64,000 bases of DNA from Acholoe squamosa (lineage: Eukaryota > Annelida > Polychaeta > Phyllodocida > Polynoidae), in assembly GCA_949317995.1 (NCBI GenBank), contig OX439041.1:47353269-47417268 (forward strand), read 5' to 3'. A program made the position numbers and the translations under genes. The notes under the pieces were generated by a model. It ran no database searches and had not been told where the DNA came from. It worked only from the letters and a program-made list of their open reading frames with translations. Shown in pieces: positions 1-64,000 of this stretch. Numbering within the stretch: the first letter of the stretch is position 1; the number at the start of each line of letters is the position of its first letter.

Positions 1-270
1 TGAAAAAAGTGATATGAGGCATTAAACTTGCTTGTCAAATAGATAGGCTCTGTTCTGGGTGTCTTAATCCATGTGGAGTTTACACCTGTCATTTGAATCA
101 AAATAAAAGAATGGGTATTATGGGTATTGAAATAGTCCATGTAGTTAGTGAAAAAGCCTTAGGCAAGTTAGGAAGAATGCCCAACTTGCCTAATTTCTCC
201 TAAGGGTTAGGCATAAACTCCCAAGAAAACTTTGGTGGTTTGGTGACATGCAAACTCCCAACTTGCCTTA
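1..270. other. Non-coding flank, no gene seen
   Basis: No open frame or splice structure stands out. Around 150-268 there are inverted words related to CCTTAGGCAAGTTAGG and CCTAAGGGTTAGGC, which could be the edge of another degenerate TIR repeat, but I could not define its ends. Confidence 0.4.
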
Positions 271-487
271 CACTGCAAAAATGGTGTTTAGATTTTAAAC
301 ATGTTTGGATCTAAACATGTTTAAATCCTAAACATATACGTCAGTTAGGTGTATCATCAACTACACATTTAGGAAAAGAACACTTTTATTCTAAATACAT
401 ACACATTTTTGCTAAACATGTTCAGACATTTAGAGTTTAAACAGTTGAATATTAGGTGTTTAGATTTAAACATCAATATGTACCAGT

Positions 488-611
488 GTACCAGTAATAA
501 TTAATAATGATAATGAACCATTACAATAATTATAACAATAAATATGGAATAAATAAGAAGACATTGGGTTTGGTGAGAATTGACTTTGTCAATATCAATC
601 CTATACATGCC
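488..611 (-). repeat. Split direct repeat B2 (3' end of the element)
   Basis: Second copy of the B repeat and the last block of the element on the minus strand. Just outside it the TAAACAT-rich sequence of the host TIR element resumes, which fixes the insertion boundary near 487. Confidence 0.75.
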
Positions 612-779
612 TTTATTAAATAAGACAATAATTTACAATACAATGTCATAGCAATATAATATAGACATATAACAATATAATACAATATAATAATATAAAC
701 AAAAATATATCACAGTAACAATAAGGTTTAAAATTTCCAGCACCACCCAGCGTGGTGTATGCTGTCTGAGTGTACGAAG

Positions 780-860
780 CCAATTGACCGTTAGTTCAAC
801 TGCTGGAGTTTATATACTGGAGGTAATGTTATGTGTGACGTCATAGAAAACCATGCGCCC
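780..860 (-). repeat. Split direct repeat A2
   Basis: Direct copy of the 5081-5162 repeat, placed between B1 and B2 as in PAT/Ngaro elements. It keeps the TGACGTCA palindrome. The few differences from A1 show some age since insertion. Confidence 0.8.
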
Positions 861-950
861 AGGGTAAAGTAGTACCAACATATCACTCATTAATTATATA
901 TATATATACCTGGGAGTATATAGTGCCATAAGTTAATGTGTTGATCGAGT

Positions 951-1068
951 GTACCGGTAATAATTAATAATGAACCATTACAATAATTATAACAATAAAT
1001 ATGGAATAAATGAGAAGACATTGGGTTTGGTGAGAATTGACTTTGTCAATATCAATCCTATACATGCC
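951..1068 (-). repeat. Split direct repeat B1
   Basis: About 118 bp nearly identical to 488-611 (shared core ACCATTACAATAATTATAAC and GACTTTGTCAATATCAATCC). It begins shortly downstream of the recombinase frame on the minus strand. Confidence 0.8.
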
Positions 1069-1114
1069 AACAACCGCCAAACACAATGTAAAACATTCCG
1101 TAATAGGTATAGCA

Positions 1115-2050
1115 TTAAATCATTACATCTAAAGCTAGCAAGCTGTCCTTAGACTCATGTAAGTATTTAAAAATAACATTAGATTTCCAATTGGCTTGCC
1201 TTATAATATCCTAAACACTTAGGCCTGCATCCTTCAATAAGGTTGCACCACCATGCCTAAGAGAGTGAGTTGAAATACTACTAGACAAACCACACTGAAG
1301 GGCAATAGATTTTAACTTTGTATTCACATAGTGATTATTCAACGGTCTAGACTGGATGGAAAATAGAAACCTGCTATGCTTACAGGCTTTTACACATTTC
1401 TTAATATATCTAGCCGGACACAAATCTGAACTATCATCTCTTTTAAGATACACCACATAAGAAGATTTGCCAAATTGGTCAGTTTTAGATGAAATAACTT
1501 TAATCTCTATACAATCAGAAGAAACCCTAACGTTCTTCTTTAAGAAGTTATGAGGTGAAAGTACTACATGTCCTATCCTGAACACACCTCGGTAACATAA
1601 CAGTATTGCAGACCAAAATACCATATACTCCATAGTGTCCAAATTAAGTCTAGATTTAATTTGAACCATATCACCAGGACTCAGAGAGTAGGTTGTACTA
1701 CCAGACCCCTTACACATCCTCTCTATACCATCAAGGGTTTTCTTTACCACAAAATTACCACTATAATCAGTATAACCTTTTAATTTCTGGTAATACCACA
1801 CAGCAGACAAATAATTCCTGACTGAAATAGGTTTCATAAAATCAGACAGGTACGCACAATATAAAGAAGCTTGAGAAGGAGAACAAGGAAGAAGTGTAAA
1901 ATTATATTTTCCACAAAATTTTTTGTACCTACTAAACTGCTGCCTACGAGTCTTACGAGTGGCCTCAGCTACACCTCTATACAAGGATTTTTTCCTTCTC
2001 CTCTCCAACTTCTTGAGGTCTGCAATCATAACAACACATGTTATATTCAC
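1115..2050 (-). pseudogene. Tyrosine recombinase (integrase) of the retrotransposon, amber-interrupted
   Basis: The frame from 2050 has a SAM-like N-terminal DNA-binding region (TRRQQFSRYKKFCGKY, CAYLSDFMKPISVRNYLSAV) and a catalytic part with VFWSAILLCYRGVFRIGHV (first catalytic Arg region) and STHSLRHGGATLLKDAG (the HxxRH box). A TAG codon at 1211-1213 stops it. The same frame continues to a TAA at 1115-1117 and includes NWKSNVIFKYLH, whose Tyr codon (1163-1165) is in the place of the catalytic nucleophile. So the active-site Tyr lies beyond the amber codon. In DIRS-order elements this recombinase inserts a circular DNA intermediate. Confidence 0.8.
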
Positions 2051-2184
2051 TCAAAACATTTTTACATTTCCTTGGGACACCTCTATAATTTAATCTAGAC
2101 AAATGGTCAGCTAAGATATTATCCTCTGATCTAATATATGTAGAATATATTTCGATATTATGGATAAAACATAACCAGAAAATC

Positions 2185-2733
2185 TCATGTAACCACCCCA
2201 TGCAATTTATTCTTGGATCTACCAGTATTTAACATGGCCAAGACCCGCATGTTGTCACTGATACAGTGGACTCTAGTATTACTAAATTTCTTCAAACCCA
2301 CCATTACCGGGTAGAGCTCATATACATTGATATTTCTATGATGAATCTTGAGATTATCCAAACTAGGAGCAAGGGTAAAATGGCCACAAAGACCCGGCAT
2401 TGGGTCTATATCATTCCAAGTGCCATACAGGTAATCCCTGTCTAACCAAGCCCCGAAACCTTGTATCGAGGAATCTGAAATCATAGGAGTACATACACTA
2501 TCATTTAAAATGATATTTTTACAGTTGAAGACTTTACAAAAATCTTTCCACCACATCAAATCCTTCCTGGTTTCTTCGTCCAGCTTAATAACACCCCTAT
2601 TTCTAGCCCTGGCACAGAGATCAAACAATCTTCTGCTGAAAGTCCTACCACCACGTACTACTTGTGAACAGAAAGACATTAAGCCACCAATTTTTTGGAG
2701 GATTTTTTTTATACAAACTTCCTCTCTAAACAT
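2185..2733 (-). pseudogene. RNase H domain of the retrotransposon
   Basis: The frame contains MISDSSIQGFGAWLDRD, VYELYPVMVGLKKF and VHCISDNMRVLAML, which give the D...E...D acidic residues of RNase H in DIRS-order polyproteins. The frame ends near 2185 while an overlapping frame (2201-1977) carries the last RNase H block (RSEDNILADHLSRL), so a frameshift near 2190 breaks the domain. It follows the RT directly, as expected. Confidence 0.75.
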
Positions 2734-2960
2734 TCATCCAGGGCCAGACTCATTTTATCTAATTTCTTCTGAGGTAAAGACAGCTCCATACTAGTGGATT
2801 CAATGGTTATACATAGGAATACACATATCTGGCTAGGTTCAGTTACCTTTTCCATCGAGACAATGAAACCCATGTACTCCATACATTCAATAAGGATATT
2901 CCTCTTACGTAAACACTCCCCCTCAGTTTTAGCAATGACAATAAAATCGTCCAAACAATT
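2709..2960 (-). pseudogene. Reverse transcriptase, catalytic LDD part
   Basis: Downstream half of the split RT. It begins with the catalytic box as CLDDFIVIAKTEGE, so the position before LDD is Cys, where Tyr, Val or Met is more usual, and continues with thumb-like sequence. Without the MITE at 2961-3591 and one copy of its target duplication, the reading frame runs from the preceding palm segment straight into this box. Confidence 0.7.
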
Positions 2961-3591
2961 GTGACCCATCTGGAGAAAACGTGCATCGGGGGGGATTTTT
3001 AGTTCTGCATTTGGCCACCAGGGGGCAATGTATGAGTAAAACACTGAAAAATATACCAAAAAATGGCTTAGATCAATTTTTGATGGGGAATTCAGTGGTA
3101 TGCTTAAAATTATTCAATTTCTACTGAAAAAGTTCCATTTATGGAATGCAAAAGAGACATCCTTTGCCATGGAAACATAGATAATTGTCAGATATGGCAA
3201 TTTCTGTTTGCCATGGAAAACACTTCATTATTCTAAAAGGTAATTTTTGCCAAAAATGTGTTGGATATTTCCATAAGGAACTCAAAACCGAAAACAGACC
3301 CACAAAATTCCCCCTAGAACCAATTTTATGATAAAAAAAAAAAAATCACATTTATTTGTTTATTTTTCCACAAAACTGTATTTCTTGCATTATCACTATT
3401 TAAAACTAGGATATAATGTATTTAGAGCTTATTTGCCTTTTTCAATTGCTCACAGCGACCTAGGTTTGACAAGCAATTACAGAAGACCTACCTGGAATAT
3501 TTTAGCTCAAGATATCCATTTTAAAGCACATGACTTCAACTTTAAAAACCCATTTCCCCCCCTGGATGCAAGTTTTCCCCCATCTGGTCAC
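2961..3591. mobile_element. MITE inserted inside the RT coding region
   Basis: A ~630 bp non-coding block interrupts the RT between the VDLK palm half and the LDD catalytic half. Its ends are inverted: GTGACCCATCTGGAGAAAAC on the left, and on the right the inverse of GTGACCAGATGGGGGAAAAC. Both continue into TTGCATC/GTGCATC and then a G run. AATT flanks both sides (2957-2960 and 3592-3595), a 4-bp (possibly 5-bp, CAATT) target duplication. No coding capacity is seen. The superfamily is not identified. It also contains a CCACCAGGGGGC word near 3015. Confidence 0.7.
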
Positions 3592-3595
3592 AATT

Positions 3596-4116
3596 AACTA
3601 TCCTATCAACACCATAGAACTTAGCTACCACAGTTAAAAAATCAGATATTCTATTGAAGATATACGGGGCACATTTCAGACCAAAGGTCAAGCGGTTGCT
3701 CTCAAAAAATTCTTCTTCATTACCGAAATCCCATCTGAAACCCTGGTAACCTATATGTGGACCATACACATTGATACTTCTATAGGCAGATTTTAAATCA
3801 ACCATGCTCATATAGTCATTCTTATCCTACTGATATGTTACCGTATTTCTGCTGGCATGCTACAATCCGTGATAGGTTTTAATTTACCATTAGACTTTTC
3901 TACACCACCTAGAGAGTGAATACACTTAGGTTTATAGGCTGTCTTCGTGACCAAGCCCTGGGACAGCTTGTCCTTGATAATATCACACATTTCGTCATTA
4001 AATTTACCTTCTACAATAGACTTATAATTTTTACAGTCATATGCTGTATCACAACACATTGACACATTGACACAACTATCATAAACCCTGATGCTGGGTC
4101 TATTAACACACTCCAC
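3596..4116 (-). pseudogene. Reverse transcriptase, N-terminal and palm part (broken)
   Basis: Two frames, about 4116-3838 and 3811-3596, carry the fingers region (LGGVEKSNGKLKPITDC) and the first palm motif (VDLKSAYRSINVYGPHIGYQ) followed by LTFGLKCAPYIFNRI. These are typical of DIRS-order RT, where the first catalytic Asp is in VDLK. Stops and a frame change near 3812-3837 separate the two parts. The frame then runs into an inserted MITE at 3591. The rest of the RT continues on the far side of the insertion from 2960. Annotated as a broken copy of a retrotransposon enzyme. Confidence 0.75.
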
Positions 4117-4436
4117 CGTAAAACGGGCTTCCCTAGCCCACTTAAAAGGGTCTATATCTCTTCTTTCCTATCCCCTCAGGATGTGTGTCGTGCACATATG
4201 TGCGGGCACTGACACAACTCCACCGTACACAGTGGTTCAACCTCGCCCTGTACTGGGCCACTATGGGTTATAAAAAGATTCTTGTCATCCACACAAGACT
4301 CATTAACATCATTTTTATTATTTTCACCCGAAATGATAGGAACGGGGGGCTCAGGAGGATCTACCGCATGTACTATATTAAAATCAGGCACCAATACATC
4401 AGACTCTAAAATAGGACCCTGCCTAAGAACAAAATC

Positions 4437-4919
4437 CTAATCCTTCTTATTCTTCTGGCATTTATCCTTGCCATAGTTAGACAAACCACAAACATCACAG
4501 GCATGTCGATATCTACATGGGTCCTCCTTACACCCCTCGGCCCTGTTAAACGCATAGCAAGTGCGATTGGATTGTTTGCATTTGAAACTTTTAGGCTTGA
4601 CTACACCCGCCTTCTGGGCCTGAACCGTCCCATCATAGGATAAATGTCTAAGAATATCTTCACTCCTTACATCACTGAATGAATCCATACCATCAGAATT
4701 AGCCCTGTTTTTAACAGATGAATCGTATGTCACTACGGCTTTGAGAGTATATATCTTGGTTGAGGATTTTTCCATCAACACCTCTATGTGTTTTACTACA
4801 TCGAAGACATCCTCCCCCTCCTCTATCAACTGTTTCATCATTCTTACGTTAACCAACAGTAATTTCTCAATGCTATAGAGTTTCTCACCCTTTTTAAGAA
4901 AATTCTTTTGATCGAACAT
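4437..4919 (-). pseudogene. Gag-like ORF of the tyrosine-recombinase retrotransposon
   Basis: A 160-codon frame with a Lys-rich, helical N-terminal half and a C-terminal Cys/His cluster (CYAFNRAEGCKEDPCRYRH, then CDVCGL). The CX8CX5CX3H spacing is that of a CCCH zinc finger, as found in Gag-like proteins of DIRS-order elements, where it is thought to bind element RNA. It lies just downstream of repeat A1. The upstream start may be lost, because the first ATG at 4919 is not clearly the original one. Function is inferred from position and the zinc finger. Confidence 0.6.
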
Positions 4920-5080
4920 ACCTCTAGCTCTATGTGCATGACGACGACCATTCCTAGAGGAGATTAAACCTGTAGATGTGGAGGAATTAGAAGAAATGCT
5001 ATGGCACTGCGTTTTCTGTCGCTATGGAACTCGCAGTAGTCCGGTGACCGTTGTTGCACGCCCCCATTGCTTGGTTACTG

Positions 5081-5162
5081 CCAATTAACCGTTAGTTCAA
5101 CTGCTGGAGTTTATATACTGGAGGAAATGTTATGTGTGACGTCATAGAAAACCATGCGCCCA
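5081..5162 (-). repeat. Split direct repeat A1 of the Ngaro/PAT-type element
   Basis: It shares about 80 nearly identical bases with 780-860, including GTTAGTTCAACTGCTGGAG and GTGACGTCATAGAAAACCAT. It marks the 5' end of the element in transcription sense. It contains a perfect CRE-like TGACGTCA, which could act in the element's promoter. Confidence 0.8.
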
Positions 5163-5724
5163 TAAACGTCTAAACGCAAAATTTCATCGATATCTAAACA
5201 CAAATTTTGAACCTAAACACCTAGATTTCTAAACACTTGAGCTAAGCACATTGTTCGGCTAAACATGTTTAGGAAATTAATCTGATTACAAAAACGTTGC
5301 AAGAATGTGTTTAGAATTGTGTTTAGGATCTAAACACCATTTTTGCAGTGTAGCAATTCCAACAAATGTTAGGCGAACAGCCTAAGATATTTAGAATTTT
5401 TTTGTGTGCACGTGCACAGCACCTGCTTGAGTTCTAGAAATGACAGACTAAGGGGGTGACCAAAATCGAATAAAAAGGGCAAAATATCACTTTATCTACA
5501 CGATTCTTCAATATCCCTTTCAGGGATCTCAATATCTACACAAGTTGAGTTTTGAGTTTGAAAAGCGTTTATTGGCCAACAATATCTTAACATATTGAAG
5601 CTTTTACAATTATCAGCCATAGGAAGATACAATCGCTTGATATTAATCAGGTGGTTTCCATGAAACAGTCACATATCACATAATATTCACATATACTATA
5701 GTTCAGGACAATCACAATTCAGAG

Positions 5725-7035
5725 TCATATTAACATTTCCCATAAGTACTTTTTAAACTTTTGCAGATTTTCTGCAGACTGAACATGCACCAGTAGATCA
5801 TCCCAAATGATGTTACCTCTATACAATGGACTCGATCTATATAATTCTATTCTAGGTCGATTTACTCTGATTTTTATTCTATCATTGCCCCTAAGAGGTC
5901 TTACTGGGGTTATTATATTCTCCGGTTTTTGTATATATTTATACATCATGCATGCAAGTACTACTTTCCTTCTAGTTACCAGACTTTTCGCATTGCAAGA
6001 TAATAATAGGTCAACAACATGTATATCCTGTGGTAGTAGAATCTTTTTACAGGCTCTCAGACAATGATTTTGTATGACATCTAAATGGTCTACTAAGGTA
6101 ACAGGTCCACTCTCCAAAATATAACTACAGTATTCTAACAAAGGAATAATCATCGTCTTATAGATTTTAAGGCTTGTATCTGTATCCAGGTATTTAACAA
6201 TATTTCTCAGTTGTTTCAATTTGGCAATACCCATTGAATCCATCTTTTTACAATGTTGTTTAAAGTTTAAATCAAAATCAATTACAACACCCAAGTAATT
6301 GAAATGTTCGACACATGCCAATTTTGTATTGTTCATGGTAATATCGTATTTAGTAATACGTTGCATGTTTGAATGGCACCAAAGGACCTTGGTTTTCTTG
6401 ACATTCATAGTAAGAATATTTTGTCTACACCACTTTTCAATATTATCCACATCACTCTGCATTAATTTACTCATAATCTCAGTATTCCTACCATTCAGTA
6501 CCAGCGCTACATCGTCTGCATAGAGAAAGAATTCACAATTGGTTATTACTTCAGTTATACTATTAATATATATGTTGAAAAGCAAAGGGCCCAATACCGT
6601 CCCCTGTGCTACCCCACAGTCCAATACTTTTTCATCTGAGGTGATGCCATTTGCTACGGTTATTTGTTTTCTATTGTATAAAAAACATTCCAACCATTTT
6701 AGACAGTTATTATCACAACCAATACACTGAAGTTTCCTCATCATTATATCTAAATTTACAGTATTAAAAGCTTTTTTTAAATCCAGGAACAATACAAGGG
6801 AGTAGTCACCTCTATTTCTAGCTTCTATTAGATATTGTATTAACCCAAAAGTTGCATCTACAGTTGATCTGTTAGGTATAAAACCGTATTGTCTCTCACT
6901 AATTATATTCTTATCAATAATATAATTCATCAACTGGGTGTGTATCAGTTTCTCTGTCAACTTAGAGAAAATATTTGTCATCGTTATAGGTCTCCAATTG
7001 GATACATCTGATAAGTTCCCAGTTTTCAGTTCCCA
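5725..7035 (-). pseudogene. Reverse transcriptase of the non-LTR element
   Basis: Motifs in order: NWRPIT, FSKLTEKLI, RQYGFIPNRSTVDA, LVLFLDLKKAFNTVNLDIM (palm Asp), CGVAQGTVLGPLLFNIYIN, and FLYADDVALVLN (the catalytic ADD). The C-terminal region follows, with EHFNYLGVVIDFDLNFKQH and IIPLLEYCSYILES, ending in LYRSSPLYRGNIIWDDL, common near the end of Jockey/CR1-group proteins. The open stretch of more than 410 codons is intact from just downstream of the deletion at 7020, so this part is relatively young. Confidence 0.85.
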
Positions 7036-8112
7036 GTTTCATAATATCTGGCAACACTCCAGTACCAATAGAGTCATTTACCAGATTCTGTAGTAGATAC
7101 GGTTTGTGACATAGTAGACTTTTTATAACAATACAGGGTATATCTTTAATACATGAACTTTTATGTCCTTTTATAGCTTGAGCTATCCTCTTACATTGTT
7201 GTACAGTTACTTCTTCCAGCTTCATAACACTATCATTTATTAATCTCTTTGGGATGCATTCCGTACCAACTATTTGACTAGCCAGGTCTGCACCTATATC
7301 TATATAATAATCATTTACAAAGTTGGCAGTATATTGCTCTTCAATAACATTTCCATCAGAATCCTTCAAACACATTGTTGACTTAGAGCTTTGTCCCTTC
7401 CAGACTCCATTCAAGACCTTCCAGAACCGCCTTGGGTCCTTCTTAAACCTGACAAGAAGATTTGTGATTACATTTTTCTTTTTGATGACCAGTTTTTTAT
7501 TAATATTCTTTTGGATCTGTCTGGCTCTGGCTAAGGCTCGGTTTACTGTATTTGGTCTACATTTTTTAGCTTTATTAAAAAATCTCTTTTTTACAGTTAT
7601 CATACGGCGTATGTCTTCATCAAAAAACATATCATTCTCTCTTACAACACGAGTTTTTACACGGTGATTTATATTTAAGTATCCATTAATATTGTTTATT
7701 ATACATTCATACTTGTCATTTACATTCATGTCGTTCCGTGTCAGAATATCCCAGTCTAAATTATCCATTGCATCCAAAAAGTCTCGATCAGAGAATTGTC
7801 TCATATCTCTATTACGTAACAGCAAAGCTTTAGGCTTAGTAATTCTTTGTTTCTTTCTTATTACATATATAGGAACGTGATCGCCACACAAGTTATCAAG
7901 AACACCATATGTTTTGACATATTCACAATTTGTATAAAAATGGTCCAGGGTGGATTTCCCAAACGGATGATAGTAGGTTGAAGGGGTATGCAAATATTTA
8001 AGCCCAGTATGTCTTAAAAAATTTGACATCCTTTTAAATTTTATGCAGTTTCTGGCTCTACTGTTAACATTAAAATCTCCCATGATCCAACATTCATTAT
8101 GGCGGACAATAG
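6985..8112 (-). pseudogene. Endonuclease C-terminal part and linker to RT
   Basis: Begins just after the MITE with NECWIMGDFNVNSRARN (the GDFN active-site block), then HTPSTYYHPFGKSTLDHFYTN (the conserved Asp-His pair near the endonuclease end), and a basic linker (RRFWKVLNGVWKG) typical of the stretch ahead of the RT. The frame runs off into IRCIQLETYNDDKYFL because of a deletion near 7020 and stops at 6962. The original frame, with NLSDVSNWRPIT just ahead of the RT, is recovered in another phase. Confidence 0.75.
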
Positions 8113-8114
8113 TA

Positions 8115-9084
8115 CAGTGAAACTTGGTTATAACAAACTCCCTTATAACGAAATTTGGATATAACAAACAAAAATGCTTAGTCACAAACCTCTCTTATAC
8201 TTTTCTATAGTAGAAAAACTTGGTTATAACAAAGTACTTTAGGCATAAACCTGTTTATAACGAATTAATTTTGGGAAATTGGGAAAATATGCATTAAATG
8301 ATTTATTTATATCAATATAACTTGTGTTCATGTCCCCAGATTAGGTATAGATGTCCTTAAACAGGCCTTAACACCTTTTAGATCTCGGCCACTGCTACAG
8401 GTGACAGGGTGAAGGGGGGGTAGATGTCCTTAAACAGGCCTTAACACCTCTTAGATCTCAGCCACTGGTACAGGTGACAGGGTGAAGGGGGGTAGATGTC
8501 CTTAAACAGGCCTTAACACCTCTTAGATCTCAGCCACTGGTACAGGTGACAGGGTGAAGGGGGAGGGATAGATGTCCTTAAACAGGCCTTAACACCTCTT
8601 AGATCTCGGCCACTGCTACAGGTGACAGGGTGAAGGGGGGGTAGATGTCCTTAAACAGGCCTTAACACCTCTTAGATCTCAGCCACTGGTACAGGTGACA
8701 GGGTGAAGGGGGGGGGGTAGATGTCCTTAAACAGGCCTTAACACCTCTTAGATCTCGGCCACTGCTCGTACACTGGGGTGGGGGTAGAGGTCCTTAGATA
8801 TATTTATACAAACTTTACATATAAATGTATACCCATAATTGAATATATAAAGATTTTGAAATGTTTTTCTTTATGTTCCTTTTGTAGGGCCTACAGACAA
8901 AATTAAGACATCATTTTCACAGTGAAATAACATTATGTGTATTTCTGTTAGCTGGATATACATGTAAAGCTAACTGAAGAATCATTAAACCTTTCCAAAG
9001 TGCTGAACTTGTTTACAACAAAATTTGGTTATAACGAATTTTTTGAGCCTGTAACAACTAGTTTGTTGTAACCAAGTTTTACTG
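8115..9084. mobile_element. TA-flanked MITE (Tc1/mariner/pogo-like ends) with internal minisatellite
   Basis: The left end is CAGTGAAACTTGGTTATAAC and the right end inverted is CAGTAAAACTTGGTTACAAC, each flanked by TA. Shorter relatives of the end sequence (TTATAACGAA, GGTTATAAC) are repeated in the first and last 150 bp. The interior is a ~75 bp tandem repeat (8345-8770). No transposase is present. Taking out the element and one TA leaves the endonuclease of the host retrotransposon in frame across the site, which confirms the borders. Confidence 0.8.
8345..8772. repeat. Minisatellite, ~75 bp unit, about six copies
   Basis: The unit runs TAGATGTCCTTAAACAGGCC, TTAACACCTCTTAGATCTC, GCCACTG, then TACAGGTGACAGGGTGAAGG and a G run of variable length. 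Two subtypes alternate (TCGGCCACTGCTAC and TCAGCCACTGGTAC), so the array expanded in multi-unit steps. Only the length of the G run varies strongly. Confidence 0.85.
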
Positions 9085-9086
9085 TA

Positions 9087-9514
9087 TGTCCCATACATGC
9101 TGTTAAAAAATTATAACACTCCAGAACTTTCCCTTTGGGAGGGCGGTATACAATACAAAAAATTTTACTTTTATGACCTGGATATTTCAATTTTATGCAT
9201 AGACATTCAATGTGTTTATTTACTGTTGTGAATTCCTGTATAACTTCCATATATGGAACTAATTCGTTCCTAACATAACATGCTACTCCACCTCTTTTAC
9301 CTCTATGACGATCATTTCTAATCAATGTCATATTATTTACATGAAGATGGTTACTTGAAATTGATGTCTTCAGCCATGTTTCAGTGATACCTATTAAATC
9401 AAAGCCTTGCAGATCTGTACTAATGAAGTTGTATTTGTCTCGAAGACTCTGGGCATTCATTGCTAGGTATTTTAAACCTGTCTCGGAGACTACCTCCTGA
9501 GGGCTCTTACCCAT
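9087..9514 (-). pseudogene. Endonuclease domain, N-terminal part
   Basis: The residues KYLAMNAQSLRDKYNFI, GITETWL, RNDRHRGKRGGVACYV and FCIVYRPP are the N-terminal blocks of APE-type endonucleases of non-LTR retrotransposons (Asn of NAQSL and Glu of TETWL are catalytic in the family). The frame is cut at 9087 by the inserted MITE; the GDFN block lies on the other side, at about 8080. The enzyme nicks target DNA to prime reverse transcription. Confidence 0.8.
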
Positions 9515-9760
9515 ATTTTAGTATACAACTGTTCCACCTGACACTACCAACCAACGTTGGGCCTATTTGTAACATATTTACAAGTGCTAAGTAGATATAG
9601 ACACTACAGTTATTAGGGTCTAATATCAGGATAACGAAGATGGTTGCTACCCTATACAGTGGATCCGTATCACCCAGCAGTGGTATAACTGAACCACAAA
9701 AATGCAAGGCAATGGTCCATGTGGTGAGAGACATGATAATTTGAACAACGAGTTAATGCA

Positions 9761-11280
9761 TCGATAAACCTACACCAATAACACAAACAATCAGTAGTGC
9801 TAGCTTAATCAAGAAATACGATACATATAACTTATAACTGTATGTGGTTCATTAAAACAATAATTATTCAAAGGTGTTGAAAATTGGCATTTACTGCCGA
9901 CCTCGCGAATGTACTTGAGAACAGAAGCAATTTTTCATAAAAACATAGGACACATCTATTAACCCTGCATGCAGATTATGGTTACTGTAGGGGGCCTGGC
10001 TAAAAGGTTCACACTTAACAACAACTTTTCTGCATTTTGATGTCATTCACTATATCATTTAGAAATATCACAACCAAAGAGTCTGACATGGCCTTAAATA
10101 AAAGGCGATTGTATGCCTTCCACAAATTTTCATTTCTCTCTGTAGAGTGGGTGAGTTTACCATGTTTTGATAATATTTCCACCAACCGAAAAAAACAAAA
10201 ACAATAACAGCATGTCTACAGCGCTCTGCTGGAACATCTGACATAACATAACCCCTTATCTAAAAGAAAAAGTAAAGTCAATAAATAATTGCCGCCATGG
10301 GATGGGACGGGTGTGGTGGTGAGCAGATTTTGGAGGAGGGAACCCGCAGGAGGGGGCATGTCATACCAAACGTTGGACGGGTTGGAGCAACACGACTGTT
10401 GGGCGGATCCAGGATTTTGAAAAGGGGGGGGTTTGGGGTCCAGCCTAGACATGTGAAGCTTACCCGTGAAACTTCAGCTGTCACCGAAGTCGCTTACAAT
10501 TATAAGCCGAGCATTATTATATGTATATTACTGTACTCTAGTGACTCTTTTTATAGGCAGGCAGAAGTCAGAACATTTTGAGAAATTCTTTTGCTGTTTA
10601 TATTTTAAATGCTGTACTATCATTAATTGTCAAATTGACTAGCCGTTTCATATTACACGTAAACACCTTTGATAATATAGCATCTACTACTAATAAAATA
10701 TATTTCTAAGTCAATCAGGTATCAAAGTTACCACATTTGACGTAAGAACTCTAAATGGTGCTGTCAACGTTTTAAAAGGGTAGCCTCATGGCTTGTCATG
10801 TGCTCCCCATTAGCCTTACATGTGTTTGCAGAGTGTCTCATACTAACAATGAGGTGGTCTAATTGAAGTAGGGGCGTCAGTTCGGTGTATAAAGGCTACC
10901 ATTTGTGATTTGTTTGATTGCCGGCTTGAATATTAGGGTACACATGAGAGTTCATTAGTTGTTTTTTTTTTCCTTCATTTAGTTTTCATCCCATCAAATA
11001 AAGACATGTCACGCTTTGATGACTTGAATGGAAATGGCGAAGGCAGCATTAGCATTCAGACAGGAGTTCACTATAAGACCCTTTATTACTTCAGACAGAG
11101 GACTGCCTCTATGATTTCTATTATGTTTGGACTTAAATCCTCAGATAATTTGCTTCCTCAGACATTTTTCTTTGCGTTTACCATATCTGAGGTCGCAAGG
11201 GCTCACTGTACATTCAAAAGGATTTTTAACAACTGCTAGGTCAGCAGTTTAAGTTTGAAATTTGTTTGTGAAGAGTTACC
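9761..11280. other. Intergenic, no gene supported
   Basis: Only short frames. The longest, a plus-strand frame from an ATG at 11006 (MSRFDDLNGNGEGS...), has a pyrimidine run upstream but no convincing splice donor and no recognised family. It could be the missing first exon of the methyltransferase gene downstream, but I do not call it. Confidence 0.3.
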
Positions 11281-11284
11281 ACCG

Positions 11285-11605
11285 TAATAGCCTCCTACGT
11301 GACAAAGGAAAATACGTATTTTTAACGTTTGCAAACATTTTTATTACGTTTGGGTAAAAAAAAAACGTTTTTGAAAAGCGTTTTCTCACACCTTCATTGA
11401 AAAAAAGACCTTTAAACACAATAAAAACGTTTCAACGTTCGTTTTTTTTTTGTCAACTTTAACAACTTTTTTAATTTGCGTTATTTTAGCCTAAAATAAA
11501 ACGTTTGTATAGAGCATTAAAAACGTTCATGTTTTGACGTGTTTTTGACATTTAAAAAGGTGTTTGGCAAAATTAGGAACCTAAGAAAAACGATTTCATG
11601 TTAAG
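11285..11605. repeat. AACGTTT-rich low-complexity block
   Basis: About nine copies of AACGTT or ACGTTT words within some 300 bp, embedded in poly-A and poly-T. CpG is otherwise scarce in this A/T-rich area, so the motif is clearly over-represented. No coding capacity is seen. Confidence 0.5.
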
Positions 11606-11612
11606 TTGGCTA

Positions 11613-13103
11613 CACTGTAAAAAATGTGTGTTGCAGGAACACACTAAATCATAACACACATGGATATTCAAATCACTTTTAACATTTTACTCACTTTCTG
11701 GACATTAGCGCACATATTCTAACACACATACACACTTTATTCTGAAATGTGTTTAGATCCTGAAAAGTGTGTTCAATCAACACACATTTCATTAATCCTT
11801 TGCAATACACACATGCCAGCTCAGTCTTAAGTGGCATTATGCAACAGATTAACTACCCCTCCCCCCCCCCCCCACACCTCACCAAAGGTCAGTTTTAACA
11901 GTTACACACAGTCAGTTTGAATCTGAACCTGCTGGAGAGAGGAGTGCCTTCACTCAGGGGCGTGGGAAGCAGTTTCAGAGTGGGTGGGACCAGGGGCGTT
12001 TTCTGCAATTTTTGACCTCCCTGTGCTTGACCTTTTAGTTTTGACCTTTTGAGGAGTTGGCCAAAAGTGGGGGGACATGTCCCCTCTGTCCCCCCTGCTT
12101 TCCACGCCCATGTCACTTATATGCTATATGTCTGGTAAGTAATTTTATATAATCCTCTTAAAAATGATTGAAATACCAGTTGTAGTACAATATGCAGGTA
12201 CATTGTAGTAATTCATAGCAATACAATGTCATTTATATAAAGGAATAATTTTCCTTTAAAGGCTTTATGACTATGTAACATGTTGTGTTCCATCCAGTTA
12301 GTATCTTTCATGTTGTACAAAGTGATCATTTATATAAATACATGTAGTATATCCTCATCGGGTTTTTTTTTCTCTTCAGATAATTGCTTCTTCCAATGCC
12401 TGCAGGTACCCACATGGACTTAAGAAGAGTAAGTTATCAGGAACTAGCAAGTGGGGCTATTCTACATTTTGAAATGTTGATATCATTATAGTACAATGTA
12501 TACATTGCATGTATAGTTCAATGATGGCCTTATATAGACATCCTTGTGAGTTCTCAAAAAGAAATTAATGAATTAATCATGGAGTATTCTAATGTACTAT
12601 CAATCACTCCTGTGGCATTCATTTCATGACTAATGTTTTATCTTTATATAACATGTTCCTTTGCTCTTCACCTTAAACATTAATCCTTTGTTTTCTTGAT
12701 ATTTCAGGTCAGAATTTGCACCATTCATTCATCATGGCTCAGAGAAGAACTGTATAGTGATGGACTGGCTTTAAATGCAAGAGGCTGGAATAACTTAACA
12801 GACACACTGAAGTGATGAGAAATGTTGGAAAATAAAGATACCCCCCCCCCCCCACTAACACTGCCTCCCCCTCCCCACCCTCCACCCTCCTCAAAGTTTA
12901 ACACACACTAATCTCCACACACTTTATGTTTACACTCTTTTGATGTCAACACACTTTTTCTGTCAACACACTTCTGAGAGTTACACACTTTTTAACACAC
13001 TTTTGAGTTAAGTGTGTTGTGTGTTGAAAAAATAAAAGAGTAAAATGTGCTGCAAATAAGCGTGTTACAAAGTGTGTAAACTCAACACACATTTGTTACA
13101 GTG
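11613..13103. mobile_element. TIR DNA element with CACTG ends and ACACACTTT subterminal repeats
   Basis: The left end is CACTGTAAAAAATGTGTGTT and the right end is the inverse of CACTGTAACAAATGTGTGTT; TA lies outside both. Both terminal 200-300 bp are filled with AACACACTTT-like words (about fifteen). The ends resemble those of the 271-5350 element (CACTGCAAAAATG), so the two are probably related families. The centre (12000-12800) is unique-looking sequence with poly-C runs at 11856-11872 and 12841-12854. No transposase frame is visible, so it is non-autonomous. Confidence 0.7.
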
Positions 13104-13114
13104 TATATATATTA

Positions 13115-13386
13115 CATACTGTGTCTTATACGAGGGGTTTTAGTTCTCCTTGGATCCATAAGGGGGCCACCAAGACCTCTCTTTTGATATGTTACATGCC
13201 ATAATGGTCATAATAGGGCCGGGGGGGGGGGGGGTCCAGGGGGCCCAAGCTACACACAAGTTTTTAAATTTTGAAAATTCACTCAGTAGAACCAAAGTTA
13301 TGAATTTTTCATTTTTTTGAGAATTTTCCAAAAACTCTAGGTGTGTCTTATATGCGCACTGTGTCTTATACGTGGGAGATTACCGT
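13115..13386. repeat. Partial repeat related to the GTAATCTCCC-ended element
   Basis: It carries TGTGTCTTATACG and ends CGTGGGAGATTACCGTAG, which matches the terminus of the 27509-28337 transposon. A matching opposite end is not seen, so this is a truncated or diverged copy. It contains a poly-G run near 13220. Confidence 0.45.
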
Positions 13387-13601
13387 AGTTTATACATGCA
13401 CGAGGGCCTCCTACCTTTGGTATCAGCAAATGTTGGGGGTGCGCCTTAAAGACAACGATATTATACAACAGAATGGTACAATATTGTTTGGAATCTAGCC
13501 CAAAATATGCCTAATAGATTTATCTTAAGTTGGAGTTACGTGATAAGGGACACTGTTTATCTAGTGATAAGTCTAAAAACGTTTTTCTCATATCTTACTA
13601 G

Positions 13602-14851
13602 CATTAAAGGAGGAGTAACAGGGTCCAAAGTTGAGACTGCTGAGCTGTTTAGTGAGAAGATGAACCGGATCATTGTGCACAGCTTCTTAGCAATGTCCAT
13701 TGAGATCGGGCAGAGAACTGGACTCTTTGAGGTGATGACAACATTTACAGAACCAAAGACATCACAGGAGATTGCCGATGCCAAGGGGCTTAAGGAAAGG
13801 TAACGTTCTATGTGATCCCGATACAGAGGGCTTAATATTCATCATTTCTAAATGCCATATTGAATATATCAAAAGACCATTTTTGCACTTCTCCATGACC
13901 GTAAAGACACACACGACCGCCAAAATGCATTCCAGTTCCATGTGCTTACTCAAGTCTCAACACTGTAGTTGTGGAACCAGATGCTCTTTGTAGATTTTTC
14001 CCTGTCATGGTATTAACCCTACAAAATATAGAGGGTTCCTGCGCAGTAATAGTATATATCCTTTATCTTTTACTTTTCTAAATAAAACACACTTTGCAGC
14101 ACCTTCTATGTATAGGACTCGGTATGGAAGCCTAGTGGAACCGCCATTTTGAATTTCGCTGGTTGAGGTAAACCCTACTGATAGCACCTACCATGATGGG
14201 TACCTTAGTTAACACCCACTTCCAGGGACATGCTGGTCCTATCCTATCACACTGAAAACCCTCCAGATCTTTAAACTCGTCAGATTGAGGACCTATGGTC
14301 ATCAGAAGAGGTACAGAGAGAGGGCAGCACCTTACAGGGAGTGAAATCCCTTAGTCTACATCTCCCCAGTATGAGGCTATGGCATACTGTTGACAATATG
14401 TAACAAATACACAAGGTGGCAGGTATGTGCCACTCGTGTTTGATGATTAGGCCTTCAGTTTTCAACTGAAGGTCTTCACCGCTGAGGACTAGGTGCTCAA
14501 GTTGACGAAACCCAAAGCTACAGCTTTGGGTAATCAGATTGAGGATCCAAGGTAGTCAGCACCAAGGTTGTCACTCTAACAACATTATGTAATCAGTTTG
14601 ACCTCCTTCGATAAGTGTGTTGACCTAAACCCATCAGGTTGATTACCCTGGAAGCTCAATCTGATGACCCTAGGTTGTAGATTTGGGTATCAGTCTGACG
14701 ACCTTGGGGCTTTCAGTGCAGTTCTTATCAGTGTGTGTTGCCGGAACCAGCGCCACACCAGCTAGTGGCCAATACTCAATGAAGCACCTGATGCATTTGG
14801 AAAATCATGACGTCATCAGATGCACCACATAAACCTGCTGCTCTCCTCTAT

Positions 14852-14913
<62 letters not shown>

Positions 14914-16364
14914 CAATGATCGTGCCAGATTCTTCATATTTGATTTAAGGACATGAGAATACTTTATAATGAAAATAGGGTAGTGTTCTCCTTTAAATAC
15001 GTGTATGGATACATAATATCACTATTGGAATAAATAAGAAAGGAAAGCTATAAAACACATGTATATTGATATGACCAAGTTAATGGGTATGGGCCAATAA
15101 ATTCGACATGGGGACATGGCCATTTCTTAAAATCGACATGTGACATGGGCCTTAGTGACATGAGGCAAAACAATTAGTGACATGACATAGGTGCTTTCTT
15201 AAATTCGACATGGGACATGATAGGCTCTTAGAGGTGAAATGGGACATGGGGATTTAAGTGACAAGTGCTATGACCATTTTTTAAAATCGACATGTGATAT
15301 GGGGGACCCCTCATCCACACCCCAAAGTTATCATGAGCATTACGATGATATGAAGTGTGTCCTTATTCTCTATTCTAAAATAGAAGTTTATGTAGTGTAT
15401 GGTGTTTTGTGTCCGAAAGCATATTTCATTTTGAAATATCTCCATTCAGAGAAAATGATGTCTACAATCACTGTATCAAATTATAATCGAGTTTTATCAA
15501 GTATGAAAAGGGCCGACAAGTGTTCATACGCAATAGAAAAATATATATCCCTCTCACGCTGGTGAAGCAGTATACATGTAGAAAGTAGACTTTGATTTCA
15601 ATACAAATCCATGAAATGAACTTCTCTGCACATATGACATCATCTTCATATGTTCTAATAATTTTTTTTTCACTTAACATTTGAAGGTATGTGCGGGAGT
15701 GGCTTGGAGCTATGGTGAGCAGCGAGGTCATTGACATTGATGACGACAAGAAGTACTTTTTTTCCAGTACATCGTCATCAGCAGTTTAAGGAGACAGGAA
15801 GTATGGTATGCTGGGCCCCCTTGATGCTCATGTGTGGTCAGGTTATGGACGACCTGAGTGAGTGCTTCAGGTCTACAGGTCCAAGAGGTATGTGGGTGAT
15901 ACTATGTTGTTATTGCTTTCTATATTTTCTGAGAAAAGGTATCATTTGATACTGTGGAGAAATGCTATAATGTGTATTCGGGGCTTTTATTACGCTCAGA
16001 AAGTTTTTTAACGAACAAGACGTTCTTTAATGATATAGACTTGTATCATTTTTACCAGTAAATACTTTTACAGATAACGGTTCACAGTGAAATATGCCTT
16101 TATTTATTTGTTAAGGAATCCCTTATGCTCGATATCCTGGATTTCAAGAATGGAGACGTTCATTCATCACCCAGCAGGCTGAGTGGAGTAACTTGAGGAA
16201 AGAGCTCTCAGTGATTCCCAGCATTTTGGACAAACTTGGTAAGAAGAGGGCATTCTTTTTCAGACCTTCCAAAATGAACATGTCAGAAATTACTTGTTAG
16301 GAATAGAACCCAGTGTTTTGGCATTATCATATGAACCTTGTACTTCAAGGAGTAGTCACCTTCC

Positions 16365-16449
<85 letters not shown>

Positions 16450-17803
16450 CATCACTTCACCTGACATAAGGCAATAAAGAAAGAGACATGGTCAGCTGGT
16501 GGTTCCTGTAAAGATCGAAAAGTAACTTTAAAATCCCGAACGTTCAGGGCCCATTGGGTATGGAGTTGTCTTTTGGTAACATGCAGCCAAGCATAAGTCT
16601 CTTAGTGTCCTGTGGTCAAATGTCCTGTCGTTGTACCATGTAGCCATCTCTTGGTAACAAGCAGCCACCAAGCACCCAAGTGTGAGTCGCTTGGTAACCA
16701 TCTCTAGGTGTCATCTGGCCATCTCTTGGTAACATGCAGACAAGTGTGAGTCTCTTAATTATTGGTACCTTGCGGCCTAAAGCCATCTCTTTGTTGGATA
16801 AGATATCTAAACACAATATCTTAAAAAACGTCTCACCAAAGTGTCTCAATTTTGGGTCCTCATAGACATCTATGAGATATTTTGTGGACGAAAAGTGTGG
16901 ACATTTTAAATTCCTATAGTAACGGATGGGTACTCAATTTCTGTGTAGATATCTTTTTTGTGTGATTTGGGCTCTTCATTTCTAAGGGAACTAATTTCAC
17001 AGATACAGGATGCACTTATTAGATTTTTTTTTGTAGATAAAAGACGATGAGAGTCTATATAAAAATAAGTTTTTTGGAAATGACATTTCATACATACCAC
17101 CCATAAAAAAGAAAATTTAAGCAAAAACGGTGAATCTTGATTCCAACGCCATCTCTTACCCTCATGTACCTGCCAATAATGTTATGCTGATTTGTACAAT
17201 TGTGCTTTTTGGTAATGGTTTCTATCTACATAAGGTAAATTTGCTATTACAGAGGAGGGCATCATGATCTGCGACATTGGAACAGGAGCAGGGACCATCC
17301 CCATATCTATTGCTGAGCACTTCCCAAAATCAAATGTGTGTGGTCTGGATATTTCAGAGGAGGGTATTAGCATGGCCAAGACCATGGCAGAAGAGAAAGG
17401 GCTGAAGAATGCTCAGTTCCATGTACAAGACATATGCAATATGCCTGATGACTGGACCAACAAGTGGGATGTTGTTACAATGTTTGATGCAGCCCATGAT
17501 GTCCCATATACCACCAAAATGATGAGGGAGGTGGTCAGGGTTCTCAAACCTGGGGGTTATTTCATGATGATGGATGTTGGGCTGCACTCTGAGCATAAAG
17601 ATAATGTTGCCCTTCCTATGGCACCATTGATCTACTCAGTCAGTCTATTTCATTGCATGCCTGTCTCACTTAATTCTGAGGGAGGGGAAGGGTGGGGAGC
17701 TGCATGGGGGATGGAGAGGGCAGTTGAACTGCTGAAGGAGGCTGGTTTTGCTGATGTTACCCTTGGGGAGGGGCTACAGGCTGTCTGTAGAAAAGCTGAG
17801 TAA
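13602..17803 (+). CDS. SAM-dependent methyltransferase (Rv2258c-like), 5' end not found, one frameshift
   Basis: Four exons with GT-AG borders and matching phases: 13602-13799, 15687-15887, 16116-16238 and 17253-17803 (stop). The N-terminal part is a winged-helix-like region (ELFSEKMNRII, IEIGQRTGLFEVM, SQEIADAKGLKERYVREWL). The last exon is a class I Rossmann methyltransferase: DIGTGAGTIPISIAEHFP (SAM-binding glycine loop), VCGLDIS (acidic residue for the ribose), FHVQDI, VTMFDAAHDV, VLKPGGYFMMMD. The family is widespread in bacteria and marine invertebrates; its substrate is unknown. Exon 2 has one T too many in a 7-T run (15757-15763): the frame before it ends in a stop soon after, and the length only fits the flanking phases with one base less. 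This could be a sequencing error or a real lesion. The first exon is not identified, so the start at 13602 is an acceptor, not an ATG. A possible polyadenylation signal overlaps the stop codon. Confidence 0.8.
14862..14912. repeat. (CA)n(TA)n microsatellite in intron 1 of the methyltransferase
   Basis: About fifteen CA units followed directly by about ten TA units. The 600 bp before it contains degenerate recurring CAGATTGAGGA-type words (14270-14720) with no coding signal. Confidence 0.9.
15080..15305. repeat. Degenerate GACATGG tandem repeat
   Basis: Words GACATGGGACATG, CGACATGTGACATGGG and AAATCGACATG recur about ten times in 225 bp of the intron ahead of methyltransferase exon 2. The unit is not fixed in length. 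Confidence 0.6.
16368..16447. repeat. (TA)n microsatellite, about 40 units
   Basis: Uninterrupted TA dinucleotides for about 80 bp in the intron between methyltransferase exons at 16238 and 17253. Such a run can extrude a cruciform and is prone to assembly length errors. Confidence 0.95.
16540..16810. repeat. Degenerate TCTCTTGGTAACATGCAG repeat
   Basis: The phrase CATCTCTTGGTAACA with AAGTGTGAGTC recurs about five times at irregular spacing inside the same intron, with no coding signal. It looks like an old decayed minisatellite. Confidence 0.55.
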
Positions 17804-17808
17804 ATAAA
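17803..17808 (+). promoter_or_regulatory. Polyadenylation signal AATAAA overlapping the stop codon
   Basis: The stop TAA at 17801-17803 shares its last A with AATAAA. If used, the mRNA would have an extremely short 3' UTR. No other AATAAA is obvious before the MITE at 17862. Confidence 0.5.
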
Positions 17809-17861
17809 TGCTTTGAAATGATGAGAAGTGTCTTACCCAAACGAGGAAACACACAGTTATA

Positions 17862-18001
17862 AGGGAGTGGTCATTATTTATCAACAGGGGGGTGATGGTG
17901 AGTGTTTGCCCCCCCCCCCCCTCGGCAGCAAGTTCAAAATGAAAATTTTACCCCCCCTCAATCCCACCACCCCCCTGTTGATAAATAATGACATATCCCT
18001 A
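17862..18001. mobile_element. Short MITE, AGGGAGTGGTCATTATTTA ends
   Basis: The left end AAGGGAGTGGTCATTATTTA is mirrored on the right by TAAATAATGACATATCCCT. CAACAGGGGGG and CCCCCCTGTTG lie next to the ends. It is a small relative of the two MITEs at 36427-36763 and 36943-37262. It lies about 55 bp past the methyltransferase stop, so it may be in the 3' transcribed region. Confidence 0.65.
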
Positions 18002-18519
18002 AGCTCATGACCTCTTCAGTCGGAGGGCAGTCTCAGGTATACGAGAAAGCTAGGGGAATGCAGAACAGTTCAAAATGTATACTGGTTCCTGTATGTTTTT
18101 TTGTTGTGTTTTTTTTTGTTTGCTTTCAGATCCCCTACAGTTTGTGTTGAACAACTACTCCCCTGATATTATTGAAAACTAACAATACATCCACACATTT
18201 ATTCATCCACTTATTATAAATGTATTCATTCTATTTACAGCGACATTTGCATGTCTGCAGATTCCATATTGTAAACGTATATGTAGCTAAACATGTTGAA
18301 TATCTATTATCTGTGTTCTGTATCAGTAACCTAGAATTAGCTGACGGCCTTCTAGAAATGGGGATAGAATGACATTGCTTATAAACATAGATGCTCTATC
18401 AGTCTAGTGTAGCACTTGATATAAAACACCCGTGGGCTATTTCAGTAGCTGCCAGTATCTCTGACGACAACATAGGCTTCAATCTGTCAAGAAATAAACT
18501 GTGTGCTATTACATGTACA
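18002..18519. other. Intergenic, no gene supported
   Basis: A/T-rich sequence with short T runs. No frame, splice pattern or repeat was recognised. Confidence 0.4.
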
Positions 18520-18736
18520 CCGTAAATTCTCTCGTATAAGCCACATCTTATACCAGAACTAAAATGAAAATTAGGCTTATAGGATCAGTCCAAAGAAGGG
18601 GTTATATGAAGGTATTTGCCACTATGAAATAGTATTAAAACCACAATTTTCAATCACCAGATGCACCTCATAAGCCCTTCCAAAGTCGTGGGTGCGGCTT
18701 ATACGAGGGATGCGGCTTATATGAGAGAATTTACGG
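18520..18736. mobile_element. Small TIR element, CCGTAAATTCTCTC ends
   Basis: A ~217 bp unit with left end CCGTAAATTCTCTCGTATAA and right end the inverse of CCGTAAATTCTCTCATATAA; the subterminal CTTATACGAGGG repeats. The ends resemble the CCGTAATCTCCCGCG ends of the 27509-28337 element, so the two are probably related non-autonomous families. Confidence 0.7.
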
Positions 18737-19086
18737 TACTGCTTAAACTGATCTTACGATGGAATGTCTGGCGACTGCATGTCTCTGCAGTAAGGTATAG
18801 CCTAATTGCCAGTAAATTTACAAATCGTCATTTTTATTGAAATAAGCCCCGGTGGTTACTTCATAAGATGGTACGATAGGTCCACTAGGATTTGAAACAC
18901 TGCAATGGGTTGTTTCAACACGCTTGTCACAACATAGGCCCCAGGGCCATAGACTCAATACAAATGTATATCTACTATTTTGTCGTCAGGGATATTGGAA
19001 TAGGCACCAGCTTTTAAGATTGAGGCCTATGCGTCACCATATCTGACTTTGGTAGACATGACGTAGCAGTGTAAGGATTAGGATCC

Positions 19087-19475
19087 CGGGGGGGGGGGCA
19101 CTCACTATGTGTCAGAGACACGGGTGTGCGGATGGCAAGGCCACTTTTTGGCCAAATTGCCTCTCACCAAGGGTCTGCTTTTTGCCAAATTGCCTCTCAC
19201 CAAGGGTCATTTTTTGCCAAAATCACTTTCAAGGGTCACTTTTTCCAAATTTCAATCTCACGCGCAAAATTCACGTTAATTTTTGGAGATTTCACAAAAA
19301 AAAACTGCCATCAATGGATACTTTTGGCAAAAATCCCTCTCAGCAAGGGTCACTTTTGGCGAAAATTCCCTCTCAGTAAGGGTCATTTTTTATGAAAATA
19401 CCTCTCATCAAGGGTAAGGGTAGTCAGAGGTCCAGCCGTACACCCATGTCAATAAAAAAATTAAGTGCCCCCCCA
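19087..19475. mobile_element. Poly-G-ended repeat element, copy 1
   Basis: Starts CCCGGGGGGGGGGGCACTCA and ends AAGTGCCCCCCC; GGATCC-like sequence flanks both sides. The interior is a ~30 bp degenerate tandem repeat: CCTCTCACCAAGGGTCA with CTTTTTGCCAAAAT. It shares this design (G run, CACTC, internal short repeat, GTGCCCCCCC) with 32984-33562 and 36350-37518. Confidence 0.6.
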
Positions 19476-19724
19476 GGATCAGGATCCACAAACGTGGGTC
19501 TGTACACATGTTGTCAAGAATACTATGCCATTGTCATAGTAGCTCTCACCACGATCTTGAGTAGTCGTACAGGCTATACGAAAAGCCCCCCCCCCCCCCC
19601 ACAGGCTATTCGGTCCTGCAGATCTTTTTGGTCTACAGGCCCGGACTGATTTTGGCAGGACCGGAAACCAAAATGTAGCCCAAGTCCTAAGATTACAGCA
19701 TACATGCCAACATTTCAGGGGAAA

Positions 19725-20005
19725 AACCGGGAGACCCCGGGAATTTCCCAAATGCCCTATAGGCTATACAAAGTTTATCAAGCATTTTCACAATTTTGGT
19801 ATCCTTTGGATGCTTTTCTCAGCCTGAAAATCCCAAGGCATATCAAAATCTGGGAGATTTTATATGTTTAAAGTGCATAAACCTGTCAAAATCCGGGAGA
19901 AGTGTGAAAATCCGGGAGATTTAAGGGGAGAACTTCAATCCGGGAGAAACCATAAAAAATTGTCAAAATCCGGGAGTCTCCCAGCCAATCCGGGAGTGTT
20001 GGCAT
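19725..20005. repeat. AATCCGGGAGA degenerate repeat
   Basis: AATCCGGGAGA or close variants occur about seven times in under 300 bp, with TTGGCATGTATG at one side and its inverse CATACATGCCAA at about 19701 at the other. The block is therefore bounded by an inverted pair and may be a small TIR element. Confidence 0.55.
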
Positions 20006-20379
20006 GTATGTTACAGCCAGACATCATTCGGTCCCGCAGTCTGGTCATTTCTGCAGGCCCGGCAGTGATATTGACAGCAATGACCTCAGTCCTGTGAGTT
20101 TTCGTATTGACTGGTCGTAACATAATGTGCAGTAACCTCCTGACAAAAGCTTCTTTTTTTTCTGTTTACTATGTTACATAATGGGCGTTCCTGTTGATCA
20201 CATATTCTGCTTTACTGTCAAATAAACGCATCATAATCTACAAAAGAGATGCATATTCCCTTTTCCTTGTATAAACATAATATTGACTACCGGTAGAATG
20301 GAGAAAATATCTTCATCTAGAAGTAATGTAAAGTGTCACAGGTGAAGAACTCAGTCCTAAGGAGATGCCCCTCAATGTG

Positions 20380-22350
20380 AAATTATTCAGTACTATTATG
20401 GGACAATGGTATTCTCAATTCTATGTCAAATGACCAAGCGGTCAGTGCTAACAACTGAGTGACAAATAGACTAATTGCTGACATATATTGACTAAATGCG
20501 AGTAAGTACTGACATATATTGACTAATCTACTGACATAAAATGTCACAGGTGAAAGAATCAGTCCTAAGGAAGAGGCTTCAATGTCAAATGTCAACTGTC
20601 AATTGACAAGTGGTCATTGATAGTATGGAGCTACTGACATTTTGACTAGCTACTGACAAATAGTGAGTCACAAAATGTGAGTAAATACTATCATGTATTG
20701 ACTTATGGCTGACAAATAGTGAATAATTACTAACATATAATAAATAATTTCTTACAAATAGTCCATAGATACTGACAAATAGTGAATAATTACTATCATA
20801 CCATAGCACTAACACTAACCTGTTAAAGCCCTAAACTCAATACATGTACCATAAAAACACAGATTAAAACACAAATTAAAATACAGAATGACGTCAACAT
20901 TTTCAATCAAACACCAGAGAATGGAGAAATGGAAAGATATCCATTCAGAGCAGACAGGGCTTGTGCCCGGGTGGCTGCAGGTATTGATGTGTAAAGCTTA
21001 TCAACAATGATAATGCACTGGTAACTAGCATTTGGATCTAAAAGGTTTAAGCATGTGATCAAACAATGTCTGCCTCCATTGAACAACTTGTTTGATGCTA
21101 TAGGAAGGTAGGGGAGGGGTATTTCTTTTCTATTGTTCAGATTCCACTAGTCACTAGGTGCAGTCAGTAGTTTATACTTGCAAGCATACAAATTTTATAA
21201 GGGACCAATAGAACATATCTATATTATATTGAACAGTACCAAGATACTGCATAATTATGCAAATAATATGTGCGGATATGGAATGTTTGGTATCAATCTG
21301 GGGTGTTTCGTCCCCCTAAAGAACATGCCCCCCTAAAAAATTTGTTTCAGAAAAGAATAAGCGAAATAATCTTTTTAACTAGCGGCCTTTTCGGCCTGAG
21401 CCGGTCCACCTGTTCCCTACCTCCAGCCAAACCTATCTGTTTTAAGTGTCAGCGGCTAAAAAGGGCAGGTTTGAGGAAGGAATAGATCGAAATAAAGGGT
21501 TTTTTGGGACGCGGCGGCAGATGCCAGTCCAGGCACTGGCAGAGAGGTCCACGAACTGGCAGTTTTAAAAATAAAAAAAAAACTCCCTTAATAATAGGAG
21601 TTTCCCATAGTGTAACCTATAGATTAAGGGTAGCTCGAGCTGGCGAACGTCATGGCGGTCTTTATTTTAAACTGCACAATGGGAACAAAGTTACGATAAT
21701 TTTAGCAATTTTAGTGATGTTTTGAGGGTATTGATGAAAGAATGACACAGACCTGTTCTTGGACAAATCTTTGTCGAAAACCCAACTAGGTGTCAGTAGT
21801 TAATACTTGCAAGCATATGAATTCTATAAGAGACCAATGGAACATGTCTATATTATATTGAACAGTACCAAGATACTGCATAATTAAGCTAATTATGCAA
21901 ATAATATGTGCGGATATGGAATGTTTGGTATCAATCTTGGGTGTTACGTCCCCCTAAAGAACATGCCCCCCTAAAAGATTTGTTTCGGAAAAGAATAAGC
22001 AAAATAATTTTTTTAACTAGTGGCCTTTTCAGCCTGAGCCGGTCCACCTGCGGCCCACCTCCAGCCAAATCCTATCTGTTTTAAGTGTCAGCGGCGAAAA
22101 AGGGCAGGTTTGAGGAAGGAATGGATTGAAATAGAGGGGGGGTTACATGCCAGTGCAGGACAGGCAAAAGGGGGTGCAGGGGGTAGTCAAAAGCCTCATA
22201 TAGGAGTTTTCCCATAGTGTGAGTTATGATTTAAGGATATTTCAAGCTGGCGATCATCATGGCGATACTTATTTTCAAATCTGCACAATGCGAACAAAGC
22301 TATCGATATTTTTAGCAATTTTAGCGATGTTTTGAGGGTATTGATGAAAC
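20380..22350 (+). repeat. Composite dispersed repeat with minisatellite and a two-copy module
   Basis: 20380-20815 is a minisatellite of TACTGACATATATTGACTAA-type words. 20830-21100 is unique-like sequence. 21240-21730 and 21850-22350 are two direct copies of a module containing CCCCCTAAAGAACATGCCCC and TCAGCCTGAGCCGGTCCACC (first copy TTCGGCCTGAGCCGG). Most of 20600-21700 recurs inverted at about 43312-44310, so this is a genuine dispersed family and not unique DNA. No transposase is seen. Confidence 0.75.
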
Positions 22351-23870
22351 AGAGGTGTCAGTTGGGTGTTGACCCAACCTCTGAAAATTTTAGGGCCTTT
22401 TAACACTTAACAAGTAAACGGATTTCTCAATACAAGAAATTGCATTGATGTCTAAATATTAGGGGCCTCTAAACCTCTGAAAATAGATGAATCTCTGAGG
22501 GTCTGACATCTCTGATGAAAGAATGATAAAGACCTGTTTTCGGACCACCAATCTCGGACCACCAACAGGGCCGCGCAGCAGGCGGTGTCATGATTTGTTC
22601 AAATCTAACCATTTCCTGCAATTTCTTGGCACCATGCGGCAAACAAGGACGAGTTGTGATAATAATCCATGTGTACTGCGACAATAAAGCAAGATTTCTT
22701 TCAAATAACAACACATTTGGGCCAAAAACGCAGACACATCGCTGCATTGTAAACAAACAACACTTTCCATGGTACTGCAGCAGTACCAGCGGTACCAGCG
22801 AACACGTGGCTTCTGGCATGAAGAAACTGGGTCAGGTCACTACCAACAGCCAATCAAATAGTGAGTATGCACCAGGGTGACGGATCACGCCACTCCGTCA
22901 GCCAATTAAAGACGGGGACGCATGGTCAATGCGTCCTGCGTCCGGCTGGGTAAACTGCCATAAATCGACCTTCTATCAGCAGTTAGTCAGTGCTATAAGT
23001 GCTATATATTGATACAATTGCACAGGTCGACTCATGGGTAATTGAACTGTCTGATTCTGTGTGCAATCGACCTCCCATGTCAATGCAAAGGCATCTCTAA
23101 TAACACTTTTAATGTTATCTACACAGTCGAAACATGTTAGATGAATATTAGAGAACGTTGTTCCTGTGTTTCATCACAAGTCAATCTTATTTTTTTAAAT
23201 ACGATGTGTGAGACTATGTGCATCTCGAACCCCACGGTATTATAAAATTGAGTTGGACTTCAAACGTAGCTACAGTAAACTTCTTTTTTCTTCATTAATT
23301 TCATGTGGCTGATTTTATATATCTGTGCTCCAATAATCATAAATCAACTTAAACAACTTGTCTACAATGTTTTCTACTTGCATTAAACTACTAAATTCGC
23401 CAAACGAGGGAACGAGCAAGAGGAGACCGCTAAAACTCACTCTAGTTAGTGTGTATATTTGTGGGCATTAAGTGAATAACAAGGTGCCGTGCTATATTGT
23501 GCATAGTGCATGGTAATGTGTCTGGAATCCATAAAAAAACAAGTCAAGTAAATGTGGGTCAACACGGTAAATTGTACGCCCCCGCACCCCCTTGTAGGAG
23601 TACCTTTCAACATGTTGATCTGCATAGAAACCCCTTTGAGGGTCCAGCCCGAATATGTACATGTATTAAAATTTGAAAGTCCCAACAAAAGTCCCAACAA
23701 TAGTCCTATCCATCCATCCATCCAAGACAGTCATTGTTGATCCTACAATTAGCATCACAGACAGTATTGTCAAGGTGATGTGACCTTGTTACAATTACTT
23801 GTTACATTTCCTTCCTTTCCCATGGGAAAATGAAGTGCTAGCCCTTCCTCTTAAAGGGGCCACAGCTATC
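22351..23870. other. Intergenic, moderately GC-rich island, no gene supported
   Basis: 22550-22950 is more GC-rich than its surroundings and contains GGACCACCAA words that match the ends of the 34035-34811 element, plus GCAGTACCAGCGGTACCAGCG. Frames exist on both strands, but none shows a domain or consistent splice signals. Confidence 0.35.
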
Positions 23871-23875
23871 TCATT

Positions 23876-24165
23876 GCTCAAACAGGGTTACGTCTTTCGA
23901 GGAGAAGCGCTAACGCGGCGCCATTTTCGCTTGTAAAATATGAGCAGTAGACTTTCGCATATTCACCACCGGAACCAGGGAGGAACTTCCGATCATTCCG
24001 TTTCTCCCTGAAAGGGATCACGCTCAAACAGGGTTACGTCTTTCGGGGAGAAGCGCTAACGTGGCGCCAATTTCGCTTGTTAAATATGAGCAGGTAAACT
24101 TTCAACTTTCGCCGGTACCAGGAACACACTTCCGATCATACCGTTTCTCCTCGAAAGGGTTCACG
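23876..24165. repeat. Tandem duplication, two ~145 bp copies
   Basis: GCTCAAACAGGGTTACGTCT starts both copies (23876 and 24021) and a third fragment begins at 24164. Each unit also contains an internal inverted pair, TTTCGAGGAGAA and TTCTCCTCGAAA, so the units can fold. Confidence 0.75.
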
Positions 24166-24179
24166 CTCAAACAGGACCA

Positions 24180-25645
24180 AAGGTGGTGCCACCTTCTGGG
24201 TATTGAGTGAACTAACCTACCAATATGGCAATAACAGCTCCACAGGTTTTTTCATGCCACAAATATTTTTATGAATTTTTTTATGTATCTTACCTTTTTG
24301 TGAAGGAAACGAAACGAAAGGCATTTATTGTCCGTTATCCAAAGAAGCTATTTTGACCCTTGGTAACATTGTCCCCTTCTCCTGGGGCCTGTTGCAATTT
24401 TTTTTGTGATGTCACACAAAGCCATGGATCTGGAGAATTGGGCCAAAATGAAAAAAAAATTCACAACACCCCCCCCAATGAAAAAAAAAAAATTTGAAAA
24501 CAGTGACAAAAAATCTAACTATGGTCATACTTCCCCCAAAAAAAATTTCATGGACATAGATTGGGAATTAACTGAGATATGATTTTTTTTTTGTTTCATA
24601 AAGCCCCTTCTATAAACAAGTTCAAGTAGAAAAATTGAGATCTGGAGATAATAGAAAAATGGACAATGGTTTTACTTAACTCATCAATATAGTATCATAC
24701 CAGGTCATGTTTTCTATTCCATTTTATTCTTTAAGCATGCATTTCCTATGCAAGGAGGATCAACATGGTAATAAGTATACGCGAATTTCATGCACATTAT
24801 ATCTGAAAACATTGCTTCTGGAATGCACAAAAATGTTGAAAGCTACATTATCAATGTAGGAACCACGTACAATTTCATCCTTATCTACTCTTCAGTAGAT
24901 GCATCAAGGATAAACCTGAAACTGACATAACTGAATATAAGGAATCAAATGGTAAAGCTATCGGTAGCACCTTTCTCTGCACCTTAATCGACGTAATGAG
25001 AGCACACACTCTAACATACCGGACTCCCTCATTTTGGCCAACTTTTAGACTGCAAAGTGCCAAAACATATCCAATGTTGGTGGCCCATTAATAAAGAACT
25101 AGACATGCTTTGGAGTCAAATATGACCTGAAACATCACATAACAGCAGCTACTACTCAAAGATACAAGACAAGATATGGCAATGTTGAAACATTCAAACA
25201 ATACCACATATTTAACTTAAAAGTCTTGTTTATTAATAGTATCAAAACAAGACACAAACATTAAACGAATTTAGCCACTATCTGTGTAAGAGCTCGAGAG
25301 CATGCATGAAACCCATTAACGTATGGCCCCTTACTTGGGACAATTGAACTGTTTATGGTCTAGGCATGGGACTGGGTTTCTAAGAAATATTCAAGATAGT
25401 ATCGAAATCCCTTCTCCAGTATTTGGGATATATTTTATTGGATGTAACCCTTTAAATGTCTACCTCCTTATTCTTGTAAAGTAGTTTTCTTATTACATCT
25501 GTACAAATTACAAGGACCACAGACCTGAAACACTGGATTCGAATCAGTATAGCATTGCAGTCTATCAACTGTGTCATGGGTCCCTGGTGGGAGATATGGG
25601 AACTACTGATGGTAGACCTTAACATGACCTACAGAAGATAATAAT
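24180..25645. other. Intergenic, no gene supported
   Basis: A/T-rich with many A homopolymers at 24400-24600. No frame with a recognisable domain on either strand. Confidence 0.4.
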
Positions 25646-25647
25646 TT

Positions 25648-26335
25648 GCCCAACTTAGCTTTGTCACAGCTCTTTGGTTTAAAAAGCATCAGAAAGCCCT
25701 TGATTTGTAGTTTCTGACTGACCTTATTTCATCACAATATCAAAAGTGGATATTTGTGAGAAAAGGCTCTGATTTTGAAGATTTTTTGAAAAATTGCCCA
25801 AAATTGCCCCCCTCCCAGAAAATTTTCTTCTCATGATTTCCATAGGAATTCACTTGGGTCACTTAGATGAAGAACATAGCTATCCAAATCCTTTTTAATT
25901 ATGGATCTATCACAATTCTAAATGACAAAAGAAAATTGTCTCCTGACTGCCACTTTATGAGTTTGGGGCTGAATTAGCTTTATATTTATATCAGAATGAC
26001 CAATCTGAGATAATTTCTTTTGCAAACTTAGCTATGTCACAGCTCTTTGATTTAAAAAGCATTAGAAAGCCCTCGATTTGTAGTTTCTGACTGACCTTAT
26101 TTCATCATGTTATCAAAAGTGGATATTTTTGAGAAAAGGCTCCGAATATGAAGATTTTTTGAAAAATTGCCAAAAATTTACCCCCTCCTTGAAAATTGTC
26201 TACTCGTGATTTCCATAGGAAATCACTTGGGTCACTTAGATGAAGAACCGAGCTATCCCAATCTTTTTGAACTATGGATCTATGAAAATTTTAAGGGACA
26301 GAAGAAAATTATCTCCTAAGGGCCAGTGACTGCAA
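25648..26335. repeat. Direct tandem duplication of ~374 bp
   Basis: The copy from 25648 and the copy from 26022 share long stretches such as GTCACAGCTCTTTG, TTTGTAGTTTCTGACTGACC and TCACTTGGGTCACTTAGATG. Small differences are scattered throughout, so the duplication is not recent. No coding frame survives through both. Confidence 0.75.
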
Positions 26336-27052
26336 GATTGTGTAGGAGGCTTCCATAGTTACCCACCAGGGGGCAACACACTCACTTCTCTCTCTTTTAC
26401 AGATACTGTTTTCATTGCATAGATAACCTATCTGTACATTATCATAATGTTAAGTATAGTAATAGCTACAAAAATTACATATCATTTGTAAGAATGTTAT
26501 GAATGAAAAGAATATAAGATGTTTAACATGGGTCGTTTAACATGCTGGCTCTGTGCTGCCACCTAGTGACAAATATGGATTTCCATTGCCATCTAGTGGC
26601 AAATGGTGAAAACACACCCATGGCACACCTCTCCCAGAGAAGGCCTATCTTTCATATCCAGTGTTTCAGGTCCGTGCAAGGGCGAACCATTTAGCCTTAA
26701 AATATCCCAAAATCTGGATATATATCAGGAAGAGTCCCATGCCTGGCAATCAGGTGGGTAACACTGTTGCGCAAACATGTATATTGTAACAATTGTTATG
26801 GAATGATTATATTTCATACAATATCTGTGACAAATGGATGCAACAAACTATTGCTCAAACCGTGTAAGATAACCTCCTCCATTAGAACGTAATTAGCCGA
26901 AGCAGTTGGCTTAAATCATAGTCTTCTCTATAGTTTTAATTTTGCCATCTAGCATTAGCATATTTATACACCGGCCTTGCTATCTACATGTACAATGTAT
27001 TTACATCAGAGAGAACAAATATGATACAGCAGCTGTCTTCTCAAGACGTGGT

Positions 27053-30000
27053 TCATGTTGGGATGAGACTCTTCATTATCGAAATACTTTGCTCCCGATA
27101 GCCTGTCCCAAAATGATTCCTGAAATAAAGCAATATTATATTTCCCATTTATAGTCAAATTCATATCCAAATATGATAATGTCAATAATTTTCATAAGAT
27201 CACATAGTTGCAACTCTTCTAGACATAACCCTTTTACCCATATGGAATCCTAATATGGACACCCACTGGCTATCTCAAATAAGACGCACAATGGTCGGTA
27301 CCCATGTAAAATCCCTTAAGCCACCGACAGGGTATCCCCAAGAACACGGCCAATACCCACCTAACAACACATCTACAATTACCAAAATAGTCACTGCGCT
27401 ATGAGCCTTGTGTACTCTAATATTGAATTATCTTTATACATTGAGCTTTCTTGCTTTTCACTGAAATTCCATACTAACTGTTACTGGTAGTTGTAGAAAT
27501 ACTGCATACCGTAATCTCCCGCGTAGAAGGCGCGTCTTCTACGCCAAACAAAATGCTGCTGGGTCTTATACGCGGGAGGGGCATTGCCTTGAGTTTGGGG
27601 TGCGCCTTATACGCTGGTTTTTCCAACATCTCAATTGGCAATTATCATAGTTTAGCAGGCTGAACTCAAGAACAGCATTTTTTTTATAAGCTGAGTTGGT
27701 ATGGCTGTTTTGAGAGTTTAGATTTCTAAGCTAAATTCTCGCGGCAGACCAGTAGGTGTCAACGCGCTCATCAAGCCGACCGTGTGCTGATGACAGCTTG
27801 AACTCATATAGCCAGCAGCGCGGCAGCCCGGTCGGTGTACAGGCGCTCGGCGGGCATTACACCGACTGTGTGCCGATGACAGCTTGAACTCATAACGCCC
27901 TCACCGCGGCAGACCAGTAGGTGTCGACGCACTCGCCGGGGATAAGGCCCACCATGCGCCGATGACAGCTTGAACTCATATAGCCAGCAGCGCGGCAGCC
28001 CGGTCGGTGTACAGGCGCTCGGCGGGTTCAAGCCGACGGTGTGCCGATGACAGCTTGAACTCATAGCGCCAGCAGCGCGGCAGCCTGGTCGCTGTAGATT
28101 TGCTCGGCAGGCAATACGCCGACCGTGTGCCGATGACAGCTTGAACTCATAGAGCCAGCACCGCGGCAGACCGGGAGGTGTACAATAGTGGGGGGTGGGG
28201 GGGGGGGGCGCCTTATACGCGGGTTTTTCCAGAAACCGATCCAGAAGAGGTACGTGCGCCTTCTACGTGAAAAGGCCTTCTCTGAGTTGGGGGGGCGCCT
28301 TCTACGCGAGCTGCGCCTTCTACGCGGGAGATTACGGTATATACCCATTTTCAGTTAACTCATCATTGCTATGGACTACAGTTACGACATGGTGTTTTAC
28401 AATGACGTATACATACCAGTGATTTAAGTAGTGAAAGAGTTTGTAGAGAGAAACCCTCTTCCTCAAACCCGGTGATCTTGGTATCAGTCTGTGATATGCA
28501 TCATAAAAGTCCTTGCTGAAGCCTCCAAACATACCAGCAATACCTAATTCATACTCATGGTGCCCGTAGAAAGATGCCGCATCAAATATGACTGTAATAA
28601 TAAGGGAATAAAAACTACTCAACTAAAGCCTTGCAGAGCAGCATTACATGTGAACATCATCTACTACTACCAAAAATGTTTTATTTTGTTTTTCTTTTTA
28701 TAATATACAATGTATACATATATTGACATATTAATTACACATCTTCTAAACAAAGGTCAGAATGCAAATTATTTCTCACTGTGTTCTTTCGTTGTTATAC
28801 AATTTATCTTATTGGTACAGCTGTGAAAACTGAACCTTTGTGAAGATGGTAGCAAATAGTGCATTTTGCCCTTCCCCATTAATAGTTCTCTTACCGGCTT
28901 CATTGTCGGTTTCAGCCACGTTACCGCCCCACAGGTCACCGTGAAGGAGTGCTGGGTACACGGTCACTCCCTCAAACAGGGCAGGGATAGCAGGGAGTAA
29001 GCGCTGCCACAAGTTACGTGCCCCTTGGTCTCTGTACTGAAAGTGTCATACATGTACATGACATGGCTATACCCGGGTCGTAGCAAATTAATTACAGGTA
29101 CATTATAGATCTTCTAAGAGGATACACATTGCAAAGATGTATTATAGTTTACATGAAAGGGTGTACAGGTATTAAGTTCAAAGTTCACATCACAGAGAAC
29201 ACTATCTCTATCCATACACATTACATGGAGATACTTATTAATAGATGAATACTGCCATATATATGTATTTCATGGTACATTTACCTCCTTTTCAATCATG
29301 TCGAGCTGTGGTTGCAGTTTATGCCTACAGTAGAAGGTCTGCAAAGGGAGAGTTTCAATGTAAATGGCACCAATAACTATAGAAATGGAAATCTAGTATA
29401 AGACTGACAAACTAATAAACAATAAGTTAGATTATTCCTTAGGCCACAGCAAATTAAAAAATTGGTCTATGGATTTTCTATTTTAGAAAATGGGGCGGGA
29501 GGGCGAAATTTTTATTTTATTTTTCTAGGAAAATTTATTTGTCTATGGATTTTGCAAAGCCAAAATGTTGAGGAGGCAATTTTTTTTTTGCTCCTTTGCT
29601 CAGATGTCTATTTTAGCATCTTCTATCAAAGCACATCATAAGTATTGGAATTAACATCTGTAGACCTTTCCCTATTCAATGAGTGGTCTGCCTTTTCTCT
29701 AACTTCTTTGGTTGACCTTTAAAATAAATAAAAAAAATCTAAATTTCCCAGAAAATGATGCGGGCGGGATCCATAGACATAATATTTTTCAAATAAAAAT
29801 AAAATATGGATTTTAGAAAATAAGGCGCGGGAAATCCATAGACCAACTTTTTAATTTGGTGTGGCCTTAGGGAAGTTGGGGCGAGGAAATAAAGATTTTG
29901 TGGCATGAGTGTGATAGGGTTGGTGGTGGGGGTTAGAGAAAAGCAAATACACGTCAATTCCTATACAATGTATTATTTTAGAGGCTGATACAGCAGTTCT

Positions 30001-31500
30001 TTTTTTATAATTGAGCTAAGCACTCCTGTTACCGTCAATTTAACAAATAAATATAAAGGCCTCAAATAATAGCAGTACAACTATGTGCGTGTTATCAGTA
30101 AGTACTTACCACCCAGTCGTCACACCACGTGTTTTCCTGGGGTATGATACCACAACACGTAGGTACATGGAAACCAAACTTTGTCACGTGACCTCCGCAT
30201 GCCTCACCTAGATCTCCCTTATGCACGAAGCCCTCAGCCTTTTCCAACTTCTTCCCAAGTTCTTGATTTGCAAGGTGCATTCTAAAGATTTATACATGGA
30301 CACTATGAGGTGAAAGGGAAATTTAAAAAAAAAAAAAACTTTGTGTAAATTGAGGCAATTACAACAGCCGTTTCTCAGCATTTCAGCATTATTCCTTGGT
30401 AAAAGGTGCTCTTGATGTTAATACCTCTTTTAAAAATGTCTTAGTGAGTTTTTTTCAATTTTCTTGCTTTCATTTTTACATGTTGAGAAGTAAATGGACA
30501 ATACATATATAGCAAGTGAGTGTATTTGGATACTTTCAGAAACAAAACCTGACCTTGCTAGATTTGTTCCCAGTTCAGCTGATCGTGAGGCCAAGCCCTT
30601 CATCTCTAGGTACTCCGTTACTAACACAGCACCACCCTTAGGGTCGTCTAACACCTAATACAGCAGAACGCAGAGAGAGGACAATCTTTGAAAATCATTT
30701 ACGTTTTAAATCTATATCTGCAAGATTGTAAGACTCTATACCTACACAATTGTGACAAAAATGCTTTGTGAGGAAACGCTATCCATCAAATGTGCAGTAT
30801 CACGAGTAGAGGGTCAGGGCCAGGTTAGCTATAGCACCTCTTGTAAAAGGAAATCTCTGTTTATAGATACCGGTAGGTGGAAGGCAATAGAATTGTCTCA
30901 CTTTTTCAAACCCATAATCAAGGTGGAAACAAGCTTATTCAACAAGTGATGATCTCCTTATCGAGTGCACCGTGAAAGTACTGCAAATGTTCTCTTTGCA
31001 CATTGGTGTCTCACCTTTATAGGTTTGGGTGCCTTGATCACTCCTGTGGACAAAATGGCATTGAGACTGGCTTCTTCTCCCTCAAACATCAGCCTTGACT
31101 ATGTGCAGAAGGAAAACAATGTCTTCGCAACATTAGTTTTAGATTAATGAAAAATAAAGTTACCGGAGGCCAGGCAATGATATAGTATACGTAAGCATAA
31201 TATCGAGGACAAACCTACCTGAGGTATACCAGCAATATATATTAAGCACTTGAATGTGAATACATGTGGGATGAACACACAAGAGGTTGTTTCATTCAAT
31301 CTGAAGCTCTACTATGTACCAGTATCAGGAAAGAATTATTACGTAAGATTTAGGCCCACCTCTGGTTTTGAGTTCATCTTGACAAAGATCTTGCCTTGAT
31401 CTGTGAGATAGCCCTGTCCATGACTGATGCATCCTCCCCCGCCGCTGCCGAAACTCTTCAGTGTGGACGTGCCCAGTTCAGACTTCAGGAGGGCTTCCAT
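27053..31500 (-). CDS. FN3K: Ketosamine/fructosamine 3-kinase, complete, eight exons
   Basis: Exons on the minus strand, all with GT-AG borders and compatible phases: 31500-31360, 31098-31015, 30654-30554, 30281-30110, 29338-29285, 29036-28895, 28591-28417 and 27119-27053. The product is 311 residues, the usual length for FN3K/FN3KRP. The enzyme phosphorylates C3 of sugar amines on glycated proteins and so destabilises and removes the adduct; it is expected in the cytosol. P-loop: [14 protein letters not shown] with Cys at residue 24, the conserved redox-sensitive cysteine of the family. Lys41 lies in FVKMN. Catalytic loop: LHGDLWGGN (Asp218). The metal-binding Asp235 is in [11 protein letters not shown]. 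Other family blocks are [26 protein letters not shown] and LFHYLNHW. The start is fixed by an in-frame TAA six bases upstream. The last exon was found by motif (NHFGTGYR) beyond a transposon-filled intron. Invertebrates often have one gene, so FN3K and FN3KRP cannot be told apart here. Confidence 0.95.
27509..28337. mobile_element. TIR transposon with internal ~88 bp minisatellite, in the last FN3K intron
   Basis: The left end CCGTAATCTCCCGCGTAGAA is mirrored on the right by TTCTACGCGGGAGATTACGG; TA flanks both sides. The subterminal word GCGCCTTCTACGCG is repeated. The interior (27742-28180) holds about five copies of an ~88 bp GC-rich unit. No transposase. The element is much richer in CpG than its surroundings. 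Confidence 0.8.
27742..28180. repeat. GC-rich minisatellite, ~88 bp unit, about five copies
   Basis: Each unit carries GCGGCAGCCCGGTCGGTGTA, GCTCGGCGGG, and GCCGATGACAGCTTGAACTC. Copies differ by point changes only. The frames seen through it are repeat artefacts and not genes. Confidence 0.85.
29440..29872. mobile_element. MITE with GGCCACA ends in an FN3K intron
   Basis: Left: GGCCACAGCAAATTAAAAAA then TTGGTCTATGGATTT. Right: the inverse of GGCCACACCAAATTAAAAAG then the same words. TTA lies outside both ends. The interior repeats GTCTATGGATTTTGC and GGGCGAAATTTTTATTTTA. It has the same end and interior words as the element starting at 62589. Confidence 0.75.
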
Positions 31501-31779
31501 TATTTAAGCTTTTATTTCAATCTACCGGGTATACAGAAACATAAGGTAAGCGAAAATTCTTGCATCTCCCACATACACTCTGTTTTGCCCATCTTCTCCA
31601 AAAAAGAAAAGGATTTTAGAGAGAAGGGAGGGAATTTTTTTAAGGTGAAATTTCGAAATTCCGAACAGGTAGGAAACGTAGCATATCTATTGCAGATGAA
31701 GGGTGGCAAGAGAGTGAATTTTGTATGGGCGTCGACTGGTTACCTGTCTGAGTATGAAGGCGTTTTCCATGTGTAATAC

Positions 31780-31971
31780 GAAGGTTAAGACAGTAAAGGA
31801 CATTTGCTGCCCTCTGTCAGATGCCCTGTGAACTATTTCCTATACATAGACCTTGATTACAGAGGTGAGTAGGGACTTTGGCAAAGTCCCACTTCACCTC
31901 CGTAATCAAGGTCTATGCATAGCAAATAGAACCAACAGAGGGCAGCAAAAGTGCTTTACTGTCTCACCCTT
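31780..31971. mobile_element. Near-perfect ~190 bp palindrome upstream of FN3K
   Basis: The two halves are inverted copies over almost their whole length: ACAGTAAAGGACATTTGCTG and TGCCCTCTGT on the left are mirrored by ACAGAGGGCAGCAAAAGTGC and TTTACTGT on the right. The centre is GGGACTTTGGCAAAGTCCC. Transcribed, this would form a single long hairpin. It lies about 280 bp upstream of the FN3K start codon. It is probably a foldback-type MITE. Confidence 0.75.
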
Positions 31972-32983
31972 ATATTATAGTATATAGATAACACCTATGC
32001 AGACTCAACCTGGCAACCAGTCCACGCTCGTGGAATTTTGAGTCAGATGCAGGGTAGAATGGAAGCCTCCCCAAACTTTGCTCCCTCTACATATAGGACA
32101 GGAAATGGTCTGCAATGACTACAGTATGGCATGGTGATTTAGTAGTGTTACAAGGCCAAATAAAGATCCTATAAATTCTTTAACTATATCATGTACCGGT
32201 ATTAAGAGATTGCCCCTATTCTCATAAGTGATCTTCTTCCAATTTTTGCCTGTAGGAAAAAGGCCCGTAATGGTAAAGCTAAAATCTCATTTAGAGGTAG
32301 AGTTTATAAAAACTACAATCTTGAAACCTCAACTTTTTTTACAGGAAAAGGATTATAGCTCTTTATACACCATGATTTATATAAATGACAAGTGGGACAT
32401 GGTTAAAAGAGAGGAATGCGCTTGTTCTAAACCCTTTTAAAATATAGCGAGGTTTCAAAGCAGGGGCGTAGGAAGCAAATTTTTATTGGGGCGGCCCAGG
32501 GGTCGCAGTTGGGGGGTCTGCTATATTTTTATATAGGCTTATATAGGGAACCTCCTCATTATTGGGGGGGGGGGGCCCAGGCATCAAGGAGTCGACCCTC
32601 CCCCCTCAAACCCACCAGCCCCCTCCCCCCAGCTCAGTTCCTGAACTCTCATCTCCGTTCCTCCATGAGAGTTCAGAAAACCTGTAGTTTAAAAGTGGAA
32701 TCACAGTCAGCCCTTCGATAGGCTGACTGTCGTCACCAGTGACAGAATCGGTCTATCAACATGCTGACCATGGTCACTGGGCCTGTCTGGAATTAAATAC
32801 ATTCAAAATCCGGAACGGTTTGAAAAAAAAAAAATGCCCTAAAATATTCAATTTTAGATATTTGATTTCTACATTGGGTGAATTGGAAAGCAAACAAGTT
32901 CGCCATTCTCATGCAGTTGAAAAAAATCACAAAATTCCAAGTATTAGTGGTTAAAAAAGTGCTCATAAGCCCCCCGCATCCCC
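31972..32983. other. Intergenic, no gene supported
   Basis: Contains poly-G and poly-C runs near 32563-32630 and AGGGGCGTAGGAAGC, a phrase also found near 11955. Frames are short and without domains. Confidence 0.4.
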
Positions 32984-33562
32984 GGGGGGCCACTCCCTAT
33001 ATGTTCTATATGCCCTATATGTTCTGCGTACATCACTCTTGACATAGATCTAGTACCCCTTATAACGGGGCACTTTTCAAAAAATATATACCCCTTTGGG
33101 CGGGTGCTTCCTTGAAATCTACGTCCCTTTTTCCCAGTTTTTAAATTATACCCCTTTTCAGGGGATCCTTTATATAAATTGAAAAAAAGTATACCCTAAT
33201 TTTCACCTGACACTAAAGTTTGGGGCCCTTTCAGCAGGGGCATTTTCCGCAAAACCAAACCCTTTTACTTTAAATATCATAGATTTCTTTTTGAGACATC
33301 CACCATAAAATGTTTAACCCTTTTGGCCAAAAATGCCCCAAAATGGACCCCTTATAGAGGATCCTGGAGAATCGCTACATAACATCACTGAGGCAGCATG
33401 ACGTCACCAATGATGTCATAGGTGACAGGGAGAAAACCGAAAACATTATGGAGTTGCTACGCTCCCGGCAGCTGACGCGGCTTGCATCTCCAAAAAAGGA
33501 CCCCCTTTCCCACTAGTTTGTGTATGCACATGGTAACCATAATTCCGTGAGTGCCCCCCCCC
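32984..33562. mobile_element. Poly-G-ended repeat element, copy 2
   Basis: Starts CCGGGGGGCCACTCCCTATA and ends with GCACATGGTAACCATAATTC and GTGAGTGCCCCCCCCC. The interior is built of ACCCCTTTT-type words (TATACCCCTTTT, ACCCCTTATAACGGGGCAC). The last 70 bp closely match the end of the 36350-37518 element. Confidence 0.6.
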
Positions 33563-34034
33563 TTCAGGTCATAAGCCCATGTAAGCAACCCTTTCATCCA
33601 GTTTTAAACTACAGCTTTCTCTGCCTCTCTACAGGAGTAAGAGAGGCACAGTTCCTCTGCCTACTCCCTCCAACCCCCGTTGTTAAAAAAAAAAGTTCAT
33701 TATGATATAGGGCTCTATTCATCAAAAGGTAGGGCCAAGGGGCCTTGGCACGGCGAATGCATGCCCGCATTAAAAGGTCACGTGACCACCCATTGACCAA
33801 TCAGGGCGCTCCGCTGGGTCCTGCGATTTTACCAACGATTTTTGGGTTGGTACCCATTTTGTAGTTTGCCGTGCTACATCATAGTACATGTAAATCTGAC
33901 GAATACCATGAAAATGAACGGAAGATTTATAATGAATAAAAAAATGTGGAGGTAGGGAAGGGAATACGGTAATACCCACACTGCCTCATGCTCAGTCAGT
34001 GTAGCCTACTGTGTAGCGTAGTCTGTAGTGTAGA

Positions 34035-34811
34035 TCTCGGACCACCATAGATAGAGGTCCGCAGTGACGACGATCATACAGTAAATGTAGGCAGTTAATA
34101 GATGGTGGCCTCTGATTGGTCTATATTAGTGTGTAGAAATTATTGTCAGCTTTGCTATAAGGCATCAAATAAATCACTAAACTGTACTGATTCATAGAAT
34201 ATAAATTGTGACACACTGGCCCTTTGGTTAGGCACTGGTGGGTGGCATTAAAAAAATTTGGCTGGTCTCCGGCCCCACCTCCCTCACTCGGTATAGGACA
34301 GGTAGCTAGCAACTTCAAGCATTGGCATTTTCTAAATATCGGTATAGGCGAGTGAAGTGCGCGCATGGGCATGCACATGCGCGTGCTTCACTCGCCTATA
34401 CCAAGGCTTTGTACTTTGCCAATGCTAGAAGAGTGATATGCAAATCATAATTTATGATAATGATATTCTGGTCACGTGTTAGCTCTACTAGAACTCGTGA
34501 CGTCATAAGGTCAGTTAGTAGCTACCAGCGGGCATATCGCATCGATCCCGCAGTGGTACCAGCGAATAAAAAAATAGTGAGCACTGTTGAATTATTAGGT
34601 GCAGAATAGGTCAAAATGTAGGTGGGTACGCATGCAGGCCAATAGAAAAAAACTGGATTGGTCAAACCTATTTTTTTTTCATCTCAGATTAAGGATAAAA
34701 GATGTATCTAAAGATTTGTGGTCATTTTGGGCGATTTGAATCATTGTAGGCGGGTTTTATCGGCGGTTGAGCTATATTAGATTATAGTGAGAAATGTTTT
34801 GGTGGTCCGAG
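34035..34811. mobile_element. Possible TIR element, TCTCGGACCACC ends, with an internal hairpin
   Basis: TCTCGGACCACC at the left is mirrored by GGTGGTCCGAGA at the right; the repeat is only about 12 bp, so support is modest. The same word occurs at 22552. Inside, 34318-34430 forms an inverted repeat (GGTATAGGCGAGTGAAG and CTTCACTCGCCTATACC around a GCGCGCATGGGCATGCACAT loop region), a strong potential hairpin. Confidence 0.45.
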
Positions 34812-35169
34812 ACCTGTAGCCTAGTGTAGCCTGTAGGGTGCAACTGCAAGTGCCATTCTTAAGATTCTTGCATTATCGCTCAGTGTAGCACCAAAAGCTT
34901 CAACTACATTACTATTCTAAGCAGTGTCAGTAGATAATCGGAAAACATTAGTGACAATAACAGTTTACAGTTGCTTCTGGCGCATGTCTCTCAATGAACA
35001 AACTCATACAGTCGTACCGGTACTACCTGTGAGTCCGGTAGTCGTCTGTCACCTTTTTTTCAATGTACAGCGCCAAGCGCCAACTTCTGGGATACGACAG
35101 CGCCATCTGCGGGTCAAACGCAGACTAAACTTGGTAAAACACACCACCCGTCACAACGTATTTTGATTG

Positions 35170-35293
35170 TGGTGCGCATGTTCAAACGGCTGTGCTATCA
35201 TGGCGGAATTTTAGAAAAACAGAAGCCCTGCGCTTAGAACAAAGTTGTTTACTGGATCGTTACGTACAAATACCGGGAAACAAATGGGCTGAG
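35170..35293 (+). promoter_or_regulatory. Putative promoter/5' UTR with ATGGCGG and two short uORFs
   Basis: Ahead of the start at 35294 the sequence is richer in CpG. It contains ATCATGGCGGAAT (ATGGCGG is the YY1 core often found just inside 5' UTRs). That ATG opens a four-codon uORF (35200-35214). A second ATG at 35284 opens a two-codon uORF (ATG GGC TGA). The transcription start is not determined. Confidence 0.45.
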
Positions 35294-35346
35294 ATGAGTC
35301 TCCTCACTATGGAGGATTCGGCCTTACCCGTCGATTTTAACGAAAG
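35294..35346 (+). CDS. First coding exon of an unrecognised plus-strand gene
   Basis: ATG at 35294 opens MSLLTMEDSALPVDFNE and runs to a splice donor, AAAG|GTGAGC, at 35346, ending with two bases of a codon. I do not recognise the protein. The phase fits the exon at 61968-62038, whose first base would complete a Ser codon. If they are joined, the intron is about 26.6 kb unless small exons lie between. The start is divergent from FN3K, whose start codon is about 3.8 kb away on the other strand. Confidence 0.55.
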
Positions 35347-36426
35347 GTGAGCGATTAAATTATACACCATATTAACTTGTGTTACTAGGCCTAGCCTACT
35401 CTAGTCTCTACTCTACTAGCTACTGCCGCTGACAGTGGCACTGGCACTGAGTCTGACACTGTACTACCTAGTCTAGTCCAGTCCAAGATAGGTTATTTTT
35501 AAGGTACGTGAATGAAAGGGCTGCTAATGTGCTATGAGCGCGGACCATGTCCTAGAAAACTATGACAGGTTTGGGAGGTGTGTGCAGGGATAGGTCTCAG
35601 TGATTAGCTTTAGAATTTTAGAAATAGTTGATGAATAAGGTTCCTGATATTTTATCTGCCAAGAACACAAGATTTCCTTTGATTTAGTGTTTCAATTTTG
35701 TATGAACTCTAATTAGTTAATTAATTACCACCTTAATTAGGTCAGTGTTTTAGTAATCTCTCATTCATTATATGATAGAACTTAGGAAGTCGAACAAAAA
35801 CATATAGAACAGCAAGTACATAGTCTTAAGTTAGTAAAAGACTTAACCTCATCTCTACCAAATATGAAGGAATTCTATCGACGAGCACATAGGTTTCTAG
35901 GATCAGCAAACTTAAATTTCAGCTAATTTTGATGGTTTTTCTCAACTTTTTATATTCATAAACACATTTCTCTGACCCTAGTGGTCGTATCAGCTTCATT
36001 TAAACTGCATTGTATCTGTAAAGTTATTGGCTTTCAGGAAATATATGGTTTGCTATGATATATCTCTTTTCAAATTATGGCAATAATGTAGCTAAAGGTC
36101 ACAGACAATTCCTCTTTGTAGAGTTTAATTTCATGACAAAAATTTGGCCAACCTTGTCTCACAAAAACCTCAATAACTCACCCAAAAATGACCTTAAAAT
36201 TACAATTCAAAAAGCATGTTGCTTCTCACATATGTGCGGAAAAGACTGTGCCAGAAACCAAGAGCTGTCAAGTGTTTACAATTTTTAGTCACATACCTAT
36301 CCAAGACCAGAGAACAATAGTGGCAGACGGTATAGTCTAGAGAAAATCCCGGGGGGGGGGCACTCTTGAATTTATCATTTTATGGAAACCATGTGCGTAC
36401 ACATCCCTTAACTACATACCCCTTTT

Positions 36427-36763
36427 AGGGAGTGATCATTTTTTAACAACTGGGGGGGGGGGGGGCTGGTGGGTTTGCGTGCGGATGCACGAAAAAAAAT
36501 TCGATCCCCCCTCTCGAGGGGGTAAAAATTTTTCGACCCCCCCCATAAGGGACAAAAATCGTGCGCGAACGTCCCCTTTTAGCCTATAGTAACACGCTGG
36601 GTTTTCCACTGAAAACAGGTGATATTATTTTGACCCCCCCCTATCAGAGGTATTGAAAAAATTCTGACCCCCCTGGTCAAGGGGTTGAAAAAATTCTGAC
36701 CCCCCCCCCCTCTCAAACCCACCAGCCCCCCCCCTCCTGTTGTTACAAAATGATCACTCCCTT
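36427..36763. mobile_element. MITE, AGGGAGTGATCATTTT ends, copy A
   Basis: AGGGAGTGATCATTTTTTAA at the left is mirrored by TGATCACTCCCT at the right. The arms continue inward through CAAC(A/T)GGGGGG, GGTGGGTTTG and GTCAGAATTTTTTCAA-like words, so nearly the whole element is one long inverted repeat. Confidence 0.75.
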
Positions 36764-36942
36764 AGCGGGTCATAAATCCGCAAAAAGAGGTGCGCTGCGG
36801 GGTGTACTACCAAAATCCAGAGAAAATGTACCCCTTTTGACGTGATGCCCCTCTAATATGGCCCTAGAAATATACCTTTTTTAGAAAGAGATTCTGTTGG
36901 TGATGCAGGCCAAAAAAATTATACCCCTTTTGGTAGGATGTT

Positions 36943-37262
36943 AGGGAGTGATCATTTTTTAACAACAGGGGGGGGCCGGTGGGTTTGAGGGGGGGTCAGA
37001 ATTTTTTCAACCCCTTGACCGGGGGGGGTCAGAATTTTTTCAATACCTCTGATGGGGGGTCAAAATAATTTCACCTGTTTTCAGTGGAAAACCCCGCGCG
37101 TTACTATAGGCTAAAAGGGGACATTCGCGCGCAATTTTTGTCCCTTATGGGGGGGGTCGAAAAAATTTTACCCCCTCCAGAGGGGGGGTCGAAATTTTTT
37201 TCGCGCGTCCGCGCGCAAACCCACCAGCCCCCCCCCTGTTGTTAAAAAATGATCACTCCCTT
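36943..37262. mobile_element. MITE, AGGGAGTGATCATTTT ends, copy B
   Basis: Same family as 36427-36763, in inverted relation to it, inside the same poly-G-ended element. Left AGGGAGTGATCATTTTTTAA, right TTAAAAAATGATCACTCCCT. Poly-G and poly-C runs flank the arms. Confidence 0.75.
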
Positions 37263-37518
37263 ATCTGAAACATACCCCCATTGGCGTAGGACCCCTCACA
37301 TTCAGCTCCCAATATATACCCCTTTTTAGAGAACATTCTGTCAGTTATCCAGGCCCAAAATCGTACCCATTTTGCTCTAAAATTGCCAAAAATAACCCCT
37401 TATATTAAAGGATCCGGCCGGATCCAGCCAAAGGGCAAAAATAGTACCCCTTTCCCTCTAATTTATGTATGCACATGGTTACTATAGTATAGGCCATGTA
37501 TGGAGTGCCCCCCCCCCT

Positions 37519-40500
37519 GGGAGAAAATCACTCTCTTATTTAGAGAGTACTGTTTTTTGTTGTTTTTTTTTTCTATTGATCCTCATAAAGATACAGTATG
37601 ATCTTCCAGATGAACGTCATCCAACCTGTATATGTTGCAAACTACACTGTTAGATTGAGTCATTGTTTAAGTGGGGGATCCACTGCCACGAATTTCTTGC
37701 AGATTGTACTCGTGCATGTCTTCTCACAGAAACTGTTCCAGCAGTGGATCTCCTGATGCGACTATGTGTATGCAACGTCCAAGCAGCCTGCGACTAGATT
37801 CGCAGAAATCAAAATAATTTGATATTTGCGAGAAGACTCGCACAAGTGCAAGTCACAAAAAACTTGCGTCAGTGGATCCGTAGCTTTACAGAGGCTGATC
37901 ATAAGATATTATTGTCAAGGACAGGAAGGAAATTTAGCTGCAAAAGGAGACTGTTAACAGTGACAAAAGGATATTAACACGGATGAAGTATCTACAAATG
38001 ATGAATGAGGAGGTTGCAGATTCTCTTGTAATTCTATTTTTCTATCACCGCGTGTCCTGGTATTGGTGGTGGTGGGGTGGGGGGGGGGGGGCAGATGTTT
38101 TGATTTAGAGAAGATGTGGGACAGGAGCAGCTCTTTTTTGGTCATCTAGTAGGGCCGTTAACTATTAAATACTGTTTTTACTTCTTTTTTTTTTACCCCA
38201 AAATTATAAAATTTTCTGTGTTTTTTTTTTCTTGTTTTTCTTTTTTTTGAATGATGGATTGATATTCAGTGTTGCCGAAAACTTTTTCAAAGTGGCCTGC
38301 ATCATGGCATCTTATTCAGGCCATTTCCGCAGGCCATATGGAAATTGATGTGTTAAGGTACAGATAAAAACTTCATTGTAATTAAAAAGAAATCAGAAAA
38401 TGTTTGAATATAAAAAAATTCACAAAAAAATTGCCCTATCTTCTCTTCTCTTAGGCTGATTTGACTAATTCTTTCACCATTAGAAAGCTGAGATTATGGC
38501 AGGCCATTGTGGCCTGCTGGCCATTAACAATCTATGCCGGCGTCCCGTTGTCATTTCTCCAACAATGGATATTCCCCAAGATTCAGGAATGACTGGTGCT
38601 TGACTGTCCCTAGTGCCCAGGCCATGGTCTGGGTGTATGTGGATAATCCATTCTTGCACACATCCCCACGTGTTAATACAGCCTTGCAGTGAGCATACTT
38701 GTGGAGGGGCAAGGCTACTTTAGGCCTCCAGCAGACTATAGCCAATCCTCTTATAGGTTTCTGGCGCTCTGCTCTGGTCACTGCAGGTGAAATTAAGTTT
38801 AGAAGAAAGAACATTTCTTAAAGTCTACTCTTTACACCCAAAAGAATAGTCAGTTAATTAAAAAATAATAATGGTAATAATATATTTATTCAAGTAGGTT
38901 GGTGTTGTTAGACTTTTGTTAAAACCTCACTTAGTCTTCCCCACGTCCAGGTTAACGGCTCCCCGCTGCCCCCCCCCCCTCCCTAGAATTACAATCTGCC
39001 AGATACCAGCAACTGCATTATCCTGCTTAGATGACTGGGCCCTTAGTAGAATGGTTGGGCGAATCTCATTGGTCAGATAAGCAGGGTGTGTGGCACAGAG
39101 GATGCATGTCCGCACTGTGTGTGTTAAACCAATAGATTGGGTGGGAGTGGGAGGGGGTCAATACACATTCAAGTTCAATCAGATTCTTATCTAGATCAAA
39201 GGGGGCAATATATTAAGTAAGTGATTGTAATGTGAAGGTCATTTCAGCATGGGCTGATACCTGGGTGAGTATACGCACTGCGCGACGATCCAGAGTATGC
39301 CAGTTTACCCCCCCCCCCCACACACACACACATCCTTCTTCCTACATGTACTCAGTGGACTACATCAGTTTTGTTGTTGTTGTTTTTGTTGTATTTCCAC
39401 GCCTGTTGACTTCCATGCTTAGTATCCTTGCCTGCACTGTATCGTTAATACCAGGACCATAAATAATTGTTGGGAGGTGAAATTCTAACCAAAGTCTCTG
39501 CATTCTTAAATACAACATGCAAATCCTAAATCGATATATTAAGTGATTGTAGGTAGCAGTCTTCTGCCAAGCTGGCTCATGCTAGCCACTATCGGTATTG
39601 AGGCTTTTGTTGAATTGCCCCCATTGAACTTTTCTATGGGTGTGTTTAGGGTTGCATAAGGTGTCAAAACATAATGCACTGCCCCCTTCTGAGTCTGTTG
39701 TGGTCCTGTATAAGAAAATCCGTCCATGCGAGACCTCTTTCATTGATACTTAAAGCAAATAGCAGTAATTTAAATCCCAGATTGGGCAAATTCTTAGGCT
39801 TTTCATTGATTACTTCTATTAACGTACTACCGGTAAGTGCCTAGTGTCGCGGTCGGTGGGAGGGGTCCATGCAGCCGATTCTCCACTAAGTTTCAAGTTC
39901 AAGTTTTCAAGTTCCAAATATTTAACTCATTCAGATATCCATTTGACACATGTAAGAAGGAACTCTCTAGTATTATTGTTCCTAATATACATCTGGTAGT
40001 ATTAAATGGGGGAGTGGTTTATTCGTGACATATTACTAAAATAAGAAAGATATTGTGTTCAGGCCTACCCTATTTATTGGCCCTTCCCTAAAATTTGTTG
40101 GCCCGAGAGAGAAATCTTCAAAAACGAAAAAAAAAAAAAAAAAAATCCTACATCCCTACCCGAACGTTTTCGACCCCATCACCTGAAAGCAACATTTAGG
40201 GCCTAATCACCAATAATGCTGACCTTGCAGTGTCGATATACTTCCAAAGGACTGGCAGAATGCTTAAGTCTAGTGGTGGTAATTTGTGCATCAGTGTTGA
40301 CAAGGAGCTTGAATTTTCAGCCATGTTGCGGCCATTAAAGAGCTAAGATTCTACAATCAGCCCCCTTGTAAAGGCTTTACCCCCCGCTTTACCCTGTAAT
40401 ACAAAATGCCAAAATATGAAATATAGCCCTGGTCGCCGTTTATTAGATCAAAAATAAAGGGGGGAAAAACGAACCCCTGTCACAGGCTGTCAGTGTCCAG

Positions 40501-41330
40501 CAAACCCTGACGTGTATCCTCTCCATGTATAGGACGTCTTAAATCTGTCATAGTTTAGTTGCTTGGTATCGACAGGCACTTAGCAGGCATATTGGTGATT
40601 GATTATATCATAGATATACATGTATTGGTAAATGTGGATCCTAACGCAGTGGGGAATTGATTATGATATCGGTGTTGATCATATTCTCTACGTCTCAGAA
40701 GTGGAATGAGACATTGACGAAATGGCGTTTCTATTTTCTGATCAAGCCTGAACCCATACAAACTTTGTCTACAAAGAACATAATGTAGCACTGCAACTGC
40801 TAGACCACCTATATGGACCTTGGGGTAGTATAATCCAGCCCCCCCCCCTGGGGGGGGGGTAATATGCTAATTGTCTCACTCTCTTACACAACCTCACACC
40901 CACAGTCAGTTGAAAAGGACCTTTAATAGACACCCAACACGATTGTGTATGGATTACCAGAGATGAGCTGAGATTAGGGGATTAAAGCAGTGTAACAAGC
41001 GAGGTTTCCATACCTGGCTCACGGTTCCTGATATAACCACATGGAACTTTCTCTTCTTTGAATACTGTTAGAAGGGAAGCAGTGACATTGACATTATGGA
41101 AAGTTCTAAGATTTAGAAAATTAGGATAACTCCGCCAATAATGTGCAGTAATAGACACAGCTTGGTCTCAGTATATTGCATTACTGAAGCGCACAGATAG
41201 TACTATAAAAACTGGTGACACTCAGAATGGATTGTTTTCACCTACTGCCCTTGCCCTAATCACCCAGGATGGTTGTATAACTGTTAGTGCTAAATACCAC
41301 TTCTTGTTGTAATGTCAATAAAGTCCAAAT
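37519..41330. other. Probable intron, no gene supported
   Basis: Low-complexity runs only: poly-T near 37555, poly-G near 38083, poly-C with CA repeats at 39308-39330, poly-A at 40127-40145. No domain-bearing frame on either strand. Confidence 0.4.
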
Positions 41331-41354
41331 ACCTGTAATATTGGCCTAATCCTG

Positions 41355-42885
41355 GATTAGGTCGCTATGTAAAATAAGGAATGTATATGTAGCAAAAGGC
41401 ATTACAAATAGGTATACATGTATACAGCGACTTATATTAGCGACCTAAAACGGGAGTATATATGCCACAATAAGTACACAAAGTGGCATGCCAGAAATAG
41501 ATTGTTTTCATGGAGTTCCAGAGCGACTTATATTAGCGACCTAAAGCAGGAGTATATATAAGGGAAAGATAACAAACTTAAATCATCTAAGGGAGAGGGA
41601 TCCCCCCAAAGAGGGTTTTTTGAAGGGGCCTATATAGGAAAAACTGGGGCTTGGCTTTTTTGGGGGGAAAAGAAGGTTAAATGGTTCATATTATTTTGTT
41701 TAAATAAGTCGCTTAAAGGCAAAAGCCTTATTCAATTGAAGTTTTTTTTGTTTCTTATCTTCCCATATATACTCCTGGTTTAGGTCGCTAATATAAGTCA
41801 CTGATTGTTTTGGTTTGCCTATCACAGGTGCCTACATACAAATTCATCCATTTGTATGTAATATGAACTATGCAGCGACTTATATTAGCGACCTAAACCA
41901 GGAGTATATATAAGGGAAAGATAACAAACTTAAATCATCCAAGGGAGAGGGATCCCCCCAAAGAGGGTCTTTTGAAGGGGCCTATATAGGAAAAACTGGG
42001 GCTTGGCTTTTTTTGGGGGAAAAGAAGGTTAAATGGTTCATATAATTTTGTTTTAATAAGTCGCTTAAAGGCAAAGCCTTATTCAATTGAAGTATTTTTG
42101 TTTCTTATCTTCCCATATATACTCCTGCTTTAGGTCGCTAATATAAGTCGCTGATTGTTTTGGTTTGCCTATCACAGGTGCCTACATACAAATTCATCCA
42201 TTTGTATGTAATATGAACTATGCAGCGACTTATATTAGCGACCTAAACCAGGAGTATATATGCCAGGATAAGGGTAGGTGTGAAATGTACAAGTTGGCCA
42301 CTCCCCATGCCAGCCACACAGCGACTTATATTAGCGACCTAAAGCAGGAGTATATATAAGGGAAAGATAACAAACTTAAATCATCCAAGGGAGAGGGATC
42401 CCCCCAAAGAGGGTCTTTTGAAGGGGCCTATATAGGAAAAACTGGGGCTTGGCTTTTTTGGGGCGAAAAGAAGGTTAAATGGTTCATATAATTTTGTTTT
42501 AATAAGTCGCTTAAAGGCAAAGCCTTATTCAATTATTATTCATATTAAGCACTGTGGAAGATTAGGTCGCTATTAGGATCTTTATTACAATAAAAAAAGA
42601 ATATTGGATGAATAAAGCCTTATTCAATTGAATTTTTTTTTTTATCTTCCCATATATACTCCTGCTTTAGGTCGCTAATATAAGTCGCTGATCCATTTGT
42701 ATGTAATATGAACTATGCAACCTTCTTTCCCCCCAAAAAAAGCCAAGCCCCAGTTTTTCCTATATAGGCCCCTTCAAAAGACCCTCTTTTGGGGGGATCC
42801 CTCCCCCTTGGATGATTTAAGTTTGTTATCTTTCCCTTATATATACTCCTGGTTTAGGTCGCTAATATAAGTCGCTGTTTGTTTT
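41355..42885. repeat. Cluster of MITEs with CAGCGACTTATATTAGCG ends
   Basis: The end sequence CAGCGACTTATATTAGCG, then ACCTAAACCAGGAGTATATA, occurs at 41427, 41521, 41873, 42222 and 42318 and inverted at about 41762-41808, 42116-42155, 42650-42692 and 42838-42882. Full units (41521-41806, 41873-42155, 42318-42692) share an interior with AAGGGAAAGATAACAAACTT and GGCCTATATAGGAAAAACTG. Spacers between units (GGTTTGCCTATCACAGGTGC, CATACAAATTCATCCATTTG) are repeated as well, so MITE plus spacer were duplicated together. Confidence 0.8.
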
Positions 42886-43311
42886 GGTTTGACTGTCACA
42901 GGTGCCTACAGAGTTTACAGTTAGCTATGAATGGGTAATCAATGTGCTGAAGTGGGTGGCGCCATACTTAATTGGGAGGTTGTACATTGCTGTCTGGGGC
43001 CGCTATACACGGCTATGGCCCGCCCTACCCACTTATATCTCGCCTATAGCCCCCATAATAGACACCCAATACCCCCCCCCTCTAGGGCGGGTACATCCAC
43101 CTGTATGCAACCCCCCCCCACCTCCTCCTAATCACCTCGTAATAGTATAGCTGTCAGACCCCCCATCTCCCCTCCACCTATATCGCTAGGTTGGTATAAT
43201 AGACTCTACACATTTTTATTAGCCAAGAGACCCTTGGATCACCTGTCATTTTATTCCATAAGGTCAGCGTGATGCACCAATGCATTTATTTGTCCTTAAA
43301 AGTATCGATAA

Positions 43312-44310
43312 CTTTCTTCCCATTGTGCAGATTTGAAAATAAAGACCGCCATGACGTTCGCCAGCTCGAGCTACCCTTTATCTATAGGTCACACTATGGG
43401 AAACTCCTATTATTAAGGGAGATACGATTTATTTGGTAAAACTGCCAGTTCTTGGACCTCTCTGCCAGTGCCTGGACTGGGGTCTGGCCCCGCGTCCCAA
43501 AAAAGCCTATATTTCGATCCATTCCTTCCTCAAACCTGCCCTTTTTCGCCGGTGACACTTAAAACAGATAGGTTTTGGCTGGAGGTAGGGCGCACATGGA
43601 CCGGCTCAGGCCGAAAAGGCCACTAGTTAAAAAAATTATTTCGCTTATTCTTTTCCAAAACAAATTTTTTAGGGGGGCATGTTCTTTAGGGGGACAAAAC
43701 ACCCTAGATTGATACCAAACATTCCATATCCACGCATATTATTTGCATAATTAGCATAATTATGCAGTATCTTGGTACTGTTCAATATAATATATATATG
43801 TTCCATTGGTCCCTTATAGAATTCATATGCTTGCAAGTATAAACTTCTGACTGCACCTAGTGACTAGTGGAATCTGAACAGTAGAAAAGAAAAACCCCTC
43901 CTCTACCTTTGTATAGCATCAAACAAGTTGTTCAATGGAGGCAGCCATTGCTTGATCACATGCTTAAACCTTTTAGATCCAAATGCTAGTTACCAGTGCA
44001 ATATCACTGTTGATAAGCTTTACACATCAATACCTGCGCAAGCCCTGTTTGCACTTAATGGATATCTTTCCATTTCTCCATTCTCTGGTGTTTGATTGAA
44101 AATGTTGACGTCATTCTGGTTTTAATTTGTGTTTTAATCTGTGTTTTTATGGTACATGTATTGAGTTTATGGCTATAACAGGTTAGTGTTAGTGCTATGG
44201 TATGATAGTAATTACTCACTATTTGTCAGCGGTTAATCAATATAATTTTTATGTTAGTAATTACTCACTATTTGTTAGCAATTAGTGGAAATATGTCAGT
44301 ATTTACAGTA
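43312..44310 (-). repeat. Inverted copy of the 20.6-21.7 kb composite repeat
   Basis: Runs antiparallel to the family copy at 20.6-21.7 kb, sharing for example AAGACCGCCATGACGTTCGC, GATCACATGCTTAAACC, GGATATCTTTCCATTTCTCC and GGTACATGTATTGAGTTTA. It ends in the same TTACTCACTATTTGTCAG minisatellite words. Confidence 0.8.
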
Positions 44311-44396
44311 TTTTATTGATACCGAACACTCCATATCCGCGCATATTATTTGCATAATTAGCATTATTATCCAGTATCTTGGTACTTTTCCATACA

Positions 44397-45157
44397 TTGT
44401 TCCATAACAGACACCCCTCCACATTTTAATGAAGGGGTAGATAAGCCCAAATACCAGTAACCACCTACACATAGAGCAGCGACTTATATTAGCGACCTAA
44501 ACCAGGAGTATATATAAGGGAAAGATAACAAACTTAAATCATCCAAGGGGGAGGGATTCCCCCAAAAGCGGGTCTTTTGAAGGGGCATATATAGGAAAAA
44601 CTGGGGCTTGGCTTTTTTTGGGGGGAAAAGAAACAGGGGTAGATAACAGAGAAGGGGGCCTGTTATGGAACAAGGCACAGTTTTAGACACAAAATATGCC
44701 TTGTTCCATAACAAACACCGCTCCACATTTTAACGAGGACTCACATGACTCTACGATTATTTTCATGACTATGATCATTATAAAACAAAACTTAGTCCAT
44801 ATATGTCAGTAATTACTCACTATTTGTCAGTAATTAATCAATATATGTCAGTACTTAGTCACTATATATATATCAGCAATTATCAATACATGTCACTATT
44901 TACTCATAATCTATCAGCAATTAGTCAATATATAACAGAGAAATAGCCATTGATTCAATTGTGCATCCTGTCTTGACTGGTATTTGTCAAAATATGTCAG
45001 TATCTATGGACTATTTGTCAGCAATTAGTTAATATATTTTAGTAATTATTCACTATTTGTCAGCAATTAGTCAATACATGGTAGTAATTGCTCACTATTT
45101 GTCAGCAATTATTCAATATATATTAGTAATTACTCACTATTTGTCAGCAAATAGTCA

Positions 45158-45188
<31 letters not shown>

Positions 45189-47179
45189 TATTTACTCACA
45201 ATTTGTCAGCAATTAGTCAATATATGTCAGTACTTAGTCACTCTATAACAGCAATTATCAATACATGTCAGTATTTACTCACAATCTGTCAGCAAATAGT
45301 CAATATATAACAGAAATAGCCATTGATTCAGTTGTGCATCCTGCCTTGACTGGTATTTGTCAAGATATGTCAGTATCTATGGACTATTTGTCAGCAATTA
45401 GTTAATATATGTTAGTAATTATTCACTATTTGCACAGCAATTAGTCAATACATGGTAGTAATTACTTACATTTTATCAGTATTTAGTCAATATATGTTAG
45501 TAATTACTCACTATTTGTCAGCAATTAGTCTATATGTTAGTAATTACTCACTATTTGTCAGCAATTATTCAATATATATTAGTAATTACTCACTATTTGT
45601 CAGCAAATAGACAATACATATCAGTATTTACTCACAATTTGTCAGCAATTAGTCAATATATGTCAGTACTTAGTCACTCTATAACAGCTATTATCAATAC
45701 ATGTCAGTATTTACTCACAATCTGTCAGCAAATAGTCAATATATAACAGAAATAGCCATTGATTCAATTGTGCATCCTGCCTTGACTGGTATTTGTCAAG
45801 ATATGTCAGTATCTATGGACTATTTGTGGCACCCTATTTGTCAGCAATTAGTTAACATATGTTAGTAATTATTCACTATTTGTCAGCAATTAGTCAATAC
45901 ATGGTAGTAGTTACTTACATTTTATCAGCATTTAGTTAATATATGTTAGTAATTGCTCACTATTTATCTGCAATTAGTCTATATGTTAGTAATTTCTCAC
46001 TATTTGTCAGCAATCATTCAATATATATTAGTAATTACTCACAATTTGTCAGCAATTAGTCAATATATATATCAGTATTTACTCACAATTTTTCAGCAAT
46101 TAGTCAATATATGTCAGTACTTAGTCACTCTATGACAGCAATTATCAATACATATAGGTAATTACTCACATTTTGTCAGCAAATGGTCATTATATATCAG
46201 TATTTACTCACAATTTATCAGCAATTAGTCAATATATGTCAGTACTTAGTCACTCTATGACAGCAATTATCAATACATGTCAGTATTTACTCACAATCTG
46301 TTAGCAATTAGTCAGTATATAACAGAGAAATAGCCATTGATTCAATTATGCATCCTGTCTTGACTGGTATTTGTCAAAATATGCCAGTATCTATGGACTA
46401 TTTGTTAGCAATTAGTTAATATATGTTAGTAATTATTCACTATTTGTCAGCAATAGGTCATACATGATAGTAGTAACTTATATTTTATCAGTATTTAGTC
46501 AATATATGTTAGTACTTGCTCACTATTTGTCAGCAATTAGTCTATATGTTAGTAATTGCTCACTATTTGTCAGTAATTATTCAATATATTAGTAATTACT
46601 CACTATTTGTCAGCGGTTAATCAATATATGTTATTAATTACTCACTATTTGTAAGCAATTAGTCAATATATATCAGTATTTACTCACAATTTGATAGAAA
46701 TTAGTCTTAAGATACTAATAAAGAATTCATTACAGCACTGCTGTACCTATTTCAAATGTTCTCAACAATTAGATTCTCAACTAATCATACAAAATCCTTA
46801 AAATCATCCTAGAGTCATGGGAGTTCGCCGGGAGTTCTCGTTAAAATGTGGAGCGGTGTTTGTTATGGAACAAGGCATATTTTGTGTCTAAAACTGTGCC
46901 TTGTTCCATAACAGGCCCCCTTCTCTGTTATCTACCCCTGTTTCTTTTCCCCCCAAAAAAACCAAGCCCCAGTTTTTTTCCTATATATGCCCCTTCAAAA
47001 GACCCGCTTTTGGGGGAATCCCTCCCCCTTGGATGATTTAAGTTTGTTATCTTTCCCTTATATATACTCCTGGTTTAGGTCGCTAATATAAGTCGCTGCT
47101 CTATGTGTAGGTGGTTACTGGTAGTTGTGCTCATCTACCCCTTCATTAAAATGTGGAGGGGTGTCTGTTATGGAACAAG
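44397..47179. mobile_element. Foldback-like element: ~360 bp arms around a 2 kb minisatellite
   Basis: The left arm (44397-44753) and right arm (46811-47179) are inverted copies: TGTTCCATAACAGACACCCC, ACCTACACATAGAGCAGCGA, GGCTTGGCTTTTTTTGG and ACACCGCTCCACATTTTAAC are all mirrored. Each arm contains the end and body of the GCGACTTATATTAGCG MITE, so the arms incorporated that MITE or the two have a common source. The loop is a long A/T-rich tandem repeat. No transposase. A partial third arm copy follows at 47190-47275. Confidence 0.8.
44754..46735. repeat. A/T-rich minisatellite with higher-order structure
   Basis: The basic unit of roughly 40 bp is built of TATGTCAGTAATTACTCACT and ATTTGTCAGCAATTAGTCAA. 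A distinct phrase with AATAGCCATTGATTCA, TGTGCATCCTG and CTTGACTGGTATTTGTCAA recurs at about 44942, 45315, 45750 and 46327, which marks a higher-order repeat of some 370-580 bp. A (TA)n tract interrupts it at 45158-45184. Confidence 0.85.
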
Positions 47180-47279
47180 GTGGTTTTCGTGTCTAAAAGT
47201 GTGCCTTGTTCCATAATAGACCCCCCCCCATTATTGATATGTGGAGGGGTGTCTGTTGTGGAATAAGTTGTATTTTCCA

Positions 47280-48401
47280 TTTACTTTATATAGGAATCCA
47301 CTTTTTACTTTCACCTCTTAGAATCACACAGTAAATGTAGTCTTCAGCGACATAAACATTCCCTCAGCGACCCATTCATAGAGAAGGCCGTAATATTGAA
47401 CATTTCCTTGCTAAGTGAAGACCTGAATGGATCCATTAAACCTCCATTGCTGATTTATGGCATATAGGTCATTTCTGTGTCTCAGTCGGTAAGTTCGACC
47501 CATGGCTTCGTAACTTACGGAGTTCCGCTCCAATTACCAACTGGGTTTACTTGAGTAAGGCCAGACCCAGACACATGTATCACAGGAAGTCATGTGACAT
47601 CTGTTTGTAGCATAGGAATGGTGCACTGTGGGATACAAACAGAGGTCTGAGGCTCTGTAACTTACACAACAACCTGCCCTGACCCATTTATGATGTCACA
47701 GACTGGTAGCCAATCCGATAACCCGGCAGGTTACTCAAGTAACTAACGCAAGTCAGTTTGGACAGGGGTCGAACATACCGACTTTACTTGTGGTCACCTG
47801 AGGTCATCTAAGGGAGCAACCCGCGTTTCAAAGGCCCTTATTTTCCCACCACACTTAGGGTCGCTCTACAGCCTGTCTCTGCTACTGAGTCAGTAAACCT
47901 TGTGGGTGTACTGTGGAGGACATAGCCATACCCACCCATAGATAATAAGTGCTATTAGATGTATAGTCCACATATCAAACAGTAAAGGTACATGTACTAC
48001 CTGTATGATTGACAGGTATACTTAGGTATGGGCAGTGTGTACAGTGTTTGACCAGTGCCCTCTGCAATTGTCATGGATGAATGAACACCCAAACACTGAG
48101 TGCTCCCTTAACCTTATTACATTGTTCCAACAAACAGTGCAGGGGTGGCTGCCATTCTGTAAACACTGGATTTTATGTCCCATTGGGGATGAAAATACAC
48201 TGTATGGGAATACTTGAGGGCTGGACACATAATAAATGATTGAGCCCAAGGAGAAGGTATACCTACCAGTACTACCGGGCTACTCAACAAAAAAATTTAA
48301 CTCCTTTTCACCCTGACTGCGTGTTTGATGATAATATCCTCTGGTAAGTTACATGACAGTTGGATTTGGGCACTAGTCTCGAGGTCTGGGCTGCTGAGCT
48401 G
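47280..48401. other. Probable intron, no gene supported
   Basis: Unique-looking sequence without recognised frames or repeats. Short frames near 48035-48217 lack domains. Confidence 0.4.
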
Positions 48402-48713
48402 GGCCACCCTTAAAAATGTGTTTGTTTCCTGTCCAGAGGCCTGTGGGTTTTTTTTTTTATGAGAATGGAAAAATATTTTCCTGAGTTCTGAAAAGCAATT
48501 TATTTTTTTTTGTCCATCAGCACAAGAATCTAGATTCCAATCACAAAATCTTAAATCGTAACGACAAATTCATGACGTCCCCACTTATGATGTTCATGAC
48601 AAATAAAAATATTTTCCTTAAAAAAAAAAAAAAAAATTCCCTCCCTCCCTCCCTCATGGGCTTGAAAAATCCCACCCTCTGGACAGGAAACGAATATATT
48701 TTTAAGGGTGGCC
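48402..48713. mobile_element. MITE with GGCCACCCTTAAAAAT ends, copy 1
   Basis: GGCCACCCTTAAAAATGTGT and GTTTCCTGTCCAGAGG at the left are mirrored by TCTGGACAGGAAACGAATAT and TTTTTAAGGGTGGCC at the right. The interior carries GTGCTGATGGAC-type words. Two more copies are at 55408 and 60275, the latter with a degraded right end. Confidence 0.8.
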
Positions 48714-51700
48714 CTAGACTGCATGGCAGCCAGAAGGAGCCGATGAATTTTATCGTGAACCCCGTGAATTATTCAATATTTGGTCAGGTAATAGTTGATA
48801 AATCATGAAATGTCAGGTAAAATTCAGTTAAAACCATGACCTGTAAAATTTGGGAACCATGTCATGGTCCTGAACATTAATGAGCTTTTTAGCCTTTCAA
48901 GGACCGCAATGTGCCTCCTCCCCCCCCCCCCCACCCCTGAATATGTCTTCAAATTTCCTATATTGATTTTAAGCCTCACCTCAGAAGATAATGGATTGAT
49001 GTATGGGGTGTTGCTGTTATGTTTTCTATGCAGGTTATCTATTGGAAGAATGTTATCAGCAAATCACCTCGTGTATGATTCTCAAGTTAGGACTTGTATC
49101 ATTTCATTATTCAGGGTTAGTGGACATATAATGAGCTTGGTAGAGGGTCATTGAGTCAAGCAGTGGCATTATACGTTATTACACAACTGTACCCAGCCAA
49201 AGGAAGATAAAATAACTTTGAAACCAGGAGATACTGATTAATACTTACGTCAGACATTCTCTCGGCTGCGGCGACGAACAAGTACAAACTATCGGTAATC
49301 ATGATGGTCTTGTATATATTAAGATGACAACGGTACTACTAATTGCATTAACATATGTATATCAGGTGCTATTCGCAACGGTTTATTAATGGTATTAATA
49401 GGTAGCTATTGTGCATGCAGTAGGCGTCAACTTCCACTTATAAGGCACTCATGATCTACCACTCCACTGGACTCAAGCACCAACCCAATGGGCACCACAA
49501 GGCAGATGGAAATCCAAGGGTTAAGGACCGTGGGAGGGCCAGTGCATGTGTGTACATATATGAGAGTTACACCTTATGTATGGACACACACACACATACA
49601 CACAGTACATGTACATGTGAGTGAGGAGTATATATGGTTAGGAAGAAACTAAACTCTGGGATGTGGAATATACATTACCCGGTAGATAAAGTATTATCAG
49701 TTCACAGGTGTGTAAAGTATAGGCCCCCAGGTGTGTCTAGATATAGCGTGGAGAGTGAAGAATCTACCTGAGTGACGCAGCTGTAATAGTAGACTTGTAT
49801 GCAGGTGATTAGTGTTGGTGAGAAGATTGGATTACCTGGACTCAGCACACCTGCAGCACTGGTCACTACACAGTATAGCCTCCAGGGCTCACCCATTCTT
49901 ACCTAGCAGACCTCCACTCTAGATTTGAAAAGCGCTTCCATTTTCAATGGGATCCGACGTTGTGAGCATCCATCGACAACCACTTTAGGACAGACAGGCT
50001 TAGTAGTTTCTCCAGGATAACTCCAGGAGCCCAACGAGCTGAGCAGTAGACCCAGGCCAAGTCATTGTGTATTGACTACGAGCAGCATCAATAAACGTTA
50101 CCATACTCTCATTATGAGAAGCTGAATGTCATTTGACACCATCAGAAAGTATCTGCGTCATACACACAAATGTAGTGCCATAAAATCCAGTGACTCCAGC
50201 AGACAAGAACTCAGGTCTGCCTAGGGACGATATATTCCTGCTTTATACCTTGGGTAAGACCCAGTCTAGTTGTTATACCCTGTGTGATAGTGGGAGCTGG
50301 AGGGAGAAGCACTTCCAACACTACATGGGTTGTATGTAGCTCGGTGCGAGCTGCTCACTGAGCTACTCACCGACAGGGAGATTTACTCACTCAGACACAC
50401 GGCAGTACTTAAGGGGAGTTTCTCAGGTCACCTACTGGAGGAGGCTCGGGGAGTTTCTCAGGTCACCTACTGGAGGAGGTACCACATAATAGCACAGACA
50501 TGGGGGCAGCGGCCAGCGGTGGCATGGTCGACTAGTAGGTTTTCTTCTTTCTTTCTTAAAATTCAATATCATTCTTCGCCTTGTCATTTATGGATAACTC
50601 ATAATTCTCTGTATAATTGTCCTGAAATAAGTCGTTTTCGTGTATATCTATGATATAGAAGTTTAGGGTTCGGTAAGGTCGTGTGTGTGTACATCTCTTT
50701 GTGAGCACACAGGTTCTACCCTCAGTCTACGTACATGTAGACCTACATTTTTGTAGGTAAATACTGATGGATGTTTGGGGTGACAACTGAGGTGCATCTA
50801 ATGAATTAAGAGTGGAAGTATGTTGTTGGGCATTTTGCGTATTGGCCGAGTGTGACAGAACAGGCATCTCTGCACCAGTGAGAGAGATAATACAGGTTAT
50901 GTGAGTTAGCATGTAGACTGTGGGGTTTTGTTCTAGAGCCCAAGGTCCGGACTAGGTACCGTTAGTATCAGTTTAGGAGTGCTAGTAGTGGTATGATGTG
51001 ATATATAGACAAAGGTGCAGGAGAATTGGTCAGCACTGAGGGTTATCACACGAGGCTAATCAATTCTAGTGCTCCTTTGTATTTATCTCAAGTTATCTTA
51101 GTCAGATATGTTCAAAATACCATTTATTTGGCATTAGAAATTATTTTATCATCAGTTATTTGACCATTTTGGATGTTTTCCCTAGCAGTGTGATACGGGG
51201 GAGGGTTATATCTGCGGGCTTCGCTCACCCTGTAGACATACAAACACATGGCCACGTGTCGTCCTGGTCCTGTTTACATCAGCTGACTCGTGCTGTGTGA
51301 GCTGCTCTTACCTCTGTTTTCAGCTGCTCACCATAACCTCAGCCTGCTCCCATTTATAGATTTGGGGCTCCCCTCAGTGAGCATCGCTGATGTGATATTT
51401 CAGAGTAAAAAGGGTACCACAACATAGCACCATATACTGTTGTTTTGATCAGTGCTTTTAGTGTACTGCCTTCTGATGGTTAGCGTGTTATTTCGTGAAT
51501 ACAATTTGAAGTTCAACAGGGGCCACCGGAACCCACTATTGACAGTCTTTTGTATACTGTGACCGAACAAATGGCATTGTTATTATCAGTATCACTGTTT
51601 AGCCCCATTGATCATTGATGCTGGTTGTATTTGAGATTTATTAGATTGTGCCTGGGGAGTCTCACCATACAGTACTGCCTCTATGCAATATATACATTGA

Positions 51701-54700
51701 TACAGTGTATGCATACCAAGAGAGGCAACTATGATGGAAGTATCACCTCTCCTTTAGTTTCTTATGTGCTGTTAGTTAATACATCATTACATGTGCTACA
51801 GGAAACACTCCTAACACACAATCCGGTATCTAATTGTGAGACATTGCCTTATTTTTTACTTAGTTACTGTGATTTTTCTGGGTCACAAGGTCAGACCCAT
51901 GTACAGTTCAGTTCACAGTTCACATGGGGCCAGGTCAGAGGTGAGCGGAGGTGTATATAGCTTTAGATAGTGAGGGGTACTTAAATAAGTCTAAATCCCT
52001 GTCCCAGGCGGGGTATTTGAGAAATGTAAATCGTGTAACATTCGACATAGGGCTCTATTTTGATCCTTTAAATTAAAATGTGTTACATCAACTTATATGT
52101 AAATGATGTATTACAAGTGAACCTTTATCTGCACATGGCGGAAGCTTTGACTGTTAAATTGTTGAAAACATAATTTCATAGCACATATTCTGAATTCAAT
52201 ACAGTGGATTGCAATATAACCCCCCCCCCAACCACCTCGTTTCACCCCTCCGGCCGCCCTGTACTTCCTTGTAGAGTGAATATTTACAGACTAAACACTA
52301 GACTGTCAACATGTGGTGCTTTATGTTAGGGATGCAGTGATCCATGAAGCCCTTTCCTGCTCCATATTCCACCCACACTCAGTGAGCAGCAGACATTTAT
52401 TCAGTGAACTGGAACACTGATTCTGAGCAGCTCATATGCTGCTCAGTATGTACCCACACAGGAGTCCCTCAGGGTTCTGTACTGAGCAGGACAAGATCTA
52501 CACCAGGATAAAGGCGTGCTCTATTCAGGCTTTATTTCCATGTATCACATTCGCAGATGGATTGAGTTAATGCCCCTTGAGTTGAGTTGCTCTAAAGGTC
52601 AGCGGAGTTGGCCGTTGAGGTGCTCATGAATGGGGCCAGTGGCAGTGCTGGAGCACACCTCAGTATAGCTATAGGTGTAGACAAACCGGTATAGACACAT
52701 GTGGAAGGGAAGGTAGGCCTTACTACAGATATCAGACATAGATAAATACAATTAGGAACTTCCAACACACATAGGTATTTTAGATATTCTCTATAGATTA
52801 TTCTGAGACTACATGGTCTAGAACTGTAGAACCTTTGAATCAGCGGGGATTTTGATGAGGTAATTGAGTGCACGTACCCGTTAAATGTTTTCCTTAGCAG
52901 TACCTCGTTTTCCTTAGCAGTACCTCGAACCAGGTTATGTTATATTGAAGGACAGGAGCAGGCCTTAGAGGAAATAAGGATACACTGAAATACCAGTTTG
53001 TGGATGGAGGGTGACTTACAAAGGACACGGTACGACTGAGAGGTCTGAGACTGTGTGAATGTATTTCCTAGGGTGACAGTTGTTTGGACGATGTTTAAAG
53101 TACGACACACTCAGGGTTCAACCCATGAACACCTCCACCACCGACACAGATGGATGTGAGTTACCGGGGTACTCTTTTATTATGTTTCATTCTCAATACG
53201 ACAGTCCCATTGGTTTACCCAAAAAGATCCGTGTCTAATACCCTGTTAGCTAACCATTTTCTGTATTACACAGGCATTCACAGCATCCAAATCTAGATAA
53301 ATACATGTGTGTGAATTCATACCATTCATATGGAAATTTAAACACTACTCGCATAAAATGAATTGGCAAAGTTCGCTAGTTTTGATCTCACCGATCCCCA
53401 CCCGGCTCCTCCCCTTCCAATCCCTTCTACTCTACCCATTCCCTCCCCTCTCCCGTCACCCACGAGCAGGATGGGTTGACCCTGTTTCACTGGTTTAGGT
53501 CGTGTGGCAGAGAAGGGTGAGGTGTGAGCCGGGTACCAGTGGAAGTGTTTTGACATGTCAGACGTGTTTGATATGGGTCTCCATGGTAACACGTCACGTC
53601 ACACGGCACGTGTTTCTCATGGGGACGCGTCAAACTGATTAAACTAAAACACAATAGAAATGGGGCAGTTGCATTTCCAGTATGGGATTTGTATAGATGT
53701 TTGTAAATTCTAGCGTATATTCAGAATGTGGTGGAAAATATTGCTCTTTTTCTAAATGAGACTTACGCAGTCCCCCCTCTAACTTGGAATTGAAATTATA
53801 CACTTGTCATGCCTTTCGCTTTTTAGTTCATATCCGTATTTTCAATTGATGCCTGGTATGTCAAATTAAATATTGACATTTGGAATGCAATGCCATGTGA
53901 AACACATGGTAGGATAGAGCGAACTTCATTATGTATTAATAATACTATTATCAGTAACCCAAGAGATTGGTGCACATGTTATAGGATTAGTCATTAAGCA
54001 GAGCATGTTGTTGGTCCGTACATAATTAGGCTTAGTGTAGGCGTAATAAGTCCTGCTCTTAGTCTTACTTCTTCGAATAAGGCCATTCCAGCGTAATACA
54101 TGTACATGCCCAGCTCGAGCCTCCAGTCTCAAGCCACGCTGGTAAAAATTTTCACACGGTCCATGCCCAAACTGAGAGCACCCTCAAACCCAAATGACCC
54201 ATTAAATATTTCAAATGACTGTATCACCATATTGAGCAAATGTGGCTACCGGTACATGTAGTAAGCTAGAACCATAAGTCAAGGTTGGGGATTGTGATTG
54301 TTCTGATACAATATGTAATATATACATATATATACTGGCACTATTGGGTAGGTTTTGGGAAAAGTAGGCCAAATGTCACGGTGTCCAAGAACTAACTGCA
54401 AGGCTTTATCAGGTTTGCTTATTATTATTTTTTTTTTTATGAATAGATTAAAAAAATAGAAGCAAAAGTGGCATGAAAGTTCACTATTAAAGATACGTAC
54501 ATTCTGAATATTAACCAAATCTGTCATGATTATGAGATCAAGTTTGTTTTTTTTTCGAAATGCCTCCACTAGGATTTTTTTTTTTTTTTTTTTTTTCACG
54601 AATTCAAAATATCCCTTATACAGTTATGGGGCATGTAGTAAAGCTCAAAAGAAAAATGCTCAAATTCTTTGCATAGAGCCACTGAAGGACTGTGAAAATA

Positions 54701-55407
54701 TCTCAGGAGAGTTAGAATAAATGGAACATTCCTCTTTCTCTTACTTTTTGTCTCACCAGGTGGGCGATAGGTGGACATGTAATACCTGACTGTAAACACA
54801 GCCTGTAGGTCATCAAGTACCGAGTTAGATAAGGTACTGATAACACAGGTAACAGGATATACAATGTATGAATACCTGGCAGGTACTCCCGAGGGCACTT
54901 GCAAGGGGAGGGGGGTGAGGGCTCTTGGAGCTTATAACATGGATTAAAGTGCCATATTCTAAATGGGATAGATTTGATCCTCTAGTAATTATGAGGTTAA
55001 CTAAAGTGAACTCTGTCATCATCCAATGACTTGTGGTGATAATGTATGGGCCTGGACGGCAATTGATAAACTTTGATGCAACTAGAGAACTAGAGTGTAA
55101 AAGTTCCTCTAGACTCCATGATGCAACCAATGACCCGTGATGGCAGTTAAAAATTTCTGATGGCAACTGACGAATTGTTATCATGATTGTTTCAACTAGA
55201 AAAGAATTGGAGTTATTGACTGGTGTCATATTTGGTGCATTGAATGCATTTGGTCCGGTATTATTAAACTGGGATAGTTGGGTCTCCAGTCATCTGGAGC
55301 CACCGGTCACACCATAGGTGGATTTAAATTAGGTTGAAATGACAGCCTTATGTGTAAAGTGTCTGAACTATGGTATCATTATCATCACTGTTTAACCCCA
55401 TTGATCA
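48714..55407. other. Probable intron, no gene supported
   Basis: Poly-C run near 48920, CA runs near 49586-49600, poly-T at 54575-54597. No splice-supported exon found. CTGCTCA/TGAGCAG words recur at 50349-52490 (see findings). A 20-bp phrase, TTTCCTTAGCAGTACCTCG, is directly repeated at 52886-52925, and a GTTTCTCAGGTCACCTACTG phrase at 50417-50474. Confidence 0.4.
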
Positions 55408-55707
55408 GGCCACCCTTAAAAATATGTCTGTTTCCTGTCCAGGGGGTGGGATTTTTCACACCCATGAGGGAGGGAGGGTAAAATTTATTTTTTTGAAAAT
55501 ATTTTTATTTGTCATGAACATTGTAAGTGAGGACGGCATGAATTCGTCATTACGATTTAAGGTTTTGTGATTGGAAACCTAGTTTCTTGTGCTGATGGAC
55601 GAAAAAAATAAATTTTTCTTCAGAACTCAGTAAAAAAAAAATCCCATTCTCACAAAAAAATCCACCAGGCCTCTGGACAGGAAACAAACATATTTTTAAG
55701 GGTGGCC
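55408..55707. mobile_element. MITE with GGCCACCCTTAAAAAT ends, copy 2
   Basis: About 300 bp, same ends and the same interior as copy 3 (GAACATTGTAAGTGAGGACG against GAACATCATAAGTGAGGACG), so these two share a recent ancestor. It lies in the presumed long intron. Confidence 0.8.
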
Positions 55708-58700
55708 TCATATATGTATGGGATAGAGACTTTTATGGGGTTTCCACATGATATAGACACCCGAGGAAGGGTGTCTACCCGAGGAAGGGTGTCTATATCA
55801 TGTAGAAAACGCTGGTTGTAACTCTTTGCTGCATTTGAGGGCATCTATATGTTGTAGTCACCTGGGTGATAAAAGCATCGTATTCTAAGTAGGTTAGACC
55901 ACCTTATCTCAAGGCCTACAGGGTTATATAGTATCCATCATCAGGTACTATAAAACCCTGTAGACCCCTCGATTGCGGGGTCTGACCCTTACCTAGGAAC
56001 ACCATAAAAGTGTATCCAACTTAAAAACTTGATGCTTTTATGGCCCTGGTGACTACGGCATATAGACGCCCTCAAATCAAGCTCTCTCATTGGTCAGTTA
56101 AACCATCCAGTTTCTAAGTATACGCCATGTCATATTATGGTACTGAAGACACTATTACAGCACTACCGGTAATGGTGTATTGAAACAAGAATGAAATAGC
56201 ATCATGCCATAATCAAAGGGTTTACTGTGGTGTGCCAGTACTATAGCATTGACTATATCCACAAATAGACAAATCAGCTGAGTATAATAGAATCAGTATT
56301 GTTGTCAGCAGGTAGGTAATAGAGGAGGATGGACAGACCACACTCAGGGCGAGAAGCAGGTTACCATCCTAATATTGATCCAGGCTGGGACCCATAGGGA
56401 TGTTTAGTCATGTGGGACCGACTACTCAGCCGTAACCCGCAGTTCCGGACCAGCGGCACAGCACGTACAGCGTACTTCCTCCTCCTAGTTGTTATTGTCC
56501 AATGTATTAATACACAGGACCCTGGAATAAACAAGTGAAGGATCTGGGTGTAGTACTAGTAGATGGAGGTTACTCTGTTTTGTTCTGTCAGAGATAAAAC
56601 CACTGAAGGGACTATTAGCTGTTGAACTGAGTCCAGTATAGGATTAGAAGGGAGATCACCTTGGTAGCCACCCTCACACACTTCCTCATCTTTGATGTAA
56701 GGACTACCTCACCACCACTGGAACTCACTTATCAGCATCGGCAAGGGAGTGAGATGTTGATAAAATAACAGGTCCATACTTCTAAAGATAGTTTGAAGAA
56801 GGCAGTGGTGCTGTGACCAGTGTTGAACCCTGGAACACGTGTTGCATTCTCGGAATGAACGACTCAGACCTAGTGGTGTATGGAATGGGAGCACAATATG
56901 CCATAAAGAACTGAGGGAGGTGCCAGCCATACTTAGTGTCTATAGGATCATTGTACCCAATTTGTACCATATGAATGGGTTTTATGATAAATCCTATTTA
57001 TGGGTTCAATGTCTCATAACACCAGATTGCTTACAATTCATCATACAAGGACTTGAAGGAGGGATTGTACCTTCTGAACGTGTTGATGATGAGTATGAAT
57101 GGAGAGCTTTGCCTGGTATAAGATTAGACCAATTCCATACATTGCAGTCCTTAAGTCTGAAAGGACCCCGTACAGAGACTTCTAGCTGCCTGTCTCCTGT
57201 CTACACATTAACAATGTCACTTGGCTTTGCCTCCTTGTAAGTAAATTAAATATTACGTATATTTCTTTACGTGTTCCATGGTCTGGGCGTGGATTACATA
57301 CACCTTGTAGAGTCCTGGGACACAGCCAAAAACCCACATTCAGTCTATAGTAGTTTGTTTAAATAATTCATAATCTTCTGTACTGTATGTAATCCTTATA
57401 GAGGAATCAAGCCTACTCTAGATCTATGAATATAATTTGGCACACCCAAGTGTTCAGTGACCTCTCAGCTTTTGATGTTATGGGCTGTTGGGGGATTAGT
57501 ATGGTTTGAACTATGAATGCTGCTATACTTTCATGTTCCCCTTGATTTCTGCAGTGTGCTTTAGATTTATTTATTTTTATTTTATTTTAGTTATGTAGGG
57601 ATGTTTTGGATCTGTTAATGGAATATCAGAACGTCTTGTAGCTGTGTTAAGAAAATATTCACATAGGTTTAGAACAAACGATTGGTGATTGGTAAATGTT
57701 TATCTACCGGTACTTCCCAAATATTGCTGAGGTATTGTTAGACTCTTGTGTTGTGCAGGCACGTAAGCTGCTCATTAAGCATGCCGTACACCATGTCTGA
57801 GTACCAGGAGTGTGGGGCTGTAGACATGAAGGCAGCTAATAGTGACATTAATGATGTAACGAGGTCAGCACCCTGCTCATACTGCATGGGTGAGCAGCTC
57901 CATAGGCCTCAGGTGTTAGGATATGGAGCAGCCTACGAAAACACAAATAAATGACTGAAGTGGTGTTGAAGAAAATGCTTAACCTCCATTTGACCATCAT
58001 TCCATACATCGGTAGCTCTATACATGTGCTAACCATTTCGATGATACTAATTTTTTCATTTACACATTCCCACAAAAAAGAGCACACCACCAGTAGGCGT
58101 CCCGTTGTCATGGCACCACTTCCTGCTCCTATTAGCTCAGTGAGCAGTCATCACAGATTACAACTTGTACACATCCAAATCAGTGGATGCCTCAATGAAT
58201 TGTACACAGTGCAACTCAATATAGGTTAAACCCTAAGAGATTGTTTCCTCAACGCAGCAGCTTTTTAATGGTCTTAGGACAGAAGTTTACTGAACCAGGC
58301 TGGGACCCATAGGGATATTCAGTCATGTGGGACCGACTTTTCAGCCTAATTACTTTTAGTAACTGCGTATCTCCTTAGCAGCGTACCATTTTGCCCGTCA
58401 TCGGTAACTTAAAGCCCTAGCCCCAGCCATCTGGTGGTTGGTACCTGTGGGTATGGATGGTGGTTGGGATGAAAGAAGGGCAAGGGGGTGTCCATCAATA
58501 AATACGGCTACTACGTATTGATCTCAATGATTGATTTTCTCCTTTCCCCTTCCCGTTCACCTAGCCCCCTCAATCACACTTTGTTCAACCTGTATTTATC
58601 TACTGTCAGACATGAATTTAACTCACCCTTTTATTTCTAATAGCGTGCAATTCGGGTGTCATTTGTATTCGGGTCAGCTTTTGATTGCTGTTCGTTGAAA

Positions 58701-60274
58701 TGAGTCGAACATTGGCGTTTAAATAAAAGGGGTACCCAGGAACAGGCATAAGAGGTTTAGACTTGGTGATGAGTATTTCATATAAACAAAGTATGTTTGC
58801 ACATGCTTATATAAGAAAGGGATATGGTTACAGACGAATATACCAGGTAGTCCATAAACTTAATGTTGTTAGCTCCAAACCTTTTGGACGTTGTAGTGGT
58901 TGGCATATATCTCCCGGTTAGGTCCTGATGACAGGTAGAGTGATACCAGTTAGTATTAGAAAGACCTCAGCCTTCATGTTTTTCCTATTTTCAGCAAATC
59001 ATCCTCTCTTTTTTTTCTTTTCTTTTTCTTTCTTTCCTTCTTGCTAAATTCTTTCTTTTTTTCTAATTACAGCAAAATTATCCCATTTTCAGGAAGATGG
59101 GTGGAATTTTTAAAAAAAACAAGAGAGAAAAAGGAAACCCTCATTTTGAGTTGCAAGATCTTACTAAAAGCCATACAGTAACAGCGTTAATACTAGTTAG
59201 TAATATGTGTTCAAAGGGAACCGAAATGTAAACACTAATTCTAACAAAGTTAATAATAGTTGAATCAATTATATTTTTCGATCACCAGCCTATGTTATTC
59301 CTGGTGATTTTTGGCCGTTTATACTGACTGAAAGTTTGCCCTCCTCTCTGGCCCCGTACATGTTTCACCTGTAAATTGTGCCCGTCCAAGTGGTGTGATG
59401 ATTGGGGTGTACATTTCAGACGAACCAATTAACCTTTCATTACCAAGTCTCATCCTGTCCCCCACCTAACCCTTCACCTGTCAATGCACCCCACTCTTAT
59501 GTTTTAAGTGTCCCAGACGTGCCCTTGAATATATGCCCTTTCCTCATCCAGGTACCTCAGTGGGGGGACAACACTGAGCCCGCGATCTGTGGTTTGACTG
59601 AAAAATTCAGGTCGTTTTACATACTGACCAGAATATAGTCATGCGAAATTTAGGAATATAGCCAGTACCTTGGGTACCTTGGAATTCCAATGTCTTCAAC
59701 CGGACAGATTTTTCTGTGAGAACTTGGTGTGTGTGTGACCTTGGTTGGCTATTAGCATTGACACAACCTTGGGACCATTGCTGGTTGATAATACAGCAGG
59801 TATTAGAGGGATACAGACTTGTAATGGTCATATGTAGTGCTGTCATGGAGCATACATGTGGGGCCCTCAGAGAGTGATACCCCCCAGGTCACCCTGCAGG
59901 CAGCCCGCCATTCGTAGGTGTGGTGGTGCAGGGCCAGCACACGGCTACTGCCGGCTGCTAAGGTGAGGCAGCATCACTTACACCTGCCATCAAACTAATT
60001 TTACCCCGCCCTGCTCAATTCAATTCAATTCAATATTCTTTATTTAGGCTGCATTCGGGGGACACAATGACCTGAGTTTCTCAATACAGCAAATCTCTTA
60101 ATACATGAGTCGAGTTGATGGAAGCAGCATAGTTATTAAATAGTGCACCAATATATAGATGTTAATATATGCCGATACAATGGCGTGAATCTAATGATCT
60201 TGTAACATCTGTATGTTGTCTTACTGGTTTTGCATCAATGGCATAATAATACAACAATATCGCTTTGTTAGTTA
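55708..60274. other. Probable intron, no gene supported; one dispersed repeat pair
   Basis: CCAGGCTGGGACCCATAGGG and GTCATGTGGGACCGACT occur at 56382-56440 and again at 58296-58350 in the same orientation. 55760-55800 has a short doublet of CCCGAGGAAGGGTGTCTA. (AATTC)n lies at 60014-60035. No coding exon is supported. Confidence 0.45.
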
Positions 60275-60542
60275 GGCCACCCTTAAAAATATGTCCGTTT
60301 CCTGTCCAGAGGGTGGGACTTTTCACACCCATGAGGGAGGGTGGGAAAAATAAATTTTTAGGAAAATATTTTTATTTGTCATGAACATCATAAGTGAGGA
60401 CGGCATGAATTCGTCATTACGTTTTAAGGTTTTGTGATTGGAAACCTAGTTTCTTGTGCTGATGGACGAAAAAAAAAAAAATTTCTTTCACAAAAGAATC
60501 CACCAAGTCTCTGGACAGGAAACAAACATATTTTCAAGGGTG
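60275..60542. mobile_element. MITE with GGCCACCCTTAAAAAT ends, copy 3
   Basis: Left end GGCCACCCTTAAAAATATGT is intact. The right end reads CTGGACAGGAAACAAACATA then TTTTCAAGGGTG, missing the final GGCC. The interior is near-identical to copy 2. Confidence 0.75.
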
Positions 60543-61471
60543 TAACTATTAGTAAAAGTAAATAGTCTTAGCATTGGATGAGCGTCAGAGTAGGCATATA
60601 TGTGTGTCACGGGGTGATAGCTCATGAGGGCCCTGGTCAACTGCAATATTGATGTCTCAAATTATGTCGTATTATGCCCTTCAATTCCTTATACATAAGA
60701 CATGGGTTGGGCGGGGGGCTGGGGTGTTTTCATTTGGGGTCTTATATTATTTATAGAATCTTATATATCCTGATATAGGTCTCCTCCTCGCCCATCTTTT
60801 TGAGAAAAGAATATTCACATTTTGAAAAAAAAATACTTTGTATATTTACTTTGTAAATTCACCATTCATTTTCCAAGAATTATCAGTAAGAAAACGTAAA
60901 ACTTTGTTCGAAATTGACCACATTTGGACCTATTGGGCACAATATTCCTGTATGGGGCACAAGTTTCTTCTCTAGCTTGATTTGCCGAACACAGGGTGTC
61001 ACACTCCTGTTAACGCACACTCACAGGTTATTGGCCCAGGGTATCCCCTGGGCTATTGGAGCCGGGTTTTCAGTCAGATCCACAAATTTGTAATCACCAA
61101 CTTTAGGGTGTAATCATTCAGTGATATACTGTTAGTTTACCCATTTTTCAAAAGCCAAAGGAAAGTTTCAAATCTCATCTATCAGACAACATTTTGTCCT
61201 TTATGGTGAGTGATGTCTTTCTCTACGGAAAAAAAGCTGCTGTACTTACGTCATGTTTTTGGGAGCTATACTGACTACAAGTTCTTTAACCATTGGGTCT
61301 ATGGGTCAGATAGATTTTGGTGATGAAATTAGCACATGGAGTCCTATGGGTAATCACCAAGTGAGACCCTTTTTTTCAGCAGGCAATGTTTACAGTGTCC
61401 AAGCTATACACATAACACATTGGGGACTGAGCGATAAACTAAGCATGCTAAGGATAAAGTTTTCTGTGGGG

Positions 61472-61570
61472 GCCAGGTGTCCAGGGGGCTAGGTGTCCAG
61501 GGGGTCAGGTGTCCAGGGGCCAAGTGTCCAGAGGCCAGGTGTCCGGGGGCCAGCACACCATGGGGCCAGC
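61472..61570. repeat. CAGGTGTCCAGGGGGC short tandem repeat
   Basis: About six copies of a 15-17 bp unit (AGGTGTCCAGGGGGC and variants), the last ones degenerate. It lies about 400 bp upstream of the exon at 61968. Confidence 0.8.
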
Positions 61571-61967
61571 GGTCCAAGGGGTTTTGTAAGAGAAGATTAT
61601 GCCAGACTGGTGTCAGTACATATAGATAATAGTCTCTATTTGTAAGTAATTAGTCAATATTTCGCAAGTGCTGATTCCTGTGACCCTACAGGGTTGATAG
61701 AGGGTTTTATGGTACCTACCCTGAGCCTTCTGTGCTTCAATGCACAATGCCCAATTTTTATATTGGGGGGGGGGGTAGTAGACCCTGGGCCATATGTGAT
61801 ATATATCACATGTTAAATCTTATTATATACCGTTATTGAAGCTTAGCTCCTACATGAGTGCCCATTTCTTGTAGTGATATGAAGAAATGGACAGAATCAC
61901 GGTAGTGAAGTTGTACTAAATCCTGTTGTGACACCTATAACACCTGTTTTCTCTTGTCCTTCCTCAG

Positions 61968-62038
61968 TGCCAACCCTGACCAGCTGACAGACGTGGCATG
62001 GAACACGCACCTGGAGTACGCCGACGGCTCCAAGCCGA
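61968..62038 (+). CDS. Internal coding exon of an unrecognised gene
   Basis: A pyrimidine-rich tract (CTTGTCCTTCCTCAG) precedes the exon and a perfect donor GTAAGT follows it. The 71 bases are GC-rich compared with their surroundings. In the phase set by the 35294-35346 exon they encode ANPDQLTDVAWNTHLEYADG, then SKP, with no stop. I cannot name the family. It is most likely exon 2 of the gene starting at 35294. Confidence 0.6.
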
Positions 62039-62588
62039 GTAAGTAAATACTCAATGATAGTATGTGTGTGCTGCCATTGGAGGAAGATAGGAAATACGGA
62101 ATACGTTTGTATGAAGTTATAAACAGCAACTATTGATCAACATAAAAATTCCTGACAGCTATAATGACATATATCATTTCATGGTGAATACAACCGTTCC
62201 ATATGTTTAACCGAGAAGCTCTGTATTCCATACTCTGCTCACATGATCTTTTGATGACGTCACACATTCAAAATAGTGATGTAAACATGCTGTATGCAAT
62301 TTTCTTGATTAATGATGTAAAGAGATGATGTAGCCTTCCCCCAACCATGATATAAATGCAAACGACCACTCCCATGGAATATTTTCCATCGTATTAAGGT
62401 ATTTGAGCGATGTAATAATACTATAAGGCACACCTGGGGCTGAGTTTTAGACAGATTATCTTTATTACGTATGTAATATAAAACAACCCCTGCCTATAAG
62501 GAGCACCCTAAGTTCAGTCAGCTACATTCTATAAGGCTTGGCATGTATGAGAGGCATAAATAGTATGTGCCGTAATAACCTACAGATA

Positions 62589-63986
62589 AGGCCACACCAA
62601 AAAAAATAAGTTTGTCTACGGATTTTGGTTTTGAAAAAAATGGTGCGAGCGAGCGATTTTTTTTATTTTATTTTTTTTAAAGATTTTTTTAGCGTCCAAT
62701 GGATTCCTTGCTGGGAAATTGAGGCGAGCAAACAATTTTTTTTTTAATTTTGCCAAACATCACAAAGAGAAAACTTGTAGAAACTGAAGGCAGGACGCAA
62801 CTTGTTACATCGGACTATGCCCTTGGGGCATTCAGATTTCCGCGTGGGAGTGACGCGGAAATTACTTTCCCACACTTGGTGTGGGAAGGGGACAGAGGAG
62901 AGTGCATGCCCCCGGGGCATCGATGCCCCTGGGGCATAGGTACTGCGATCTTGTATAATGAGAGCTCCTACAGCCAATAGACCTAGCTGTGCCCTCAGGG
63001 AATGTCAAGAGAGCTCTGCCCCCTCACTTAATTGTTATTTTAATACAGTCTATAGAACTTAGAAGAAAAGAAGGGACATGCCCTGAGGGCATAGATCATG
63101 CTTGTGCTGCCCTGAGGGCATGCACTAGTCAATTAACTCTAGGCTATAACATGGAGGATAGCCTTGGGCTGATAATCACTAATGCCCTGGGGGCATGCAC
63201 CTACAACAAACCTATAGTCTATGGATGTGATAAATATGCCCTGAGGGTATAATTATATTGGTCAATTATATACTCTATGGAAGTAGACCAACATATATGC
63301 CCAATGACACTATGCCCTTGGGGCATAGCCTACCGCTATATTGAGCCCTTAGGGCCTGATCTGGACTAGGCCCCCTATACAGGAATGTTTATCATCAGGA
63401 CATCTGCACGTTTAGGCTATGAAGCTCTAATGGCATTTTTATTATCAATGCCCTCAGGGAATCAGTGCTCACTCATTGATGCCCCCAGGGAATGTCTCTT
63501 CTCTGAAGGCAATGGACAGAAATATCTCCTGGAGATAATAATTACCCCCTAGGGCATAATTCCCTACCTAAGTATGGTATAGTTTTTGTATTCAAAGTAA
63601 TGCCCTTGGGGCATTCATACACTAGTAATGCCCTAAGGGCATGCTTTGGTGGGGAGAGTGGCCTGGACAATGCTGATGTTGCCCTGAGTAAAAGGGTAGG
63701 AATATGCCATCAGGAACGATGCACAATGCCCTGAGGGCATACACTAGAATAGGTCAATTGTTGATATGTAAAGGCCAGCAATATGCCCCCAGGGCATGCT
63801 CAATCCCGCGTGGCAGTCCCAGAAATATACGCGTCACCAGTGGGTCGGCGCTGAATGCCCTTAGGGCATAGTCCGACGTAACAAGTTGCATTCTGCAAAC
63901 TGCAGCAAGCGAAATCCGTAGACAAGATTTTTTTCAGAGAAAAAAAAAAATGTATTTCCTAGATTGGAGTCCTAGATTTTGTGGCT
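62589..63986. mobile_element. GGCCACA-ended element carrying a dense palindrome array
   Basis: The left end (TAAGGCCACACCAAA, then TTTGTCTACGGATTTTGG) matches the 29440-29872 MITE family. Its inverse partner GAAATCCGTAGACAA is at 63911-63925 and a degenerate terminus (TTTTGTGGC) near 63986. A second, inner inverted pair bounds the array: GCAACTTGTTACATCGGAC (62798) and GTCCGACGTAACAAGTTGC (63889). Between these lies the array of TGCCC...GGGCA palindromes. The right border is uncertain because the element runs close to the window end. Confidence 0.65.
62817..63871. repeat. Array of ~18 interspersed 13-bp palindromes, TGCCCTNAGGGCA type
   Basis: Perfect or near-perfect copies begin near 62817, 62907, 62921, 63079, 63110, 63182, 63236, 63311, 63600, 63627, 63727, 63783 and 63855, with half-degenerate ones at about 62990, 63342, 63449, 63480 and 63544. 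The spacers between them are unrelated to each other and variable in length, so this is not a simple tandem repeat. The two central bases vary (TG, TT, CC, CT, TA) while the outer TGCCC and GGGCA are kept. Confidence 0.85.
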
Positions 63987-64000
63987 GGTTTAGAAAAATT

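What the first reader, a model, noticed from the sequence alone, without database searches (positions are those of the whole stretch)
62817..63871. Palindrome array resembling clustered AP-2 sites inside a transposon
About eighteen copies of ATGCCC(T/C)N(A/G)GGGCAT in 1.05 kb, with conserved half-sites, variable centres and unrelated spacers. Conservation of only the half-sites looks like conservation of a protein-binding site or hairpin, and less like decay of a tandem unit. The TFAP2 dimer motif is known to be GCCYNRGGC with an extended TGCCCTNAGGGCA form; several imperfect copies (CCCTCAGGGA) also resemble the EBF site. A mobile element that disperses AP-2-like site clusters would be a notable regulatory cargo. 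The link to AP-2 is an inference.
Basis: partly seen in the sequence, partly recalled or inferred. Interest (0 to 1): 0.75.

Follow-up and report, generated by a model that had tools for sequence, protein, structure and literature searches.

The report
Transposon packed with palindromic binding sites
A short, gene-less jumping element, present in many copies in this genome, is filled with a repeated 15-letter palindrome that looks like a docking site for a paired protein, most likely the enzyme that moves it rather than a host gene switch.

Summary
Window 62790-63896 is a 1107-bp non-coding DNA transposon with 46-bp terminal inverted repeats and a 9-bp target duplication. It holds 19 copies (11 exact) of ATGCCCYNRGGGCAT. 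The 22 full-length copies aligned lie a median 1.3% from their consensus, so they are young. Other subfamilies share the ends and the palindrome at about 7-20 per kb. Genome-wide the palindrome occurs 7150 times, against 183 for the reversed control. Half-sites come almost only as pairs spaced by exactly 3 bp. Changes in one half are not compensated in the other, so hairpin pairing is not what is kept. The window copy's spacers are unrelated, so this is not a decayed tandem unit. One palindrome lies inside each terminal repeat. Best reading: a dimeric protein, most likely the element's own transposase, binds the sites. The AP-2 likeness of the motif is real, but nothing here shows AP-2 binding. 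No autonomous partner was found. Of four longer terminal-repeat pairs, two are array elements split by other insertions and two were only sampled. None of the transposase loci opened (10 of 36 MULE, 1 of 46 IS1595-like) carries the sites. The superfamily is unproven; the 9-bp duplication fits Mutator-like elements best.

The parts
62790..63896 (+). non-autonomous DNA transposon, 1107 bp
   Evidence: ends set by comparison with other genomic copies
62790..62835 (+). left terminal inverted repeat (46 bp), contains the first palindrome at 62817
   Evidence: inverted repeat I1, 89% complementary
63851..63896 (-). right terminal inverted repeat (46 bp), contains the last palindrome at 63855
   Evidence: inverted repeat I1
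62781..62789 (.). left 9-bp target duplication AAACTGAAG
   Evidence: 8 of 9 match with the right copy
63897..63905 (.). right 9-bp target duplication AAACTGCAG
62817..63869 (.). array of 19 palindromic sites ATGCCCYNRGGGCAT at <=3 mismatches (11 exact)

Best explanation
The feature is a young, non-coding, non-autonomous DNA transposon made of terminal inverted repeats and an array of two-fold symmetric sites: two 7-bp half-sites RGGGCAT facing each other across 1 bp (ATGCCCY-N-RGGGCAT). Shown: the ends, the 9-bp target duplication, the many copies and subfamilies, and the fixed spacing. Inferred: a protein that binds as a dimer recognises each palindrome. That protein is most likely the transposase (or a helper) made by an autonomous relative, and the many sites recruit it to the element and help it move. 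A Mutator-like (MULE) source is the first guess for the superfamily because of the 9-bp duplication, but this is not shown.
For: 9-bp duplication: 21 of 27 copies with two recognisable ends match at 8-9 of 9 bases (15 perfect). The mean match is 0.86 at length 9 and 0.21-0.32 at lengths 7, 8, 10 and 11; 3 of 30 loci had no end pair. A 33-bp terminal pattern that includes ATGCCC: 334 + 316 exact matches, reversed control 0. Palindrome 7150, control 183; the 4-bp-spaced form 152, control 8. In 14 segments of elements (some related to each other), half-site pairs with <=1 change per half have a 3-bp gap 150 times, 2 bp 5, 4 bp 4, 5 bp 1 and 7 bp 1; 250 exact half-sites lie inside sites and 5 are orphans. 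Half-site changes are not compensatory: 1 case in 165 sites, with 5 double changes against about 7.6 expected; positions 7 and 9 do not covary (Fisher p 0.21). Site places are retained between subfamilies: 7 of 14 in L009 and 8 of 14 in L011, reached in 4 and 2 of 500 circular shifts. In Aedes aegypti, non-autonomous derivatives of MULEs share terminal and subterminal repeat arrays with an 8-9 bp duplication (PMC5225508, passages).
Against: No autonomous partner was found, so who binds is unknown. None of the 10 MULE-hit loci opened (of 36 hits; L051 read on one side only) has the sites; two have one weak terminal-like match each, fewer than shuffles give. When sites were masked before alignment, half-sites were no better conserved than spacers (0.80 vs 0.78, p 0.60; 0.77 vs 0.75, p 0.54), so the conservation signal between subfamilies depends on how they are aligned. 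Within the young family the difference is small (0.971 vs 0.959). Sites fill the whole element, which is more than a minimal transposase need.
Confidence: 0.58

Rival explanations
1. The array is a cluster of binding sites for the host transcription factor AP-2 (or a similar dimeric host factor), which the element uses for its own expression or retention and incidentally disperses to host genes.
For: The motif fits the AP-2 dimer site GCCN3GGC with a Y-N-R centre. PMC9877354 gives GCCN3-5GGC (start of abstract in the listing); the extended TGCCCYNRGGGCA form is recalled. Y at position 7 and R at position 9 occur together in 155 of 165 sites and vary independently, as in a site made of two half-sites.
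Against: AP-2 is described as accepting 3-5 bp gaps (PMC9877354), whereas here the gap is almost always 3. A site is built into both terminal repeats. The window copy is non-coding, so it has no gene of its own to regulate. No binding data.
Confidence: 0.17
2. The palindromes are kept as hairpins or cruciforms, acting in single-stranded DNA or in RNA.
For: Each site is an inverted repeat by itself, and other hairpin-like inverted repeats lie near the element ends (by eye, sequence).
Against: Half-site changes are not compensated (1 compensatory change in 165 sites; double changes no more frequent than expected). The unpaired T.G and C.A combinations at positions 7/9 are common (15 and 12 of 67 sites with perfect half-sites).
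Confidence: 0.06
3. The array is a decayed tandem repeat or satellite with no role.
For: Local duplications of site-bearing units occur, for example near-identical units 91 bp apart in L008 (by eye).
Against: Spacers show no mutual similarity in the window copy and site spacing is irregular. The half-site pair with a fixed gap is shared across subfamilies such as L008, whose interior aligns with the window family only in short stretches.
Confidence: 0.06
4. The mobilising enzyme is a THAP-domain (P-element-like) transposase, and each palindrome is two overlapping THAP sites.
For: THAP1's consensus TNNNGGCA (PMC11811203, passage) reads into both halves of the T-N-A sites. The genome holds 68 THAP matches, several with equal scores and frame lengths as in multi-copy families.
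Against: T stands at position 7 in only 38 of 67 sites with perfect half-sites. P elements make 8-bp duplications (recalled), not 9. None of the 6 THAP matches lying in the listed span (C1 and C2 to 80.6 Mb) is within 200 kb of a listed terminal repeat; the listings show exact ends only.
Confidence: 0.1

Closest known systems
Non-autonomous derivatives of Mutator-like elements with subterminal repeat arrays (Muta1 and Muta5 of Aedes aegypti, PMC5225508, passages)
   Same: Terminal inverted repeats with short motif arrays, 8-9 bp target duplication, many derivatives with different interiors that keep the ends.
   Different: There the repeats are 12- or 15-bp tandem units in a terminal repeat of about 150 bp (3-4 bp apart in Muta1). 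Here the unit is a 15-bp palindrome at irregular spacing through the whole element. No MULE transposase was linked to it.
MITEs in general
   Same: Short, non-coding, terminal inverted repeats, target duplication, many near-identical copies.
   Different: An unusually dense array of one palindromic site, shared by several subfamilies (how unusual is my judgement, not a count).
TFAP2 (AP-2) dimer site
   Same: GCCYNRGGC core with flanking symmetry.
   Different: Almost fixed 3-bp gap and flanking AT in both half-sites; arrays of about 7-20 per kb within a transposon; no binding evidence.

Membership tests
MITE / non-autonomous DNA transposon | terminal inverted repeats | tested here: met
   46 bp, 89%; exact 33-bp terminal pattern 334 + 316 in the genome, control 0
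MITE / non-autonomous DNA transposon | target-site duplication of fixed length | tested here: met
   9 bp; 21 of 27 copies at 8-9 of 9
MITE / non-autonomous DNA transposon | many similar copies, no coding capacity | tested here: met
   22 full-length copies aligned, median 1.3% from consensus; longest stop-to-stop frame listed inside the window copy is 96 codons, at 62962-63252
Mutator-like (MULE) superfamily | 8-11 bp, typically 9-bp, target duplication (range recalled; 8-9 bp in PMC5225508) | tested here: met
Mutator-like (MULE) superfamily | autonomous member with the same ends encoding a MULE DDE transposase | tested here: inconclusive
   36 MULE matches in the genome; 10 loci opened (one of them on one side only), none with the palindromes; the other 26 not opened
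P-element / THAP | 8-bp target duplication (recalled) | tested here: not met
   9 bp
P-element / THAP | THAP transposase within elements bearing these ends | tested here: inconclusive
   coordinates only: 6 of 68 THAP matches lie in the listed span, none within 200 kb of a listed end
IS1595-like / Merlin | 8-9 bp target duplication (recalled) | tested here: met
IS1595-like / Merlin | IS1595-like transposase within these ends | tested here: inconclusive
   46 matches; 1 locus opened on both sides, no palindromes
AP-2 binding site | GCCYNRGGC core | tested here: met
   11 exact sites; Y at 7 and R at 9 in 155 of 165 sites
AP-2 binding site | occupancy by AP-2 | not testable with these tools
   needs EMSA, SELEX or ChIP

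The most novel reading that the evidence does not exclude
A transposon lineage has built its whole body from a dimer site identical in form to the AP-2 consensus, and spread thousands of such sites through an animal genome. Either it hijacks host AP-2 to reach active germline chromatin, or its transposase has independently evolved AP-2-like dimeric recognition, so that the transposon and the AP-2 network share sites.
Probability: 0.17. Interest if true: 0.75.

Novelty: new variant of a known kind. Interest (0 to 1): 0.4.

Why it matters
If the sites bind the transposase, this is a clear natural case of an element reduced to little but ends and docking sites, and a way to fish out an unknown transposase by its DNA target. 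If they bind AP-2, a recent burst of transposition has scattered thousands of strong sites for a developmental regulator, which could be tested directly for effects on nearby genes.

Tried and rejected
Autonomous partner, long pairs. The listings (to C2:80.6 Mb, to C2:71.3 Mb; about 100 places each, exact matches only) show four terminal-repeat pairs 3-20 kb apart. C1:43525527-43531554 (6.0 kb, duplication TGATGATCG on both sides) is an array element holding a truncated copy of another multi-copy transposon. Many other copies of that transposon start at the same point, and one of them, read upstream (L049) and downstream (L048), has no palindromes. C1:22063037-22071277 (8.2 kb, duplication 7 of 9) is an array element interrupted by about 7 kb of another repeat; one stretch of 1.5 kb was not read. 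C2:57553083-57562225 was sampled in two 1-kb pieces, one Gypsy-like by eye; its flanks match at 5 of 9. C1:36467847-36484437 was sampled in one 1-kb piece that looks by eye like part of a cellular gene; its flanks match at 4 of 9, so it may be two separate elements.

Autonomous partner, transposase families: MULE (10 of 36 loci opened), THAP (coordinates only), FLYWCH (4 matches, one inside the MULE gene of L050, which has no palindromes), IS1595-like (1 of 46 opened). On the listed parts of C1 and C2 the nearest listed end to a MULE match is about 55 kb away and to an IS1595-like match about 15 kb (C2:37719746, not opened). KDZ (PF18758) did not complete.

Conservation. The first alignment gave half-sites 168/189 vs spacers 418/541 (L009) and 212/252 vs 523/713 (L011). 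Masking the sites removed the excess. Flank-anchored placement restored it: 7 of 14 vs 5 of 58 control windows for L009, 8 of 14 vs 14 of 58 for L011, with circular shifts. One search also gave excesses for L010 (5 of 14 vs 0 of 58) and the two L047 arms (2 and 6 of 14 vs 0 and 2 of 58), which I do not count, because placement there is unsure and sites are so dense that chance hits are common. The per-column values and two divergence values are wrong, because two of 22 copies (L019, L024) were reversed. One search repeats both; the consensus was unchanged.

Papers: 8 searches. One search (THAP, TGCCC) held 0 papers; (internal palindromes, MITE) listed 12 of 15; (ATGCCC, GGGCAT, transposon) listed 10 of 138. 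I saw only listings, and nothing in them did I recognise as this element. One search (FLYWCH site) gave nothing usable. Passages were read in PMC11811203 and PMC5225508 only.

Full report
What is there. One search finds 19 copies of ATGCCCYNRGGGCAT (<=3 mismatches) at 62817-63869, 11 exact. In 1000 dinucleotide shuffles of the element the mean number of sites with <=1 mismatch is 0.005, against 15 seen. The sites lie in a 1107-bp element, 62790-63896, bounded by 46-bp inverted repeats and by a 9-bp duplication, AAACTGAAG / AAACTGCAG.

It is a transposon with many young copies. Of these 30, 27 have two recognisable ends and 3 do not (L020, L037, L041). Of the 27, 21 have a duplication matching at 8-9 of 9 bases; the mean match is 0.86 at length 9 and 0.21-0.32 at lengths 7, 8, 10 and 11. 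The 22 copies of 1040-1150 bp lie 0.6-3.7% from their consensus, median 1.3%. Each of the 22 keeps 12-17 sites at <=1 mismatch. These copies were found by likeness to the window copy, so any that lack the array would be missed.

It belongs to a larger clan. The exact 33-bp terminal pattern, which includes ATGCCC, occurs 334 + 316 times, reversed control 0; the 26-bp form without it and with up to 3 mismatches occurs 605 + 620 times, control 0 and 1. Other loci with these ends (L008, L009, L010, L011, L014, L047) are 0.4-2.4 kb long once the nested insertion in L047 is set aside; the right end of L015 was not found, and that of L011 lacks most of the terminal repeat and was placed by eye. They carry the same palindrome at about 7-20 per kb. 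In L011 the middle 1 kb has no site. L012 and L013 carry decayed arrays without recognisable ends of this kind.

What is conserved is a pair of half-sites. Genome-wide there are 7150 palindromes with the 3-bp Y-N-R centre (reversed control 183) but only 152 with a 4-bp gap (control 8). In 14 held segments the gap is 3 in 150 cases, 2 in 5, 4 in 4, and 5 and 7 once each; 250 exact half-sites lie inside sites and 5 are orphans. Among 165 sites (12 segments, some related to each other), changes in one half are not balanced in the other, and positions 7 and 9 vary independently. This speaks against hairpins and for a two-fold symmetric protein site, ATGCCCY-N-RGGGCAT. The window copy's spacers share nothing with each other. 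Between subfamilies the sites stay in corresponding places more often than under circular shifts, although an alignment with sites masked shows no excess of conservation; I therefore call site retention likely, not proven.

How it probably works. One palindrome begins 28 bases from each end, inside the terminal repeat, in the window copy and in the family consensus. Dense internal copies of the same site would let a dimeric transposase load along the whole element. This is inference: I found no autonomous copy. Of four longer terminal-repeat pairs, two are array elements split by other sequences and two were only sampled. MULE, THAP, FLYWCH and IS1595-like matches exist in the genome. None of the 10 MULE loci and 1 IS1595-like locus opened carries the sites, and most were not opened. 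Because the copies are young, a source was active recently and may still be present in the unlisted part of the genome.

Comparison. The 9-bp duplication and the derivatives sharing ends with repeat arrays resemble animal Mutator-like elements: all 14 families in Aedes aegypti have 8-9 bp duplications, and ten have subterminal repeats of 9-15 bp (PMC5225508, passages). There the repeats are tandem and terminal; here they are palindromic, irregularly spaced and fill the element. Membership in MULE is untested at the decisive point, the transposase. The THAP1 site TNNNGGCA (PMC11811203, passage) fits the right half only where T stands at position 7 (38 of 67 sites with perfect half-sites).

Verdict. 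Observation confirmed; transposon confirmed; AP-2 cargo possible but not favoured. I rate it a new variant of a known kind, of moderate interest, with a clear route to the unknown transposase.

Noticed in passing
window 62603-62630 and 63907-63934; similar stretch at 29441-29524: The element inserted into another repeat with its own inverted arms; related sequence (77% over 87 bp) occurs elsewhere in the window.
   Followed up: partly
L070 to L071 (C1, about 22063700-22070800): A roughly 7-kb repeat split an array element. It carries 7 TTGTACAA palindromes within about 1.2 kb and a recurring GTTGTGCCAG...GGTCTGGACAGTTA unit (by eye): possibly another element with its own site array.
   Followed up: no
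L048 1-3037; L047 4614-5712: Multi-copy transposon gene (28 matches to its 76-residue start) with a Cys-rich N-terminal part, a DDTDIFALL...SGCDTVS stretch and a Cys-rich C-terminal part that weakly resembles a CXC domain (E 0.14); no Pfam match over a curated cut-off in the pieces scanned.
   Followed up: partly
window 1211-5021, - strand: DIRS-like element: tyrosine recombinase and reverse transcriptase pieces (PF00589 at 1211-2050, PF00078 at 3542-3826; the name DIRS is recalled).
   Followed up: no
window 61468-61581: Short tandem array of about 15-16 bp units GGGGCCAGGTGTCCA.
   Followed up: no
own genome: 46 IS1595-like transposase matches, several with uninterrupted open frames of over 300 codons (up to 531), suggesting recently active elements.
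   Followed up: partly
L008 3656-3860: Near-identical units 91 bp apart, each bearing two palindromes: the array can grow by local duplication (by eye).
   Followed up: no
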